A DNA stretch of 64,000 bases from Geoalkalibacter sp. (GTDB lineage Bacteria; Desulfobacterota; Desulfuromonadia; Desulfuromonadales; Geoalkalibacteraceae), in assembly GCF_030605225.1 (NCBI RefSeq), contig NZ_JAUWAV010000020.1:1-64000 (forward strand). Reading direction: 5' to 3'. The notes below the pieces were generated by a model that was given only the letters and a program-made list of their open reading frames with translations, was not told the DNA's origin and did not search any database. Position numbers and translations under genes: made by a program. Of the stretch, positions 1-64,000 are shown piece by piece (position 1 is the first letter of the stretch; each line of letters begins with the position of its first letter).

Positions 1-315
1 CCCATGCTGTTCCGGGGACTTGCTCAGGATACCGGTCACGGCGACGGCCGGGGAGCCGTGGGAAAATCCTTTAAAATCGCCGGATATGGATTTCAGGTGA
101 GTTCTAAGGTTCTTCGCTTTTTCTGGGAGGCCAGCCTGTACGGCAAGGATCAGACCTTTGCGGGCAAGGCCCGCAGCGTGGTCAAAGGAGCAGCCATCGG
201 CTTCATGATTGATCGGGTGGCGGACGGCCTGGGTCAGACCCTGGAAGTGAAGGTCACCGGCTGGCAGGATTATTCGGACAGCAGTCATTACGACTGTTTT
301 GATTTTAGCTACTAA
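1..315 (+). CDS. hypothetical protein, probably cut by the window edge
   Basis: The frame is open from the first base, and an ATG at 4 has no visible ribosome binding site because the window starts there. This may therefore be the C-terminal part of a longer protein. The visible 104 codons end in TAA at 313-315 and encode a mixed soluble-looking sequence ending YDCFDFSY. I do not recognise a family. A strong hairpin terminator follows 26 bases downstream, which supports a real rightward gene ending here. The next gene converges from the right. Confidence 0.5.
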   Translation, partial: PMLFRGLAQDTGHGDGRGAVGKSFKIAGYGFQVSSKVLRFFWEASLYGKDQTFAGKARSVVKGAAIGFMIDRVADGLGQTLEVKVTGWQDYSDSSHYDCFDFSY

Positions 316-341
316 CCGACGGAAAGGCAGAAAAGCGATAG

Positions 342-387
342 GGGGACAGGCTGGTTTTCTTGCGAAAACCAGCCTGTCCCCTTTTTT
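342..387 (+). terminator. intrinsic terminator
   Basis: An 18-bp perfect stem (342-359 with 364-381) has a four-base loop and is followed by six T. It ends the rightward gene at the left edge and lies just past the stop of the leftward RND permease gene. Confidence 0.9.
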
Positions 388-391
388 ACAT

Positions 392-3300
392 TCAGGCCGC
401 GGCGGAGTGGTCGCGGGCGATGAGCATGTAGAGCGAGGGGATGACGAACAGGGTGAACAGCGTGCCGATGCCCATGCCGCCGACCAGCACCAGGCCGATG
501 GAGTTGCGCGCGGCCGCCCCCGCTCCGGTGACCAGCACCAGGGGAAAGTGCCCGGCCATGGTCGCCGCGGTGGTCATGAGCACCGGGCGCAGGCGGGTCA
601 GGGCCGCCTCGTGCACCGCCGCGCGCTTGGCGAGGCCTTGCTCCTGCAGGCGATTGGCGAACTCGACGATGAGAATGCCGTTTTTGGCCACCAGACCCAC
701 CAGCGTCACCAGCCCCACCTGGGAATAGATATTGAGGGTGGTGGTCCAGCCGTGGGTCCAGAAGGGCACGCTGGGATCGGGCATCTTGAGGAAGGTGAAC
801 AGCAGGGCGCCGAACATGGCCAGGGGCACCGACCCGGCGAGGATGACGAAGGGATCGCGAAAGCTGTTGAACTGGACCGCCAGCACCAAAAAGATGAGCA
901 GGATGGCGAGACTGAAGGCCGGCAAAAAGCGCCCCTCCTCGGTGCGCAGTTGTCGCGACTCGCCGGTGTAGTCGAGCACGTAGCCCTGGGGCAGGATGGC
1001 GGCGGCCTCGGTTTCGAGAAAACGCAGCGCCTCGTCCAGCGGGCGCACGGCCACGCCGCTGATCTTGACGGCGTTGAGCTGCTGGAAGCGGTTAAGGGAG
1101 CGCGGCACGGTGGTCTCGCGCACCTCGGCCAGGGTACTCAGCGGCACCAGCTGCCCGCCGGGCCCGGTGACGTAGATCTCCCGCAGTTGCTCGGCGGTCA
1201 GCCGGCCGCTCCTCTGGATCTGCGGGATGACCTTGTAGCTGCGCCCGGCGATGTCGAAGCGGTTGACGAAGTCGCCGCCGACCATGGAGGCCAGATCCGC
1301 GCCCACCTGCCGCAGGTTGAGGCCGAGATCGGCGACCTTGTCGCGGTCGATGACGAACTCGGCCTGCGGCTGATCGATCTTGACGTCGATCAGGGGCGGA
1401 AAGGCAAACAGGCCGCTCTGCATGGCCTTCATTTGGATCTGCTCGGCAAACTCCAGGATCTGGGTGGTTTCGGCGGTGGAGGCGAGGATGAATTCCACGG
1501 GGAAATCGCCGCCCCCCGGCAGCGCGGGCGGCGTGACGGGAAACATGCGGATGCCGGGAATCGCCTGAAGCTTGTGCTGTACCTCGGGCAGAATCTCGAA
1601 GATGGTGCGGTCGCGCAGCTCCCAGGGCCGCGTCACCATGCCGCCGAAGCCGAAGGTCGGAAAGGTGATCTGGAAGGTGAACTCGGTCTCCGGCACGCTG
1701 AAAAAGACCCGATTGACCTCGGCCGCGTAGAGGCTGGTCTGGTCGAGGGTTGCGTTGGCCGCGGCGTCGAGGATGCCGAAGATCACCCCCTGATCCTCCG
1801 TCGGCGCCAGCTCCTTGGGCGACATGAGGAACATGGGAATGGTGAGCAGGCAGATGCCCACCCACAGCAGATACACCGCCGGGCGGGCATGGAGGGAGGC
1901 GTCGAGGCGCCGCCCGTAGGCCGCCCGCAGGCGCCCGAAATCGCGTGCGACGCGCGCCGCCAGTCCACGCTTTTCCACCTCGGCCTTGAGCAGGCGCGAC
2001 GACATCATGGGCGAGAGGGTCAGGGCGACGATCCCGGAAATGATCACCGCTCCGGCCAGGGTAAAGGCAAATTCGCGAAACAGCGTGCCGGTGAGCCCGC
2101 CCTGCAGGCCGATGGGCGCATAGACCGCCGCCAGGGTCAGCGTCATCGCAATGATCGGCCCGACCAGCTCGCGGGCACCGAGAATCGCGGCATCGAGAGG
2201 CGTCTGCCCCTCGCTGAGATGGCGCTGGACGTTTTCCACGACGACGATGGCATCGTCCACCACCAGCCCGACGGACAGCACGACGGCCAGCAGGGTGAGC
2301 AGGTTGAGACTGAAGCCGAACACCTGCATGAGGAACACCGCGCCGATGAGCGACAGGGGGATGGCCATCACCGGCACCAGGGCCGAGCGCAGCGAGCCGA
2401 GAAACAAAAAGATGACGACAATCACGATAAGCAGGGTTTCGCCCAGGGTTTTAAGCACCTCGCGGATGGCGTTGTCGATGTACTCCGTCGCGTCGTAGGC
2501 GACCCGCGCTTCCATGCCGCCGGGCAACTCGCTCTGCAGGGCCGCCATCTCGGCATGAACCCGCCCGATCACATCCAGCGAGTTGGCGTTGGGCAGGGGC
2601 CAGATGCCCATGAACACCGCCGCTTTTCCGGAAAACCGCACCTCCGTGTCGTAATCCTCGGCGCCCAGCACCACATCGGCGATATCCTCCAGGCGAATCA
2701 CCGCGCCGTCTTCCTGGCGCACCACCAGGCGCTGGAATTCCGCTACGCTCCTGAGGTCGGTATCGGCGGTGAGATTGACCTGGATCAGCGATCCGCGGGT
2801 CTGCCCGACGGCGGCGAGAAAGTTGTTGGCCGCCAGGGCCTGGCGCACCTGCGCCGGACTGAGGTTGTAGGCGGCCATGCGCTCGGGTTTGAGCCAGATG
2901 CGCATGGCGAAGGTGCGCGCCCCGAGAATTTCGGCGCGCTGCACGCCCTCGATGGCCGACAGGCGCGGCTGCACGACGCGCACCAGGTAATCCGTGATCT
3001 CGTTCTGCGCGAGCAGATCCGAGGTGAAGCTCAGATAGGCCGAGGCGAACTGGCTTTCCGCCGATTCGATATTGATTACCGGCACCTCGGCCTCCGGCGG
3101 CAGGTCGCGGCGCACCTGGTCGACCTTGGAGCTGATCTCGGCCAGGGCCTTGGTCGCGTCGTAGTTGAGCTTGAGGCGGGCGTTGATGGTCGAGCGTCCC
3201 TGGGTACTCTCGGACTGGATGTAATCGATGCCGTCGGCGGCGGCGATCACCCGCTCCAGGGGCGAGGTGATGAACCCGCGCACCAGTTCGGCATTGGCGC

Positions 3301-3463
3301 CCACATAGACGGTGGTGACCGTCACCACCGCGCTTTCGCTGCGCGGGTACTGACGCACGTTGACCGAGCGGATGGCCTGCAGACCGGCGATGAGGATCAG
3401 AAAGGTGACCACTAGGGCGAGCACGGGGCGACGGATGAAGAGGTCGGTGAATTTCATCCTCAC
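392..3463 (-). CDS. RND efflux pump inner-membrane permease (HAE1/AcrB type)
   Basis: This 1023-residue protein has the full length and layout of a hydrophobe/amphiphile RND permease: an N-terminal membrane helix after FTDLFIRRPVLALVV, a large periplasmic loop, a helix block, a second loop and a C-terminal helix block. The proton-relay Asp pair is visible in VGLVVDDAIVVVEN near residue 400, and the partner Lys in LVGLVAKNGILIVEFAN near the C-terminus. The likely role is proton-driven export of drugs or other amphiphiles with the adaptor encoded just upstream. The start is GTG at 3463, overlapping the adaptor stop by 4 bases, which implies translational coupling; an ATG two codons later is possible. 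No outer-membrane TolC-type gene is adjacent. Substrate cannot be read from the sequence. Confidence 0.93.
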   Translation of the reverse strand: MRMKFTDLFIRRPVLALVVTFLILIAGLQAIRSVNVRQYPRSESAVVTVTTVYVGANAELVRGFITSPLERVIAAADGIDYIQSESTQGRSTINARLKLNYDATKALAEISSKVDQVRRDLPPEAEVPVINIESAESQFASAYLSFTSDLLAQNEITDYLVRVVQPRLSAIEGVQRAEILGARTFAMRIWLKPERMAAYNLSPAQVRQALAANNFLAAVGQTRGSLIQVNLTADTDLRSVAEFQRLVVRQEDGAVIRLEDIADVVLGAEDYDTEVRFSGKAAVFMGIWPLPNANSLDVIGRVHAEMAALQSELPGGMEARVAYDATEYIDNAIREVLKTLGETLLIVIVVIFLFLGSLRSALVPVMAIPLSLIGAVFLMQVFGFSLNLLTLLAVVLSVGLVVDDAIVVVENVQRHLSEGQTPLDAAILGARELVGPIIAMTLTLAAVYAPIGLQGGLTGTLFREFAFTLAGAVIISGIVALTLSPMMSSRLLKAEVEKRGLAARVARDFGRLRAAYGRRLDASLHARPAVYLLWVGICLLTIPMFLMSPKELAPTEDQGVIFGILDAAANATLDQTSLYAAEVNRVFFSVPETEFTFQITFPTFGFGGMVTRPWELRDRTIFEILPEVQHKLQAIPGIRMFPVTPPALPGGGDFPVEFILASTAETTQILEFAEQIQMKAMQSGLFAFPPLIDVKIDQPQAEFVIDRDKVADLGLNLRQVGADLASMVGGDFVNRFDIAGRSYKVIPQIQRSGRLTAEQLREIYVTGPGGQLVPLSTLAEVRETTVPRSLNRFQQLNAVKISGVAVRPLDEALRFLETEAAAILPQGYVLDYTGESRQLRTEEGRFLPAFSLAILLIFLVLAVQFNSFRDPFVILAGSVPLAMFGALLFTFLKMPDPSVPFWTHGWTTTLNIYSQVGLVTLVGLVAKNGILIVEFANRLQEQGLAKRAAVHEAALTRLRPVLMTTAATMAGHFPLVLVTGAGAAARNSIGLVLVGGMGIGTLFTLFVIPSLYMLIARDHSAAA

Positions 3464-4596
3464 TCATTCCCCGGGTTGGGTTGCAGACGGAATTCGGGAG
3501 CCAGGCGATTGTCCACCACCACCTCCTGGCCGTTGCGCAGCTTGAAGACGCCGGTGCTCACCAGGGTGGCCCCCTCCTCAAGCCCTTCGCTGACCGCGAC
3601 AAAGTCGCCGCGCTGCTCGCCGAGGCGCACCACCTGCTGGCGCAGGATCCGGCCGACCGGGGCGCCGCTTGCGTCGCGTTTTTCCTCCACGACGAAAACG
3701 CTGTTGCCGTAGGGAGCATAGAGCACGGCGGTCGCCGGGATCGCCAGCACCGGCTCCTGCTCGGGGAGAATCACCCGCACCTGGACGAACATGCCGGGAC
3801 GCAGCCGCTCCTCGCGGTTCTCCAGGGTCGCCTGCACCCGCAGATTGCGCGTCGCCGCATCGACCTCGGGATTGAGCGCCGTGACGCGCCCTTCCTGCTC
3901 CGCTCCGCCGGCGGGGTCGTCGCCGCGCACCCGCACCGGCAACCCCGGGCGAATCAGACCGGCGAACTGCTGCGGCAGCAGAAAATCGACGTGGATCGGG
4001 TCAAGGGACTGCAGCGAGACGATGGCCTCGCCTTCCCTGAGAATCTGCCCCAGGTTGACCAGGCGAATCCCCAATCGGCCGGCAAAGGGCGCGCGGATGG
4101 TTTTCTTGTCGATGGTGCTGCGGATCGCCTCGACTTCGGCCAGGGCCTGCCGGGACTCGGCCACGACGGCATCGTGCTCCGCCGGGGAAATCACCCGCTC
4201 CGCCAGCAGCCGCTCGGACCGCGCGAGATTGCTTTTCGCCAGGTCGGCCCGCGCCTGGGCGCCCGGCAGCAGGGCCTTTTCCGAGGAGGTGTCCTGCTCC
4301 AGCAGCAGGTCGCCGGCCCGCGCCGCCGTCCCCGCCTCGAAGGCAATGCGCGCGACCTTGCCCGGCAGCTCCGCCGCCACGGTGACGCCCTGGACGGCAC
4401 GCAGCGAGCCGGTCGCGGTCAGGATCGATTCCCAGGACTGGCGCTCGGCCACGAACACACTGACGGTTTCAGGAGGGGGAACGAACTGGGCGCCGGCCTC
4501 GATCATCCGGCGAATCTGCAAAAACTTGATGCCGCCGATGACCAATGCCACCGCCAGCAGGAGAAGGCCCGCAAACAGAAATGGTTTTATCTTCAT
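3460..4596 (-). CDS. RND efflux periplasmic adaptor (membrane fusion protein)
   Basis: This HlyD/AcrA-type adaptor of 378 residues begins with a single N-terminal membrane helix (MKIKPFLFAGLLLLAVALV). A split lipoyl-like domain follows, with an alpha-hairpin around KSNLARSERLLAERVISPAEHDAVVAE (quoted in part) and then beta-barrel segments ending in VVDNRLAPEF. It would bridge the permease to an outer-membrane channel. The start was set at the ATG at 4596, because upstream codons in the same frame do not look protein-like and the signal anchor begins here. An AAGG lies a few bases upstream. The stop overlaps the permease start by 4 bases. The 268 bases between this start and the next gene hold nothing I recognise. 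Confidence 0.9.
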   Translation of the reverse strand: MKIKPFLFAGLLLLAVALVIGGIKFLQIRRMIEAGAQFVPPPETVSVFVAERQSWESILTATGSLRAVQGVTVAAELPGKVARIAFEAGTAARAGDLLLEQDTSSEKALLPGAQARADLAKSNLARSERLLAERVISPAEHDAVVAESRQALAEVEAIRSTIDKKTIRAPFAGRLGIRLVNLGQILREGEAIVSLQSLDPIHVDFLLPQQFAGLIRPGLPVRVRGDDPAGGAEQEGRVTALNPEVDAATRNLRVQATLENREERLRPGMFVQVRVILPEQEPVLAIPATAVLYAPYGNSVFVVEEKRDASGAPVGRILRQQVVRLGEQRGDFVAVSEGLEEGATLVSTGVFKLRNGQEVVVDNRLAPEFRLQPNPGNE

Positions 4597-4864
4597 TGCC
4601 TTGCACCGGCAGGGGCCGGACCCCAAAGGGCGCCGCAACAGGCGAGGCCACAATGCCCAATTAAAAACCCTCGCCCCCGGCCTGTCAAATGACATTCTTC
4701 CGACGCCCTCTTGGCGAGAGCAGCGTCGTGATTTCCAAATCTACACCTGATCCCGATGGCTCCAGAAGAGGACGGGAAAAGACCCGTTCAAAGACCTCGC
4801 CGGCAACCCGGGAACCTCGGCGTGGAATTTAGAGGCGCGAGGCACGATATTTCCCGAGGGATTT

Positions 4865-5629
4865 TCAGCCTTTCTTCTCGCGATGCACCGCCAGATGTCC
4901 CCAGGCCTGATCCACGGACATCACTTCCAGGCTGTTGATGTTGACGTGGGGCGGCTGATCCGCCACCCAGAGGATGATCTGCGCCAGATCCTCGGCGCTC
5001 AGGGGATGCGTATCGGCATAGACCTGATCGGCACGCTCGGCGGCGCCCTTGAAGCGCACCAGGGAGAATTCGGTTTCGGCCATCCCCGGCGCCACGCAAC
5101 TGGCGCGCACCCCGGTGCCGAGCAGATCGGCGCGCAGGTTGCGGGTGAACTGGGCGACGAAGGCCTTGCTGCCGCCGTAGACGTTGCCTCCGGGATAGGG
5201 CCAGTCGCCGGCGGTGGAGCCGATGTTGATGACGTGCCCGCGCCGCCGCGCCACCATGCCCGGCAGCAGCAGGCGCGTGCAGTACATCAGGCCCTTGATG
5301 TTGGTGTCGACCATGGTCTCCCAGTCATCGAGATCGGTGCGGTAGGCAGGCTCAAGGCCCAGGGCGAGACCGGCGTTGTTGACCAGGACGTCGACCTCGG
5401 CAAAGGGCGCGGGCAGGCTCGTGAGAGCCCGTTCCACGGCGGCGCGGTCGCGCACGTCGAGGACCAGGCTGTGGATCGGAACCTGGCCCGCCAGCTCATC
5501 GACCAGCGCTTGAAGCCGCCCGGCGCGGCGCGCGGCAAGAATCAGACGGTCGCCCCGCGCGGCGAAGGCGCGGGCGCAGGCGGCGCCAAAGCCCGCCGAG
5601 GCGCCGGTGATCAAAACGGTTCTGGCCAT
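4865..5629 (-). CDS. ydfG: short-chain dehydrogenase, YdfG type
   Basis: This 254-residue classical SDR is very similar along its length to E. coli YdfG, an NADP-dependent 3-hydroxy acid (serine / malonic semialdehyde) dehydrogenase. Visible motifs are the cofactor loop TGASAGFG near residue 8, NNAGLALG near 90, the catalytic Ser in INIGSTAGDWPY, and YGGSK with the catalytic Tyr and Lys near 155. The C-terminal HVNINSLEVM segment is also typical of YdfG. The start ATG at 5629 has a strong AGGAGG eight bases upstream. It is the last gene of a leftward group with the DUF2064 gene 20 bases upstream. The exact substrate is inferred from family similarity only. Confidence 0.85.
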   Translation of the reverse strand: MARTVLITGASAGFGAACARAFAARGDRLILAARRAGRLQALVDELAGQVPIHSLVLDVRDRAAVERALTSLPAPFAEVDVLVNNAGLALGLEPAYRTDLDDWETMVDTNIKGLMYCTRLLLPGMVARRRGHVINIGSTAGDWPYPGGNVYGGSKAFVAQFTRNLRADLLGTGVRASCVAPGMAETEFSLVRFKGAAERADQVYADTHPLSAEDLAQIILWVADQPPHVNINSLEVMSVDQAWGHLAVHREKKG

Positions 5630-5649
5630 GGGATCAACCTCCTGTGCAA

Positions 5650-6342
5650 TCAGAGATAGCGGGCAAGATGGCTTTGCGCATAGCGCGCGGTGAGACTTTG
5701 CGCAGAGCGGCGCACCAATCGGCGCAAAGCGCCGAGATCATCGAGATCCTCCCAGGGGGCGAGCTCGCCCAGGGCGATTCCTAACTCTTGCGCGCGCCGG
5801 CGGGTTTCGCACAAAACCCGCGGCGTGCTCCAGGGGATGTCGGCGAACAGCCGCGGGTGGTGGCGGCTTTCGCCGATCAGCACATAGCCGCCGTCGGCGG
5901 CGGGCGCGAGCACAGCCTCCTGCTCCGCCAGGGCGTCAAACGCCGCCTGCACCAGGTCCAAGGGCAGATCGGGACTGTCGCTGCCGATCAGCACCACGGC
6001 GCGAGCGCCGGCGCCAAGCAGGCCCTGGAGGGCGGCCGCCAGGCGCGCGCCGAGATCCGCGCCCTGTTGCGCGCGCAAGGGCAAATCGGGAAAGACGCCT
6101 TCAAAATAGCCGCGCGCCCCGGTATGGAAGAGAACCGTGCGCCAGGCTCCGGCGCGCAGCCGCCCGACGGTTTCCTCAAGGCTGCGCGCATAGAGGGCGG
6201 CCGCCTCCTCGGCAAGCAGCGGCGGACAGAGTCGCGTCTTGACCCGTCCGGGGACGGGTTCCTTGGCGAATATCCCCAGGACTCTATCCCCATGGAATTC
6301 CGGCCCTGCGGGGTTGTTCACACCTTCCACAGACTTATCCAC
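5650..6342 (-). CDS. DUF2064 / TIGR04282 family glycosyltransferase-like protein
   Basis: This protein of about 230 residues belongs to the DUF2064 family, which has a nucleotide-sugar transferase (GT-A) fold related to CofC. The conserved start FAKEPVPGRVKTRLCPPL, the GSDSPDLP metal-binding segment and the ADGGYVLIG segment are all present. Its substrate is unknown in most bacteria. The reading frame opens with GTG at 6342, but the family normally starts only a few residues before LGIFAKEPVPG. The first 20 residues (MDKSVEGVNNPAGPEFHGDR) are therefore doubtful, and in-frame GTG codons at residues 5 and 8 are alternatives. The doubtful start overlaps a perfect DnaA box. It lies 9 bases after folE2 in the same operon. 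Confidence 0.8.
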   Translation of the reverse strand: MDKSVEGVNNPAGPEFHGDRVLGIFAKEPVPGRVKTRLCPPLLAEEAAALYARSLEETVGRLRAGAWRTVLFHTGARGYFEGVFPDLPLRAQQGADLGARLAAALQGLLGAGARAVVLIGSDSPDLPLDLVQAAFDALAEQEAVLAPAADGGYVLIGESRHHPRLFADIPWSTPRVLCETRRRAQELGIALGELAPWEDLDDLGALRRLVRRSAQSLTARYAQSHLARYL

Positions 6343-6343
6343 A
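6335..6343. promoter_or_regulatory. DnaA-box match at the start of the DUF2064 gene
   Basis: The sequence TTATCCACA at 6335-6343 matches the canonical DnaA box at all nine positions. A weaker TTCCACA sits ten bases to the left at 6325-6331. The box coincides with the GTG start codon of the neighbouring gene. Binding has not been shown; a chance match is possible but a similar pair occurs at nth. Confidence 0.45.
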
Positions 6344-6351
6344 GGCGGGGG

Positions 6352-7122
6352 CTAAAGCGAGCTGCTTTCCACCAGGGCGTAAGCCGAGTGGTTGTGGATC
6401 GATTCAAAGTTCTCGCATTCCACCTGAAACCAGGTGATCTCGGGCACGCCAGCGAGCTTCTCGGTGACGGCGCGCACGATGTCCTCGACGAACATGGGGT
6501 TGTCGTAGGCCTGCTCGGTCACCGCCTTTTCGTCCTCGCGCTTGAGCAAGGCATAAACCGGGGCGCTGGCGCAGCCTTCGAGCCAGCTGACCAGATCCTC
6601 GATCCACACATGGCCGCGATAGCGGATCTGCACGCTGAGCAGGCTGCGCTGGTTGTGCGCGCCGCGCGCGCTGATCTCGCGCGAGCAGGGACACAGGGAG
6701 GTCACCGGCACGCTCACCCCGAGGATGAAATCCTGCTCCTCGCCGAGAATGCCGATCATGCGGCACTGGTATTCCATGAGGCTGCGCGCCCCGGAGACGG
6801 GCGCCGCCTTTTCGATGAAATAGGGAAAATCCAGTTCCAGGTGGGCGCGGCTTGCTTCCAGGCGCTGCTTCATCTCGCGCAGGATGGAGTCGAGGCTCTC
6901 GATGCTGATCTCGCCGTGATAGAGGTTGAGCACCTCGATGAAGCGGCTCATGTGGGTGCCCTTGAAGTGATGGGGCAGGTCGACGTACATATTGACCCGC
7001 GCCACCGTATGCTGGCGCGCCTTGCTCTTATCCAAAACCACGATGGGGTAGCGGATGTTCTTCACTCCCACCTTGTCGATGGGGATGTTGCGGGTATCAG
7101 GAGTTTTCTGCACGTCGCGCAT
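6352..7122 (-). CDS. folE2: GTP cyclohydrolase FolE2 (type IB)
   Basis: This 256-residue protein matches GTP cyclohydrolase IB over its full length, including IDKVGVKNIRYPI near the N-terminus, LDFPYFIEKAAPVSGARSLM in the middle, and VTSLCPCSREISARGAHNQR with the metal-site Cys and the SREIS..GAHNQR signature. It converts GTP to dihydroneopterin triphosphate, the first step toward folate and queuosine. Type IB enzymes work with several divalent metals and are often used when zinc is scarce. Here the gene sits 18 bases downstream of queC, which points to preQ0/queuosine supply. No FolE type IA gene is in the window. Confidence 0.93.
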   Translation of the reverse strand: MRDVQKTPDTRNIPIDKVGVKNIRYPIVVLDKSKARQHTVARVNMYVDLPHHFKGTHMSRFIEVLNLYHGEISIESLDSILREMKQRLEASRAHLELDFPYFIEKAAPVSGARSLMEYQCRMIGILGEEQDFILGVSVPVTSLCPCSREISARGAHNQRSLLSVQIRYRGHVWIEDLVSWLEGCASAPVYALLKREDEKAVTEQAYDNPMFVEDIVRAVTEKLAGVPEITWFQVECENFESIHNHSAYALVESSSL

Positions 7123-7140
7123 GGGGAATGCTCTCTCTAT

Positions 7141-7815
7141 TCAGGCGTAGGGCAGCGGATCAATGACGCCCGCCTCGGCAAAACCCTTGAGGCGCAGACG
7201 GCAGGAGTCGCAGCGCCCGCAGGCCAGGCCCGCGGGCGTGGGATCGTAGCAGGAATGGGTCAGGGCGTAGTCGACGCCCAGGGCCAGGCCGCGCTCGATG
7301 ATCTGCGCCTTGCTGAGATGGATGAGGGGGGTGTGGATGCGGTAGCGCCCCTGCCCTTCCACCGCCGCGCGGGTGGCGAGGTTGGCCAGCTGCTCGAAGG
7401 CGGCGATGTACTCGGGGCGACAGTCGGGATAGCCCGAATAATCAAGCGCATTGACGCCGATGTAGATGTCGAAGGCGCCCAGCACTTCGGCCCAGCCCAG
7501 GGCGAAGGAGAGAAAGACCGTGTTGCGCGCCGGCACGTAGGTGACGGGGATCGCGCCCTCCTCCACCCCCTCCTTGGGCACCTCCAATTCACCGGTCAGG
7601 GCGCTGCCGCCGATGCGGCGCATGTCCACCTCGACGATGAGATGCTCTGCGGCGCCGATGCGCGGCGCGTAGGCGCGCGCCTTGTCGAGTTCCACGGCGT
7701 GGCGCTGGCCGTAGGCAAAAGACAGCGCAAAGGGGGCAAAGCCTTCGCTGCGCGCCCAGGCCAGGCAGGTGGTGGAATCAAGACCGCCGCTGTAGAGAAT
7801 TACCGCTTTTTTCAT
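7141..7815 (-). CDS. queC: 7-cyano-7-deazaguanine synthase
   Basis: This 224-residue QueC is an ATP-pyrophosphatase-type enzyme that turns 7-carboxy-7-deazaguanine into preQ0 on the route to queuosine. The PP-loop [12 protein letters not shown] lies at residues 9-20. A zinc site near the C-terminus is formed by the cysteines in [20 protein letters not shown]. It starts 1 base after the pyk stop and is followed closely by folE2, so pyk, queC and folE2 are probably co-transcribed. QueD and QueE are not in the window. Confidence 0.95.
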
Positions 7816-7816
7816 G

Positions 7817-9265
<1,449 letters not shown>

Positions 9266-9286
9266 AGGCGAAATCTCCCGATTCAT

Positions 9287-9328
9287 GAAAAAAACAAAAA
9301 GACCCTCGTCCCGGCGGGAAAAGGGTCT
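9287..9328 (-). terminator. intrinsic terminator between the haem lipoprotein gene and pyk
   Basis: On the minus strand, AGACCC and GGGTCT (9300-9305 and 9323-9328) enclose a second short CCC/GGG stem. A T-rich run interrupted by G and C follows (9287-9299). It ends only 22 bases before the chosen pyk start. Confidence 0.75.
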
Positions 9329-9361
9329 CCGATGCCGGCGGGCGCGTCTTCTCGCCGACCG

Positions 9362-9682
9362 TCAATGATGATAGCGCCCCTGGTACTGGGTGTGGGCGCG
9401 ATCCGGCCCCTTGTGGCAGCGAAAGCAGCGCTGCTCGGTGATTTTCTGCTGCTCCAGGGTCGAGGGTTCGGGGGGCAGCACCGAGGTGGGCTGCTGCCAG
9501 GCGGGCACGCCGCTTTCATCGCTGAGGCTGACCGGCGCCAGGGTGACGCTCCAGTCGTGGCTGATGGGCAACTGATGGCACTGATCGCAGCCGCCCGGCG
9601 GCGGAATCGCCTTCCACGAGCCGACCATGGCGCAGCCCAGCAGGCTTGCGCCCAGGGCCAAAAACAGCAGAAATCCCTTCAT
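9362..9682 (-). CDS. small dihaem c-type cytochrome lipoprotein
   Basis: The 106-residue product begins MKGFLLFLALGASLLGC, a lipoprotein signal with the lipobox Cys near residue 17. Two haem c attachment motifs follow, CDQCH and CFRCH, and the protein ends in a His-rich tail (YQGRYHH). It is probably a membrane-anchored periplasmic electron carrier. The ATG at 9682 was chosen because the signal peptide begins there and an AAGGG precedes it. No specific partner is encoded nearby, and I cannot assign a named family. An intrinsic terminator follows the gene. Confidence 0.82.
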   Translation of the reverse strand: MKGFLLFLALGASLLGCAMVGSWKAIPPPGGCDQCHQLPISHDWSVTLAPVSLSDESGVPAWQQPTSVLPPEPSTLEQQKITEQRCFRCHKGPDRAHTQYQGRYHH

Positions 9683-9754
9683 GATGCGCCCTTTCCTTGA
9701 AAAAACCGGTGACATCATAACACAGGGATCGACGATGGCAAACGGCAAAACCGG

Positions 9755-9783
9755 TTGCCCCCCACAGTCCCTCGTGCTAGCAT
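9755..9783 (+). promoter_or_regulatory. candidate sigma-70 promoter for the PBP1A gene
   Basis: TTGCCC (9755-9760) and TAGCAT (9778-9783) are 17 bases apart, and a TGC precedes the -10 element (extended -10). The PBP1A ATG lies 40 bases downstream. Confidence 0.4.
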
Positions 9784-9822
9784 GCATCTTTTCAAACCCT
9801 TGGAAAAAGGTTGGTTTTTTGT

Positions 9823-12222
9823 ATGTCCGCGACACGCATCCTGAAATATCTGAGTCTTCTCGCCCTGCTGGCCGTGCTCGGCGGCGCCGCCGTGCTCGGC
9901 GGGGCCTATTACTACGTGGCGGGTGATCTGCCCCGCGTCGATTCCCTCGCCGACTACCGGCCGCCCATCATCACCCGCGTCCTGGCCGAGGACGGCACGG
10001 TGATCGCCGAATACTCGCGGGAGCGGCGCATCGTGGTGCCCGTCGAGCGCCTGCCGCAGCAACTGGTGAATGCCTTCGTCGCCGCCGAGGATGCCCAGTT
10101 TTTCAGCCATCCGGGCATCGATTTCTGGTCGATCCTGCGCGCCGCCATCCGCAATGTGCAGGCCGGCGGCATCGTCCAGGGCGGCAGCACCATCACCCAG
10201 CAGGTGGCCAAGAGCATGCTGCTCACCCCGGAGCGCAAGTTCTCGCGCAAGTTCAAGGAGGCGATCCTCGCCTACCGCATGGAGCAAAAGCTCTCCAAGG
10301 AGGGCATCCTCTACCTCTATCTCAACCAGATCTATCTCGGCCACGCCGCCTACGGCGTGCAGGCGGCCGCCGAAAACTACTTCAACAAGGACGTGCAGGA
10401 CCTGAGCCTCGCCGAATGCGCCATGCTCGCCGGTCTGCCCCAGGCGCCGAGCCGCTATTCGCCCTACAGCAACTTCGAGCGCGCCAAGGAGCGCCAGCGC
10501 TACGTGCTCAACCGCATGGCCGAGGAGGGCTATATCAGCGCCGACGAAGCGCGGGCGGCCTTTGCCGAGGAGCTCACCATTCACCCGCGCCTCAACCGCC
10601 ACATCGCCGGCGCCGCCTATTTCACCGAGCAGGTGCGCCGTTACCTGGAACAGAACTACGGCGAGGAACTGCTCTACAGCGGCGGACTGGAGGTGCACAC
10701 CTCCATGAATCTCGCCATGCAGCAGGCCGCCCAGGCGGCGGTGCGCGACAACCTGCGCGAGCACGACCGGCGCCGCGGCTATCGCGGGCCCCTGCGGGTG
10801 CTCGCCCCGGGCGCGATCGAGGCATTCCTCGCCGGGCAACGCGACGCCCTGGGCTCCCAGCCGCCGGCCCCCGATACGGTGCTTGAAGCCGTGCTCACCG
10901 GCGGCGACGAGCGCAACCTGCGCCTCAAGGTGGGCGGCTGGCAGGCGAGCCTGAGCCGCAACGAGGCGCGCTGGGCCGGCACCATCGAGGTGGTCGCCGC
11001 CGATCGCGAACCGCGCGGCAACGCCGAGGGCGGCGGGCGCACCCGCCTGCCCCTGGGTTCGGTCCTGCAGACGCGCCTGAGCAAGGTCAACGCCGACGGC
11101 TCCCTGGTGCTGAGCCTGGAGCAGGAACCCCTCGCCCAGGGCGCTTTGGTCGCCGTCGATCCGCGCAACGGCCTGGTGCGCGCCATGGTCGGCGGCTATG
11201 ACTTTTCCACCAGCCAATTCAACCGCGCCACCCAGGCCCGGCGCCTGCCCGGCTCGGCGATCAAGCCGCTGATCTACGCCGCCGCCCTCGACCGGGGCTA
11301 CACGCCTGCCTCCATCATCCTCGACAGCCCGCTGATCTACCGCCAGGCCGGGGGCACCGAGTGGCGGCCGAAAAACTACGACGACAAGTTCAACGGCCCG
11401 ACCAGCTTTCGCGACGCCCTCGCCCAGTCGCGCAACATCCCAACCATCAAGATCCTCGAGGACATCGGCGTGGGCTATGCCGCCAACTACGCGCGCAAGC
11501 TCGGCATCGAATCGCCCCTGCCGCGCGATCTGACCCTGGCCCTGGGCTCGGCGGCCATGACGCCCATGGAACTGACCACCGCCTACAGCGTCTTCGCCAG
11601 CGGCGGGGTGCGCCACACGCCGACCTACATCCTGCGCATCAAGGACCGCGACGGACGCATCCTCGAGTCCATCGACCCCGCCGATTTCCCAGCGGGCGTC
11701 GGCCCCGGCCAGCGTCTGCTGCGCCCCGCGCCGGAGCGGGTCATCTCGCCCACCACCGCCTATCTCATCAACAACCTCATGGAGAGCGTGGTCCAGGACG
11801 GCACCGGGCAGCGCGCCAAGGTGCTCAACCGGCCGGTGGCGGGCAAGACCGGCACCACCAACGAACTCAAGGATGCCTGGTTCATCGGCTACGTGCCGCA
11901 GCTGGTCGCCGCCTCCTGGGTCGGCCACGACCAGGAGCGCACCCTCGGACGCCAGGAAACCGGCGCCCGCGCCGCGCTGCCGGCGTGGATCAGCTTCATG
12001 CAGGAGGCGCTCAAGGAACTGCCCGCGGAGCATTTCGCCGTGCCCGACAATCTGGAGTTTCGCCCCATTGATCCGCGCAACGGCCTGCTCACCACCGAGG
12101 ACGCCGATCACATGATCATCGAGGCCTTCGCCCCGGGCAGCGCCCCGACCCGCTACGCCATGGACCAGCCCCAGCTGCGGGCGCAGGATTTCTTTCGACT
12201 CGATCTGGAGGAATTGCGCTGA
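9823..12222 (+). CDS. mrcA: penicillin-binding protein 1A, bifunctional peptidoglycan synthase
   Basis: This 799-residue class A PBP has an N-terminal membrane helix (ILKYLSLLALLAVLGGAAVL). A glycosyltransferase 51 domain follows, with EDAQFFSHPGID and GGSTITQQVAKSM, and then a transpeptidase domain. Its three active-site motifs are GSAIKP (SxxK), SRN (SxN) and KTGTT. It polymerises and cross-links peptidoglycan in the periplasm. The ATG at 9823 is the likely start; a GGAAAAAGG lies 12 bases upstream, and a TTG at 9811 is too close to it. The gene is monocistronic and converges with the TAXI lipoprotein gene. Confidence 0.94.
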   Translation: MSATRILKYLSLLALLAVLGGAAVLGGAYYYVAGDLPRVDSLADYRPPIITRVLAEDGTVIAEYSRERRIVVPVERLPQQLVNAFVAAEDAQFFSHPGIDFWSILRAAIRNVQAGGIVQGGSTITQQVAKSMLLTPERKFSRKFKEAILAYRMEQKLSKEGILYLYLNQIYLGHAAYGVQAAAENYFNKDVQDLSLAECAMLAGLPQAPSRYSPYSNFERAKERQRYVLNRMAEEGYISADEARAAFAEELTIHPRLNRHIAGAAYFTEQVRRYLEQNYGEELLYSGGLEVHTSMNLAMQQAAQAAVRDNLREHDRRRGYRGPLRVLAPGAIEAFLAGQRDALGSQPPAPDTVLEAVLTGGDERNLRLKVGGWQASLSRNEARWAGTIEVVAADREPRGNAEGGGRTRLPLGSVLQTRLSKVNADGSLVLSLEQEPLAQGALVAVDPRNGLVRAMVGGYDFSTSQFNRATQARRLPGSAIKPLIYAAALDRGYTPASIILDSPLIYRQAGGTEWRPKNYDDKFNGPTSFRDALAQSRNIPTIKILEDIGVGYAANYARKLGIESPLPRDLTLALGSAAMTPMELTTAYSVFASGGVRHTPTYILRIKDRDGRILESIDPADFPAGVGPGQRLLRPAPERVISPTTAYLINNLMESVVQDGTGQRAKVLNRPVAGKTGTTNELKDAWFIGYVPQLVAASWVGHDQERTLGRQETGARAALPAWISFMQEALKELPAEHFAVPDNLEFRPIDPRNGLLTTEDADHMIIEAFAPGSAPTRYAMDQPQLRAQDFFRLDLEELR

Positions 12223-12229
12223 GGGCGCT

Positions 12230-13210
12230 TCAGGGAACGGCGGGCAGCAGCTGGGGAGGAAGCTCGTGCCCCTGCTGCCGCCAGTAATGGACCGCGCCGG
12301 GGTGTAGAGGAATTTCCAGATCCTGCAGGGCCGCCTCCGGAGTCAAATCCGCCAGGGCCGGATGGACCTTGCGCAAGGCCTTTAGCCCCTCCTCGCTGAA
12401 GAGCCCCTCGAGGATGCGCCAGACCATGTCCCGCGAGAGCTCTCGCGAAGCCGCCAGCAGGGCGGTGTCGGCAAAACTCGTTACCGCCCGCTCCTGACCG
12501 GGATAGGTGCCGGACGCGATCTGCACCGGCCGATAGAAGGGATGGAGGTCGAAGAAATGTCCGCCGTGGGCCGCCTCCCGCAGGTTGAGCAGGCGCAGCG
12601 GCACTTGCCGCGTGGCCGCGGCAAAGGAGGCGCTCGGCACGCCGACCAGCTCCCACACCGCCACCAGGTTGCCGCGCAGCAGCTCGGCGATGGCCATGTC
12701 GTAGCCCAGATACACCGGCACGATCTGATCCCAGATGCCCAGGGCGCGAAAATAGCGCTCGGCGGCCTGCGCCGCGCCGGAGCCGGGATTGCCGACGGCG
12801 ACCCGCGCGCCGCGCAGCTGTGACGGCATGGTAATGCGACTGCTGGCAGGCACCGCGAGCTGCGCCACCGCATCATAGAGCCGCGTCAGGGCCTGAACCC
12901 TGTCGACCGCCGCCGCGCCCGGCTCCCTGCCGTAAACATCCCCCGCGTAGATCAGCGCCAGATCCAGCTTGCCCTCCTGCAACCCGCGCAGATTTGCGCT
13001 GGAGCCCGCGCTGCGCTCGACCACGAAGCGCACGCCGGGATGGGCGGGCTGGAGAATCTCCCGCAGACCTTCCGCCACCACCTGAAAAGTGCCCCCCGCC
13101 GGACCACCACCCAAACGCAGGGCGCGACCGCGCTTTTCACATCCCGCCGCGGCCCAGACGACCAGCAGCAGGCTCAGCAGCGCGGCAAGCTTCAAGGCGG
13201 ATCTGCGCAT
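12230..13210 (-). CDS. TAXI-family TRAP transporter solute-binding lipoprotein
   Basis: The 326-residue product has a lipoprotein signal (LLLVVWAAAGC, Cys near residue 24). The fold begins LRLGGGPAGGTFQVVAEGL and continues with RSAGSSANLRGL and LALIYAGDVY, all typical of TAXI (TRAP-associated extracytoplasmic immunogenic) binding proteins. These deliver organic solutes such as glutamate or dicarboxylates to a fused TRAP permease. No DctM/DctQ-type permease is adjacent, so this copy is an orphan or works with a distant transporter. The stop lies 8 bases past the converging PBP1A stop. nth is 9 bases upstream in the same direction. Confidence 0.8.
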   Translation of the reverse strand: MRRSALKLAALLSLLLVVWAAAGCEKRGRALRLGGGPAGGTFQVVAEGLREILQPAHPGVRFVVERSAGSSANLRGLQEGKLDLALIYAGDVYGREPGAAAVDRVQALTRLYDAVAQLAVPASSRITMPSQLRGARVAVGNPGSGAAQAAERYFRALGIWDQIVPVYLGYDMAIAELLRGNLVAVWELVGVPSASFAAATRQVPLRLLNLREAAHGGHFFDLHPFYRPVQIASGTYPGQERAVTSFADTALLAASRELSRDMVWRILEGLFSEEGLKALRKVHPALADLTPEAALQDLEIPLHPGAVHYWRQQGHELPPQLLPAVP

Positions 13211-13219
13211 AAGACTCCT

Positions 13220-13909
13220 TCAGCGCGACTTGGCGACCCCCACGCGGGGGCACGACGAGCTCACCGGACACCGGGAGCAATGAGGCGTCGGCGCCTTGCA
13301 GATGCGCCGTCCGTGAAAAATCAGCACATGCCCGGCCTGCGTCCATTTCGCGCGCGGCAGCAACCGACACAGATCCTCCTCGATCTGCCGCGGATCCTGC
13401 GCGCGGGTCCAGCCCAGGCGCAACGCAAGGCGCTTGACGTGGGTGTCGACCACCATCGCCGCCTCGCCGAAGGCCACGCCGCGCACCACATGAGCGGTCT
13501 TGCGGCCCACGCCCGGCAATCGCACCAGCGCATCAAGCGCTCGCGGCACTTCGCCGCCGTGGTCTTCCAGCAGCATCCGCGCCGCGGCCTGGATGTTACG
13601 CGCCTTGGCGCGAAAAAACCCCGTGGAGCGAATCAGCTCTTCAAGCTCGCCGAGATCGGCCGCCGCCGTGGCGGCGGCGTCGGGGCAGCGCGCGAACAAA
13701 AGCGGGGTCACCTGGTTGACGCGCTCGTCGGTGCATTGGGCGGAGAGCATGGTGGCCACCAGCAGCTGCCAGGGATCGGCGTGATGCAGGGCGCAATGGG
13801 CATCGGCGTGGGCCTGCTCAAGCCGGGCAAGCACCTCCAGGGCCCGCCGTCGGGCGCGCGCCGCCGGACCTTTTGCCGAGCCATCCACAGATTTCACAGC
13901 CTTATCCAC
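13220..13909 (-). CDS. nth: endonuclease III (DNA glycosylase/AP lyase)
   Basis: This 229-residue base-excision repair enzyme removes oxidised pyrimidines. The helix-hairpin-helix LVRLPGVGRKTAHVV contains the catalytic Lys. The catalytic Asp is in MVVDTHVKRLALRLG. A 4Fe-4S cluster site closes the protein with the spacing C-x6-C-x2-C-x5-C (CKAPTPHCSRCPVSSSC). The frame opens with GTG at 13909, but the first 15 residues (MDKAVKSVDGSAKGP) are not conserved and overlap DnaA-box-like DNA, so the real start may be later. It seems co-transcribed with the downstream TAXI gene. Confidence 0.92.
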   Translation of the reverse strand: MDKAVKSVDGSAKGPAARARRRALEVLARLEQAHADAHCALHHADPWQLLVATMLSAQCTDERVNQVTPLLFARCPDAAATAAADLGELEELIRSTGFFRAKARNIQAAARMLLEDHGGEVPRALDALVRLPGVGRKTAHVVRGVAFGEAAMVVDTHVKRLALRLGWTRAQDPRQIEEDLCRLLPRAKWTQAGHVLIFHGRRICKAPTPHCSRCPVSSSCPRVGVAKSR

Positions 13910-13910
13910 A
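13881..13910. promoter_or_regulatory. DnaA-box cluster at the nth start
   Basis: TTATCCACA at 13902-13910 is a perfect DnaA box. A second partial box (CCATCCACA) begins at 13881, in the same orientation and about 20 bases away. The arrangement resembles that at 6325-6343, again at a GTG start beginning GTGGATAAG. Confidence 0.45.
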
Positions 13911-13922
13911 ACCCTGCCCCTT

Positions 13923-14660
13923 TCAACTCGCCGCGACCTCCATGCCGCTGCGCTTGAGTTCCTTGACCCGGAGGGTGCAGGCCGGATCCTGGATTTCCGC
14001 GGTGAGGATCAGGGGCAGATGCGAGGCGGCGCGGCGCGCCAGGGGCGAGCGCAGGATGCGGGCGTCGAGCACGCGAATCTTGCCCTTGAGATAAGCGCGA
14101 TCGCGGCCGATGAGGGGAAAGCATGCCGGGTAGGTGGCGCTCCACAGGGGTCGCACGGCCTGGCGCAGGCGCAGGTTGAGCTCCAGATTGGCCAGGGTCC
14201 AGACGATATCGCCAAAATCGCCGAGGGCGATGGTCGGACAGACCAGGGCGTCATCGCCGAGCAGATCACGGCTGAGCAGATTATGGATCTGGCGGCCGCG
14301 ACGGCCGAAGGCGCTGCTCAGCCGCAGGTTGAACAGGTGCAGACGCTTGCCGCGCACGTCGGCGTCGCCGCGCAGGCAGCAGCCCCCCTCGCCGAGGTCG
14401 TAGCTGCGCAACCCCGCCAGGGGAAAATAGGAGAGAAAGGCGTTGCCGCCGCACAGCTCCCGGGCGTAGCCGGTCATGCCGAGGCGTTTTTCCAGCTGGT
14501 GCAATTGCCCGCGACCGGGATCGGTGTCGATGTCCTGCAAGGCGACGATATCCGGCCGACCCTCGGCGATAACCGCGGCGATGCGCTCGGGATCGATGTT
14601 CCCGTCGCCGCCCCGGCAGCGGCCGACCTGATAGGTCATGATGCGGATGGTGGCGGACAT
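13923..14660 (-). CDS. endonuclease/exonuclease/phosphatase family protein
   Basis: The 245-residue protein has the outline of the EEP superfamily: an N-terminal beta strand (IRIMTYQVGRC), an early acidic segment (PDIVALQDIDTD, with Asp-Ile-Asp where Glu is often found), FNLRLSS in the middle and ALGDFGD near residue 165. The catalytic His usually seen near the C-terminus may correspond to SHLPLIL. It may be a phosphodiesterase or nuclease; the substrate is unknown. ATG at 14660 is chosen over a TTG at 14684. nth starts 13 bases downstream in the same direction. Confidence 0.65.
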   Translation of the reverse strand: MSATIRIMTYQVGRCRGGDGNIDPERIAAVIAEGRPDIVALQDIDTDPGRGQLHQLEKRLGMTGYARELCGGNAFLSYFPLAGLRSYDLGEGGCCLRGDADVRGKRLHLFNLRLSSAFGRRGRQIHNLLSRDLLGDDALVCPTIALGDFGDIVWTLANLELNLRLRQAVRPLWSATYPACFPLIGRDRAYLKGKIRVLDARILRSPLARRAASHLPLILTAEIQDPACTLRVKELKRSGMEVAAS

Positions 14661-14809
14661 GCGCGAGGAGCTCTCCCCAAGCAACCAGGGTTGAAGACAA
14701 GAATTCCTTGTTCCCCGACAGCGGACAAGCAGGGAAAATTATAATGGATCGTCCCCGAAACTCCAGAAAGAAACGCGCTTGCCCCGGCCCTGTCCGCTTC
14801 GGCGCCCCC

Positions 14810-14844
14810 AAAAAAAGGCGGATCACCCGCCGGGGGCATCCGCC
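14810..14844 (-). terminator. intrinsic terminator after the cyclophilin gene
   Basis: Read leftward, GGCGGAT and ATCCGCC form a 7-bp stem around a GC-rich loop, followed by seven T (14810-14816). It closes the gyrA-TPR-gpsA-cyclophilin group. Confidence 0.9.
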
Positions 14845-14868
14845 TTGAAATTGCTTTTTTCGCGAAGC

Positions 14869-15378
14869 TCAGGGTTGGCCTTCGATGCTGACTTTCTGCA
14901 TGCGGTCGCCGGCCTGGATGCGCCGCACGACCTCCATGCCCTCCACCACCTGGCCGAAGATCGTGTAGCCGCCGTCCAAATGCGGCTGAGGCTCGAGACA
15001 GATGTAGAACTGCGAGCCCGAGGAGCGCCGTTCGGGATTGACCCGATCGCCCTTGCGCGCGGTGGCCACGGCCCCCACCTGGTGTTTGAGGGAGGCGTCG
15101 ATTTCCGCCGGCAGATCGTAGCCGGGTCCGCCGGTGCCGTTGCCCAGGGGATCGCCCCCCTGCACGACGAAGCCCGGCACCACGCGGTGAAAGCTCAACC
15201 CGTCGTAAAAGCCGTCGCGGGCCAGCTTACGGAAGTTGGCCACGGTTTGCGGCGCTTTTTCGGCGTAGAGCTCGATGCGAATCGTCCCGTGCTCGGTCTG
15301 AATCAGGGCGAAATCCTTGGCGGCCGCCGGTACGGCAAAAACGGCGAGCAGCCCCAAAACCATCATCCAGATGCGCAT
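14869..15378 (-). CDS. peptidyl-prolyl cis-trans isomerase, cyclophilin type, exported
   Basis: The 169-residue product begins with a signal peptide (MRIWMMVLGLLAVFAVPAAA, cleavage probably after AAA). A compact cyclophilin domain follows: YAEKAPQTVANFRKLA, FHRVVPGFVVQGGDP, GSQFYICL and YTIFGQVVEGM. These are the proline-isomerase active-site segments, including the FHR Arg and the QGGDP strand. It probably assists folding in the periplasm. The ATG at 15378 has AAGGAAG seven bases upstream, and upstream codons are not protein-like. It follows gpsA by 22 bases and ends before a strong terminator. Confidence 0.92.
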   Translation of the reverse strand: MRIWMMVLGLLAVFAVPAAAKDFALIQTEHGTIRIELYAEKAPQTVANFRKLARDGFYDGLSFHRVVPGFVVQGGDPLGNGTGGPGYDLPAEIDASLKHQVGAVATARKGDRVNPERRSSGSQFYICLEPQPHLDGGYTIFGQVVEGMEVVRRIQAGDRMQKVSIEGQP

Positions 15379-15400
15379 GTTTTTCTTCCTTTCGCCGCAA

Positions 15401-16402
15401 TTAAATCCCTTCGGATTTAAGGTCGCGGGCCATAAGATCGATGACCGCCCGGCGCGGATCCTTGTCCTCATAGAGAATCCGATACATCTGCTCGGTGATG
15501 GGCACCTCGACGCCGAGCTTCCGCGCCAGGCGATAGGTGGACAAACTGGTCTGCACTCCCTCGGCGACCATCTTCATGCCGGCGAGGATGTCCTTGAGCT
15601 TGCGTCCCCGGCCCAGTTCGATGCCGACGCTGCGGTTGCGCGACAGATCGCCGGTGCAGGTCAGCACCAGATCGCCCATGCCCGCCAGTCCCGCGAAGGT
15701 CGCCGCCTGGGCGCCCTTGGCCAGACCCAGCCGGGTCATTTCGGCGAGGCCGCGGGTGATCAGCGCGGCGCGGCTGTTGTACCCGAAGCCCAGGCCGTCG
15801 GCCACCCCGGCGGCGAGGGCGATGACGTTTTTCAGCGCGCCGCCGAGCTCCACGCCGAGAACGTCGGTGTTGGTGTAGATGCGGAAATACTCGGTGCTCA
15901 TGGCCTCCTGCACGCGCCTGGCGACGGCCGGATCGCGCGAGGCCGCCACCACCGCCGTGGGCATGCCCGCCGCCACCTCGCGGGCGAAGGAGGGTCCGGA
16001 GAGATAGCACAGCCGGTCATGAACCGCCTGCGGCAGGGTTTCCTCGAGGACCTCGGACATGGTTCGCAGGGTCTCGATCTCGATGCCCTTGGCCGCGCTC
16101 ACCACCAGGGTGTCCGGCGCGATGTGGGCGGCGGCGCGCTGCATGAGAGCGCGCATGACCTGGGAGGGCGGCACCAGCAGCAGCAGGTCGCGGCCGGTCA
16201 CGGCCTCGCGCAGATCGTTGGTGAACGCCAGGGCGGGCGCGAGGGTCACGCCGGGGAGAAACAGATCATTTTCGCGGGTGCGCGCCATGCGCTCCACCAG
16301 ATCGGCCTCGTAGGCCCAGAGGCTGACCGCATGGCCCTTGCGCGCGAGCAGATCGGCAAGCGTCGTCCCCCAGCTTCCCGCACCGATGACACCGATATTC
16401 AT
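15401..16402 (-). CDS. gpsA: NAD(P)+-dependent glycerol-3-phosphate dehydrogenase
   Basis: This 333-residue enzyme reduces dihydroxyacetone phosphate to sn-glycerol-3-phosphate for phospholipid synthesis. The Rossmann motif GVIGAGSWGTTLAD is at the N-terminus. VVSAAKGIE, LSGPSFAREVA, the catalytic Lys in ELGGALKNVIALAAG, and RNRSVG in the C-terminal domain are all present. ATG at 16402 is preferred because AAGG lies nine bases before it; an ATG three codons earlier abuts that site. It sits between the TPR gene and the cyclophilin gene in one leftward group. Confidence 0.95.
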   Translation of the reverse strand: MNIGVIGAGSWGTTLADLLARKGHAVSLWAYEADLVERMARTRENDLFLPGVTLAPALAFTNDLREAVTGRDLLLLVPPSQVMRALMQRAAAHIAPDTLVVSAAKGIEIETLRTMSEVLEETLPQAVHDRLCYLSGPSFAREVAAGMPTAVVAASRDPAVARRVQEAMSTEYFRIYTNTDVLGVELGGALKNVIALAAGVADGLGFGYNSRAALITRGLAEMTRLGLAKGAQAATFAGLAGMGDLVLTCTGDLSRNRSVGIELGRGRKLKDILAGMKMVAEGVQTSLSTYRLARKLGVEVPITEQMYRILYEDKDPRRAVIDLMARDLKSEGI

Positions 16403-16416
16403 AGGGATCATCCTTT

Positions 16417-17295
16417 TCAGATGGCTTTTCGCTTTTTTTCCATGCGCTCCCGGACCTGCGCGATGCGCTGCTCCAGCACCTCGGGTTTGGGGTAGACGCC
16501 GCGCAGTTTTTCCAGCATGTCCAAGGCGTCGATGAGCTGACCCTGCTCCTCGAAAACCGCCGCCAGGCCGAAGCGTGCCTCCAGCGCATAGAGATGGCCG
16601 GGCCAGGTCGTGAAGACCTTTTCGAATCGCGTGCGCGCCTGCTCGAAATCACCCTGCAGCGTCAGGGAAACGGCGCTGCGGTAGCCGGCCTCGGCCCCCA
16701 GGGAACTCGCGGGAAACATGGCGAGCAGCTGATCCCATTCGATGCGCGCCTGCTCGAAATTGTTGAGGCGGAAATAGGCTTCCCCGATACGATACTGGAC
16801 CTGATCCCCGTCGGCAACCCCCTGGTCGAGAAGTTTCTGATAGGCGACCACCGCCCGGCCGTAATCCTGCAGCCGATCCATGTAGAGATCGGCCGCCTGG
16901 CGCTGGGCGGCCAGGCTCAAGGGACTCTCGGGGTAGCTCTTTTCCAGTTGCAGAAAGGCCAGCAGCGCCCGCTGATCGTCGCCGAGATAGAGGTGCTGGA
17001 GTTCGCCGAGATGAAACAGCGCCTCGTCGGCGCGGGACGCATGGGGATAGAGGCGAGCCAGCTGATGGAATTGCCGCGCGGCGGCCGCGTAGTCCTTCTC
17101 CACCAGCAAGGCCTGGGCGCGGGCGAAGCGGCGCTCGGCGAAACGTTCCTGATTCACGGCATACCAACCGGCGCCGGCGCCCAGCAGCAGCACCAGGGCC
17201 AGCCCCGCCAGCAGCAGACGCCTACTCGTCTTCCGGCGTCGGTAGCTCAGCTCCTCCTTCAAAATCCGCTTCTTCAACTTCCGAATCGAGCCCAT
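16417..17295 (-). CDS. membrane-anchored tetratricopeptide repeat protein
   Basis: The 292-residue protein has a basic N-terminus, one membrane helix ([21 protein letters not shown]) and a helical-repeat domain. Repeated A/L/Y patterns such as [35 protein letters not shown] and [12 protein letters not shown] indicate TPR units like those of BamD/YbgF proteins. It probably faces the periplasm as a scaffold. The start at 17295 lies inside gyrA, overlapping its 3' end by 74 bases in another frame, so translation is likely coupled. A second ATG at 17304 is possible. No specific function can be given. Confidence 0.75.
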
Positions 17296-19738
17296 GGTCC
17301 TCATCCTTCTCGGCCAGCTTGGCGACGGCCACGATGCGTTCGCCGGGTTCGAGCACCATCAGGCGCACGCCCTGGGTGTTGCGGCCGATGATCGAGAGAT
17401 GGCCGACGGAGGTGCGCAGCACCTTGCCGCGATCGGTGATGAACATCAGGTCCGAATCTTCCTCGCACAGCTTGATGTCGACCACCTGGCCGTTGCGTTC
17501 CGAGGTCTTGATGGTGATGATGCCCTTGCCGCCGCGGCTCTGCACGCGATATTCGTCGAGGTCGGTGCGCTTGCCGTAGCCGTTTTCCGTGACCGTCACC
17601 AGGGTCGAGGAGGTCACGTCGGTGACGGTCTCCATGCCGATCACCCGATCGTCGTCCTCAAGCAGCATGCCGCGCACTCCGCGCGCGGTGCGCCCCATGG
17701 GCCGCACGTCGGTCTCCGGGAAGCGGATCGACTTGCCGTTGCGGCTGGCGAGCAGGATGTCCATGCTGCCGTCGGTGAGGCGCGCGGCGATGAGATGGTC
17801 GCCCTCGTCGATGGTCAGGGCGATGATGCCCCCGGCGCGGGGATTGGCGTAGGCCATGAGCTCGGTCTTTTTCACCGTGCCCTGCTCGGTGGCGGTGACG
17901 ATGTACTTGCCCTCGACGAATTCCTTGACGGGCAGAATCGTCATGACCTTTTCCCCTGCGGCGAGGTTGAGCAGGTTGACGATGGCCTTGCCGCGCGAGG
18001 CGCGCCCGCCCTGGGGAATCTCATGCACCTTGAGCCAGTAGACCTTGCCCTGATCGGTGAAGATCAGCACGTAGCTGTGAGTCGAGGCGATGAAGAGCCG
18101 CTCGACGAAATCCTCTTCCTTGGGACGCATGCCGGTCTTGCCCTTGCCGCCGCGGCGCTGGGCGCGGTAGAGGGACACGGCGTTGCGCTTGATGTAGCCC
18201 GTGTGCGACACGGTCACCACCATGTCCTCCTCGACGATGAGATCCTCGAGGGAGAGCTCACCGGTCTGGGCGACGATCTCGGTGCGCCGCGGATTGGCGT
18301 ATTTTTCCCGAATCTCGAGCAGTTCCTCGCGGATGATCTTGAGGATTTCCACTTCGCTGGCAAGAATCTCCTTGAGCCGTCGGATCAGGGCCAGCACTTC
18401 TTCGTACTCGGCCAGGATCTTGTCGCGCTCCAGGCCGGTCAGGCGGTGCAGGCGCATGTCGAGGATCGCCTGGGCCTGCAGCTCCGAGAAGCCGAAGCGC
18501 GCCATGAGGCGCTCCTTGGCCTCGGCGGGACTTGCCGAGGTCTTGATGATCTGGATCACCTCGTCGAGGTTCTCGAGGGCGATCTTGAGACCTTCGAGGA
18601 TGTGGGCGCGCGCCTCGGCCTTCTTCAGATCGAAGATGCAGCGCCGCGTCACCACTTCCTTGCGGTGCTCGATGAACAGATCGAGGAGCCGGCGCAGATC
18701 GAGCACCTGGGGCTGACCGTTGACGATGGCGAGCATGATGATGCCGAAGGACGACTGCATGGCGGTCATCTTGTAGAGCTGGTTGATGATCACCGCGGGA
18801 ATCACGTCCTTTTTCAGCTCGATGACGATGCGCATGCCCTCGCGATCCGATTCATCGCGCAGATCGGAAATCCCCTCGATCTTCTTGTCCTTGACCAACT
18901 CGGCGATTTTCTCGATGAGCTTGGCCTTGTTCACCTGGTAGGGAATCTCGCTGACGATGATGGCTTCGCGACCGGTGCGCTTGTCGACCTCGACCAGGGC
19001 GCGCGCGCGCATCTGAATGATGCCTCGACCGCTGCGATAGGCCTCGCGGATGCCTTCGCGACCGAAGATGAAGCCGGCGGTGGGAAAATCAGGGCCGGGC
19101 AGCTTTTCCATCAGTTCGTCGAGGCGCAGACGCGGATCGTCGATGATCGCCACCAGCGCATCGATCACCTCGCCCAGGTTGTGAGGCGGGATCTTGGTCG
19201 CCATGCCGACGGCGATGCCCTCGGAGCCGTTGACCAGAAGGTTGGGAAACTTGGCCGGCAGGACCAGGGGCTCCTGCAGGGAGTCGTCGTAGTTGGGGCC
19301 GAAGTCGACGGTTTCCTTCTCGATGTCGGCGAGCAGCTCGCCGGCCAGGCGCGCCATGCGGATCTCGGTGTAACGCATGGCGGCGGCCGAATCGCCGTCG
19401 ATGGAGCCGAAGTTGCCCTGGCCGTCGACCAGGGGATGGCGCATGGAAAAATCCTGCGCCATGCGCACGATGGTGTCGTACACCGCCGAATCGCCGTGGG
19501 GATGATACTTACCGATGACGTCACCGACCACGCGCGCCGATTTCTTGTAGGGCTTGTTCCACTCGTTGCCCAGATCGTGCATGGCGAAGAGCACGCGGCG
19601 GTGCACCGGCTTGAGGCCGTCGCGCACATCGGGCAGGGCGCGGCCGATGATGACGCTCATGGCGTAGTCCATGTAGGACTTGCGCATCTCGTCTTCGATA
19701 TTCACCGTAAATTTGTTGGGCTGTTGCGGTTCCGGCAT
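17222..19738 (-). CDS. gyrA: DNA gyrase subunit A
   Basis: This full-length 838-residue subunit breaks and rejoins DNA during negative supercoiling. The active-site Tyr is in [11 protein letters not shown] near residue 122. The quinolone-determining segment reads [19 protein letters not shown], with the Ser and Asp typical of susceptible enzymes. A GyrA box ([10 protein letters not shown]) lies near residue 540, before the beta-propeller C-terminal domain, and the end is acidic. It starts 21 bases after gyrB, and its 3' end overlaps the TPR gene. Confidence 0.98.
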
Positions 19739-19759
19739 GATTCGCGCTTCCTTGGAAAT

Positions 19760-23249
<3,490 letters not shown>

Positions 23250-23261
23250 CGAGGATCGTTT

Positions 23262-23296
23262 TCAAAAAAAAAGCCTTTTGTGCAAAAGGCTTTTTT
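23262..23296 (-). terminator. intrinsic terminator between dnaN and recF
   Basis: On the minus strand a 14-bp helix (23267-23296) is made of AAAAAAGCCTTTT and its complement around GCAC, followed by a run of T. It lies 18 bases after the dnaN stop and 18 before the recF start. Confidence 0.85.
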
Positions 23297-23314
23297 CCCT
23301 GGGGGAATCCGTAA

Positions 23315-24433
23315 TTATAAACGCATCGGCATGATAACTGCCAAATAATTTTTCTCCGAATCGCCCGTGATCAGGGCCGGAGAAAGGTTGTCCTTGATTT
23401 TAAATAGAATTTTTTCCTCCGTGTGCGTCTGCAGAATATCGAGCAGATAGCGGGCGTTGAAGCCGATGGCGACCTCCTGTCCCTGATAGGAGACTTCGAG
23501 ATCCTCGCGGCCGTCGCCCAGTTCCGGATTGGAGGAGGAGATTTCCAGTTGATCGGGCTTGAGGGCGATCCGCACACCCTTGGACTTTTCACTGGCGAGG
23601 GTCGACATGCGGCGCAACGCATGAAGAAAATCCTCCGTGGATATTTCCGCCGTTTGATCGTTGGCTTTTGGAATCACACGCTCGTAATCGGGGAATTGTC
23701 CATCGATCAAGCGCATGATCAGGGTGGTGTGACCCTTGGCGATCTGGGCGCTGTTGTCCATGAAGGTCAGATGGATGTCCTCGGCGCCTTCCTCGGCGAG
23801 CTTTTTCAGTTCGAAAATCCCCTTGCGCGGAAAAATGGCGCCGCGCTGCAGTTCGGCGGGGGGCGGCGCGGTCAGGGGGGATGCGATCTTCGCGAGGCGG
23901 TGTCCATCCGTCGCCACCAGGTTGAGGAAGGATCCGTCGTTGTCCTCGGTGGCGCGGAAAAAGATGCCGTTGAGGTTGTACTTGGTTTCGTCCGTGGACA
24001 TGGCGAAGGCGGTTTTTTCGATCATGCGTCCCAGTTCGGCGCTGGAAAGGATGATGGTTTCCGGATTGTTCGCGGCGGGAAAAAAGGGGAATTCCTCGGG
24101 AGAGAGGCCGACGAGGTTGAACAGAGCCTTGCCGCAGCGAATTTCTATCCAGCAATTCTCCTTGGCGCGAAAGGAGATTTCGCCCTCGGGCAGTTCACGA
24201 ACGATTTCAAAGAGTTTTTTCGCCGAGACGGTGATGCGTCCCGAATCCTCGATGGTGGCAGGATAGGTGGCGCGCATGCCGACTTCGAGATCCGTCGCCG
24301 TGAGGGTGATGGTCTCCCCGACGGCGTCGATGAGAACATTGGCCAGGACCGGAATGGTGTTCTTGCGTTCGACGATGGCCTGCACACGCCCCAGGGCTTT
24401 GAGGAACACTTGTTTTTCGATTTTAAATTTCAT
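23315..24433 (-). CDS. dnaN: DNA polymerase III sliding clamp (beta subunit)
   Basis: The 372-residue clamp has three repeated clamp folds and the canonical C-terminus IMPMRL. Recognisable segments are the N-terminal MKFKIEKQVFLKALGRVQ, VDATDLEVGMRA-like wording (TLTATDLEVGMRA), VATDGHRLAK near residue 170 and the terminal NYLAVIMPMRL. It forms a ring on DNA that tethers polymerase. A strong GGGAGG precedes the ATG at 24433. The gene is separated from dnaA by 236 AT-rich bases with DnaA-box-like words. Confidence 0.98.
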   Translation of the reverse strand: MKFKIEKQVFLKALGRVQAIVERKNTIPVLANVLIDAVGETITLTATDLEVGMRATYPATIEDSGRITVSAKKLFEIVRELPEGEISFRAKENCWIEIRCGKALFNLVGLSPEEFPFFPAANNPETIILSSAELGRMIEKTAFAMSTDETKYNLNGIFFRATEDNDGSFLNLVATDGHRLAKIASPLTAPPPAELQRGAIFPRKGIFELKKLAEEGAEDIHLTFMDNSAQIAKGHTTLIMRLIDGQFPDYERVIPKANDQTAEISTEDFLHALRRMSTLASEKSKGVRIALKPDQLEISSSNPELGDGREDLEVSYQGQEVAIGFNARYLLDILQTHTEEKILFKIKDNLSPALITGDSEKNYLAVIMPMRL

Positions 24434-24669
24434 GGAACCTCCCCACGGTGGATTGCCTATGCTCTATAGGATTTTAAAAAAAAGAGGATAGTAGTATTAA
24501 CAGATGGCTGTGGATGCATGTCTTAAAGCGGCAACCTATTGAAATTTTTAGAAAAATATTTGTTGATCACGCTGTGGGCAACTGATCGGTCGCCTTGTTC
24601 TTTCGTGGAAAAGTGTGCCGCTTCGATGGCTGTTCTCCTTTGTCCCCCGCTGGATGCACAGGTTGTTCC
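24434..24669. other. dnaA-dnaN intergenic region, possible part of oriC
   Basis: The 236 bases are unusually AT-rich in the middle (24535-24562 with runs of A and T). They hold imperfect DnaA boxes at 24509-24517 (TGTGGATGC) and 24573-24581 (TGTGGGCAA), each matching seven of nine positions. No gene is seen. It could be an unwinding element or simply the dnaN promoter region. Confidence 0.5.
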
Positions 24670-26022
24670 CTAGCGGGTCAGGCTATTTTTCAGGGTATTG
24701 ATGGTCGTGCGCAACTGAAAATCGTTCTCCTGCAAGCTCTCGATCTTTTTGATGGCGTGGATGATGGTGGAATGATCCTTGCCGCCGAAACGGTCGCCGA
24801 TCTCCGGAAAGGACAGGGAGGTCAGCTGTCGGGACAGATACATGGCGATCTGGCGCGGCAGAACCAGGGCCTTGAGGCGTTTGGGCGACTTGAGATCGGT
24901 GAGTTTGATGTTGAAATGGGACGCCACGGTTTTCTGGATTTCCTCGACGCTCAATTCGCGGTTTTTCTCCACGAGAATATCCTTGAGCACTTCGCGCGCC
25001 ATATCCAGGGTAAGCGGGGTCGAGGTCAGGCTGGCATAGGCGCCAAGGCGAATGAGAAAACCTTCGAGTTCGCGAACATTGCTGGTGATGGAATTGGAAA
25101 GGAAATAGGCGACATCCTCGGGCAGGTTGATGCCGTTCTTATCCGCCTTCATCTTGAGAATCGCCTGCTTGGTTTCGACGTCCGGCGCCTGAATATCGGC
25201 GATCAGACCCCATTCGAAACGAGATCGCAAGCGCTCCTCGAGGCCTGGAATTTCCTTGGGAAACTTGTCCGAGGTGACGACGATCTGCTTGTGCGCCTCA
25301 TAAAGGGCGTTGAAGGTATGAAAAAATTCCTCCTGGGTGCGCTCCTTGCCGGCGATGAACTGCACGTCGTCGATGAGCAGGACGTCCATGGAGCGAAACT
25401 TGTTGCGAAATTCATCCATGCGCGCGTAGCGCAGGGAATTGATCAACTCGTTCATGAATTTTTCCGAGGCATAGTAGCACACCCGCATTTCCGGGTTGCG
25501 GCTCAGAATCGCATTGCCGATGGCGTTGATCAGATGGGTCTTGCCCAGGCCGACGCCACCGTAAATGAAGAGCGGGTTATAAGTGGTGGCGGGATTGTTG
25601 GCGACCGCCATGGCCGCGGCGTGGGCGAACTGGTTGGAGGATCCGGAGACGAAATCGGTGAAGACGTAGCGTGGATTGAGGTTGGTCACGAATGCATCCG
25701 CGCGTGTCTTGGGCAAAAAGCCCTCCGGCGGATCTTCGCGCTGGGTCGACTTTTGCGGGGATGGGGTTGAATCCGCGACCTGGGGCCTGCCGATTTCCAG
25801 GACGATGCGATATTCGACGGCGCCGACCTGCGCCAGGGCCTGCTCGATGCGCCGCGTATAGTTGTCGCGAATCCACTCGAGAAAAAACCGATTGGGAACT
25901 CGAAGAAAAACCTGGGATTTCTCGATGCGTAAAAATTCGATGGGTCTGATCCAGGTGGCAAACAGTTGCGGATTGAGCGTTTGCTCAAGCTGAGTCAGGG
26001 TTTCGCGCCAGAGTCGATCCAT
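24670..26022 (-). CDS. dnaA: chromosomal replication initiator DnaA
   Basis: The 450-residue initiator has domain I at the N-terminus (LWRETLTQLEQTLNPQLFAT), a short linker and an AAA+ domain with Walker A GGVGLGKTHLINAIG and Walker B VLLIDDVQFIAGK. The C-terminal DNA-binding domain carries the signature FGGKDHSTIIHAIKKIE. The ATG at 26022 fits the family's N-terminus; two upstream ATGs in frame (26058, 26088) add residues that are not conserved. It is divergent from rpmH across the probable origin. Confidence 0.97.
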   Translation of the reverse strand: MDRLWRETLTQLEQTLNPQLFATWIRPIEFLRIEKSQVFLRVPNRFFLEWIRDNYTRRIEQALAQVGAVEYRIVLEIGRPQVADSTPSPQKSTQREDPPEGFLPKTRADAFVTNLNPRYVFTDFVSGSSNQFAHAAAMAVANNPATTYNPLFIYGGVGLGKTHLINAIGNAILSRNPEMRVCYYASEKFMNELINSLRYARMDEFRNKFRSMDVLLIDDVQFIAGKERTQEEFFHTFNALYEAHKQIVVTSDKFPKEIPGLEERLRSRFEWGLIADIQAPDVETKQAILKMKADKNGINLPEDVAYFLSNSITSNVRELEGFLIRLGAYASLTSTPLTLDMAREVLKDILVEKNRELSVEEIQKTVASHFNIKLTDLKSPKRLKALVLPRQIAMYLSRQLTSLSFPEIGDRFGGKDHSTIIHAIKKIESLQENDFQLRTTINTLKNSLTR

Positions 26023-26328
26023 GGGTGTCCGAATGATAAGGCTGGAGAAAAAGTCCATTCGCGAAAAAAGCGCGGATAAAAAATCCACAAGGTTGTCAAC
26101 ATCTGTGGATAAACTGAAAAAGCGCCTTTTTCCCGGTATTTCCCAAGAGCGGAAAGGGCATAAAGGTACCAGAGCGGAATGGGAAATTCAAGTTTTTTCT
26201 CCGCAGAGCGTTGCCGGTTTCGCGGCTTTTGTCGCAAAGGCGGTTGACTTCCGGGGCAAATTATGTTCTTAATTGCGCTTTCCTCTGTTTCGAAGTTTCA
26301 AAATTGATGGATTCAAGGAGTTAGCTCG
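26023..26328. other. dnaA-rpmH intergenic region, candidate oriC
   Basis: This 306-base divergent region holds a perfect DnaA box on the minus strand at 26104-26112 (TGTGGATAA), a partial one at 26081-26089 (AAATCCACA) and AT-rich stretches. A weak promoter-like TTGACT at 26244-26249 faces rpmH. Strand switching of all flanking genes here supports an origin. Only one perfect box is visible, so the functional origin may be bipartite with the dnaA-dnaN gap. Confidence 0.6.
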
Positions 26329-26478
26329 ATGAAACGCACTTACCAGCCGAGCAAGGTTCGGCGCAAGAGAACCCATGGATTTCGCAAGCGGATGCTGACC
26401 AGCAAGGGCCAGCAGGTTCTTAAGCGGCGTCGCGCCAAAGGCCGTCATCGCCTGGTCGTGGAGATTCCCAAGAAGTAA
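26329..26478 (+). CDS. rpmH: 50S ribosomal protein L34
   Basis: The 49-residue, highly basic protein starts [20 protein letters not shown] and ends VVEIPKK, a standard L34. It is a component of the large ribosomal subunit. AAGGAG lies eight bases before the ATG. rnpA starts 11 bases after the stop; pairing of rpmH with rnpA is nearly universal in bacteria. This is the first gene of the rightward origin-proximal operon. Confidence 0.97.
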
Positions 26479-26489
26479 TCGTCTTATCG

Positions 26490-26849
26490 GTGAAGGAATT
26501 TGTCTCCTGTTCTTTTTCTGGGCACAAACGCCTCAAGACCGGAAAAGAATTCCAAATCTTGCGGACAAGGGGGCGTTTGTACAAAACGCCCCACTTTCTT
26601 GTGTATGTGCTGAGAAATTCCGTGTCCTGGTGTCGCCTGGGCCTGACCGTGAGCCGTAAGGTGGGAAATTCTCCGCAACGCAACCGGGTCAAACGGCTGC
26701 TGCGGGAATTTTTTCGGCGGGAACTGCAGCATCTTCACCAGGGTCGGGACTTCTCGATCATCGCTCGACCTGGAGCTTCTCTGCTTACTTTTGACCAGGT
26801 GGTCGAGGAGCTGTCCGTCCTGAAAAGACCTGGCAAAACCCGAGGTTAA
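26490..26849 (+). CDS. rnpA: ribonuclease P protein component
   Basis: The basic 119-residue protein helps RNase P RNA process tRNA 5' ends. The conserved RNA-binding segment is [21 protein letters not shown], quoted here in part as [12 protein letters not shown], and the N-terminal [15 protein letters not shown] also matches. It starts with GTG at 26490, eleven bases after rpmH. yidD follows 5 bases after the stop. Confidence 0.95.
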
Positions 26850-26854
26850 CAGCC

Positions 26855-27064
26855 ATGCGGCACTTTTGCCTGGGTCTGATTCGCTTTTATCAACTGGTTC
26901 TTTCCCCGCTCAAGGGGCCTTCCTGCCGTTTCTATCCTTCCTGTTCCCAATACAGTTTCGACGCGATACATCGCTACGGCACGATCAAGGGTCTTTGGCT
27001 GGGATTGCGGCGCTTGGCCAAATGCCATCCTTTTCATCCGGGGGGAATGGATCCCCTACCTTGA
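26855..27064 (+). CDS. yidD: membrane protein insertion efficiency factor YidD
   Basis: This 69-residue protein carries the YidD signature: [31 protein letters not shown] and KCHPFHPGG. The three conserved Cys are present. It assists YidC-dependent membrane insertion at the inner leaflet. It begins 5 bases after rnpA and ends 22 bases before yidC, the usual order. Confidence 0.96.
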
Positions 27065-27086
27065 TCAGTCACCGCTTGGAGTCGGT

Positions 27087-28685
27087 ATGGAAAATAAAAA
27101 TACGCTCATCGCCATTGTTCTCATGTTGCTGGTATGGATCGGTTTTTCCATATTTTTTCCGCCCCAGGCACCTCCTCCTCGCGTCGAGGAGCCGCCGGCG
27201 GCGCTACAGGAACAGGCGCCCGTCGCCGGCCCCGTGACGGCCGAGGTCGCGCCTTCCCTGGAAATCGTTCCCCCCGCCTTGGGGGCCGGCAGCATTCTTG
27301 AGGTGCAGACGCAGACCTTTCGCCTTGAAATCGACGAGCGCAGCGCCTCCATTCGACGCATTGAATTGCTGCAATACGGCGACACCCTGGCCGCCGAGTC
27401 CGCCGGTTTCGTGTTGGTCGATACCCGCGACCTGGGACTGGGAACCCTGCAACTGGGCGGCACCGACGGCCTGAGCGGGGCCGGCCAACCCGTGTATGCC
27501 TTTGTCGATCCGCCGGCCGGCACCCTGACCCTTGGACCCGGCGAATCTCGGGATCTGGTGTTTCGCGGGGAAATCGCGCCGGGCGTGCTGGTGGAAAAAA
27601 TCCTTTCGCTTCAGGGCGATTCCTATCAGATTCCCGTGGCGGTGCGCCTGATCAACCGCAGCGCCGGCCCCCTGTCGGGAAATCTCAGCCTGACCCTGGT
27701 GCAGCCTTGGGACAAGGCCATGGCGGGCACCATGTATGAATTCGTCGGACCCAGTACCTTTTCCGGAGGCAAAAAGCGCAGCGACAAGGTCGACGATCTC
27801 GCCAAGCAGCCCGCGCTCTACACGGAATCCATCGTCTGGACGGGGTTCGAGAAAAAATATTTTCTCAACGCCATCGTGCCCCTGGAGGACAGCGCCGAAC
27901 GCGCCCGGGTCGATATGGTCGGCAGCCTGGTCAGCAACAGCCTGATCAGCCCCTATCGCACCCTGCAGAGCGGCGAACAGGCCGAATGGCGCTTCTTTGC
28001 ATTTTTCGGACCCAAGGATTTCGATCTGTTGAGCGGCCTGGGCTATCATCTGAGCGAAGCCGTCGATTTCGGTTTTTTCGGTTTTCTCGCTCGTCCTCTG
28101 CTGCATGTTCTTAAATTTTTCTATGGATTTTTGCATAATTATGGTCTCGCCATCATTTTGCTGACGGTGATCATCAAGATTCTCTTCTGGCCCCTGACGC
28201 AAAAAAGTTTCACCTCCATGAAGGAGATGCAAAAACTTCAACCGCAGATGCAGAAATTGCGGGAAAAGTATAAAAACGACAAGCAGCGCATGAACATGGA
28301 GTTGATGAATCTGTACAAGGAACATCGCGTCAACCCCTTGGGCGGCTGCCTGCCCATGCTGGTGCAGATTCCGGTGTTCTTCGCCCTGTACAAGGTGCTG
28401 CTGGTTTCCATCGAACTGCGTCATGCGCCCTTCTTTCTCTGGATCACCGACCTCTCGGCCAAGGATCCCTACTACATCACCCCGGTGATCATGGGGGCTT
28501 CCATGTTCATCCAGCAAAAAATGACGCCGAGCAACCTTGATCCCGTTCAGGCGAAGATTTTTCTCGCCATGCCCCTGATCTTCACCGTCATGTTTTTGAA
28601 TTTTCCCTCCGGGCTGGTGCTCTACTGGCTGGTCAACAACATCCTGACCATCGGTCAGCAGGCGCTGATTCACCGGAAGGCCTAG
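27087..28685 (+). CDS. yidC: membrane protein insertase YidC
   Basis: The 532-residue Gram-negative-type insertase has an N-terminal helix (TLIAIVLMLLVWIGFSIFF), a Pro-rich linker, a periplasmic beta-sandwich of about 270 residues, and five C-terminal helices. The latter include LHNYGLAIILLTVIIKILFW, LGGCLPMLVQIPVFFALYKV and FPSGLVLYWLVNNILTIGQQ. It inserts and folds inner-membrane proteins. The stop codon is immediately followed by the mnmE GTG, with no gap. The jag/khpB (R3H) gene commonly found after yidC is absent here. Confidence 0.97.
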   Translation: MENKNTLIAIVLMLLVWIGFSIFFPPQAPPPRVEEPPAALQEQAPVAGPVTAEVAPSLEIVPPALGAGSILEVQTQTFRLEIDERSASIRRIELLQYGDTLAAESAGFVLVDTRDLGLGTLQLGGTDGLSGAGQPVYAFVDPPAGTLTLGPGESRDLVFRGEIAPGVLVEKILSLQGDSYQIPVAVRLINRSAGPLSGNLSLTLVQPWDKAMAGTMYEFVGPSTFSGGKKRSDKVDDLAKQPALYTESIVWTGFEKKYFLNAIVPLEDSAERARVDMVGSLVSNSLISPYRTLQSGEQAEWRFFAFFGPKDFDLLSGLGYHLSEAVDFGFFGFLARPLLHVLKFFYGFLHNYGLAIILLTVIIKILFWPLTQKSFTSMKEMQKLQPQMQKLREKYKNDKQRMNMELMNLYKEHRVNPLGGCLPMLVQIPVFFALYKVLLVSIELRHAPFFLWITDLSAKDPYYITPVIMGASMFIQQKMTPSNLDPVQAKIFLAMPLIFTVMFLNFPSGLVLYWLVNNILTIGQQALIHRKA

Positions 28686-30059
28686 GTGGATTACGCGGAT
28701 CGGGCCACCATTGCCGGTCCCGCCACGGTCTTCGGGCAAGGCGGGATCGGCATCGTTCGTCTCTCCGGAGATCGGGCGCTAGACCTTCTCCAACGTCTGT
28801 TCCGACCTCGGCGGCACCTAAGCGCTTTTGAATCTCACCGCTTTTATTACGGCGCCATCGTCGATGCGCGCGGCGACTTGATCGATGAGGCCATGGCCGT
28901 CTATATGCGGGGTCCCCACAGCTATACCCGCGAGGACGTGGTCGAGTTTCACTGTCACGGCGGCGCGGTGGTCGGTCGACGGGTGCTCGACCTGCTGCTC
29001 GAGGGCGGGGCGCGCCTTGCTCATCCCGGTGAATTCACCCTGCGCGCCTTTCTCAACGGTCGCATTGATCTGAGTCAGGCCGAAGGCGTCATGGAGGTCA
29101 TCGGCGCCCAGTCCCTGCTTGGTCACAAGATTGCCGTTCGCCATTTGCAGGGGGCCTTGCGGGAGCGCTGTGACGCTCTGCGCGAGTTGTTGCGCGACGC
29201 CCTGGCCCTGGTGGAAGCCTGGATTGATTTTCCTGAGGAAGATCTCGATCCCGCCACTCAAGACGGCATCGGCGTTTTGCTCCGGCAGGCCGACGAGCAA
29301 GTGCGTGCGCTGCTCGAGAGCTTCCGCACGGGTCGGGTGCTGCGCGATGGTCTCGGGGTGTTGATTCTCGGCCGCCCCAACGTGGGCAAGAGTTCCTTGC
29401 TCAATGCCCTGCTCGGCAGCGCTCGCGCCATCGTCACCGATTTGCCCGGCACCACGCGCGACACCATTGAGGAGCAGCTTGATCTTGACGGGCTGCTGGT
29501 GCGCCTGATCGATACGGCCGGCCTTCGCGAGAGTGCCGATCTGGTTGAGCAGGAAGGGGTGCGGCGCAGTCGCGAAAAAATCGCCGAGGCTGATCTGGTG
29601 CTGCTGGTGGTGGACGGCCATTGCGGAGTCAGGCCCGAGGATCTCGCCATCCTCGACGACTGTGGCGACAAGAGCGTGCTGCTGGTGGTCAACAAGTGCG
29701 ACCTCGGTAATTGCGAGCTTCCGATCAGCCTCGCGCACCTGCCGCGGGTCGAGATCTCCGCCAGTACCGGTGAGGGCTTGGGATCGCTGCGGCGGGCCAT
29801 TCGGGAGATGTTTGTCGATCCGGATCCGGATCCGGTCCGTGAAACCCTCATGGTCACCGAGGTTCGCCACCAGGATTGTTTCAGTCGCTGCTCCCAGGTC
29901 CTGGCGCGCGCACAGGCCGCTTTGGAGCGTCGGGAATCCCTGGAATTTCTGGCGCTCGAACTGCGGCTGGCTCTTGAGGTGCTTGGCGAGGTGACGGGCG
30001 AAACCGCGCCCGAGGACATCATCAACCGCATCTTTTCGCGGTTCTGCATTGGCAAGTAA
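28686..30059 (+). CDS. mnmE: tRNA modification GTPase MnmE
   Basis: The 457-residue GTPase works with MnmG to make the 5-carboxymethylaminomethyl (or related) group on U34 of tRNAs. It has an N-terminal folate-binding domain (TIAGPATVFGQGGIGIVRLS), helices, and an inserted G domain with GRPNVGKSSLLNALL, DTAGLRE and NKCD. The universal C-terminus reads FCIGK, with the Cys. The start is GTG at 28686, directly abutting the yidC stop, with the GGAAGG binding site inside the yidC end. A parS site follows the stop. Confidence 0.96.
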   Translation: MDYADRATIAGPATVFGQGGIGIVRLSGDRALDLLQRLFRPRRHLSAFESHRFYYGAIVDARGDLIDEAMAVYMRGPHSYTREDVVEFHCHGGAVVGRRVLDLLLEGGARLAHPGEFTLRAFLNGRIDLSQAEGVMEVIGAQSLLGHKIAVRHLQGALRERCDALRELLRDALALVEAWIDFPEEDLDPATQDGIGVLLRQADEQVRALLESFRTGRVLRDGLGVLILGRPNVGKSSLLNALLGSARAIVTDLPGTTRDTIEEQLDLDGLLVRLIDTAGLRESADLVEQEGVRRSREKIAEADLVLLVVDGHCGVRPEDLAILDDCGDKSVLLVVNKCDLGNCELPISLAHLPRVEISASTGEGLGSLRRAIREMFVDPDPDPVRETLMVTEVRHQDCFSRCSQVLARAQAALERRESLEFLALELRLALEVLGEVTGETAPEDIINRIFSRFCIGK

Positions 30060-30065
30060 CACGGA

Positions 30066-30081
30066 TGTTTCACGTGAAACA
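30066..30081. promoter_or_regulatory. parS: parS centromere site
   Basis: TGTTTCACGTGAAACA is a perfect 16-bp palindrome identical to the widely conserved bacterial parS consensus. It lies in the short mnmE-mnmG gap, about 3.4 kb from parB, exactly where ParB nucleation sites are expected near the origin. Confidence 0.93.
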
Positions 30082-30120
30082 AAAGACTTAACCCTTGATA
30101 TCCGCGAGGGAAAACCGGGT

Positions 30121-31983
30121 ATGACGGCTCAAGTGAACAAAACCTATGACGTCATCGTCGTCGGCGCCGGACATGCCGGCTGCGAGGCGGCTCTGGCGGC
30201 GGCGCGCATGGGTTGCGCCACTCTGCTGCTGACCATGAACCTCGATACCGTGGGTCTGATGTCGTGCAACCCCGCCATCGGCGGTCTGGCCAAGGGGCAT
30301 CTGGTCAAGGAGATCGACGCCCTGGGTGGAGAGATGGCGCGCAACATCGATGCCACCGGCATTCAGTTTCGCACCCTCAACACCAAGAAAGGCCCGGCGG
30401 TGCGCGCCAGCCGCGCCCAGGCCGATCGCCAGCTCTATCGCCAGCGGCTCAAGCTGCTCATCGAAGATCAGGCCCGTCTCGATCTCAAGCAGGGCACCGT
30501 GCAGACCCTGCTTCTTGAGGGCTCCAGGGTGCGGGGGGTGCTCACCCGCGAGGGTCTGACTTTTCTGGGACACACCCTGGTGCTGACCACCGGCACGTTT
30601 CTCAAGGGCCTGGTGCATGTGGGTCTTTCCAGCTTCCCCTCGGGTCGCGCCGGAGAGCCGCCCGCGGAAGGAATCAGCGATCAGCTGCGCGCCCTCGGCT
30701 TGCGCGTCGGGCGCCTCAAGACCGGCACGCCGTCGCGCCTGGATGCCCATACCATCGATTTTTCCCGCCTGGAGGAGCAACCGGGCGACACGCCGCCTCG
30801 CCCGTTCTCCTTTCTGACCCAGGCCATCACCACCCCGCAGGTGCCCTGCCACATCACCTACACCAACGAACGCACCCATGAGGTGATCCGCTCGGGGTTG
30901 CACCGCTCGCCCCTCTATACGGGGAAAATTTCAGGAGTCGGTGCGCGCTACTGCCCGTCCGTCGAAGACAAGGTCATGCGCTTTCCGGAGAAGGACCGCC
31001 ATCAGGTGTTTCTTGAGCCCGAAGGCCTGCAGACCCGCGAAATCTATCCCAACGGCGTGTCGAGTTCCCTGCCGCCCGATGTCCAGTTGGCTTTTCTGCG
31101 CACCATCGCGGGCTTGGAGCGGGTCGAGATCATGCGCCCCGGCTACGCCATCGAATACGATTACTTTCCCCCGACGCAGCTGCGCCCGACCCTGGAAACC
31201 CGCGATATCGCGGGCCTCTACCACGCCGGGCAGATCAACGGCACCTCGGGCTACGAGGAGGCCGCCGCCCAGGGCCTGGTGGCCGGCATCAACGCCGCGC
31301 TGGCCTGCCAGGGGCGCGAGCCCCTGGTGCTGACCCGGGACAATTCCTACATCGGCGTGCTCATCGACGATCTGGTCACCCTCGGCACCGAGGAGCCCTA
31401 CCGCATGTTCACCTCGCGTTCCGAATACCGCCTGCTGCTGCGCGAGGACAACGCCGATCTGCGTTTGACTCCCTTGGGGCGCGCGGTTGGTCTGGTGGAC
31501 GAGGAGCGCTGGCGCAGATTTAATCTCAAGCAGGAGCAGATCGCCGCCGGGCGCGATTTGCTGCGTCAGGGGCGACTGCTGCCCGGCGATACCCAGGCGG
31601 TGGAGGAGTTGGGCCTGCACGGGCTCTCGGAGGCGCGCAGCTGGGAAGATCTGCTGAGGCGTCCGGAAATCGGCATGGCGGATCTGGCGCGCTCCTCGAC
31701 GGAGCTGCGCGCCCTGGATCCGGCCGTGGCCGAGCAGATCGAAATCCAGGTGAAATACGCCGGCTATATCGCGCGTCAGCAGGAGATGGTGGAGCGTTTC
31801 CGCCGCACCGAGGAGGTTAAAATCCCCGAGGATCTCGATTATGCCGCCATTGCCGGGCTCACCGCGGAGGTTCGAGAAAAGCTTCAGCGGGTGCGCCCCC
31901 GCACCCTGGGGCAGGCGGCGCGCATCTCGGGGGTGACCCCTGCCGCCGTGGCGATTCTCTCCGTCGCGGTGCGGAGGCGCTGA
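30121..31983 (+). CDS. mnmG: tRNA uridine-5-carboxymethylaminomethyl modification enzyme MnmG
   Basis: The 620-residue FAD enzyme is the partner of MnmE. The dinucleotide-binding motif is YDVIVVGAGHAGCEAALAAAR at the N-terminus, quoted in part as VGAGHAGCEAA. MSCNPAIGGLAKGHLVKEID and the GTSGYEEAAAQGLVAGINAA region are also diagnostic. The ATG at 30121 gives the normal family length and has GAGGG ten bases upstream; a TTG at 30049 in frame would run the coding region across parS. rsmG begins 1 base after the stop. Confidence 0.96.
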   Translation: MTAQVNKTYDVIVVGAGHAGCEAALAAARMGCATLLLTMNLDTVGLMSCNPAIGGLAKGHLVKEIDALGGEMARNIDATGIQFRTLNTKKGPAVRASRAQADRQLYRQRLKLLIEDQARLDLKQGTVQTLLLEGSRVRGVLTREGLTFLGHTLVLTTGTFLKGLVHVGLSSFPSGRAGEPPAEGISDQLRALGLRVGRLKTGTPSRLDAHTIDFSRLEEQPGDTPPRPFSFLTQAITTPQVPCHITYTNERTHEVIRSGLHRSPLYTGKISGVGARYCPSVEDKVMRFPEKDRHQVFLEPEGLQTREIYPNGVSSSLPPDVQLAFLRTIAGLERVEIMRPGYAIEYDYFPPTQLRPTLETRDIAGLYHAGQINGTSGYEEAAAQGLVAGINAALACQGREPLVLTRDNSYIGVLIDDLVTLGTEEPYRMFTSRSEYRLLLREDNADLRLTPLGRAVGLVDEERWRRFNLKQEQIAAGRDLLRQGRLLPGDTQAVEELGLHGLSEARSWEDLLRRPEIGMADLARSSTELRALDPAVAEQIEIQVKYAGYIARQQEMVERFRRTEEVKIPEDLDYAAIAGLTAEVREKLQRVRPRTLGQAARISGVTPAAVAILSVAVRRR

Positions 31984-31984
31984 G

Positions 31985-32632
31985 ATGGACGAGCTCGGCC
32001 GGCTACGGCGCTGCCTGAAGGATCTCGGGCTGGAGGTGTCGCCCGACGCAGAGGCGCAACTGCTCGCCTTTCAACGGGAACTGCTCGCCTGGAACCGCAA
32101 ATTCAACCTCACCGCGATCCGCGATCCGCTGGAGAGCGTGGAAAAACATCTCGCGGACTCCCTCACGCCTCTGCCTCTGCTGCGCTCCGCCAAACGGCTG
32201 CTCGATCTCGGCTCGGGCGCCGGCTTGCCGGCCCTGCCGCTGAAAATCGCCCGGCCCGAGCTGTCGGTGGTGTCCCTGGATTCCCAGGAAAAGAAGATCC
32301 TCTTTCAGCGTCATGTGGCGCGCAAGCTCGGTCTGCGTGATTTTCACGCGGTCTGCGCGCGCATCGAGGATTTTGCCGCGGATTCCGCTCAGCGGGGTGC
32401 TTATTCCCTGGTGATCGCCCGCGCCCTGGCCTCCCTGGAGCAACTGCTGGCCTGGGCCGCGCCCTTTCTGGCCGAGGATGGCCGCTTTATCGCCATGAAG
32501 GCCCAGGAAGAGGACGGCGATGCCGCCCTGCTCGCGCCGCGCTTCGGTTTTCGCCTGGTGGGCGAGGAAGAACTGCGTCTGCCGGTCAGTGGCGCGCGCC
32601 GCCGTCTTCAGGTCTTTGCCCCGGCCCCCTGA
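31985..32632 (+). CDS. rsmG: 16S rRNA (guanine527-N7) methyltransferase
   Basis: The 215-residue AdoMet-dependent methyltransferase modifies G527 of 16S rRNA. The AdoMet site reads LLDLGSGAGLPALPLKIARP near residue 75, with ALASLEQLLAWAAPFL following. FNLTAIRDP near residue 35 is typical of RsmG. Loss of this gene confers low-level streptomycin resistance in other bacteria. Its ATG overlaps the mnmG stop region by one base of spacing, so the two are coupled. Confidence 0.95.
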   Translation: MDELGRLRRCLKDLGLEVSPDAEAQLLAFQRELLAWNRKFNLTAIRDPLESVEKHLADSLTPLPLLRSAKRLLDLGSGAGLPALPLKIARPELSVVSLDSQEKKILFQRHVARKLGLRDFHAVCARIEDFAADSAQRGAYSLVIARALASLEQLLAWAAPFLAEDGRFIAMKAQEEDGDAALLAPRFGFRLVGEEELRLPVSGARRRLQVFAPAP

Positions 32633-32681
32633 AGAGAGGGACAGGGGCGGGATTTTCTGTTTCCCGCGACCTTGGTGGCTG

Positions 32682-32690
32682 TGCTAGAAT
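32682..32690 (+). promoter_or_regulatory. candidate extended -10 promoter for parAB
   Basis: TGCTAGAAT at 32682-32690 is an extended -10 element 38 bases before the parA ATG. No good -35 hexamer is seen at the right spacing. Confidence 0.4.
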
Positions 32691-32727
32691 CTGCCTTTCG
32701 ATTTTTCCGCGAGGAGTCTCCATCGAC

Positions 32728-33492
32728 ATGGCCAAGATCATCGCAATCGCCAACCAGAAAGGAGGCGTGGGCAAGACCACCACGGCGGTCAACCTCGCCG
32801 CCTCCCTCGCGGCGGCGGAAAAGCGCACGCTGCTGGTGGACATGGACCCGCAGGCCAATGCCTGCACGGGGCTGGGCATCGATAAAAGCAAGCTCAAGCA
32901 CACCGTCTACCATGCCCTGCTCGGCGAGGCCGACGCCCGCTCGATTCTGGTTCCCACCGATCTTGAGCTGCTGCGCGTGTTGCCTTCCAACACCGATCTC
33001 ATCGGCGCCGAGATCGAACTGGTCACCGCCCTGGCGCGGGAAGTCAAGCTCAAGAGCGCCCTGGATCCCCTGCGCAACGAATTCGACTTCATCGTCATCG
33101 ACTGTCCGCCTTCCCTGGGGTTGCTCACGGTCAACGCCCTGACCGCCGCCGATTCGGTGCTGGTGCCCCTGCAATGTGAGTTCTACGCCATGGAGGGGCT
33201 CTCCCAGCTGATGACCACCATCCGCATCATCAAGACCCAACTCAATCCGCGCCTGGAGATTCACGGCATCCTGCTGACCATGTTCGACGGTCGCAACAAT
33301 CTCTCGCATCAGGTGTCCGAGGAGATCCGCAACCATTTCGACGGCAAGGTTTTTCACACGGTGATTCCGCGCAACGTGCGTCTCTCCGAAGCGCCCAGCC
33401 ACGGCGTGCCGGTGCTGCTCTACGACGTCAATTCCAAGGGCACGGTGGCCTATCTCGATCTGGCGCGCGAAATCATCGGCATGGGAGGCTGA
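32728..33492 (+). CDS. parA: chromosome partitioning ATPase ParA
   Basis: The 254-residue MinD/ParA-type ATPase has the deviant Walker A NQKGGVGKTTTAVNLAA at residues 9-25, FIVIDCPPSLGLLT as the Walker B region, and the family-typical LLTMFDGRNNLSHQV. It drives segregation of ParB-parS complexes along the nucleoid. A GAGGAG lies about 11 bases before the ATG. parB starts 1 base after the stop, so the pair is an operon. Confidence 0.95.
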   Translation: MAKIIAIANQKGGVGKTTTAVNLAASLAAAEKRTLLVDMDPQANACTGLGIDKSKLKHTVYHALLGEADARSILVPTDLELLRVLPSNTDLIGAEIELVTALAREVKLKSALDPLRNEFDFIVIDCPPSLGLLTVNALTAADSVLVPLQCEFYAMEGLSQLMTTIRIIKTQLNPRLEIHGILLTMFDGRNNLSHQVSEEIRNHFDGKVFHTVIPRNVRLSEAPSHGVPVLLYDVNSKGTVAYLDLAREIIGMGG

Positions 33493-33493
33493 C

Positions 33494-34354
33494 ATGGCCA
33501 AGCGACCCGCTCTGGGCCGGGGCATGGGCGCGCTGCTCGGCAGCGTCGCGGAGCCCGCCGAACGCAGCAAATATTTTCTCTGTCCCGTGGAGGAGTTGCG
33601 CCCCCACGCCGGACAGCCGCGCAAGAGCTTCGATGACGCCAAGATGGAGGAACTGGTCGCCTCCATCCGCGAGAAGGGCATCATCCAGCCCCTGGTGGTG
33701 CGCCGCGAGGGCGAGCACTATCAGATCATCGCCGGGGAGCGGCGCTGGCGCGCCGCGCGCAAGGCGGGCCTTGCCGAAGTGCCGGTGGTCATTCAGGACG
33801 TCTCCGAGGACTGGGCGCTGGAAATGGCGCTCATCGAGAACATTCAGCGCGAGGATCTCAATCCCCTCGAGGAGGCGGAAGCCTACCGCAACCTGGTGAG
33901 TAATTTCGATCTCACGCAGGAGGAGGTGGCGCGCCGCGTCGGCAAGGATCGCTCCTCGGTGGCCAACGCCCTGCGCCTGCTCAGGCTGCCGGAGACGGTG
34001 CGCGCGGATCTGCGCGACAACCGCCTGAGCATGGGCCATGCACGGGCCCTGCTTGGCCTCGACGGCGACGAGGACATTCTGGAGGCAAGCGGCGAAATCC
34101 AGCGCAAGCAGCTCTCGGTGCGCGAGGCCGAGGCCCTGGTCAAGCGCATCAAGAGCTTCGGCGGCCGCCGCCGCAAAAGCCCCGCCAAGACCGAGCCCGA
34201 CGCGCGGCTGAGCGGGTTGGCCGCCGACCTCAAACAAGCCTTGGGCACCGAGGTGCGCATCGCGCCGCGCGGCAAAAAGGGCGGGCGCATCGAAATCGCC
34301 TACACCTCGGCGGCGGATTTGGAGCGCCTGCTCGGGCTGCTGGGAGGCCGCTGA
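33494..34354 (+). CDS. parB: chromosome partitioning protein ParB
   Basis: The 286-residue CTP-dependent clamp binds parS. The N-terminal catalytic domain carries LRPHAGQPRKSFDD, and the arginine-rich box is GERRWRAARKAG. An HTH domain follows (FDLTQEEVARRVGKDRSSVANALRLL, quoted here as TQEEVARRVGKDRSSV). The Lys-rich linker leads to a C-terminal dimerisation domain ending ADLERLLGLLGGR. Its own target site is found at 30066-30081. Confidence 0.95.
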   Translation: MAKRPALGRGMGALLGSVAEPAERSKYFLCPVEELRPHAGQPRKSFDDAKMEELVASIREKGIIQPLVVRREGEHYQIIAGERRWRAARKAGLAEVPVVIQDVSEDWALEMALIENIQREDLNPLEEAEAYRNLVSNFDLTQEEVARRVGKDRSSVANALRLLRLPETVRADLRDNRLSMGHARALLGLDGDEDILEASGEIQRKQLSVREAEALVKRIKSFGGRRRKSPAKTEPDARLSGLAADLKQALGTEVRIAPRGKKGGRIEIAYTSAADLERLLGLLGGR

Positions 34355-34395
34355 CACCACGCCAAACCCCTCGGGCAAGGAGCGCAAGGATCCCT

Positions 34396-34815
34396 ATGTT
34401 CGGAAAAAAACCCGCCAAGGCGGCGATTCCCCTGGAAAAAAGCGACATCAAAGCCTTTCTCGGCCCCGGCAGTCAGTTCGAGGGCAACATGACCTTCACC
34501 GAGATCGTGCGCCTCGACGGGCTGTTTCGCGGCGAGATCCACAGCCAGGATACCCTGATCGTCGGTCAGAGCGGGGAACTGCAGGCGGAAATCAAGGTCG
34601 GCACCCTGATCCTGAGCGGCAAGCTCAAGGGCAACGTGACGGCGGACATCCGAGTCGAGCTGCGCGCGCCGGCGGAAGTCGAGGGCAATATCGCCACGCC
34701 GGTGCTGACGGTGGAAGAAGGGGTGGTGTTCAACGGCAGCCTGCGGATGCGTGGGGCGGCTCCCGAATTGCCGGGAAAAGGCGGCGCGGACGGGGCGAGA
34801 AAGGGCGAAAAGTAA
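34396..34815 (+). CDS. bactofilin
   Basis: The 139-residue polymer-forming cytoskeletal protein has a central beta-helix domain of regular hydrophobic repeats. Examples are LDGLFRGEIHSQDTLIVGQSG, LILSGKLKGNVTAD and LRAPAEVEGNIATPVLTVEEG (each a turn of the helix). Flexible ends carry Lys and Gly. Bactofilins position proteins and can interact with ParAB in some bacteria; its place 41 bases after parB fits that role. ATG at 34396 is preceded by AAGGAGCGCAAGGA-like purines. Confidence 0.9.
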   Translation: MFGKKPAKAAIPLEKSDIKAFLGPGSQFEGNMTFTEIVRLDGLFRGEIHSQDTLIVGQSGELQAEIKVGTLILSGKLKGNVTADIRVELRAPAEVEGNIATPVLTVEEGVVFNGSLRMRGAAPELPGKGGADGARKGEK

Positions 34816-34819
34816 GACG

Positions 34820-34849
34820 TTGACTTCGCCTTGGCCCCTGTGGTATTGA
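34820..34849 (+). promoter_or_regulatory. candidate promoter for the alanine leader
   Basis: TTGACT (34820-34825) and TATTGA (34844-34849) are 18 bases apart, ending about 54 bases before the leader peptide ATG. The -10 match is modest. Confidence 0.35.
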
Positions 34850-34902
34850 CTTGCATCCGGCCGCTCGTAGGCCGCGAAAACCTTTAATCCAAGGCATTTT
34901 CC

Positions 34903-34989
34903 ATGATCCATGCATCGGTGCGAGCTAGCAGCGCGGCCGCCGCGGCGACCGCAGCCCATTTTCAGGCAGATCGCTGTCGCATGGCGTAG
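34903..34989 (+). CDS. putative alanine-rich leader peptide (attenuator)
   Basis: A 28-codon frame opens with ATG at 34903, eight bases after AAGG, and ends with TAG at 34987-34989. Eleven of the 28 residues are Ala, with five consecutive Ala codons at 34933-34947 in the run SSAAAAATAAH. An intrinsic terminator follows at 35016-35047, and the next gene is an aminotransferase of the alanine-forming type. This is the layout of ribosome-mediated transcription attenuation, with stalling at Ala codons expected when charged tRNA-Ala is short. Two short pairings could compete with the terminator's left arm: 34980-34985 with 35020-35025, and 34954-34959 with 35023-35028. The region is GC-rich, so an accidental Ala-rich frame is a real alternative. 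Confidence 0.6.
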   Translation: MIHASVRASSAAAAATAAHFQADRCRMA

Positions 34990-35015
34990 TGTTGCGTTTC
35001 GCACGTGAAAACCCC

Positions 35016-35047
35016 AAAAGCCATGGGCAGCCGCTCGTGGCTTTTTT
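35016..35047 (+). terminator. intrinsic terminator in the aminotransferase leader
   Basis: AAAAGCCATGGGC and GCTCGTGGCTTTT form a 13-bp helix with two G-U pairs around AGCC, followed by six T (35042-35047). It lies 57 bases before the aminotransferase ATG and 200 bases after the bactofilin stop, so it may attenuate the former or end the latter. Confidence 0.8.
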
Positions 35048-35103
35048 GCATTCAAAGGACTTGGCAGCCAGAGCCGATTCTGGCCAGAACACGGAGATTT
35101 GTC

Positions 35104-36408
35104 ATGCGTAACAACATCGTGCACATCGGTGCGGGCGAACTGACCTACGAAATCCGGGCGATCGTCTCCATCGCCGAGAAGCTCAACAAACTCGGCATCA
35201 AGACCAACATGGAAAACATCGGCGATCCCATCGCCAAGGGTGAGAAAATCCCGGTCTGGATGAAAAAAATCGTCGCCGATCTGGCCATGAAGGATTGCTC
35301 CTACGGCTACTGCGCCACCAAGGGTTTGCTGGAAACCCGCGAATTTATTGCCAATATGACCAACTCGCGGGGCAAGACCCAGATCACCGCCGAGGACATC
35401 ATCTTCTTCAACGGCCTGGGCGACGCCATCCAGAAAGTGTACGGTTTTCTGCGCCGCGAGGCGCGCGTCATCGGCCCCTCACCCACCTACTCCACCCATT
35501 CCTCGGGCGAGGCGGCCCATGCCGGGCAGCGTCCCGTCACCTATCGCCTCGATCCGGACAACAACTGGTACCCCGATCTCGATGATCTGCGCCTCTCGGT
35601 CAAGTACAATCCGGCCATCAGCGGCATTCTCATCATCAATCCCGACAACCCCACCGGCGCGGTCTATCCCGAGCGCATCCTGCGCGAGATCGTGGCCATC
35701 GCCAAGGAATACGACCTGTTCATCATCTGCGACGAGATCTACCACAACCTGGTGTACAACGGCGAATCGACCAAGCCCATCTCCGATCTCATCGGCGAGG
35801 TGCCGGCCATCGCCATGAAGGGCATCAGCAAGGAGCTGCCCTGGCCCGGGGCGCGCTGCGGGTGGATCGAGGTGTACAACGCCGAGCGCGACCCGATGTT
35901 CAAGCGCTATATCCAGAGCATCCTCGATTCCAAGATGGTCGAGGTCTGCTCCACGACCCTGCCGCAGAAGGCGATTCCGCCGATCCTCAGCCATCCCGAG
36001 TACCCTAAGTTCCTGGAGGAGCGCAAGGCGCGCTACGAGCACCATTCCAACATCGCCTACGAGATTCTCAAGGAAGTGCCGGGCATCAAGGTCAATCGCA
36101 CCAACGGCGCCTTCTACATGAGCGTGGCCTTCAAGCCCGACCAGCTGACCGACCGCCAGACCCTGCCCATCGCCAATCCCGAGGTGAAGGATCTGGTCGA
36201 AGGGCTGGTCAATCAGCCGGGGGTGTCCCTCGACAAGCGCTTCGTCTATTACCTGCTCGCCTCGACGGGCATCTGCGTGGTGCCCCTCTCCTCCTTCTGC
36301 ACGCCGGAGATGGGCTTTCGCATCACCCTGCTGGAGCTCGACGAGAAGGAATTCACCAAGATTTTCAAGACCATCGCGGAGAAGATCACGGAGTATCTCA
36401 ATTCCTGA
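35104..36408 (+). CDS. PLP-dependent aminotransferase, alanine (AlaA/AlaC) type
   Basis: The 434-residue class I/II aminotransferase resembles AlaA-type alanine transaminases: ELTYEIRAIVSIAEKLNKLG, WYPDLDDLR, GILIINPDNPTGAVYPE and CDEIYHNLVY all have counterparts there. The PLP Lys is in KGISKELPWPGARCGW near residue 245, with the usual Arg-Cys-Gly-Trp after it. It probably makes alanine from pyruvate with glutamate, but aspartate or other amino donors cannot be excluded. ATG at 35104 has GGAG seven bases upstream. The Ala-rich leader and terminator upstream support a role in alanine synthesis. Confidence 0.85.
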   Translation: MRNNIVHIGAGELTYEIRAIVSIAEKLNKLGIKTNMENIGDPIAKGEKIPVWMKKIVADLAMKDCSYGYCATKGLLETREFIANMTNSRGKTQITAEDIIFFNGLGDAIQKVYGFLRREARVIGPSPTYSTHSSGEAAHAGQRPVTYRLDPDNNWYPDLDDLRLSVKYNPAISGILIINPDNPTGAVYPERILREIVAIAKEYDLFIICDEIYHNLVYNGESTKPISDLIGEVPAIAMKGISKELPWPGARCGWIEVYNAERDPMFKRYIQSILDSKMVEVCSTTLPQKAIPPILSHPEYPKFLEERKARYEHHSNIAYEILKEVPGIKVNRTNGAFYMSVAFKPDQLTDRQTLPIANPEVKDLVEGLVNQPGVSLDKRFVYYLLASTGICVVPLSSFCTPEMGFRITLLELDEKEFTKIFKTIAEKITEYLNS

Positions 36409-36465
36409 GTCAACCCTGAACCCCGTGCCTCTTGCCCTTTGCCGCGCCGGTGATAAGGTTTGCCC

Positions 36466-37854
36466 ATGACGACCTTGGCTAAGGAAGGACTGGAGGCGCA
36501 AATCCACGATGAGCGCGATCTGATCGCCTATCTGGCGTCGGGCGCCCGTGCCCCCGAGCACTGGGGAATCGGCGCCGAGGCGGAAAAGCTGGTCATCGAC
36601 GCCGAAACCGGCGAGGCGGCGCCCTTTGATCGCATCGAGGAGTTGCTGCTGCGCGTCGAAGGCCAGGGCGGCTGGCGCGGCATCCGCGAGGAGGGCCGCC
36701 TCATCGCCCTGCAGGGCCCGCGTTCTTCCATCACCCTGGAACCGGGCGGCCAACTCGAGCTCTCCGGCGAGCTCTGCCCGCACCTGCATTGCTGTCACGG
36801 CGATTTGACGCGTCATCTGCGGGCGGTGACGGGCGAGGCGGCGGCGCTCGGCCTGGCGTTTCTCGGCCTGGGCGTGCAACCCTTCACGCCCTTGAGCGAA
36901 ATCGCCTGGGTACCCAAGGCGCGCTACGGCATCATGGGTCCCTACATGCTGCGCACGGGCGATCTCGGGCAGGCGATGATGAAGCAGACCGCCGGCCTTC
37001 AGGTCAACGTGGATTTCAGCGATGAAGCCGATTGGCTGGCCAAGCTGCGGACCAGCCTGCTCCTGGCGCCGGTGCTCTACGCCCTGTTCGCCAATTCGCC
37101 GCTGCTGGAGGGTCGCCCCAGCGGCTTTCTCTCGACGCGCGGCGAAATCTGGTCACGCACCGACCGCGCGCGCACCGGGCTGCTGCCGGCGCTGTTTGCC
37201 GAGGGCGCGGGCTATGCCGGCTACGTCGACTATGCCCTCGATGTACCCATGTATTTCATTCGCCGCGAGGGGCGCTACCTCGACCTGACGGCCAGCCCCC
37301 TGCCCTTTCGCCGCTACCTGCGCGAGGGCTGGCGGGGTTGGCGGGCAACCCTCGGCGATTGGGATCTGCACCTCTCGACCATTTTCACCGAGGTGCGCCT
37401 GCGGCCGCAGATCGAGTTGCGCTCGGCGGACAGTTTGCCGCCGCGCCACACCCTGGCCGTGGCGGCGCTGATCAAGGGGCTGCTCTACGATCAGACGAGC
37501 CTGGAAGCCGCCGGCGCCCTGCTCCATCGCGAAGTCTATCCGCAGCTCGCGCGGATTTTCGCCGATTCCTGGCGCCTCGGGCTGCAAACTCCGACGGCAG
37601 AACGCAGTCTGCGCGAGCTCAGCTTCGATCTGCTCGTGCTCGCGCGCGAGGGGCTTGGCCGTCGGCGCGTGGCCGATCACCGCGGACTGGATGAAACCCT
37701 CTATCTGGAGGGGTTGGACGAGCTGGTCGCCAGCGGCGAGACCCTGGCGCAGCGGCTTTTGGCGCGCTGGCGGGGGTCGCGTCGGGAGAAAGTCCGGCTG
37801 TTGCTGGAGCATTGCGGGTTTGGCGATGGCACGGAAAAGCGTTTTTCGGCCTGA
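36466..37854 (+). CDS. gshA: glutamate-cysteine ligase, plant-type
   Basis: The 462-residue enzyme joins glutamate and cysteine, the first step to glutathione. It belongs to the plant/proteobacterial GCS2-type family: HWGIGAEAEKLVID at residue 30, LEPGGQLELSGE, the GIMGPYMLRTGDLGQAMMKQTAGLQVNVDF region, and DLTASPLPFRRYLREG. The ATG at 36466 has AAGG seven bases upstream; a TTG two codons earlier is less likely. gshB is not in the window. The next gene is a gamma-glutamylcyclotransferase-like protein in the opposite direction, which would belong to glutathione turnover. Confidence 0.9.
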   Translation: MTTLAKEGLEAQIHDERDLIAYLASGARAPEHWGIGAEAEKLVIDAETGEAAPFDRIEELLLRVEGQGGWRGIREEGRLIALQGPRSSITLEPGGQLELSGELCPHLHCCHGDLTRHLRAVTGEAAALGLAFLGLGVQPFTPLSEIAWVPKARYGIMGPYMLRTGDLGQAMMKQTAGLQVNVDFSDEADWLAKLRTSLLLAPVLYALFANSPLLEGRPSGFLSTRGEIWSRTDRARTGLLPALFAEGAGYAGYVDYALDVPMYFIRREGRYLDLTASPLPFRRYLREGWRGWRATLGDWDLHLSTIFTEVRLRPQIELRSADSLPPRHTLAVAALIKGLLYDQTSLEAAGALLHREVYPQLARIFADSWRLGLQTPTAERSLRELSFDLLVLAREGLGRRRVADHRGLDETLYLEGLDELVASGETLAQRLLARWRGSRREKVRLLLEHCGFGDGTEKRFSA

Positions 37855-38024
37855 CTGCGCATATGCACAGATGGGGCGGCGCTTTTGCGGCGTGATTTTT
37901 ACGGGATAAACGGTGGCGGCGCAGGAAGAATGTCTGTATTGTCCAACCATCGACGGCTTGTTGTGGCAGGCGAGCCGGCGAGAAAAAACTCCCTCTTTCG
38001 TTGTACACTCCCTCTGGCAAAAAA

Positions 38025-38071
38025 CTCAGGGCCGGTGACCGGGACTTACCTCCTCCCGCACCGGCCCTGAG
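38025..38071 (-). terminator. intrinsic terminator, possibly bidirectional
   Basis: A perfect 13-bp stem (38025-38037 with 38059-38071) has T runs on both sides. Leftward it ends the gamma-glutamylcyclotransferase-like gene; rightward it may end gshA. The rest of the 37855-38098 gap shows no gene. Confidence 0.85.
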
Positions 38072-38098
38072 CCATTTTTGCCCTCCGCGCCCAATCCG

Positions 38099-38539
38099 TC
38101 AATCCGCCGTGGCAAAGGATTTGAGAAAGCTCTGATAGTCGGCGGAGAGCTTGTGGATCTCGGCGCCGCGAATCAGCTGCGCGAGATAGGCGCGGCTGGG
38201 CTTGAGGCCGCTCTTGAACTTGGCGGCGCGATACACCACGCACTCCAGCTCCCCCTTGCAGGTTTGCACCTTCATCACCTGCCGCCGGTAATGCCCCTTG
38301 TCCACCCCTTCGTACACCTCGAGATTGGCCAGGCTTGTTTCGGGGACCTCGTAGATCACCCCCTCGACCTGGCTGCCGCGGTGATCCTGGACATCGGCGC
38401 GGCCCGTGCCGTCCTCGCCGGGTTTGTGAAAGACCAGCCGCAGGTCGCGGATCTTGCCGGTGCAGACGCGCGAGAAGCTCACACCGCGCTGGGACAGGTT
38501 GTCGGGGTCGAGATTGTGGCCGTAGGCAAAGTACAGCAT
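38099..38539 (-). CDS. gamma-glutamylcyclotransferase-like protein
   Basis: The 146-residue protein opens MLYFAYGHNLDPDNL, the family's glycine-containing loop (usually YGSNL, here YGHNL). It contains LEVYEGVDKGHYRRQ, with the catalytic Glu expected in this motif. Family members cleave gamma-glutamyl dipeptides to 5-oxoproline. The Ser-to-His change in the loop is unusual, so the substrate may differ. ATG at 38539 has GGAG seven bases upstream. It lies head-to-head with transketolase. Confidence 0.8.
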   Translation of the reverse strand: MLYFAYGHNLDPDNLSQRGVSFSRVCTGKIRDLRLVFHKPGEDGTGRADVQDHRGSQVEGVIYEVPETSLANLEVYEGVDKGHYRRQVMKVQTCKGELECVVYRAAKFKSGLKPSRAYLAQLIRGAEIHKLSADYQSFLKSFATAD

Positions 38540-38678
38540 GGGTAGGCTCCTTCCCAGAGAGGATGAAAGACGCACACCCGCCTAGTTTACCAACACCCGC
38601 CGCAATGTCAGCCGTCGTCCTTGAAAAGCGCGGGGCCGCCTGTTTGAATAAGAAAAAAACGGCATTCAAGGAGTGATC

Positions 38679-40676
38679 ATGACCAAGGAACCCCTCGATG
38701 CGAACCTGGCCCGCCACACCATCGACTGCCTGCGCTTTCTCGCCGCCGACGCGGTGGAACAGGCGCGCTCGGGCCATCCCGGCACGCCCATGGAGGCCGC
38801 GCCCCTCGCCTACCTGCTCTACCGCCGTCATCTGCGCCACAATCCCGCCGATCCCGCCTGGCCGGGCCGCGATCGCTTCGTGCTGTCCTGCGGGCACGCC
38901 TCCATGCTGCTCTATGGGGTGCTGCACCTGAGCGGCTACGGACTGAGCCTGGCGGATCTGAAAAACTTCCGGCAACTCGGCAGCCCCACGGCGGGACATC
39001 CCGAATACGGCCATGCCCCGGGGGTGGAAACCACCACCGGACCCCTGGGCCAGGGCCTGGCGGTGAGCGTCGGCATGGCGATGGGCGCGCGCTTTCTCGC
39101 CGAGCGGGCAAGCGCCGACCTGTTCAATTACCGCATCTACTGCCTGTGCTCCGACGGCGATCTCATGGAGGGGGTGGCCGCTGAAGCCGCGTCCTTGGCC
39201 GGCCATCTGGGGCTGGGCAATCTCATCGTCATCTATCTCGACAATCGCATCACCATCGAGGGCGAGACGGATCTGGCCTTCAGCGAGTCGGTGGCGACGC
39301 GCTTTCTGGCCTACGACTGGCAGGTGCGACAGGTGGAAGGGGAAAATCTGGCGGAAATCGAAGCCGCCCTCAACGCCGCCAAGGCCGATCCGCGCCCTTC
39401 CCTGCTCATCGCGCGCACCCACATCGCGCCCGGCGCCCCCACCAAGCAGGACAGCGCCGAAGCGCACGGTGCGCCCCTGGGCGCCGCGGAGCTGGCGGCG
39501 ACCAAGCGCGCCTACGGCTGGGATGCGGAGGCGATGTTTCACGTGCCCGAGGCGGTGCGCGCCCACATGGCGGCGTGTCGCGAGCGCGGCGCCCGTTTGC
39601 AGCGCGAATGGGAAGAGCGTCTGGCGCGGGCGCAGGAGCGGCCCTCGGCGGGGCTGATCGCCTGGCTGGGAAGCCGCGATGGGCGACTGCCCGAGGGTTG
39701 GGCGCAAAATCTGCCGCAGTTTCTTGCGGGCGACGGGCCACAGGCGACGCGCCAGGCAAGCGGCATCGTGCTCAATGCCCTGGCGGCGCGCCTGCCGTTG
39801 CTGCTCGGCGGCTCGGCGGATCTGGGGCCGTCGAACAACACCCATCTCCAGGGCGAAGCCTCCTATAGCCGCGCCCTGAGCGGCCGCAATCTGCATTTCG
39901 GGGTGCGCGAGCATGCCATGGGCGCCATCCTCAACGGCCTGTGCCATACCTCGGGTCTGATCCCCTTTGGCGGCACCTTCCTGATTTTTTCCGACTACAT
40001 GCGCCCGCCCATGCGCCTGGCGGCGCTGATGGGTCTGGCACCCATCTACGTCTTCACCCATGATTCCATCGCGCTCGGCGAGGACGGCCCCACCCATCAA
40101 CCCGTGGAACAACTCGCCGGGCTGCGCGCGGTGCCCAACCTGCGCGTCATCCGGCCCTGCGATGCCAACGAAACGGCGCATGCCTGGCGTCTCGCCGTGG
40201 AGTATCGCCGCGGTCCCACCGCTTTGATCCTCAGCCGCCAGGCCCTGCCGGTGCTCGACCCCGGGCAGCATGCCCCGGCGGACGGGCTGCGGCGCGGCGG
40301 CTATGTGCTGGCCGAGGCCGAGGGGCCTTTGCGCGCCCTGCTCATCGCCACCGGCGCTGAAGTGCATCTGGCCCTGGCGGCGCGCGCCCTGCTGCACCAG
40401 GAGGGCATCGGCACGCGCGTGGTGAGCCTGCCCTGCTGGGAGCTCTTCGCCGAGCAGGACGTCGCCTATCGCGATGCGGTGCTGCCGCCTGCCTGCGCGA
40501 CGCGGGTGGCGGTGGAAGCGGCCTCGCCCTTTGGCTGGGAACGCTGGGTGGGCGAGCGCGGCGCCATCCTCGCCATGCATGGCTACGGCGCCAGCGCCCC
40601 GGGCGGCGTGCTGCTCAAGCACTTCGGCTTTAGCGCCGAGGCGGTGGTGCGCAGGGTAAAGGAAATGCTGATCTAG
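38679..40676 (+). CDS. tkt: transketolase
   Basis: The complete 665-residue enzyme transfers two-carbon units in the non-oxidative pentose phosphate pathway. The thiamine diphosphate motif is [14 protein letters not shown] near residue 155, closing with [28 protein letters not shown] and [11 protein letters not shown] are also typical, and the pyrimidine domain contains [23 protein letters not shown] at 38679 has AAGGAG five bases upstream. The sequence TGTTTCACGTG near 39537 is a half parS site by chance of codons. The stop lies 4 bases before that of the convergent peptidase. Confidence 0.96.
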
Positions 40677-40680
40677 GGGG

Positions 40681-42483
40681 TCAATCAGGCGGGCCGGCCG
40701 CGACCAACGCCTTTAATTCCCCGAGCAGGCCTGCGACGAAATCGTAACCCTTCTGCCAGAAATCCGGGTCGGTCAGATCGATGCCCAGGGGCGCCAGCAA
40801 TTCCTGGGGCTTGCGGCTGCCGCCCTTGCGCAGCAGATCGAGATACTTGGGCACGAAAGCGGCGCCCTCCTCGCGGTATTTCTGGTAGAGGGCCAGAACC
40901 AGCAACTCGCCGAAAACATAGCTGAAGCAGTAAAAGCGCGCGTGGATGAAGTGGCTGATGTAGCTCCAGCCCCAGCGGTAGGGTTCGATCATGACGACCG
41001 CGTCGCCGAACAGTTTGGCGTTTTCCTGCCACCAGAGATCGCAGTAATCCTCGGGGGAGAGCAGGCCCTCGGCCCGCTTGCGGTGGGCGGCGATTTCGAA
41101 GCGGGTCAGCACCGTCTGGCGAAAGGTGGTGGCGATGATGTCCTCGATCTTGGCGCACAGCAGGGCGATTTTCACGCGGGGATCGCGTTCGCGATCGAGC
41201 AGGTGACGGGTGAGCAGCATCTCGCCGAACACGCTGGCGGTTTCGGCGAAGGGCAGCGACGCCTGGTAATGAAACAGATTTTGCCCCTGCGAGAGGGCGA
41301 AATGCACGCCGTGGCCGAGCTCGTGGGCCAGGGTGGCGACATCGCGCAGGGTGCCGGTGTAGTTGAGCAGCACGTAGGGCGCAAGGCCCGGCATCATGCC
41401 CATGCAGAAGGCGCCGCCGGTCTTGCCCGGGCGCGGCGCCACGTCGATGCGCCCCTCGTCGAAAAAGGCGGCCGCCGCTTGCGCGAGCTCCGGGGAAAAG
41501 CCCGCGAAGGCATCGAGCACCAGGGCGCGCGCCTCGGCGAAGGCCAGGGTGCGATGCTCGCCGGCAAGGGGCGCGTAGAGATCGGTGTTCTTCATCTCGG
41601 CGAGGCCGAGCAGCAGCTTTTTCAGGCGGAAGTAGTCCTGCGCCAGGCCATGGTTGGCTTCCGTAACCTCCATCATGCGCTCGACCATGGCCGCCTCGGT
41701 TTCGCTGCTCAAATGGGTCGGCGTCATGATGTCGGGGTATTTGCGCAGCTCGACTTCCTTGGCGTGATCGAGGAGCAGATTGTTGAAGCAGCTGGTCAGG
41801 ACCAGGCGGTGTTCGGCGTGCTTGTCCAGAAAGGTGGCAAAGGCGGTTTCGCGCACCCTGCCGTCGGGATGATGCAACAGGGCGAGCAGCTCCTCGCCGG
41901 TGACCTCGCGGGGCTGCCCCTCATCGGGCAGGGCAAAGGCGTAGGAGAAGGAGGAGGTCAGCTCCTCGAAGAGCTGGACGAAGGCTTCCTTGCCGGTGAG
42001 ATCCTTGCGCTTGAGAACCTGTTCGACCTCCTCGCTCAGGGTGTAGGGCGCCTGGGCGCGCACCTGGTGCAGGTAGTGGGCATGGGCGGCGACATCGGCA
42101 TCCTTGAGCAGATGGGCGAAGCGCTCCTCGTCGATGCGCAGCAACTCCAGCCCGAAAAACAGCACCTCCTCGCTGACGGCGCTCCAGAGTTCGCGCACCC
42201 TGGCCAGCAAAGCCTTGTGGGCATCGGGACGGCTGTCCGCGGAAAACAGCAGCTGCGCGTAAAGATAGGGCTTGAGGCCTAAGCGCTGGAGGTTTTCGTA
42301 TTGGCGCAGGGCGGCGCTCAGCACATCGGCGCCGAGGTGGTCGGAGGCGATGCGCCCGCGAAAATCGCGACGAAAGCCGCGCGCCGCCTGGCGCAGCCGC
42401 TCCAGGTCCTGGTCGAGGACGGGATCGGTGGCGCCCCGATAGAGGGGCGCGAGGTTCCAAACGGCATTGCCGGGATCGGCCAT
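40681..42483 (-). CDS. pepF: M3-family oligoendopeptidase
   Basis: The 600-residue zinc metallopeptidase has the M3 signature LAHELGHGVHFALS (HExxH) and the downstream FAETASVFGEML, with the third metal ligand. The N-terminal helical lobe starts at MADPGNAVWNLAPLYRGATD. It would cleave short peptides in the cytoplasm. ATG at 42483 follows AAGGAG by six bases; the same frame is open for another 700 bases upstream, but this is not protein-like. The gene is divergent from the NapH-like gene. Confidence 0.92.
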   Translation of the reverse strand: MADPGNAVWNLAPLYRGATDPVLDQDLERLRQAARGFRRDFRGRIASDHLGADVLSAALRQYENLQRLGLKPYLYAQLLFSADSRPDAHKALLARVRELWSAVSEEVLFFGLELLRIDEERFAHLLKDADVAAHAHYLHQVRAQAPYTLSEEVEQVLKRKDLTGKEAFVQLFEELTSSFSYAFALPDEGQPREVTGEELLALLHHPDGRVRETAFATFLDKHAEHRLVLTSCFNNLLLDHAKEVELRKYPDIMTPTHLSSETEAAMVERMMEVTEANHGLAQDYFRLKKLLLGLAEMKNTDLYAPLAGEHRTLAFAEARALVLDAFAGFSPELAQAAAAFFDEGRIDVAPRPGKTGGAFCMGMMPGLAPYVLLNYTGTLRDVATLAHELGHGVHFALSQGQNLFHYQASLPFAETASVFGEMLLTRHLLDRERDPRVKIALLCAKIEDIIATTFRQTVLTRFEIAAHRKRAEGLLSPEDYCDLWWQENAKLFGDAVVMIEPYRWGWSYISHFIHARFYCFSYVFGELLVLALYQKYREEGAAFVPKYLDLLRKGGSRKPQELLAPLGIDLTDPDFWQKGYDFVAGLLGELKALVAAGPPD

Positions 42484-42597
42484 GGTCAACTCCTTGAAAA
42501 AGGTCGCAATCCAAGGCAAAAGGTAGCGGTCGCCCCCGCCCCTGTCAATCGCGAAACGTCTTCGGGATTCCGCCGATCCGCGCGTCTGGATCACTGG

Positions 42598-42627
42598 TTG
42601 ACAGCGGGGATCGGCCGGGCCTAACCT
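42598..42627 (+). promoter_or_regulatory. candidate promoter for the polyferredoxin gene
   Basis: A perfect -35 hexamer TTGACA (42598-42603) is followed after 18 bases by TAACCT (42622-42627). The NapH-like ATG lies 30 bases downstream. Confidence 0.4.
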
Positions 42628-42657
42628 CAAGCTCGCGACGCGCGAGGGAGGCAGTCC

Positions 42658-43686
42658 ATGAAAACCGACGAACAGGCGCCGCCGCCTGCGGAAAAGGTGC
42701 GCCCCGCCAAACGCCGCATGCCGCCGATGCTGCCGCGTTACCTGGTGCAGGCGGGTTTTGCGCTCTTTTATGTCTGGCTGGCGCTGCGCTTTGCCCGCTG
42801 GGTGGCGCTGCTCAAGGCCGGGCAGTTGCCGGAATTCGCGCGCCCGGCCGCCGTCGACGGTTTTTTGCCCATCAGCGGGCTGATGGGGCTGCGCCACTGG
42901 TTCGAGACGGGCAGCCTGTTTCCCGTGCATCCGGCGGCGGCGCTGATCCTGTTTGCCGCCCTGCTCACCGCCCTGCTGTTCAAGCGCGGCTTTTGCTCCT
43001 GGGTGTGTCCGGTCTTTCCCCTCTCGGAGGGGCTGTGGCGCCTGGGGCAAAAGCTCTGCGGACGAACCTTCGCCCCGCCCTTCTGGCTCGACCTGCCGCT
43101 GCGCGCCCTGAAATATCTGCTGCTCGGCTTTTTCGCTTACCAGATTTTGTGGAGCATGCCCCTGCCGGGGCTGCGCGCCTTTCTCGCCGCGCCCTACCAC
43201 AAGCTCGCCGATGTGCGCATGCTCGAATTCTTCCAGCAGCCCTCGGCCACGGCCCTAAGCGTCATCACCCTCTTGGCGCTGGCCTGTTTTTTCGTGCAGA
43301 TGGCCTGGTGCCGTTATCTGTGTCCCTACGGCGCGCTGCTCGGGGTGGTGAGTCTGCTCTCCCTGGGCAAGATTCGGCGCGATGAGCGCCTGTGCATCCG
43401 CTGCGGGCTGTGCTCGGCGCGCTGTCCGGCCTGGCTGCCGGTGATGCACAAGAAAACCCTGCGCTCGGCGGAATGCTATGCCTGCTACCGCTGCGTGCAC
43501 GGCTGCCCGGTGCCCGGCGCGGTGGAGTTGAAGCTCGCCGGGCGCCTGCGGCTGCCGTCCCTGGTGTTCGGCGCCCTGGTGGTGGCGGTATTCATCGGCG
43601 TTTGCCTCTGGGGGCGGCTCACGGGCAATTGGCAGGGCCAGGTCAGCCCCATGGAGGTGCTCTTTCTGCTGCGGCGCGGCGGCTGA
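42658..43686 (+). CDS. NapH-like membrane 4Fe-4S polyferredoxin
   Basis: The 342-residue membrane protein has about five membrane helices and two kinds of iron-sulfur signature. CSWVCP and CRYLCP, each at a membrane edge, are the CxxxCP pairs of the NapH/NosR/CcoG group. CIRCGLCSARCP and CYACYRCVHGCP resemble cytoplasmic 2[4Fe-4S] ferredoxin motifs. It would pass electrons across the membrane to a periplasmic partner. No nap, nos or cco gene is nearby; the next gene is an exported selenocysteine peroxiredoxin, so the partner could be a peroxide-reducing system. That link is an inference from position only. Confidence 0.85.
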   Translation: MKTDEQAPPPAEKVRPAKRRMPPMLPRYLVQAGFALFYVWLALRFARWVALLKAGQLPEFARPAAVDGFLPISGLMGLRHWFETGSLFPVHPAAALILFAALLTALLFKRGFCSWVCPVFPLSEGLWRLGQKLCGRTFAPPFWLDLPLRALKYLLLGFFAYQILWSMPLPGLRAFLAAPYHKLADVRMLEFFQQPSATALSVITLLALACFFVQMAWCRYLCPYGALLGVVSLLSLGKIRRDERLCIRCGLCSARCPAWLPVMHKKTLRSAECYACYRCVHGCPVPGAVELKLAGRLRLPSLVFGALVVAVFIGVCLWGRLTGNWQGQVSPMEVLFLLRRGG

Positions 43687-43799
43687 GAGGGGGAGCGAAG
43701 GGCGTTTTTACGGTTGCGGCACGGTTTTTTTTCGATAGTCTTTGAAAATCCGCGGCTTTGGCGCGGGGTGCTGGTTCATTTCATCGCATGGAGGCAAGC

Positions 43800-44366
43800 A
43801 TGGGGAACACAAGGAGCAAGGGATTGCGCCGGCTGGGCGCGGCGCTCATCGGCGCGGCGCTGCTGGCCGCGCCCGCCGGCGCCGCCGACGAGCGCGCCGA
43901 TATGATGAAGCGGGTCGGCGAGCGCGCCCCGATCTTTCAGGTGGTGACCTCCCAGGGCACCCTGGCCGATTACGACCGGGATTACTACGGCAAGCACCAT
44001 CTGGTGATGACCTTTGTCCCGGCGGCCTTCACCCCCGTCTGAACGGGGGAAATGGAGGGTCATCAGAGAAATCTATATCTCTATGACCGCTTCAACGCCC
44101 GCGTGGCGGGCGTCAGTCGTGACCAGGTGGCGACCCTGGAATTCTGGGCCAAGGATCTGGGCCTGACCTTTCCGCTGTTTTCCAATCCCATCGGTCATCT
44201 GGGGATCTGGTTCGGGGCCTTGCGCCAGGGCTATCCCATGTTCAACCGCACCACGGTGATCATCGACAAATGGGGGGTGATCCGCTACATGCGCGACGGT
44301 TCGCCCGACTATCACGAAATTCTCCGGGTGCTCAAGCAGCTGCATGGCGAGGAGGCCGGGCGATGA
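43800..44366 (+). CDS. exported selenocysteine peroxiredoxin (in-frame UGA)
   Basis: The 188-residue product reads through TGA at 44040-44042 (residue 81). The sequence around it is FTPV-U-TGEMEGH, so selenocysteine replaces the peroxidatic Cys of an AhpC/TSA-type peroxiredoxin. The reading frame on both sides is continuous and homologous in style, and ends LKQLHGEEAGR. An N-terminal signal (LRRLGAALIGAALLAAPAGA) suggests the periplasm. There is no Cys anywhere in the protein, so a resolving thiol must come from elsewhere. ATG at 43800 has GGAGG upstream. The stop overlaps the next gene's ATG by 4 bases. A UGA as true stop would leave two useless fragments. Confidence 0.88.
44058..44088 (+). 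promoter_or_regulatory. candidate SECIS-like stem-loop
   Basis: GGTCAT-C-AGAGA (44058-44069) pairs with TCTCT-ATGACC (44078-44088), eleven pairs with a single bulged C and an eight-base loop. It begins 16 bases after the UGA, in the range for bacterial SECIS elements. The usual G in the first loop bases is not seen, so the true element may fold differently. Confidence 0.5.
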
Positions 44367-44968
44367 AATGCCGCTGGATACATCTTGGATGGCTGGTTCT
44401 GGCCCTGCTGGTGCTCGGCGGCTGCGCCCTGCCGGCCCCGCCCGCGCCGCATCAATCCGCGCTGCGCGCCGACGGCGAGGCGCTGGTGTGGCAGGACGAG
44501 TTTCGCTTCGTGCCGCCGCCCGCGCCCTGGCAGCTCATCGACCTCAACGAGGATGACTACTCTGTTGCCTACATGAAGCTCTGCCGTGAGAGCTCGCCCT
44601 GCCAGAGCACCCTGGCCTACGCCGAGGAGCCCTTCGGCTATTCCCTGGATTTCGTCGAGCGCCAGGAGGAATTTTTCCGGCGCTTTCTCTGGGCGAGCCG
44701 TGTCGTTTTCGCCCCGGCCCGGCTGGAAAAGACCGAGGTGCTGGGCGGCGAGGGCCTGATCGCCATCACCGAAGGGGTCGAGCCGGTGCTGGGTCACAAA
44801 GTGCATGCCAAGGTGGTCTTCGCGCGGCGCGGCGAGCGGGTCGTCGGCTTTTACTTTACCCAGTGGCGCTCGGCCGAGGCCGCCTACGATCTGCGCGACG
44901 AGCAGGACTTTCTCAATTTCATCGAGTCGTTCCGCTACCTCAGGCCGTCGTTCTACGAATTACTCTGA
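44363..44968 (+). CDS. lipoprotein of unknown function
   Basis: The 201-residue product starts MKCRWIHLGWLVLALLVLGGC, with the lipobox Cys near residue 21. A Pro-rich stretch and a globular domain follow, containing a possible disulfide loop (LCRESSPCQ) and a conserved-looking end (SFRYLRPSFYEL). I know no family for it. Its ATG overlaps the stop of the selenoprotein gene by 4 bases and has GAGGAG eight bases upstream, so the two are translated together. It may be part of the same periplasmic peroxide-handling set. Its stop overlaps that of the convergent Mla lipoprotein gene by 9 bases. Confidence 0.75.
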   Translation: MKCRWIHLGWLVLALLVLGGCALPAPPAPHQSALRADGEALVWQDEFRFVPPPAPWQLIDLNEDDYSVAYMKLCRESSPCQSTLAYAEEPFGYSLDFVERQEEFFRRFLWASRVVFAPARLEKTEVLGGEGLIAITEGVEPVLGHKVHAKVVFARRGERVVGFYFTQWRSAEAAYDLRDEQDFLNFIESFRYLRPSFYELL

Positions 44969-45604
44969 CGACCCGGCGGCGGGCAGCGCCACCAGCGCCG
45001 CGGCGATCTCGCGACTCAGGGCGGCGACCGTGGCGCTCAGCGCCGCCACCACCGCCTCGGCGTCCGTCCCCGCGACCTGGGCATGGAATTCCGACTGGCG
45101 GCTCACCACGGGTGGGCCGCCTTTTTGCGTGACGATGTCCCAGTTGACCTGAAGGCGTGCCAGCTGATCGGGCCCGCTGTCGAAGCGCTGGATGTCCAGG
45201 CGGATCTGATGGCTGACGGCCAGGGCGCGCGGCCAGGGAAAGATTTCGATTTTGGTTTGGCCGAGCAGCGCGCCGAGGTTGGCGGCCAGGGCGCGGGCGA
45301 AGTTTTCGTTGAGGGGCTCGGCCCAGCGGGAAAAATCGGCGACCTGCAATTCATGGGCGCTGCGGCGCGTCACCAATTGCGGCCGGTCGAGATAGGCCGG
45401 AAAGCGCAGCGGACCCAGGCCCGGATGCAAGGGGGGCGCTTGTCGGTCCAGGTTCGGCAGGGGGGCGTTTTCCAGGGCGGCCAAGGTGAAAAAACGCGTG
45501 CTCTGCCGGGTTCCCTCGCCGAGGGACAGGCAGCCGGCGGGCAGGGTCAGCAGGGCCAGAAGAATCAGCAGCGGCCAGGGAGCCGGGAGTGAAGCCTTGG
45601 TCAT
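44960..45604 (-). CDS. ABC-type transport auxiliary lipoprotein (PqiC/LetC-like)
   Basis: The 214-residue lipoprotein begins MTKASLPAPWPLLILLALLTLPAGC, in short a signal with lipobox Cys near residue 25. The body matches auxiliary lipoproteins of MCE transport systems: FFTLAAL, a strand-rich middle (PQLVTRRSAHELQVADFSRW, FARALAANLGALLGQTKIEIFPWP), and a C-terminal helix. It takes the place that MlaC has in Mla systems. The ATG overlaps the MlaD-like stop by 4 bases. It probably anchors the MCE ring to the outer membrane. Confidence 0.8.
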   Translation of the reverse strand: MTKASLPAPWPLLILLALLTLPAGCLSLGEGTRQSTRFFTLAALENAPLPNLDRQAPPLHPGLGPLRFPAYLDRPQLVTRRSAHELQVADFSRWAEPLNENFARALAANLGALLGQTKIEIFPWPRALAVSHQIRLDIQRFDSGPDQLARLQVNWDIVTQKGGPPVVSRQSEFHAQVAGTDAEAVVAALSATVAALSREIAAALVALPAAGSSE

Positions 45605-46602
45605 GGGCTGGTGCCTCCTTTGCCGCGCAACAGCGCGTCGGGATGACGTTCGAGGTATTCGCTCAGATCGCGCAGGGCGCGCGCCGCCCCCGCCAGTTCG
45701 CCCAGGGCGCGTTCCAACTGGACGTGCAGCAGGGATTCCTCGCCCAGGGTTTCGCCTAGGGCCGCCATGACGCGGCGGGTTTCCTCCAGGGCCTCCTGCC
45801 CGGCCTGGGCGGTTTGTCCCCATTGGTCCGCGAGGGGCTGCAGCCGGCCGTCCAGATGGGTCAACAGGTCGCGCGTGGTTTTCAGGGTCGCGCTCAGTTC
45901 CCGATCGGCGCGGTCCAGCCGCCCTTCCATGCCGCCCACCAGGTTTTTGACTTCCTCCAGGGTTTCGCCGACGCCGCGCAGGGTCTCGCCCAGTTGCGGC
46001 GACCGCACGAACTGTTCGATCCCCTCCAGGGTCGCGACCAGCTTGTGGGCGATCTCGGCCAGCGGCAATTCCTCCAGGGTTCGGGTGAGTTCCTCGAAGC
46101 CCGAGGGAATGGTCGGCAGTTGCGGATAAGGGGTTTCGACCTCGGCGAAGCGGGGCGGACGTTCGGGAAAGAGATCGATGAGCACCAGCAACTGGCCGGT
46201 GACGAAGCTCTGCGACTGCAACTGGGCGCGCAGGCCTTGGGCCACCATCAGGTCGATGAACTCCTGGGTGCCGATCTCCAGGGGCCGGTTGGTTCCCTGG
46301 TTCTCGCAGCACACCTGGGTGAAGCGGTCGGGCAGCACCTCGATGGTCACGGGAATGCGAAAGGACAGGTCGCTCTCGTCGAACTCGATGCGGATCTCGA
46401 CCACGCTGCCGACCTGCACGCCGCGAAACATCACCGGCGCGCCCACGTTGAGGCCCTTGACCGAGCCCTCGAAATAGAGCATGTAGCGCTCGGTGGGGCG
46501 AAAGAAATGGCCGCCGCCGAAAATGATCACCGCCGTGACCACCAGGGCCAGGGCCCCCAGCACGAAGGCGCCGACCAGGGCTGGATTGGCCTTTTTGCTC
46601 AT
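45601..46602 (-). CDS. mlaD: MlaD-like MCE domain protein
   Basis: The 333-residue protein has an N-terminal membrane helix (ALVGAFVLGALALVVTAVIIF) and a single MCE domain (YFEGSVKGLNVGAPVMFRGVQVGSV, quoted in part as LNVGAPVMFRGVQVG). A long helical tail with many Glu and Leu follows, which could form a channel-like bundle. It shuttles phospholipid across the periplasm. ATG at 46602 has AAGGA upstream. The start overlaps the end of the ATPase gene by 4 bases. Confidence 0.9.
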   Translation of the reverse strand: MSKKANPALVGAFVLGALALVVTAVIIFGGGHFFRPTERYMLYFEGSVKGLNVGAPVMFRGVQVGSVVEIRIEFDESDLSFRIPVTIEVLPDRFTQVCCENQGTNRPLEIGTQEFIDLMVAQGLRAQLQSQSFVTGQLLVLIDLFPERPPRFAEVETPYPQLPTIPSGFEELTRTLEELPLAEIAHKLVATLEGIEQFVRSPQLGETLRGVGETLEEVKNLVGGMEGRLDRADRELSATLKTTRDLLTHLDGRLQPLADQWGQTAQAGQEALEETRRVMAALGETLGEESLLHVQLERALGELAGAARALRDLSEYLERHPDALLRGKGGTSP

Positions 46603-47381
46603 GGGAGTCCTTTCTCCGCGCCGCGGCTGAGAAACTCGCGCACCTGCGGCTCGGGGCACTGGTCGCGCAGGATCTTGGGATCGCCGCGGGCGATGAGGGT
46701 CTTGCTCTCGGCGTCGAGAAAGATGGAGTCGTCGCCGATGGCGAAAATGCTCGCCAGCTCATGGGTCACCACCACCACGGTGGCGCCTAGGCTGTCGCGC
46801 AGCTCGAGAATCAGTTCATCCAGGCGTGCCGCGCTCACCGGATCGAGACCCGCCGAAGGTTCGTCGAAAAACAGAATCTCGGGATCCAGGGCCAATGCGC
46901 GCGCAAGGCCCGCGCGCTTGCGCATGCCGCCGCTGATCTGCGCCGGATAGTAGCCGCCGAAGCCCGCCAATCCCACCAGGGCCAGCTTGAATTCCACCAG
47001 CTCCGCGATCTCGCCGGAGCCCAGGCGCGTGTATTCGCGCAGGGGCAGGGCGACGTTTTCCGCCAGGGTCAGGGAACTCCACAGGGCCCCGCTCTGATAG
47101 AGAATGCCGAAGCCGCGCATGAGACGCTCGCGCTGCACATCATCGAGCTCCCAGAAGCAGCGCTCGCCGTGGTAGACCCGCCCCGCCGCCGGTTTCTGCA
47201 AGCCGACCAGATGGCGCAGCAGCGTGCTCTTGCCGCAGCCCGAGCCGCCCATGATGATGAAAATCGCGCCGCGCCGGATCTCGAAACACAAGTCCTGCTG
47301 GATGATCAGATCCCCATAGGCCATCGTCAGATGCTCGACGCGCAGATGGGCCGGGCTGGGCGGCGCGCTTTGCGTGGTCAC
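46599..47381 (-). CDS. mlaF: ABC transporter ATPase, MlaF-like
   Basis: The 260-residue nucleotide-binding subunit has Walker A IMGGSGCGKSTLLRHLVG, the MlaF-type Q-loop region GFGILYQSGALWSSLTLAENV, signature SGGMRKRAGLARAL and Walker B EILFFDEPSAGLDP, with the switch His in VVVVTHELAS. It drives lipid transport with the STAS-permease. The start is GTG at 47381. The permease gene ends 51 bases upstream. Confidence 0.92.
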   Translation of the reverse strand: MTTQSAPPSPAHLRVEHLTMAYGDLIIQQDLCFEIRRGAIFIIMGGSGCGKSTLLRHLVGLQKPAAGRVYHGERCFWELDDVQRERLMRGFGILYQSGALWSSLTLAENVALPLREYTRLGSGEIAELVEFKLALVGLAGFGGYYPAQISGGMRKRAGLARALALDPEILFFDEPSAGLDPVSAARLDELILELRDSLGATVVVVTHELASIFAIGDDSIFLDAESKTLIARGDPKILRDQCPEPQVREFLSRGAEKGLP

Positions 47382-47432
47382 GGCGTTCGCGTCCTGGGAC
47401 TGGGCGCCGGCGCGTGTTCGCCGACGTGAGGT

Positions 47433-48578
47433 TTAAATACCGAGCACATGGTAGGCCACCGTGAGGACGGCGTTGGCGACGATGATCCAGATGATCGCCG
47501 AGACCACCGCGGCCGTGGTGGCTTCGCCCACCGCGGACGCGCTGCGACCGCACTGCATGCCGCGCAGGCAGCCGGCCACGGCGACGATCGCTCCGTACAC
47601 CGCGGCCTTGATCAGCCCGGCGGCGAAATGCACCAGGGGCACGGAATTGATGGTCTGCTGGTAATACTGGGTCAGGGGCAGGTCGAAGAGCCCCACGCCG
47701 ACCAGCGCCCCGCCGAGGATGCCCATGAGGTCGGCGTATATCGTGAGCAGCGGCACCATCAGCACCAGGGCGATGAGGCGCGGCAGCACCAGAAAATCCA
47801 TGGGCGGCACGCCGAAGGTGCGCAGGGCGTCGATCTCCTCGTTGACCTGCATGCTGCCCAGTTGCGCGGCGTAGGCCGCGCCGGTGCGCCCGGCCATGAG
47901 AATGCCGGTCATCATGGCGCCCATGTCGCGCGCCATCCCCAGACCCACGGCGTTGGCGATGTAGATTTCGGCGCCGAACTGGCGCAGCTGCACCGCGCCG
48001 ATAAAGGCCAGGATCACGCCCACCAGCAAGCTGATGAGGGTGACGATGGGCAGCGCGGCGATGCCCGCCTCCTGCACGTGCATGAGCAGATCCGAGGCGC
48101 GAAAGCGCGCCCGTCCCCCCGCCAGGCGCAGCAGGCTGAAGCTGACCTCGCCGAAGAAAACCAGGTTGTCGACGCTCTTGCGCTTCCACAAGAGCGCGCC
48201 CATGCCGAGCTCGTGCAGCAGGGAGGCGCGTTGCTCGTCGCGGCGCGTGCCCGCCCGCTCGGGAACCGCCTCGGCCAGTTCGAGCAGGCGCTGCACGCCG
48301 CGCGGCAGGCCCTCGCGGCGACAGCTCACGCCCTGCGCGGCGCAGGCGGCGGCGATCCGCCGGACAAAAACCGGCAGGCGGCTGTCCCAGGCGCCCAGCT
48401 CCTCGGCGCGCAGCACCACCTCGCGCGGCGCCTGCGCCAGGGCCTCGCTGAGCGTCTGCAGGGAGGGCAGGGCCTGGTCGGTCGTCCAGGTGCCGGAGAG
48501 GGCGATGATCAGAAGATCGTCCTCGCGCCGCCAGCTGAGTTGCGCGGGCGGCGGCGCGGACGGGGCGCTCGGAGCCAT
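47433..48578 (-). CDS. mlaE: STAS domain-MlaE family permease fusion
   Basis: The 381-residue protein has an N-terminal domain of about 125 residues (LSWRREDDLLIIALSGTWTTD) with a STAS-like fold, then an MlaE permease with about five helices (VSFSLLRLAGGR onward, GMARDMGAMMTGILMAGRTGAAYAAQLG, IIWIIVANAVLTVAYHVLGI). In E. coli the STAS protein MlaB is separate, so this fusion supplies both roles. It forms a lipid-transport core with MlaF and MlaD. It is the first gene of the leftward mla operon. Confidence 0.9.
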   Translation of the reverse strand: MAPSAPSAPPPAQLSWRREDDLLIIALSGTWTTDQALPSLQTLSEALAQAPREVVLRAEELGAWDSRLPVFVRRIAAACAAQGVSCRREGLPRGVQRLLELAEAVPERAGTRRDEQRASLLHELGMGALLWKRKSVDNLVFFGEVSFSLLRLAGGRARFRASDLLMHVQEAGIAALPIVTLISLLVGVILAFIGAVQLRQFGAEIYIANAVGLGMARDMGAMMTGILMAGRTGAAYAAQLGSMQVNEEIDALRTFGVPPMDFLVLPRLIALVLMVPLLTIYADLMGILGGALVGVGLFDLPLTQYYQQTINSVPLVHFAAGLIKAAVYGAIVAVAGCLRGMQCGRSASAVGEATTAAVVSAIIWIIVANAVLTVAYHVLGI

Positions 48579-48747
48579 GCTTACCTCGTTGCAAGATCCT
48601 GAAAAGCCCTAGGAATTTAGCAGAAGCGGGGGAAAATACAAGATCAAGGCGACGGGCCGGCTTGGGAGCGGCTGGTCTTTTTGCTTGGCGCCCGTCGCGG
48701 GGATCGGCTATGAATGGGGTTTTGCGCCCTCCGTGGAGTTGCGACCC

Positions 48748-49959
48748 ATGCCCCTGTCCAGAATGTTGCTGTGGCGGCTGTTTGCGCCCTTTGCCTTCGC
48801 CTATTTTCTGTCCTATCTGTTTCGCACCGTCAATGCCGTCATCGCCCCCGATCTGGTGGCCGAGCTGCGTCTGGATCCCGCCGCCCTGGGTCTGCTGACC
48901 TCGGCTTATTTTCTGGCCTTTGCCGCCTTTCAGTTGCCCCTGGGGCTTTTGCTGGATCGCTTCGGCGCGCGCCGCGTGGAGGCGACGCTGCTGCTGCTGG
49001 CCGCGGGGGGCGCCCTGCTCTTCGCTCAGGCGCAAAGCCTCGGCACGTTGCTCGTCGCGCGCGCCCTCATCGGCTTGGGGGTGTCGGCCTGCCTGATGGC
49101 GGCTTTCCAGGCCTTTCGCCAGTGGCTGCCCGCCGAGCGGCTGCCTCTGGCCAACGGCGTGCAGATGGTGGCGGGCGGCCTGGGGGCCCTGGCCGCCACC
49201 GCGCCGGTGGAGGCCGCGCTGCGCCTCACGGACTGGCGCGGGGTGTTTGTGCTGCTGGGGCTGCTCACCCTGGCGGCGTCGCTGGCGCTGTTTGTCGCGG
49301 TTCCCGACGGCGTTCGTTCTGGTCCGCGCGAAACCCTGAGTGAACAGTTGCGCGGCTTGGGCGGGATCCTGCGCAGCGCGACCTTCTGGCGCATCGCGCC
49401 CTGGGCCTGCGCCGGACAGGCGGCCTATCTGAGCATTCAGGGGCTTTGGGCGGGGCCCTGGTTGCGTGAGGTGGGCGGCTATGATCGGGAAGGCGCGGCG
49501 CTGGTGCTGCTGCTCATCGCCGCAGCCATGACCCTGGGCTATTTCTTTTTCGGCGCCCTCGCCGAGCGCCTCGGCCGGCGCGGCATCGCGCCCATGCGGG
49601 TGGCCGCGGCGGGCATGGCCGCCTTCATGCTGGCGCAAGCGCTGCTCATCCTGCCCGTCGGCCTGCCTCCCCTGCCCCTCTGGCTGCTCTTCGGTTTTTG
49701 CGGCACCGCCTGCATTCTGCCCTATGCCGCCCTTTCCCAGCAATTTCCCGCGCATTTGGCGGGGCGCGTCAACACCAGCCTCAACCTCTTGGTGTTCAGC
49801 GCCGCCTTCGCCGTCCAGTGGGGCATCGGCGCCGTCGTCGGGCTTTGGCCGCAAACGCCTGGCGGCCTGTCCTCGCCCGCGGGCTTTGCCGCGGCCTTCT
49901 CCCTGGTGCTCGTCTTGCAGGTGCTCGCCGCCCTCTGGTATCTGCGCCCGCGCCCCTAA
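48748..49959 (+). CDS. major facilitator superfamily transporter
   Basis: The 403-residue protein has 12 predicted membrane helices and the MFS loop motif LGLLLDRFGARRVEATLL between helices 2 and 3, with a similar GALAERLGRRGIAP in the second half. Substrate cannot be told. Upstream codons to 48685 are open, but the first hydrophobic helix and a GGAG ten bases before favour ATG at 48748. The gene ends 4 bases into the converging SYLF gene. Confidence 0.85.
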   Translation: MPLSRMLLWRLFAPFAFAYFLSYLFRTVNAVIAPDLVAELRLDPAALGLLTSAYFLAFAAFQLPLGLLLDRFGARRVEATLLLLAAGGALLFAQAQSLGTLLVARALIGLGVSACLMAAFQAFRQWLPAERLPLANGVQMVAGGLGALAATAPVEAALRLTDWRGVFVLLGLLTLAASLALFVAVPDGVRSGPRETLSEQLRGLGGILRSATFWRIAPWACAGQAAYLSIQGLWAGPWLREVGGYDREGAALVLLLIAAAMTLGYFFFGALAERLGRRGIAPMRVAAAGMAAFMLAQALLILPVGLPPLPLWLLFGFCGTACILPYAALSQQFPAHLAGRVNTSLNLLVFSAAFAVQWGIGAVVGLWPQTPGGLSSPAGFAAAFSLVLVLQVLAALWYLRPRP

Positions 49960-50528
49960 TCCTTGCTCTTGTCGAGCTTGGTGAATTTGGAGCCGCGCAG
50001 GGACACATCGGCCATCAGGCCCTTGACGTCAAAAACGAAGGCGACGATGGGATCCTTGATGGTGCTGGTGTCCAGGCGGTGGCCGCCGCCGATGTCGATG
50101 ATGGCGATATTGCCGTCCACCCCGGCTTCCCAGCCCTGGCCGGCGCGGAATTTGGCAAGGGCCTCCTCGGTCATGAAGGCGATGATCATATCCTTGGATT
50201 GGGCGCCGATCTGCAGGCCGTAGGAGGCCGCGATGATGTTGTAGTAATCGACGGTGCGCCCCTTGACGCGCAGCGCCCCTTCCCCGTATTCGCCCCCGAC
50301 CACGAAGGCCGCCTTCTTCACCCCGGGCAGCACCAGCAAGCCCTTGGCCGTGGCCGCGAATTCCCGCGCTCCGTCCACATCCTTATAAAAGCGCTCGAGA
50401 GTGACATCGACGCTGGTGTCGATCTCCCGCGCCGTGGCCGCCGCGACGTTCTGCGAGCTCGGCGGCAGCACCAGGGCGCTCAGCAGCACTACGACGAAAA
50501 ACATCCGCCATAAAGAAGATTTACACAT
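49956..50528 (-). CDS. SYLF (YSC84-type) lipid-binding domain protein, exported
   Basis: The 190-residue product has a signal peptide (MFFVVVLLSALVLPPSSQNVAA) and a SYLF domain: FYKDVDGAREFAATAKGLLVLPGVKKAAFVVGGEYGEGALRV with YNIIAASYGLQIGAQSKDMIIAFMTEEAL following, cited here as GLLVLPGVKKAAF and SYGLQIGAQSKD. SYLF domains bind phosphoinositides or other lipids in eukaryotes; the bacterial role is unknown. AAGGAGG lies about 10 bases before the ATG. It may act near the mla lipid transport locus 1.4 kb away. Confidence 0.85.
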   Translation of the reverse strand: MCKSSLWRMFFVVVLLSALVLPPSSQNVAAATAREIDTSVDVTLERFYKDVDGAREFAATAKGLLVLPGVKKAAFVVGGEYGEGALRVKGRTVDYYNIIAASYGLQIGAQSKDMIIAFMTEEALAKFRAGQGWEAGVDGNIAIIDIGGGHRLDTSTIKDPIVAFVFDVKGLMADVSLRGSKFTKLDKSKD

Positions 50529-50612
50529 GGTCCTTCCTCCTTTCCTAAAGGCACCGTTTCATTTCCTACTCTAGCGCTCCTCTCGGGCATTGCAACCGCT
50601 GTCGCCGGGGAT

Positions 50613-50621
50613 TGGTATAAT
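50613..50621 (+). promoter_or_regulatory. candidate extended -10 promoter
   Basis: TGG followed by a perfect TATAAT (50616-50621) lies 33 bases before the lipoprotein ATG at 50655. A TTGCAA at 50590-50595 is 20 bases away, longer than ideal. Confidence 0.5.
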
Positions 50622-50654
50622 GGACAGGGACGCAAAACCCTCTGGAGGTGAGAC

Positions 50655-51224
50655 ATGAAAGGCTATCTGGCGAGCTTGTTGGCCTTGTTGCTGTTTGTGG
50701 GCGGATGCGCGGCGGCAACGGGGCTGCCGCCCGTGCGGGACGCGGCCTTCGACAACCACGGCATCCGCGCCATCGCGCTGCAGCCCATCGTCTTTCGCGA
50801 TGCCGGACCCAACAACTATTGCGAGCGCGACATCGAAAACCAGGTGCGCTTTCATCTCGCCCGCTATCTGCAGGCCAAGGGCTACGAGGTGCTGCGGGTC
50901 GAGGGCGCGACCCGCCCCCATGGCGCGCCGCCCGATCCCCTCGCCGACGGAACGCCCGCGAATATCCTCAGGCTGAGCCCGGCAGAAGCGGACGCGGTGC
51001 TGGTGGTCTGGGTCGAGCACTACCGGCAATTCGGCCTGTGCGACATGGTGCGCCAGCCCTATCTGGAAATGGGCGCCACGGCGGCTCTGTACTCAAGAGC
51101 CCAGGGAGCTGAGATCTGGCGCCATCAGACCTACGTCGCCGATTACACCTCGGTCGGCAATCCGGTGCCCTACGTCACCCACCAACTCGCGCGTCAGCTG
51201 CTGCTGACCCTGCCCGACCGCTAA
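50655..51224 (+). CDS. lipoprotein of unknown function
   Basis: The 189-residue product has a classic lipoprotein signal (MKGYLASLLALLLFVGGC, Cys at 18). The rest looks like a small alpha/beta domain. It contains FRDAGPNNYCERDIENQVRFHLARYLQAKGYE, of which PNNYCERDIENQV is distinctive, and DAVLVVWVEHYRQFGLCD. The pattern of a long helix followed by strand-rich segments resembles small OM-anchored lipoproteins of the DUF4136 kind, but I cannot confirm this. GGAGG precedes the ATG by eight bases. Confidence 0.72.
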   Translation: MKGYLASLLALLLFVGGCAAATGLPPVRDAAFDNHGIRAIALQPIVFRDAGPNNYCERDIENQVRFHLARYLQAKGYEVLRVEGATRPHGAPPDPLADGTPANILRLSPAEADAVLVVWVEHYRQFGLCDMVRQPYLEMGATAALYSRAQGAEIWRHQTYVADYTSVGNPVPYVTHQLARQLLLTLPDR

Positions 51225-51230
51225 TACATC

Positions 51231-52304
51231 TCACACTCGGGCGGCCAGCTCCTGGGCGAGGGCGTGCAGTCTCTCGCCCTCCATGAGCCCGTCGAGAAAA
51301 CGCGCGGGAATGCCGTTCACGCCGGTTTGCGCCCCGACCAGCGCGCCGGTGAGCAGGGCGCGCGCCTGGTTCTGGCCGCCGCCGTTGATGGCATGCAGCA
51401 CCGCCGCCTCGAAGTCGTCGCGAAAGCGCGCCGCCAGATAATAGGCGGCGGGCAGCTGATGATAGATGGCGCAGGGCATGCCGTAGACCAGGGACACTTT
51501 CCACGCCGGCTCGATGCGGATCTCGGGATCCGCGGCGGCCCGCGCCATGTAGGAGGGGCTAAGCAGGGCATCGGGGGAGGCGAACCGTCCGGCGCGCGGC
51601 GGATCGGGATCGCCGGGGCGCGGCGGTTGCAGCCCGGCGCGGGTCACGGCGTGAAAGGGCAGCGCGCCGCTGCTCACCAGATCCATGAGTTTGCCCGAAA
51701 TGCGACCGTCGAGGGCATGGCCCTGGACCAAAAGGCCCAAAACCGCGCCGAAGGCGACCGTCATGGACACCACCGTCTCATCGCTTTGGGTGAGCAGCGT
51801 GTTGCTCGCCACCGCTTCGGCCAGTTGGGCGGGATGCCGCGCGTAGCGCACGGCGATGGCCAGGGTGCGTTCGATGGCCTCGGTGGTGTCGGCATGGCCG
51901 CCGGTCTGGCCCCAGGGCAGCTGTTGCTGCACGCGGCGGCGCCAGGCCTCGCGGATGGATTGGCTGGTGTAGCCGCCCGGCCCGGCGACCGGCGTGCCGT
52001 CGAGCAGGGGAAAAAGCTCCTCGTCGAGACGCCGGCAGAAATCGGCCTCGTCATAGCCGCCGCGCTCCACCAGCGAGCGAAGCGTCAGGGCGAGGATGAA
52101 TCCCGCCTGGGACAGCTCCCCGGCCTTGAGCCCGGCATGATAACGATGCGGCAGCGGCGCGGTGTAGCCGCTGATCCAGGGCCCGTAATCGCGGCGCAGC
52201 TCCTCCAGATCGTAGTACCAGTGCGGCCCCACGCCCAGGGCCTCGCCGATAAAGGCGCCCATCAGCGCGCCGACGGCGCGGTCGTGCAGTCGGTCAAGAG
52301 TCAT
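51231..52304 (-). CDS. ADP-ribosylglycohydrolase family protein
   Basis: The 357-residue protein has the DraG/ARH outline: GALMGAFIGEALGVG near residue 12, the metal-binding segment HADTTEAIERTLAIA (in place of the usual GDTD), and SNTLLTQSDETV, with a later AINGGGQNQARALLTGALVGA. Members remove ADP-ribose from proteins or nucleotides. The acidic residues in HADTTE keep at least part of the metal site. Its target is unknown. GGGGG precedes the ATG at 52304. It converges with the lipoprotein gene, leaving 6 bases between their stops. Confidence 0.82.
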   Translation of the reverse strand: MTLDRLHDRAVGALMGAFIGEALGVGPHWYYDLEELRRDYGPWISGYTAPLPHRYHAGLKAGELSQAGFILALTLRSLVERGGYDEADFCRRLDEELFPLLDGTPVAGPGGYTSQSIREAWRRRVQQQLPWGQTGGHADTTEAIERTLAIAVRYARHPAQLAEAVASNTLLTQSDETVVSMTVAFGAVLGLLVQGHALDGRISGKLMDLVSSGALPFHAVTRAGLQPPRPGDPDPPRAGRFASPDALLSPSYMARAAADPEIRIEPAWKVSLVYGMPCAIYHQLPAAYYLAARFRDDFEAAVLHAINGGGQNQARALLTGALVGAQTGVNGIPARFLDGLMEGERLHALAQELAARV

Positions 52305-52392
52305 CGCGGCCCCCTTCTCGAGAAAACTCAGCTGTTGCGCGATCCCTGTTCCATGGCTAGTCTAGCAGAATCGACAAGAGGAGGAATAAACC

Positions 52393-52866
52393 GTGACACC
52401 TGCCCCCTATACGGTTGGTCAAATTATTTCTTTTTCCACGGATAACGGGCCGGGCTTCAGCGCCTGTCTCTACGAAAACGGGCGCATGGTGGCCGTGGTG
52501 ATGGACGATGAAGAGCAGCCGGGTTTTTTGCTCTACCGCTGGCGCGAAAGGGACGCCCGGCGGCGTTTGCTCGATTATGTCGAGGGCAGGGGGCTTTTTC
52601 CCGACTTGGCGGGTTTTGACCCGCAGAACCTGCGGGTGGCCAGGGCCGATCGGTTTGTGGCCGAACTGGTCGATGCCGATCTCAGTGAACGCAACTTCCG
52701 AAATCTGTGCACGCAAAAAACCCTTTTTCGGCTGAGCGGCGATGCCGAGGGCGAGTATCGCTCCCTGAGCAATCCCTGGTCACCCCAGGCGAGGGCCTAT
52801 CTGATCGAAACGTTCGGCGACCGGCTCATCGAAGTGCTCAATGAAAGGTTCTCGGGCTTGCCTTAG
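52393..52866 (+). CDS. hypothetical protein
   Basis: The 157-residue soluble protein starts with GTG at 52393, which has a strong GAGGAGG nine bases upstream. It contains YTVGQIISFSTDNGPGF, a Phe- and Arg-rich middle and an end LIEVLNERFSGLP. I know no family. Codon use matches its neighbours. The next 440 bases contain only the fragment described below. Confidence 0.6.
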   Translation: MTPAPYTVGQIISFSTDNGPGFSACLYENGRMVAVVMDDEEQPGFLLYRWRERDARRRLLDYVEGRGLFPDLAGFDPQNLRVARADRFVAELVDADLSERNFRNLCTQKTLFRLSGDAEGEYRSLSNPWSPQARAYLIETFGDRLIEVLNERFSGLP

Positions 52867-53237
52867 CCTCAAGGGCGCATCGGCTGTTTGGCCTCATCAC
52901 CTGGCTGCCCGACAATGTGCTGCGCTGGGTGGGCCAGGCCACGCAGAACCTTGGGGAGCGCGAGGACGAAAGTCGCAGCCGGCAGATCTTCGGTGCGGTG
53001 TTCGGCCGTGGCGAATCCATCGCCGGTGCCGGCCGTGGACGCCCCGGGCGAACGTCTCGCCCGCCGGGCGGCGGCGGCGATGGGACACCGGGTTCGACCC
53101 CCGTGGGAGATGCGGGCGCTGCGGGGGGTGCGGGAGGGCCTGCCAAAGCCACCGCGGCGGTTGTGGCCGACAAGCTGACCAAGGATTTGCAGGGAGGGGG
53201 AGCGCAGGTGCCAGGCAGGGATGAAACTCTTTGTTGA
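52845..53237 (+). pseudogene. C-terminal fragment of a possible DotA/TraY-like transfer protein
   Basis: A frame open from 52845 to the TGA at 53235 lacks a convincing start. It reads FGLITWLPDNVLRWVGQATQNLGERE, of which LPDNVLRWVGQATQNLGE resembles the C-terminal end of DotA/TraY-family membrane proteins of type IV secretion and conjugation. The rest is a Gly/Pro/Arg-rich low-complexity tail. A GTG at 52917 could start a 106-residue remnant. The match comes from memory of the family, not a search, so it may be something else. It overlaps the end of the previous gene in another frame. Confidence 0.35.
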
Positions 53238-53248
53238 TAGGCCCTTTA

Positions 53249-53298
53249 AACCCAAGTACAAAAAAGCCGGGATGCCCCGGCTTTTTTGTACTTGGGTT
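53249..53298. terminator. very long bidirectional hairpin terminator
   Basis: A perfect 23-bp stem (53249-53271 with 53276-53298) has a four-base loop. The GC core GCCGGG/CCCGGC carries A6 on one side and T6 on the other, and nine to eleven more pairs extend beyond the T run. It can stop transcription from both sides. Confidence 0.9.
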
Positions 53299-53307
53299 AA
53301 GTCGGTA

Positions 53308-53634
53308 TTACAAATCTATTCCATGCTCTTTCCCAATTTCTTCTTTCTTTTTCCTGTAAATTCTAATTATTTCCTCATCAGAGAAATTGGGGTCAAGACG
53401 GTCCCGAACTTCGATACATGCAGATCGCCACGCATTCCTCTGGAACCCGCAAATATCCCGCTGCTTGAGCGCCTCGGCGAAGCCTTCCTGGAGTTTGGCG
53501 GCGTGCTCTTTCCACGCCCGGATCTTCTCGGTATCTTCGATCACGACCTCATGCACCACGGTCCCGTTGCCGTAGGCGTCGTGACGTGGCATCCAGGGAT
53601 TTTTTCCAGACAGCGGATCATCAAAATAGCTCAT
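53308..53634 (-). CDS. hypothetical protein
   Basis: The 108-residue protein starts MSYFDDPLSGKNPWMPRHDA. GGAGG lies five bases before the ATG at 53634; an ATG four codons earlier has no such site. A long charged helix follows (IEDTEKIRAWKEHAAKLQEG), and the end is Lys/Glu-rich (YRKKKEEIGKEHGIDL). I know no family. Its base composition is less GC-rich than the flanks, which hints at foreign origin. The giant hairpin terminator follows its stop. Confidence 0.65.
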   Translation of the reverse strand: MSYFDDPLSGKNPWMPRHDAYGNGTVVHEVVIEDTEKIRAWKEHAAKLQEGFAEALKQRDICGFQRNAWRSACIEVRDRLDPNFSDEEIIRIYRKKKEEIGKEHGIDL

Positions 53635-54078
53635 GACGGCCTCCATATTTCGGGTTTTCCCGATTGAGATTCGCACAACATCAGGAAAAAGACAAGCCGC
53701 TGATTTCTTTAGAATTACTCGAAGAGCAACCTGGAATCGCGGTGATGCGGAATCACGCGGCCATTGCCGGCGAAATTTACCAGTGTCGAATTCCGACAGC
53801 GAAATGCCAGTCAAACAGAAATTCTCACAGCCCGCTTGCCCGCCCGGAGAGTTGACGGCTATGATCCAGAAACGCCACATTGTCCTATCGACGGAATCAT
53901 CCGCGACAAAGCGAGGATCAGTGACGACTGGACGACGAGACGATGCATAACACCTCTTGCGCGAACCTTCAGAGAGAGATGAGTGCTGAGGGGTTTTCGA
54001 TCAACGGTGCCACAAAGAGGCGCGTTGCGGGCTGAATTTCAGGCTGAATTTCCATCGGCAGAGAAAAGGAACTTGACC
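53635..54078. other. gene-free stretch
   Basis: In these 444 bases I see no convincing gene, terminator or repeat. Short open frames lack binding sites and show no familiar sequence. Composition is more AT-rich than the flanks, consistent with a decayed mobile-element remnant. Confidence 0.5.
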
Positions 54079-54912
54079 ATGAAAATCCAGATTCTTGCCG
54101 ATATGCACCTGGAGTTTCTGATGAATCCGGCCGTCACGCCGCCGCACCGAGCGCAGGCGCTCTTGGCCGCCATCCACGATACGCAGGCCGATGTGACGGT
54201 TTTTTGCGGGGACACCTACACCAAGGGGCGCTCGTGCAAAAAGGCCCGCGATCTGATCCCCCCCGAGCGCCCGGTCATTTTGGTCGCCGGCAATCATGAA
54301 CACTACGGCGACACCTATCAGCACTCCATGGACCGGCTGCGCAAGGACGCCGCGGAAAGTCCGGGGGTGCACTTTCTGGAAAACGAGGCTGTGGAGATCG
54401 ATGGCGTGGTGTTTTTGGGCTGCACGCTCTGGAGCGATATGCGCCTGTTTCAGGCAGGCGCCGACGCGGGGCTCTACAGCTTTGCGCAAACCATCGAGGA
54501 ATGCAAACAGGCGATGAACGACTATCGACAGATCCGCTATCTCTCGGGCGCCGGCCCCTATCGACTCCTGCACCCCAACGACACCCTGCGCATGCACGCC
54601 GCATCGACGGCATGGCTGGCCGAGCAATTCAAACGCTACCGCAACCGCACCATGGTGGTCGTGACGCACCACGCGCCGAGCAGCCGCTCGGTCCATGAGA
54701 GCTATCGGCAAGACATCCTGAGCGCCGCCTACGCCTCGCACCTCGATCCCCTGGTGGAGCAATCGGGGGCGGCGTTGTGGCTCCACGGCCATAACCACGA
54801 GGTGATGGACTACACCATTGCAAAGACAAGAGTGGTCGCAAACTGCTACGGCTATGAATATGAGGTGGCGCTCGCCAAGGGGTTTCGCCCCGATTGGGTC
54901 GTGGAGGTTTAA
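54079..54912 (+). CDS. metallophosphoesterase
   Basis: The 277-residue calcineurin-like phosphoesterase has all metal-binding motifs: LADMHLEF (DxH), VFCGDTYTKG (GD), VAGNHEHYGD (GNHE), TMVVVTHHAP (the late His) and LWLHGHNHEV (GHxH). It could hydrolyse phosphodiesters or phosphomonoesters. Close relatives are common on plasmids and phages, but chromosomal copies exist. The ATG at 54079 has AAAGGA eight bases upstream. It lies 104 bases before the 3' end of tRNA-Phe. Confidence 0.88.
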   Translation: MKIQILADMHLEFLMNPAVTPPHRAQALLAAIHDTQADVTVFCGDTYTKGRSCKKARDLIPPERPVILVAGNHEHYGDTYQHSMDRLRKDAAESPGVHFLENEAVEIDGVVFLGCTLWSDMRLFQAGADAGLYSFAQTIEECKQAMNDYRQIRYLSGAGPYRLLHPNDTLRMHAASTAWLAEQFKRYRNRTMVVVTHHAPSSRSVHESYRQDILSAAYASHLDPLVEQSGAALWLHGHNHEVMDYTIAKTRVVANCYGYEYEVALAKGFRPDWVVEV

Positions 54913-54972
54913 GCTGTGCGAGTGTCTGAAGGGATTTCGACTCGGCAAATTGCCGACAGAGAGGGTGCCGAA

Positions 54973-55006
54973 AAAAAGAAAGGCCTCGCGTAATTCACGA
55001 GGCCTT
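54973..55006 (-). terminator. intrinsic terminator of tRNA-Phe
   Basis: Read leftward, a 9-bp stem (54980-54988 with 54998-55006) is followed by a T-rich run. It lies ten bases beyond the tRNA 3' end. Confidence 0.85.
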
Positions 55007-55015
55007 GAATCTAAG

Positions 55016-55091
55016 TGGTGCCCAGAGCCGGAATCGAACCAGCGACACGTGGATTTTCAGTCCACTGCTCTACCGACTGAGCTATCTGGGC
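55016..55091 (-). tRNA. tRNA-Phe (GAA)
   Basis: A 76-base cloverleaf starts at 55091 and ends with an encoded CCA (55016-55018). The acceptor stem GCCCAGA pairs with TCTGGGC. The D-arm contains AGCTCAGTCGGTAGAGC, the anticodon loop reads CTGAAAA with anticodon GAA, and the T-arm has GGTTCGATTCC. It has its own sigma-70 promoter and terminator. Confidence 0.97.
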
Positions 55092-55104
55092 AAGTGAGCT
55101 CATG

Positions 55105-55133
55105 TTTATACGCAAATGCTCCGAGCCTGTCAA
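55105..55133 (-). promoter_or_regulatory. tRNA-Phe promoter
   Basis: On the minus strand TTGACA (55133-55128) and TATAAA (55110-55105) are exactly 17 bases apart. The tRNA begins 13 bases after the -10 hexamer, so the start point lies just upstream of the mature 5' end. Confidence 0.85.
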
Positions 55134-55160
55134 GGATAAAAAAGGCCGAAATTTTGTCTC

Positions 55161-55189
55161 TTGCTATTGGCGCGGGAATGTGCTTAAAC
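55161..55189 (+). promoter_or_regulatory. weak candidate promoter for the aromatic leader
   Basis: TTGCTA (55161-55166) and TTAAAC (55184-55189) are 17 bases apart and end 33 bases before the leader start codon. Matches to consensus are modest. Confidence 0.3.
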
Positions 55190-55221
55190 TTTTTTCGTTG
55201 TTTCTCACGAAAGGTTGCCCG

Positions 55222-55311
55222 GTGCGCGCGATTTGCTTTGTTTTTTTTGGCTTTTCCTTTTGGTACGGCTTTTTTAGGCCGTCTGCCCGGGGGAAAGGTC
55301 TATCGGCGTAA
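55222..55311 (+). CDS. aromatic leader peptide of the DAHP synthase attenuator
   Basis: A 29-codon frame opens with GTG at 55222, seven bases after AAAGG, and stops with TAA at 55309-55311. Residues 6-18 read FVFFGFSFWYGFF: 7 Phe, 1 Trp and 1 Tyr in 13 residues. Such a cluster matches leader peptides of pheA-type attenuators. The codons just after it (55279-55288) also form one arm of an antiterminator. Stalling at these codons under Phe, Tyr or Trp shortage would favour transcription of the DAHP synthase downstream. The peptide itself is not expected to have another function. Confidence 0.8.
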   Translation: MRAICFVFFGFSFWYGFFRPSARGKGLSA

Positions 55312-55357
55312 GCACCAGGCCGACAAGTTCACAGACCAACCAACCATGGGCAGACGG
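55279..55357 (+). promoter_or_regulatory. antiterminator helix of the attenuator
   Basis: CCGTCTGCCC (55279-55288) pairs perfectly with GGGCAGACGG (55348-55357), ten pairs. The right arm is also the left arm of the terminator helix, so the two exclude each other. A competing hairpin, ACGGC (55265-55269) with GCCGT (55278-55282), may free the terminator when the ribosome does not stall. A small nested stem (GGTCT 55297-55301 with AGACC 55333-55337) lies between. Confidence 0.7.
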
Positions 55358-55384
55358 TACCGCGTCTCCCATGGTTTTCCTTTT
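55343..55384 (+). terminator. attenuator terminator before DAHP synthase
   Basis: ACCATGGG-C-AGACG (55343-55356) pairs with CGTCT-CCCATGGT (55363-55375), thirteen pairs with a bulged C. T-rich tracts TTTTCCTTTT follow to 55384. Confidence 0.75.
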
Positions 55385-55402
55385 CTGGGCAAAAGAATCG
55401 GA

Positions 55403-55433
55403 ACAGGCCGCCGGGAGACTTCGGGCGGCCTGT
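55403..55433 (+). other. second leader hairpin before DAHP synthase
   Basis: ACAGGCCGCC (55403-55412) and GGCGGCCTGT (55424-55433) form a perfect 10-bp stem 34 bases before the ATG. There is no T run. It might stabilise the mRNA or affect translation. Confidence 0.5.
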
Positions 55434-55467
55434 CCGCTTTCAGGCATGTGCCGGAAGGGAGCAAGCA

Positions 55468-56487
55468 ATGATCATCGTCATGAAGCAGGGGGCCGGGCGC
55501 GAGGCGCTGGCCGAAGTCAAAAAACGCATCCGCGAGCTGGGCTACAAGCCCCACGTCATCCACGGCGCGACCCGCGATGTCGTCGGCGCGGTGGGCGACG
55601 AGCGCGGCAAGGCCGTGCTCCAGTCGCTGGAATCCATGCCGGGGGTGGAGAACGTGGTGCCGATTCTCAAGCCCTACAAGCTGGCCAGCCGCGAGGTGCG
55701 CCCCGAACCGAGCAAGGTGGAGATCGCTCCGGGCCTGGTGATCGGCGGGGATGAGCTGGTGGTGATGGCCGGCCCCTGTTCGGTGGAGAGCGAGGCGCAG
55801 ATCCTGGAATCGGCGCGCGCGGTCAAGGCGGCGGGCGCCCGGGTGCTGCGAGGCGGCGCCTTCAAGCCGCGCACCAGCCCCTACTCTTTCCAGGGCATGG
55901 AGGAGGACGGCCTCAAGCTGCTCGCCCAGGCCCGCGAGGAGACGGGCCTGCCCATCGTCACCGAGGTGGTCAACCCGCGTGATGTGGAACTGGTGGCGCG
56001 CTACGCCGACATCATGCAGGTCGGCGCGCGCAACGTGCAGAACTTCGCCCTGCTCAAGATGCTCGGCCAGCTGGGCAAGCCGGTGCTGCTCAAGCGCGGC
56101 ATGGCCACGACCATCCAGGAATTTCTCATGAGCGCCGAGTACATCCTCTCCGAGGGCAACCAGCGGGTGATCCTGTGCGAGCGCGGCATCCGCACCTTCG
56201 AGACCGCCACGCGCAACACCCTCGATATCTCGGCGGTGCCGGTGCTCAAGGAGCAGACCCATCTGCCGGTGCTCATCGACCCGTCCCACGCCACCGGTCA
56301 TGCGAGTCTCGTGCCCTCCATGTGCTACGCGGCGGTGGCGGCGGGCGCCGACGGCCTCATCGTCGAGGTGCATCCCCATCCTGAAACGGCGGCCAGCGAC
56401 GGCCCGCAGTCCCTGCGGCCGGAACAGTTCGCCGACATGATGAAAAAGCTGGCCGAATTCGCCAAGGTGGCGGGGAAGACGCTGTAA
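55468..56487 (+). CDS. aroF: 3-deoxy-7-phosphoheptulonate synthase (DAHP synthase, type I-beta)
   Basis: The 339-residue enzyme condenses phosphoenolpyruvate with erythrose 4-phosphate, the first step to aromatic amino acids. An N-terminal ferredoxin-like regulatory domain (about residues 1-70) precedes the barrel, as in the Phe/Tyr-inhibited Thermotoga enzyme. The barrel shows [59 protein letters not shown] and [13 protein letters not shown] lies six bases before the ATG. It is preceded by a leader peptide and two hairpins and followed by a small cysteine-rich gene. Confidence 0.96.
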
Positions 56488-56497
56488 GGGCTGTCCG

Positions 56498-56540
56498 TTG
56501 TCCCTGGTCCTTGGTATGAAGGGCTTTGAACCAGGGACAA
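56498..56540. repeat. intergenic inverted repeat with short direct repeats
   Basis: TTGTCCCTGGT (56498-56508) and ACCAGGGACAA (56530-56540) are perfect inverted copies of each other. The right arm runs into AGGACAAAGGACAAGGG, a short direct repeat of GGACAAA. Such units are often scattered between genes in this group; function unknown. Confidence 0.6.
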
Positions 56541-56566
56541 AGGACAAAGGACAAGGGATAGATCCT

Positions 56567-56827
56567 ATGTTTTTCATTCCTTTGAATCAGGTTGAAAGTG
56601 TCGAGTTGGTGGTCAATGCCCTGAAAATGGCGGGCGGCACGGCGGATTGCACCACCTGCCCGGCGCATCGCGTGTGCATGAAACAGTGCCTGAGCATCGC
56701 CGCCGCCGTCGAGCAAATGATCGCCGCCGGCACCCTGCCGAGCCTTGGCGAGGAACCTCCGGCACCAACCACACCCCCCGCCGAGATCGAGGGAAAAAAG
56801 GCTCCCGGCCTCAAGGTCATCAAGTAG
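56567..56827 (+). CDS. small cysteine-rich hypothetical protein
   Basis: The 86-residue protein starts MFFIPLNQVESVELVVNALK and carries CTTCPAHRVCMKQC, four Cys in the spacing C-x2-C-x5-C-x3-C. They could bind a metal or an iron-sulfur cluster. A Pro-rich segment and a Lys-rich end follow. ATG at 56567 has AAGGGA eight bases upstream. It follows DAHP synthase by 79 bases and may share its transcript. Its stop codon TAG lies inside the next intergenic repeat. I do not recognise a named family. Confidence 0.65.
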   Translation: MFFIPLNQVESVELVVNALKMAGGTADCTTCPAHRVCMKQCLSIAAAVEQMIAAGTLPSLGEEPPAPTTPPAEIEGKKAPGLKVIK

Positions 56828-56910
56828 GGGCGACGCATGCGTCGCCCCGGGTTCCTGCCGTAGGGGCGACCCGTTGGGTCGCCCTGGGCGAGGCAGCGCC
56901 TCGCCCCTAC
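56824..56910. repeat. dispersed palindromic repeat cluster
   Basis: GTAGGGGCGA (56824-56833) and TCGCCCCTAC (56901-56910) are inverted copies enclosing a second GTAGGGGCGA (56859-56868) and short palindromes such as CGACGCATGCGTCG. This is the look of a small intergenic mosaic element. It overlaps the last codon and stop of the preceding gene. Confidence 0.75.
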
Positions 56911-56946
56911 CCCCCATCCGGCCCGTGTGTTAGCCCGTCTACGCCG

Positions 56947-56975
56947 TTGACAGCACTGCCCAAAGGGTCTAGAAT
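56947..56975 (+). promoter_or_regulatory. sigma-70 promoter of serA
   Basis: TTGACA (56947-56952) and TAGAAT (56970-56975) are exactly 17 bases apart, 72 bases before the serA ATG. A perfect -35 and a five-of-six -10 make this the best protein-gene promoter in the window. Confidence 0.8.
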
Positions 56976-57046
56976 TCCGCCTTTGCGAAAGAATTTTCCA
57001 GGCTTGGGCAGCGTTTTGTCCTCCTTGCCGGAAACGAGGATTCTCC

Positions 57047-58645
57047 ATGAAGGTTCTGATCACCGACGAAATCTCCCAGGAAGGCCTCCAGCCCCTGCTC
57101 GATGATCCGCGCATCAGCGTGGATGTGAAACTCGGCCTGCCCGTGGCCGAACTGCACCGCCTCATCGGCGGTTATGACGCCATCATCACCCGCAGCGGCA
57201 CCCGCGTCGATCCGCCCCTCATCGACCATGCCCGCCGGCTCAAGATCATCGCCCGCGCCGGGGTCGGCATCGACAACGTCGATGTGGAGTACGCCAGCAA
57301 GAAGGGCATCATCGTCGTCAACGCCCCCTTCGGCAACACCAATTCGGCGGCCGAGCACACCCTGGCGCTGCTCCTGAGCCTGTGCCGCAACATTACCCTG
57401 GCCAATCCCAGCCTCAAGAGCGGCGAGTGGAAGCGCGCGCCCTTCACCGGCCATGAGCTCAAGGGGCGCACCCTGGGCGTCATCGGCCTGGGCAAGGTCG
57501 GCGGCCGCGTGGCCCTGCGCGCCAAGGCCTTCGAGATGGAAGTGCTGGCCTGCGACCCCTACATTTCGGAGAAGCGCGCCGAGGATTTCGGCGTCAAGCT
57601 GGTGCCTCTTGAAGACATCGTGCGCTACGCCGATGTCATTTCCGTGCACACCCCCCTCAATGAGGAAACCCGCGGCATGATCGGCGATGCCCAGTTCGCC
57701 GGCATGAAGGAGGGCGTCATCATCGTCAACTGCGCGCGCGGCGGGATCATCGACGAAACCGCCATGCTCGCCGCCCTGGACAGCGGCAAGGTGCTCGGCG
57801 CGGCCTTCGACGTGTTCAGCGAGGAGCCGCCCGAATCCGAAACGGTGAAGCGCCTCATCGCCCATCCGCGCATGATCGTCACCCCCCATCTGGGCGCCAA
57901 CACCTTCGAGGCGCAGAAGAACGTGGCGGTGGACGTGAGCCGTGAACTGGTCAACTACCTCGACGGCCGGCCCATGGAAAACGCCGTGAACATTCCGCGC
58001 TTCGACCCCGATCTCATGGAGCACATGCGGCCCTTCATGGGGCTGATCAGCCAGATGGGCGAATTTCTCTCCCAGCTCGCCCCGGCCAATCCCGACAAGG
58101 TCGTGTTCACCTACACCGGCAAATTGGCCCGCTACGACTGCGCGCCGCTGACCGTGTGCGGTCTTGCCGCCCTGCTCAACCGCCAGACCGAGGTCGACGT
58201 CAACATGGTCAACGCGCGCCTGGTGGCGCGCACCATGGGCATCGCCGTGGAGGAGGTGCGCACCACGGAAACCGAATCCTTCTCGAACCTCGTCACCCTG
58301 GCGATTCACACCCCCGAGGGTAAGCGCACCCTGGCCGGCACGCTCTTCGAGGGCATGGCCAAGATCGTCAAGATGCGCGATTTTCAGACGGATTTCACCC
58401 CCGAGCCGCACATGCTGGTGATCAGCTACGCCGATCGGCCGGGCCTGATCGGCAAGATCGGCACCATTCTCGGCGAGGAAGGGGTCAACATCGGCAACAT
58501 GAACCTGGGGCGCCGCGCCAAGGCCGGCGAGGCCATGGTGGTGCTGACCATCGACTCTCCGGCCCCCGATGCCGTGGTGGAGCGCATCGCCCAGGCGGTG
58601 GAGGCGAATTTCATCAAGCAGGTGCACATGACCACCGTGAAATAA
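57047..58645 (+). CDS. serA: D-3-phosphoglycerate dehydrogenase
   Basis: The 532-residue long-form enzyme oxidises 3-phosphoglycerate, the first step of serine synthesis. Key parts are ITRSGTRVDPPLID, the Rossmann motif GVIGLGKVGGRVALRA near residue 145, VNCARGGIIDE with the catalytic Arg, and the Glu/His pair further on (VTPHLGANTFEAQ). An intervening ASB domain leads to a C-terminal ACT domain (HMLVISYADRPGLIGKIGTILG), which probably binds serine. GAGG precedes the ATG by seven bases. A strong terminator follows. Confidence 0.96.
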   Translation: MKVLITDEISQEGLQPLLDDPRISVDVKLGLPVAELHRLIGGYDAIITRSGTRVDPPLIDHARRLKIIARAGVGIDNVDVEYASKKGIIVVNAPFGNTNSAAEHTLALLLSLCRNITLANPSLKSGEWKRAPFTGHELKGRTLGVIGLGKVGGRVALRAKAFEMEVLACDPYISEKRAEDFGVKLVPLEDIVRYADVISVHTPLNEETRGMIGDAQFAGMKEGVIIVNCARGGIIDETAMLAALDSGKVLGAAFDVFSEEPPESETVKRLIAHPRMIVTPHLGANTFEAQKNVAVDVSRELVNYLDGRPMENAVNIPRFDPDLMEHMRPFMGLISQMGEFLSQLAPANPDKVVFTYTGKLARYDCAPLTVCGLAALLNRQTEVDVNMVNARLVARTMGIAVEEVRTTETESFSNLVTLAIHTPEGKRTLAGTLFEGMAKIVKMRDFQTDFTPEPHMLVISYADRPGLIGKIGTILGEEGVNIGNMNLGRRAKAGEAMVVLTIDSPAPDAVVERIAQAVEANFIKQVHMTTVK

Positions 58646-58663
58646 GTGGTCCATGACTTGAGC

Positions 58664-58713
58664 CCACGAAAAAAGGGGCGGTTCCCGGTCGGGAGCCGCC
58701 CCTTTTTTCGTGG
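58664..58713 (+). terminator. long-stem terminator after serA
   Basis: A 23-bp stem (58664-58686 with 58691-58713, one G-U pair) has GGTC as loop. T6 lies inside the right arm, and five further pairs (CCACG/CGTGG) extend beyond it, the same architecture as at 53249. Confidence 0.9.
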
Positions 58714-58807
58714 CGGGGGCAAAATTGGAAATATTTAGCGACATCAGAAAAATAGAACAAAAGTTGGCGGAGAGATCTGGACAATTTTATCCTAAATAAA
58801 ATTCTGC

Positions 58808-58823
58808 TTGACAATCGGCCGAT
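58808..58823 (+). promoter_or_regulatory. -35 element with overlapping palindrome, candidate operator
   Basis: TTGACA (58808-58813) is directly followed by the perfect palindrome ATCGGCCGAT (58814-58823). A -10 is less clear (TTTTGT or TTGTTA near 58831-58838). The palindrome in the spacer is where a repressor would act on the acyl-CoA carboxylase genes. The rest of the 58714-58981 leader is AT-rich and shows no gene. Confidence 0.4.
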
Positions 58824-58981
58824 ATTTTAGTTTTGTTAGGGCTTTCAAGAAACAATGTTTTAAGTGTCTCCCAGGATTTTCTGCTCGGGCGCGCGCCGTT
58901 CCGCGGCAGGTCCGGCCGTCTGTGTGCGCCGGGTGAGGCTGTTCGCCAGGTTCGACACCAATTCTTTAGAGGGATGCCGAA

Positions 58982-60706
58982 ATGTCCAAAAAAGCCGTCA
59001 AGCCATCTTTGCAAAATCCGTTTGATCCGCCCGAGAAAGTCGAATTCACCATTCCCGGGGAGATCTCCCGTTCGACCGGCCCCTATGAAGAGGCGATGCA
59101 GGCCGGCTACGACCTGATCCAGCGCCCCATCAAGTCGGTGGAAGTCGGGCAGATCGAAAAGCAGCACTTCAAGAAGCGCATGACGGTCTGGGAGCGGATC
59201 CGCGTGCTCACCGAGGCGCAGCCCAACATTCTCTTCCAGAACTGGGGCAAGAACCTCGACGGCGCCTCGCTGGTGACGGGCATCCTCAACATCAACGGCC
59301 GTGATGTGGCCTTGTACGGCCATGATTTCACCGTGCGCGCCGGTTCCATCGACGCCACCAACGGCCAGAAACTCGCGCGCCTCATGTACATGGCGGGCGA
59401 AAAAGGCATTCCGCTCATCGGCATGAACGACTCGGCCGGCGCCTTCGTGCCCGCCGGGGTCGGCGGTCTCGACGGCTACGCCGAGGCCTTCACCGCCCTG
59501 CGCAAGATCAGCGGCGTGGTGCCGAGCATCATGTGCATGTTCGGCTTCAACGCCGGCGGCGGCAGCTACCTGCCGCGCCAGGGCAGCTTCGTCATTCAGC
59601 CCAGCGACACCTTTTTCGGCCTCACCGGGCCGGGCGTGGTCAAGTCGGTGCTCGGCGAGGACATCACCCCCGAGGAACTGGGCGGCCCCAAGGTGCACGG
59701 CCAGTCGGGCGTTGCCGACCTCACCGTGGGCGACGAGGTCGCGGCCCTGCGCACCGTGGTGCGCCTGCTCAGCTACCTGCCCGACAACAACAGCGTCATG
59801 GCGCCCTACCAGGAAACCAGCGATCCGCTGGATCGCAAGACCTGGGAAATCAACACCCTGCTGAAAAAAGCCTTCAATTCGCCCACCGGCTTCAACACGC
59901 CTTTCGATGTCTCCATCATCATCCAGCAGGTGTGCGATCACGGCGACTATTTCGAGATCCAGCCCGAGCGCGCGCGCGAGGTGGTGACCGCCTTCGGTCG
60001 CCTGGGCGGGCATGTGGTGGGGTTCGTCGCCAACAACTCGGCGGTCGCCTCGGGGCAGATCGACTGCGACTCGGCGCTCAAGATCGCGCGCTTCGTGCGT
60101 TTCTGCAACATCTACAACATCCCGCTGATCTTCATGGAGGACACCACCGGCTTTCTGCCCGGCCGCGAGCAGGAAGCGCGCGGCATCGTGCAGGCCGGGC
60201 GCTCCATGCTCGATTCCATCGTCGACGTGCGCACCCCGCGCATCCTGCTCATCCTGCGCAACGCCTTCGGCGGCGCCTACGCTTCCTACAACAACTACCC
60301 GACGGGCGCCGATCTGGTGCTCGCCCTGCCCACCACGCGCCTGGCGGTCATGGGGCCGGCGGGCAAGGAGTTCGTCTACAAGGACGAACTGCGCAAGATC
60401 CGCGGCGCCGTGCCGGGCATGATCAAGACCGGCACCCAGGAGCGCGTGGCGGCGGGAATGAACGGCGACGAGGCCAAGAAGGACGCGGAAAAAGCCGCCG
60501 CCGACTGGCTCAAGGCGCAGGAGGCCGCCCTCAATCAGCGCTACGAAAAGGAGCTGATGAATCCGCGAGAAGGTCTGGCCCTGGGCTCCATCTCCTCCAT
60601 CGTCATGCCCACCGACCTGCGCAAGGTCCTGGGCGAGAACCTGGCTTTCTTCCTGCGTCATTACAAGCCCTCGCCCATGGGCGGCGTGCAGCGCGAGTTC
60701 CATTAA
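58982..60706 (+). CDS. acyl-CoA carboxylase, carboxyltransferase subunit
   Basis: The 574-residue protein is a fused N- and C-half carboxyltransferase of the propionyl-/acyl-CoA type. The crotonase-like halves show [25 protein letters not shown] and [23 protein letters not shown], with the oxyanion-hole segment [14 protein letters not shown], and in the second half [18 protein letters not shown] and [14 protein letters not shown]. It transfers CO2 from carboxybiotin to an acyl-CoA; propionyl- or acetyl-CoA cannot be told apart. GAGGG precedes the ATG by eight bases. The biotin subunit gene begins 49 bases downstream. Confidence 0.88.
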
Positions 60707-60755
60707 GCGCGGCGCGAATCCAAAACTTTAATGATCAGATTGGAGATAGAAACCC

Positions 60756-63656
60756 ATGGCTCAAACCGTTGATTACTACCGCAACAATCCCCTGATCCAC
60801 CGCGACCGCCGCCTCGGCCTGTCTTCCTCGGCCTGGGTGCGCTCCTTCGCCTGCGAGGATCTCAAGCCCCTCATCGTGTGCCGCGGCCCCATCCGCAAGG
60901 AGGCCATGGACGTCTTCGCCGAGATGGGCATCAGCCATTTCGGGATCCTGCTCTCGGAAAAAGACTCCATCGTCTATCCCAACGCCCTGGCCCCGGAGCT
61001 GCGCCAGCTCACCGATTCGCGCCGCGTGCACCGCGTGCCCGACTACACCGGCGCGAGCAAGGAGGAGCGCGTCGAGCGCATCCATCAGATCATCCAGATC
61101 GCCAAGGACAACGGCTACGACTCGATCTTCGCCGGCTACGGCTTCATGGCCGAGGACGAGGAATTCGTCGCCGCCATCGAGAAGGCGGGCCTGACCTTCA
61201 TCGGCCCCAACTCGCGCACCCAGGCCGATGCGGGCAAGAAGGACGAAGCCAAGCGCACCGCCCTGGAGGTGAACGTCAGCGTCACCCCCGGCATCAACAA
61301 CGTCACCGCGCGCACCCTGCTCAAGAAGCATCCCACGCGCAAGAAGCTCCTCGCCCTGGCCGAAGCGGAAGATCTCGCCATCGACCCGGCGCTGCTCAAG
61401 GATGAGAAACTGCCCGTGGAGGAACTGGCCGATGCCATCCTCTACGCCTCCTACGCCAAGGGCATCGACCTCTATTCCATCGAGGAGCTCTGCGCCCAGG
61501 TGCAGGCGGACGTCGCCGATATGTTCAAGAACTACCCCGGCAGCCGCGTGCGTCTCAAGGCCATCGGCGGCGGCGGCGGCAAGGGCCAGCGTATCCTCGG
61601 CGCCTCGCTGCTCATGAGCAAGAACCCCAGCGACAAGCAGATCGCCGAGGCCGCCGCGGAAACGCCCGCCATGGTGCGCGAGGTGCTCAACGAGGTCAAG
61701 GCGACGGGGGTTGGCGACAACAAGAACGTGCTCATCGAGCTCAACATCGAGCAGACCCGCCACAATGAAATCCAGTTGCTCGGCAACGGCGAATGGTGCA
61801 TCGCCCTGGGCGGGCGCGACTGCTCCCTGCAGATGCACGAGCAGAAGCTGCTGGAAATCTCCGTCACCCAGGAAGCCCTGGCCGAGGAAATCGCCAAGGC
61901 CAAGGCCGCGGGCCTCAGCGCCCAGGTCAAGGCCCTGGAGAGCGATCTCAAGGTGCTCAAGCGCATGGAGGAGGAATCCGAGCGCTTCGGTAAGGCCGTG
62001 GGCCTGGATTCGGCCTCGACCTTTGAGTGCATCGTCGATCGCGACCGCCACTACTTCATGGAGGTCAACACCCGCATCCAGGTGGAACACCGCGTGACGG
62101 AGCTGGTCTACAGCCTCAAATTCACCAATCCCAAGGACAAGAACGATTTCTTCATCGTCGAGTCCCTGGTCGAGGCCATGGCTCTTCTGGCCTGCCACAA
62201 GAAGCGCCTGCCGCGCCCCGAGCGCATCGCGCGCTTCGGCGCCGGCGCCGAAGCGCGTCTCAACGCCACCGACGCCTCGCTTTCGCCCCATGCCGGCGGC
62301 ATGATCCGCTACTGGTCCAAGCCCCTGGAAGGCGAAATCCGCGATGATCAGGGCATCTGCCTGCCCAACCCCGACACGGGCATGTTCATGCGCTACAAGG
62401 TGGCCGGCGCCTACGACTCCAACATCGCCCTGATTCTCACCAAGGGCGAGGACCGGCGCGCGAGCTACGAGAAGCTCGCCGAGGTGCTGTGCAAGATGAG
62501 CATCCGCGGCACCGATCTGGGCACCAACCTCGAATTCCACTACGGCCTGGTCAACTGGTTTCTCGGCCAGAACGTCATGGCCAAGCCCACCACGCGCTTC
62601 GTCGTGCCCTACCTGACCCTGGTCGGCACCCTCAAGGAAGAGGCCAACAAGCTCGATCCGGTGTTTGCCTTCCTCGATATGAAGAAGCACTACGCCAAGC
62701 TCATCGGCGAGGCCTTCGCCGATCAGCCCGAGGAGCTCAAGAAGCAGAGCAAAAACATCTCCGAGGTGCTCGACCGCAAGGGTACGCTGCTCACCCGTCC
62801 CATGGAGCGCCTGCTCGAGGATCCCCATCTGCTCTCGGGCTGGCTGAGCATCCACCGCCACAACTTCCGCATCGACGACGGCAAGTTGGTGTGGCTGCGC
62901 AATCCCCTGGTGATTCTCGATGAAACCTACGACTACCTCAACATGAGCTACGATCCCAAGGCCACCGCCGCCGAGGTGATCTGGGACCACGACAATGAAC
63001 TGCTGCAGAAGGGCCTGCGTTTCTACGCCACCCTGCGCGAGAAATTCAAGCTGGAGAAGGACGACTACTTCAAGCTCAACGAGATTCTGCAGAAGGACAA
63101 AGCGCCCAAGGGCTTCGACGCCCAGACCTGGGAGCAGGTGCGCTCCGCCCATTTCGGCTTCGAGGCGGGTCTGGAACTGATCGGCATGCTGTTCCTGGTG
63201 GGGGTCAACACCAACTTCTGGGATTTCCGCGTCGAGGACGATCTGGAGGTGACCATTCCCACCTACCTCAACGATCCCGATCTGCAGGCGCGCATGAAGA
63301 AGGTGCTGGTGCCGCCGCCGGCGACCAAGGCCGACGAAATCGTGGCGGTGTGCGGCGGCATGTACTACGGTCAGGAAGCACCGGGCCTGCCGGCGTTCGT
63401 CCATGAGGGCATGCACTTCGAGAAGGGTCAGCCGCTCTACATCATCGAGGTCATGAAGATGTTCAACACGGTGCGCGCGCCCTTCTCCGGCACCATCGAC
63501 AAGATCCTCATCACCAGCGGCGACGGGACCATCGTCGCCAAGGGTCAGCCCCTGTTCAAGATCACGCCCGACGAGAAATTCATCGAGGTCGATCCCAAGG
63601 AGCTGGAGCGCGAGAAGCGCGCCCGCACGAGCGAGTATCTCAAGGCGATTCTGTAG
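60756..63656 (+). CDS. biotin carboxylase-biotin carboxyl carrier fusion, unusual long form
   Basis: The 966-residue protein starts with a biotin carboxylase domain and ends with a biotinyl domain. ATP-grasp features are KAIGGGGGKGQRI near residue 268 and MEVNTRIQVEHRVTE near 433. The carrier end has IEVMKMFNTVRAPFSG, with Lys 901 as the biotin site. Compared with ordinary biotin carboxylase, about 65 extra residues lie before the glycine loop (roughly 180-265) and a charged helical insert lies near 370-415. About 300 residues between the carboxylase and the carrier are not recognised. Together with the upstream gene it would form an acyl-CoA carboxylase. Confidence 0.85.
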   Translation: MAQTVDYYRNNPLIHRDRRLGLSSSAWVRSFACEDLKPLIVCRGPIRKEAMDVFAEMGISHFGILLSEKDSIVYPNALAPELRQLTDSRRVHRVPDYTGASKEERVERIHQIIQIAKDNGYDSIFAGYGFMAEDEEFVAAIEKAGLTFIGPNSRTQADAGKKDEAKRTALEVNVSVTPGINNVTARTLLKKHPTRKKLLALAEAEDLAIDPALLKDEKLPVEELADAILYASYAKGIDLYSIEELCAQVQADVADMFKNYPGSRVRLKAIGGGGGKGQRILGASLLMSKNPSDKQIAEAAAETPAMVREVLNEVKATGVGDNKNVLIELNIEQTRHNEIQLLGNGEWCIALGGRDCSLQMHEQKLLEISVTQEALAEEIAKAKAAGLSAQVKALESDLKVLKRMEEESERFGKAVGLDSASTFECIVDRDRHYFMEVNTRIQVEHRVTELVYSLKFTNPKDKNDFFIVESLVEAMALLACHKKRLPRPERIARFGAGAEARLNATDASLSPHAGGMIRYWSKPLEGEIRDDQGICLPNPDTGMFMRYKVAGAYDSNIALILTKGEDRRASYEKLAEVLCKMSIRGTDLGTNLEFHYGLVNWFLGQNVMAKPTTRFVVPYLTLVGTLKEEANKLDPVFAFLDMKKHYAKLIGEAFADQPEELKKQSKNISEVLDRKGTLLTRPMERLLEDPHLLSGWLSIHRHNFRIDDGKLVWLRNPLVILDETYDYLNMSYDPKATAAEVIWDHDNELLQKGLRFYATLREKFKLEKDDYFKLNEILQKDKAPKGFDAQTWEQVRSAHFGFEAGLELIGMLFLVGVNTNFWDFRVEDDLEVTIPTYLNDPDLQARMKKVLVPPPATKADEIVAVCGGMYYGQEAPGLPAFVHEGMHFEKGQPLYIIEVMKMFNTVRAPFSGTIDKILITSGDGTIVAKGQPLFKITPDEKFIEVDPKELEREKRARTSEYLKAIL

Positions 63657-63684
63657 GAACGGGATTGGCGAAATACAGGCGGTT

Positions 63685-63761
63685 CCCCCGGGCCCGGTGC
63701 CCGGGGGCGCGACACACAGAACGACCCTGCCCCTCAAGGCGGGGTTTTTTTGTGTGTCGCG
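63685..63761 (+). terminator. double hairpin terminator after the carboxylase operon
   Basis: A 9-bp GC stem (63685-63693 with 63699-63707) is followed at once by a second hairpin. The latter has an inner stem (63724-63731 with 63738-63745), T7, and an outer 11-bp stem (63708-63718 with 63751-63761) that encloses the T run. Confidence 0.85.
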
Positions 63762-63788
63762 AACAGCAGGGGCGAGGGCGGAAGGGCC

Positions 63789-64000
63789 TTACACCGACCA
63801 GGCGTAATCGTCGCCTTCCACGCACTCGGCGGTGGCTTCCAGAAACGAGTGGGCCTGGGCGTCCTTGACGACTTCCGTGGCCCCATGGTTGATGGACCAA
63901 AGCGTTCCGCAGACGGCGCAGCTGAGAATTTCCTCGTCGAAGCCGTTGCTGCGGACGTCGATTTCGCTACGGTTTTCCATGCTTTTGCAGACGGGGCATT
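63789..64000 (-). CDS. zinc-ribbon-like small protein, cut by the window edge
   Basis: Read leftward, the frame is open to the window edge. The visible 70 codons end in TAA or equivalent at 63789 and contain CPVC, then about 24 residues later CAVC, so two CxxC knuckles form a probable zinc ribbon (CPVCKSMENRSE and ILSCAVCGTLW). An ATG at 63980 would lose the first knuckle, so the true start is probably beyond the window. The end reads CVEGDDYAWSV. Function unknown. Confidence 0.6.
   Translation of the reverse strand, partial: CPVCKSMENRSEIDVRSNGFDEEILSCAVCGTLWSINHGATEVVKDAQAHSFLEATAECVEGDDYAWSV

Follow-up and report, generated by a model that had tools for sequence, protein, structure and literature searches.

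The gene for an AlaA-like aminotransferase in Geoalkalibacter sp. is preceded by a short, alanine-rich reading frame and an intrinsic terminator, which together appear to form a ribosome-mediated transcription attenuator that would read the level of charged tRNA-Ala. We put the probability of this reading, which draws on sequence comparison, at roughly 85%. It is most likely a case of a known mechanism with a new amino-acid specificity, and a conserved one. The initial annotation of this DNA had considered a new attenuator class; what is new is the specificity for alanine, whereas the mechanism itself would be that of the classic ribosome-stalling attenuators. Comparison between genomes supports the frame, its Ala codons, the terminator, an antiterminator formed by two segments referred to here as 2 and 3, the geometry of these elements and their link to one gene, and we infer the stalling on Ala codons, the response to alanine, alanine synthesis by the enzyme and an upstream protector pairing.

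The locus lies in a stretch of 64,000 nt that is called the window in the following. Between a bactofilin gene upstream and the gene of the 434-residue aminotransferase downstream, there are a promoter-like sequence, the short frame and the intrinsic terminator (Table 1). Translation confirms the leader peptide described in the initial annotation, MIHASVRASSAAAAATAAHFQADRCRMA followed by a stop, with 11 Ala in 28 codons, five of them consecutive. The ribosome binding site, which had been called good, is present but rates as moderate, and of the two distances given, the 26 nt between leader stop and terminator stem hold, while the terminator lies 58 rather than 57 nt before the ATG of the aminotransferase gene. 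Among the 241 ATG-started frame ends of 20–40 codons in the window, the leader is the only one to reach at least 35% Ala. Its folding energy is unremarkable (z = −1.10), and an automated terminator scan called a shortened stem, as one of three sites in 3 kb, with 2.5 expected by chance. The promoter-like sequence was not flagged by a consensus promoter scan; a pattern of its kind, TTGAC-N12..18-[TG][AG]TGNTA no more than 110 nt ahead of the leader start, occurs in 53 of 69 leaders and in one of their 69 reverse complements.

Table 1. Features of the leader locus and the genes downstream of it, in coordinates of the window
Feature	Position	Strand	Basis
Promoter-like sequence, TTGACT ... TGTGGTATTG	34820-34825 and 34839-34848	+	Comparative pattern
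AAGG, putative ribosome binding site for the leader, moderate	34891-34894	+	Sequence; 8 nt before ATG
Leader peptide frame, 28 codons and stop, 11 Ala	34903-34989	+	ORF translation, comparison
Candidate segment 1 (potential partner of segment 2 in the absence of a ribosome)	34907-34926	+	Own versus swapped partners
Putative control-codon cluster, GCG GCC GCC GCG GCG ACC GCA GCC	34933-34956	+	
Segment 2, end of leader frame, predicted antiterminator 5' half	34973-34985	+	Covariation, sliding-window profile, stalled-state fold
Segment 3, left arm of the terminator with the first bases of its loop, predicted antiterminator 3' half	35020-35031	+	Covariation, fold
Predicted intrinsic terminator: stem at 35016-35045, then U run	35016-35047	+	Fold, covariation
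Putatively regulated gene, class I/II aminotransferase, NF005334/PRK06855, 434 aa, AlaA-like	35104-36408	+	Family match
Glutamate-cysteine ligase gshA, GCS2 family	36466-37854	+	Family match

The check on orthologous leaders that had been suggested in the initial annotation bears out the arrangement. Of 58 relatives, a set that includes the own genome, 57 were found to have the enzyme, and the best 80 of 521 named loci were added, among which the nearest orthologue, from a Geoalkalibacter sp. MAG, is 97% identical. Three loci with a match beginning past residue 1 were left out, and de-duplication by the last 120 nt reduced 108 loci to 93 distinct upstream regions. A strong terminator lies within 340 nt in 73 of these; not counting L055, which is cut off at a contig end, and the spurious L097, a short and mostly Ala-rich frame accompanies the terminator in 71 of the 93, with a median spacing of 25 nt between stop and stem (68 leaders). 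Of the 20 regions in which no terminator was called, L091 retains the Ala frame, followed by a degenerate T tail, and 14 regions at no more than 73.5% identity show no leader. Overall, the leader was not found in 15 upstream regions at up to 74.2% identity, nor in five at 81.6–83.4% (L026, L050, L058, L059 and L064), which keep the promoter pattern; above 76% identity, this pattern is kept in five of six regions without a terminator call.

An alignment of 62 leaders (A1), obtained from 68 by removal of near-identical ones, served to build a covariance model (R1); one further leader, L077, was left out of the alignment and of the spacing and neighbour counts. In the genome of the window, R1 yields one strong match of 67.2 bits, with a runner-up at 22.4 bits. 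Within the class, 173 of 277 genomes have a match at E ≤ 0.001 (one listed match per genome) and 104 have none. Matches are found in 54 of the 57 enzyme-bearing relatives, partly by construction, because the model was built from 62 such leaders; the three relatives without a match, G022, G044 (which is L026) and G053, all belong to one family, f18. By these comparisons, the alanine leader is a conserved feature and not a product of chance.

Its range extends to a second group of the class, the families f22–f25, which are probably the Geobacterales. Of 19 class-level regions inspected, 17 have the leader immediately before the enzyme (62–71% identity). One of these 17, L159, has only six Ala codons in its frame, and L169, which has a terminator but no Ala frame before it, was discarded as a false positive of R1. 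In the remaining class-level genome (L156), a gene that resembles a methyltransferase by eye (1036–1986) separates the Ala leader from the aminotransferase. Of the 54 loci of the second group, 51 could be parsed (all except L159, L169 and L250); leaving out eight that lie outside the class, are duplicates or have an early stop gave 43, and removal of near-identical sequences gave 33, with L251–L259 unused.

A search of the phylum returned 23 genomes with matches, ten of them outside the class, of which five were inspected and the other five are weak. Four of the inspected ones combine leader and enzyme (L269, L271, L272 and L273), the leader of L272 being the same as L092, which is already part of A1; the fifth, L274, was rejected as a false positive. 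Conversely, the enzyme scores above the cut-off in 22 of 148 sampled phylum genomes, and among 21 of these loci that were inspected, the leader is present in five (L170, L171, L177, L182 and L187) and absent in 16, including L175 of the same class. The leader thus precedes the enzyme in five genomes outside the class (L182, L187/L269, L271, L272 and L273), and no other gene could be verified under its control in the own genome or in the inspected class and phylum regions.

The leader peptides are diverse and alike mainly in their Ala content (e.g. MFISAAAAQAIQAASLRQPAVHHP, MMKTAAAARAFQAATLRLTTVHHPQR and MKGIALNMAAASARAISAAAFSAAGLPAAM). Ala accounts for 30.8% of the 2156 codons in 69 leaders, whereas frame +1 reaches 7.9% and frame +2 stays below that, and the same leaders contain 86 stops in frame +1 and 39 in frame +2. 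The excess over composition shuffles is significant (p < 0.05) in 65 of the 69. These counts are somewhat flattered, as the frame with most Ala was chosen, with a start that favours ATG and a ribosome binding site; the chosen start is ATG in 67 and GTG in two of the 69 leaders. L084 and L095 were left out of the counts because of their poor start choice. The Ala-poor extremes are L079 and L089, with five Ala each, and L095, with four as parsed.

The leaders contain 247 GCG, 220 GCA, 129 GCC and 69 GCT, so that GCA makes up 34% of their Ala codons versus 8% in the aminotransferase genes of the same loci (69 loci, paired test), and GCC 18% versus 58%. Two anticodons of tRNA-Ala, CGC and GGC, were found among the 30 of 37 tRNA loci scanned; the anticodon TGC was not seen among these 30 and may sit in the remaining seven or in unassembled rRNA operons. 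An Arg codon between two Ala codons is CGA in 37 of 38 cases, compared to 28 of 150 other Arg codons in the leaders and five of 232 in six genes of the window. The resulting CGAGC is found in 54 of the 69 Desulfuromonadales leaders, and in all 33 of the second group, CGAGCT is invariant including its synonymous positions (columns 16–21 of alignment A3). By eye, no pairing partner of this core was found; as a guess, CGA may be a slow codon ahead of the control run. Nearly all of the 33 leaders also show, by eye, a hairpin GCGGC..GCCGC within the Ala run, which is too invariant to be assessed by covariation.

It is these near-fixed elements, the CGAGCT core and the CGA between Ala codons, that lend some weight to a different reading of the leader, in which the attenuator would mainly sense a cue other than alanine, be it translation speed, the CGA codon itself or the nascent peptide, and in which Ala would in part be a structural, GC-rich filler. 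However, at most one Arg codon is fixed in this way, as opposed to usually 5–14 Ala codons, and CGAGC is missing from 15 of the 69 Desulfuromonadales leaders. Moreover, the peptides differ widely except for their Ala, the Ala codons vary at the third base yet remain Ala, and the gene that follows is AlaA-like. We therefore regard a non-alanine cue as unlikely.

The last codons of the leader (segment 2) are complementary to the left arm and loop of the terminator (segment 3). Over 71 leaders, the mean energy of this 2:3 duplex is −16.99 kcal/mol, compared to −14.26 kcal/mol (sd 0.29) with swapped partners and −11.23 kcal/mol with shuffled segments 2, statistics that ignore the relatedness of the leaders; in 43 of the 71, the own pairing is among the best 5% of its own shuffles. 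A sliding profile of the pairing with segment 3 peaks at stop−24..0 (z = −8.4), with weaker deviations elsewhere, such as z = −4.1 at stop−72..−48. In the second group, the own 2:3 partners likewise beat swapped ones (33 leaders, z = −3.9), and the interval at stop−60 also reaches −3.5.

In A1, nine of the 13 antiterminator pairs have changed on both sides and 74.8% of the cells are paired, versus 34–44% in slid controls, a comparison that favours the antiterminator in that its structure was derived from L053 alone. For the terminator, seven of 11 pairs have changed on both sides and 97.6% are paired. Alignment column 159 covaries both with segment 2 and with segment 4, the terminator partner of segment 3, and therefore both structures constrain the same base. 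Furthermore, the 2:3 pairing extends to bases of the terminator loop that the terminator itself could dispense with: in L082, which has the loop AATTC, GAATTGTCCAT is matched by ATGGACAATTC, and segment 2 follows the loop in the same way in L086 (AGTCTGTCCAT with ATGGACAGATC) and L020 (TTTTTCTGCC with GGCAGAGAAA).

When the window leader is folded up to the terminator loop behind a ribosome that has stalled within the Ala run, segments 2 and 3 form a helix of 12 pairs; folded behind a ribosome at the stop codon, the leader forms the terminator. With the complete terminator transcribed, the stalled state folds as the terminator too, and therefore the switch must be kinetic, as is likewise the case in the trp attenuator. 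A further signal connects the region of the leader start to segment 2 (own against swapped partners, 69 leaders: z = −5.9 at start−12..+8 and −3.6 at start+0..+20). It is diffuse, variable in position and poor in Desulfuromusa-type leaders, and represents a candidate protector pairing (1:2).

The existence of a terminator/antiterminator pair would also suit direct binding of alanine or tRNA-Ala by a riboswitch or T-box, next to which the frame would be incidental, and T-boxes are reported in Geobacter in the accessible part of PMC3766115. Here, however, the frame itself contains one half of the antiterminator, at its stop codon, and conservation is poor from the stop to the terminator. At the gathering score, Rfam returned only a tRNA in the window and nothing in five leader-bearing loci, and a search of the leader at E up to 10 gave only matches at chance level; on these grounds, we rejected a riboswitch or T-box as very improbable. 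Finally, chance, the main alternative in the initial annotation, would require no more than an Ala-rich frame upstream of an ordinary terminator, which a GC content of 63.8% makes cheap, but conservation, covariation and position across many genomes, together with the singularity of the frame in the window, rule this out almost completely.

As a ribosome-mediated attenuator, the leader would work as follows. RNA polymerase would start just upstream, and a ribosome would translate the 28-codon leader. With plentiful Ala-tRNA, it would reach the stop codon and cover segment 2, leaving segments 3 and 4 to form the terminator, and the aminotransferase would not be expressed. With Ala-tRNA in short supply, it would stall in the Ala cluster, and the free segment 2 could pair with segment 3 ahead of the synthesis of segment 4, upon which transcription would run on into the aminotransferase gene and gshA. 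If the leader is not translated at all, an upstream pairing may occupy segment 2, and the terminator would form. The geometry of the leaders is in line with this scheme. At a distance of 16 nt or more upstream of segment 2, the leaders have a median of eight Ala codons, and therefore a ribosome stalled on them would leave segment 2 free; the 3' end of segment 2 lies a median of 7 nt before the leader stop, and therefore a terminating ribosome would cover it. Both arguments build on the size of the ribosome footprint.

The putatively regulated enzyme belongs to NF005334/PRK06855 (759.5 bits, cut-off 443), a family named just 'pyridoxal phosphate-dependent aminotransferase', for which we know of no tested substrate. 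Against the NCBIfam alanine aminotransferase PRK08363, it scores 195.6 bits, with a curated cut-off of 534. The closest solved relative by sequence is the glutamate-pyruvate aminotransferase AlaA of Escherichia coli (PDB 4cvq, 160.6 bits), with which the enzyme has plug residues in common: these are Tyr15, Ile17 and Arg18 in AlaA, according to the accessible part of PMC4094517, and all 68 of 68 orthologues examined have them, in the form YEIR. This partly supports the earlier proposal that the enzyme is the alanine-making transaminase, but an alanine dehydrogenase is also encoded in the own genome; judged by its sequence, the enzyme may make alanine. Among 14 control genomes, only that of Methanocaldococcus jannaschii has a PRK06855 match above the cut-off, which may hint at an old transfer between archaea and Desulfobacterota.

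Downstream of the aminotransferase, 59 of 68 leader-bearing Desulfuromonadales loci have gshA on the same strand, at a median gap of 58 nt, and it is probably co-transcribed. It was not found in any of 21 leader-bearing regions from the second group and from outside the class (L150–L154, L157–L168, L170, L177, L182 and L187), 17 of which cover only 0.5–0.7 kb past the enzyme. Since regions without a gshA match still combine leader and enzyme, the leader tracks the aminotransferase. Four of the regions that have the promoter-like sequence and no leader (L026, L050, L058 and L064) have no gshA match downstream either. Since gshA follows the aminotransferase in Desulfuromonadales, alanine attenuation may control thiol synthesis there as well. 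More tentatively, and with considerable doubt, we consider that the leader might be tuned to a single tRNA-Ala isoacceptor, through the rare GCA and a programmed pause at the rare CGA that usually precedes the Ala run, and might via gshA couple the charging of Ala-tRNA to the synthesis of glutathione-type thiols in this order.

In the trp, his, leu, thr, ilv and phe attenuators, codons for a single amino acid abound in a short translatable frame, the stop of which lies in or next to one half of the antiterminator. The terminator is located just before the structural gene, the hairpins are mutually exclusive, and a 5' protector pairing is possible. The alanine leader resembles these, and its geometry is of the trp/his type, with the Ala codons upstream of segment 2 and the stop in or just after it. 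It differs from the proteobacterial attenuators in its control codon, which is Ala, in the regulated unit, which is one aminotransferase gene, often with gshA, rather than a long biosynthetic operon, and in its occurrence in the Desulfuromonadales, the second group of the class and five genomes outside the class. With T-box riboswitches, it would share the coupling of tRNA charging to transcription termination; these need no leader frame and instead consist of a large conserved tRNA-binding RNA, and no T-box match was obtained in the window or in the five leader-bearing loci compared with Rfam.

Attenuation in proteobacteria was reportedly surveyed by Vitreschak and co-workers in 2004. The openly searchable literature, mostly without subscription papers, yielded no alanine attenuator. 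In its accessible part, PMC3766115 gives His, Leu, Thr, Trp, Ile/Val and Phe as attenuator specificities. The terms 'leader' and 'attenuat' are absent from that of the AlaA paper (PMC4094517), 'alanine' and 'Geobacter' from that of PMC2965389, and 'alanine' and 'leader peptide' from that of PMC545781 on metal-reducing deltaproteobacteria; what is available of PMC4117421 and PMC3840689 adds nothing on alanine.

If the proposed attenuator is real, alanine would become one of the few amino acids to act on transcription through leader peptides, here among Geobacter, Desulfuromonas and their relatives, for which little on such control was found in the searchable literature. It would indicate a function for the PRK06855 aminotransferase family and provide a natural sensor of Ala-tRNA charging, and the strong shift toward the rare GCA is relevant to the choice of control codons in attenuators. 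In many related bacteria that reduce metals or sulfur, it would then probably serve to switch the enzyme on when alanine runs short.
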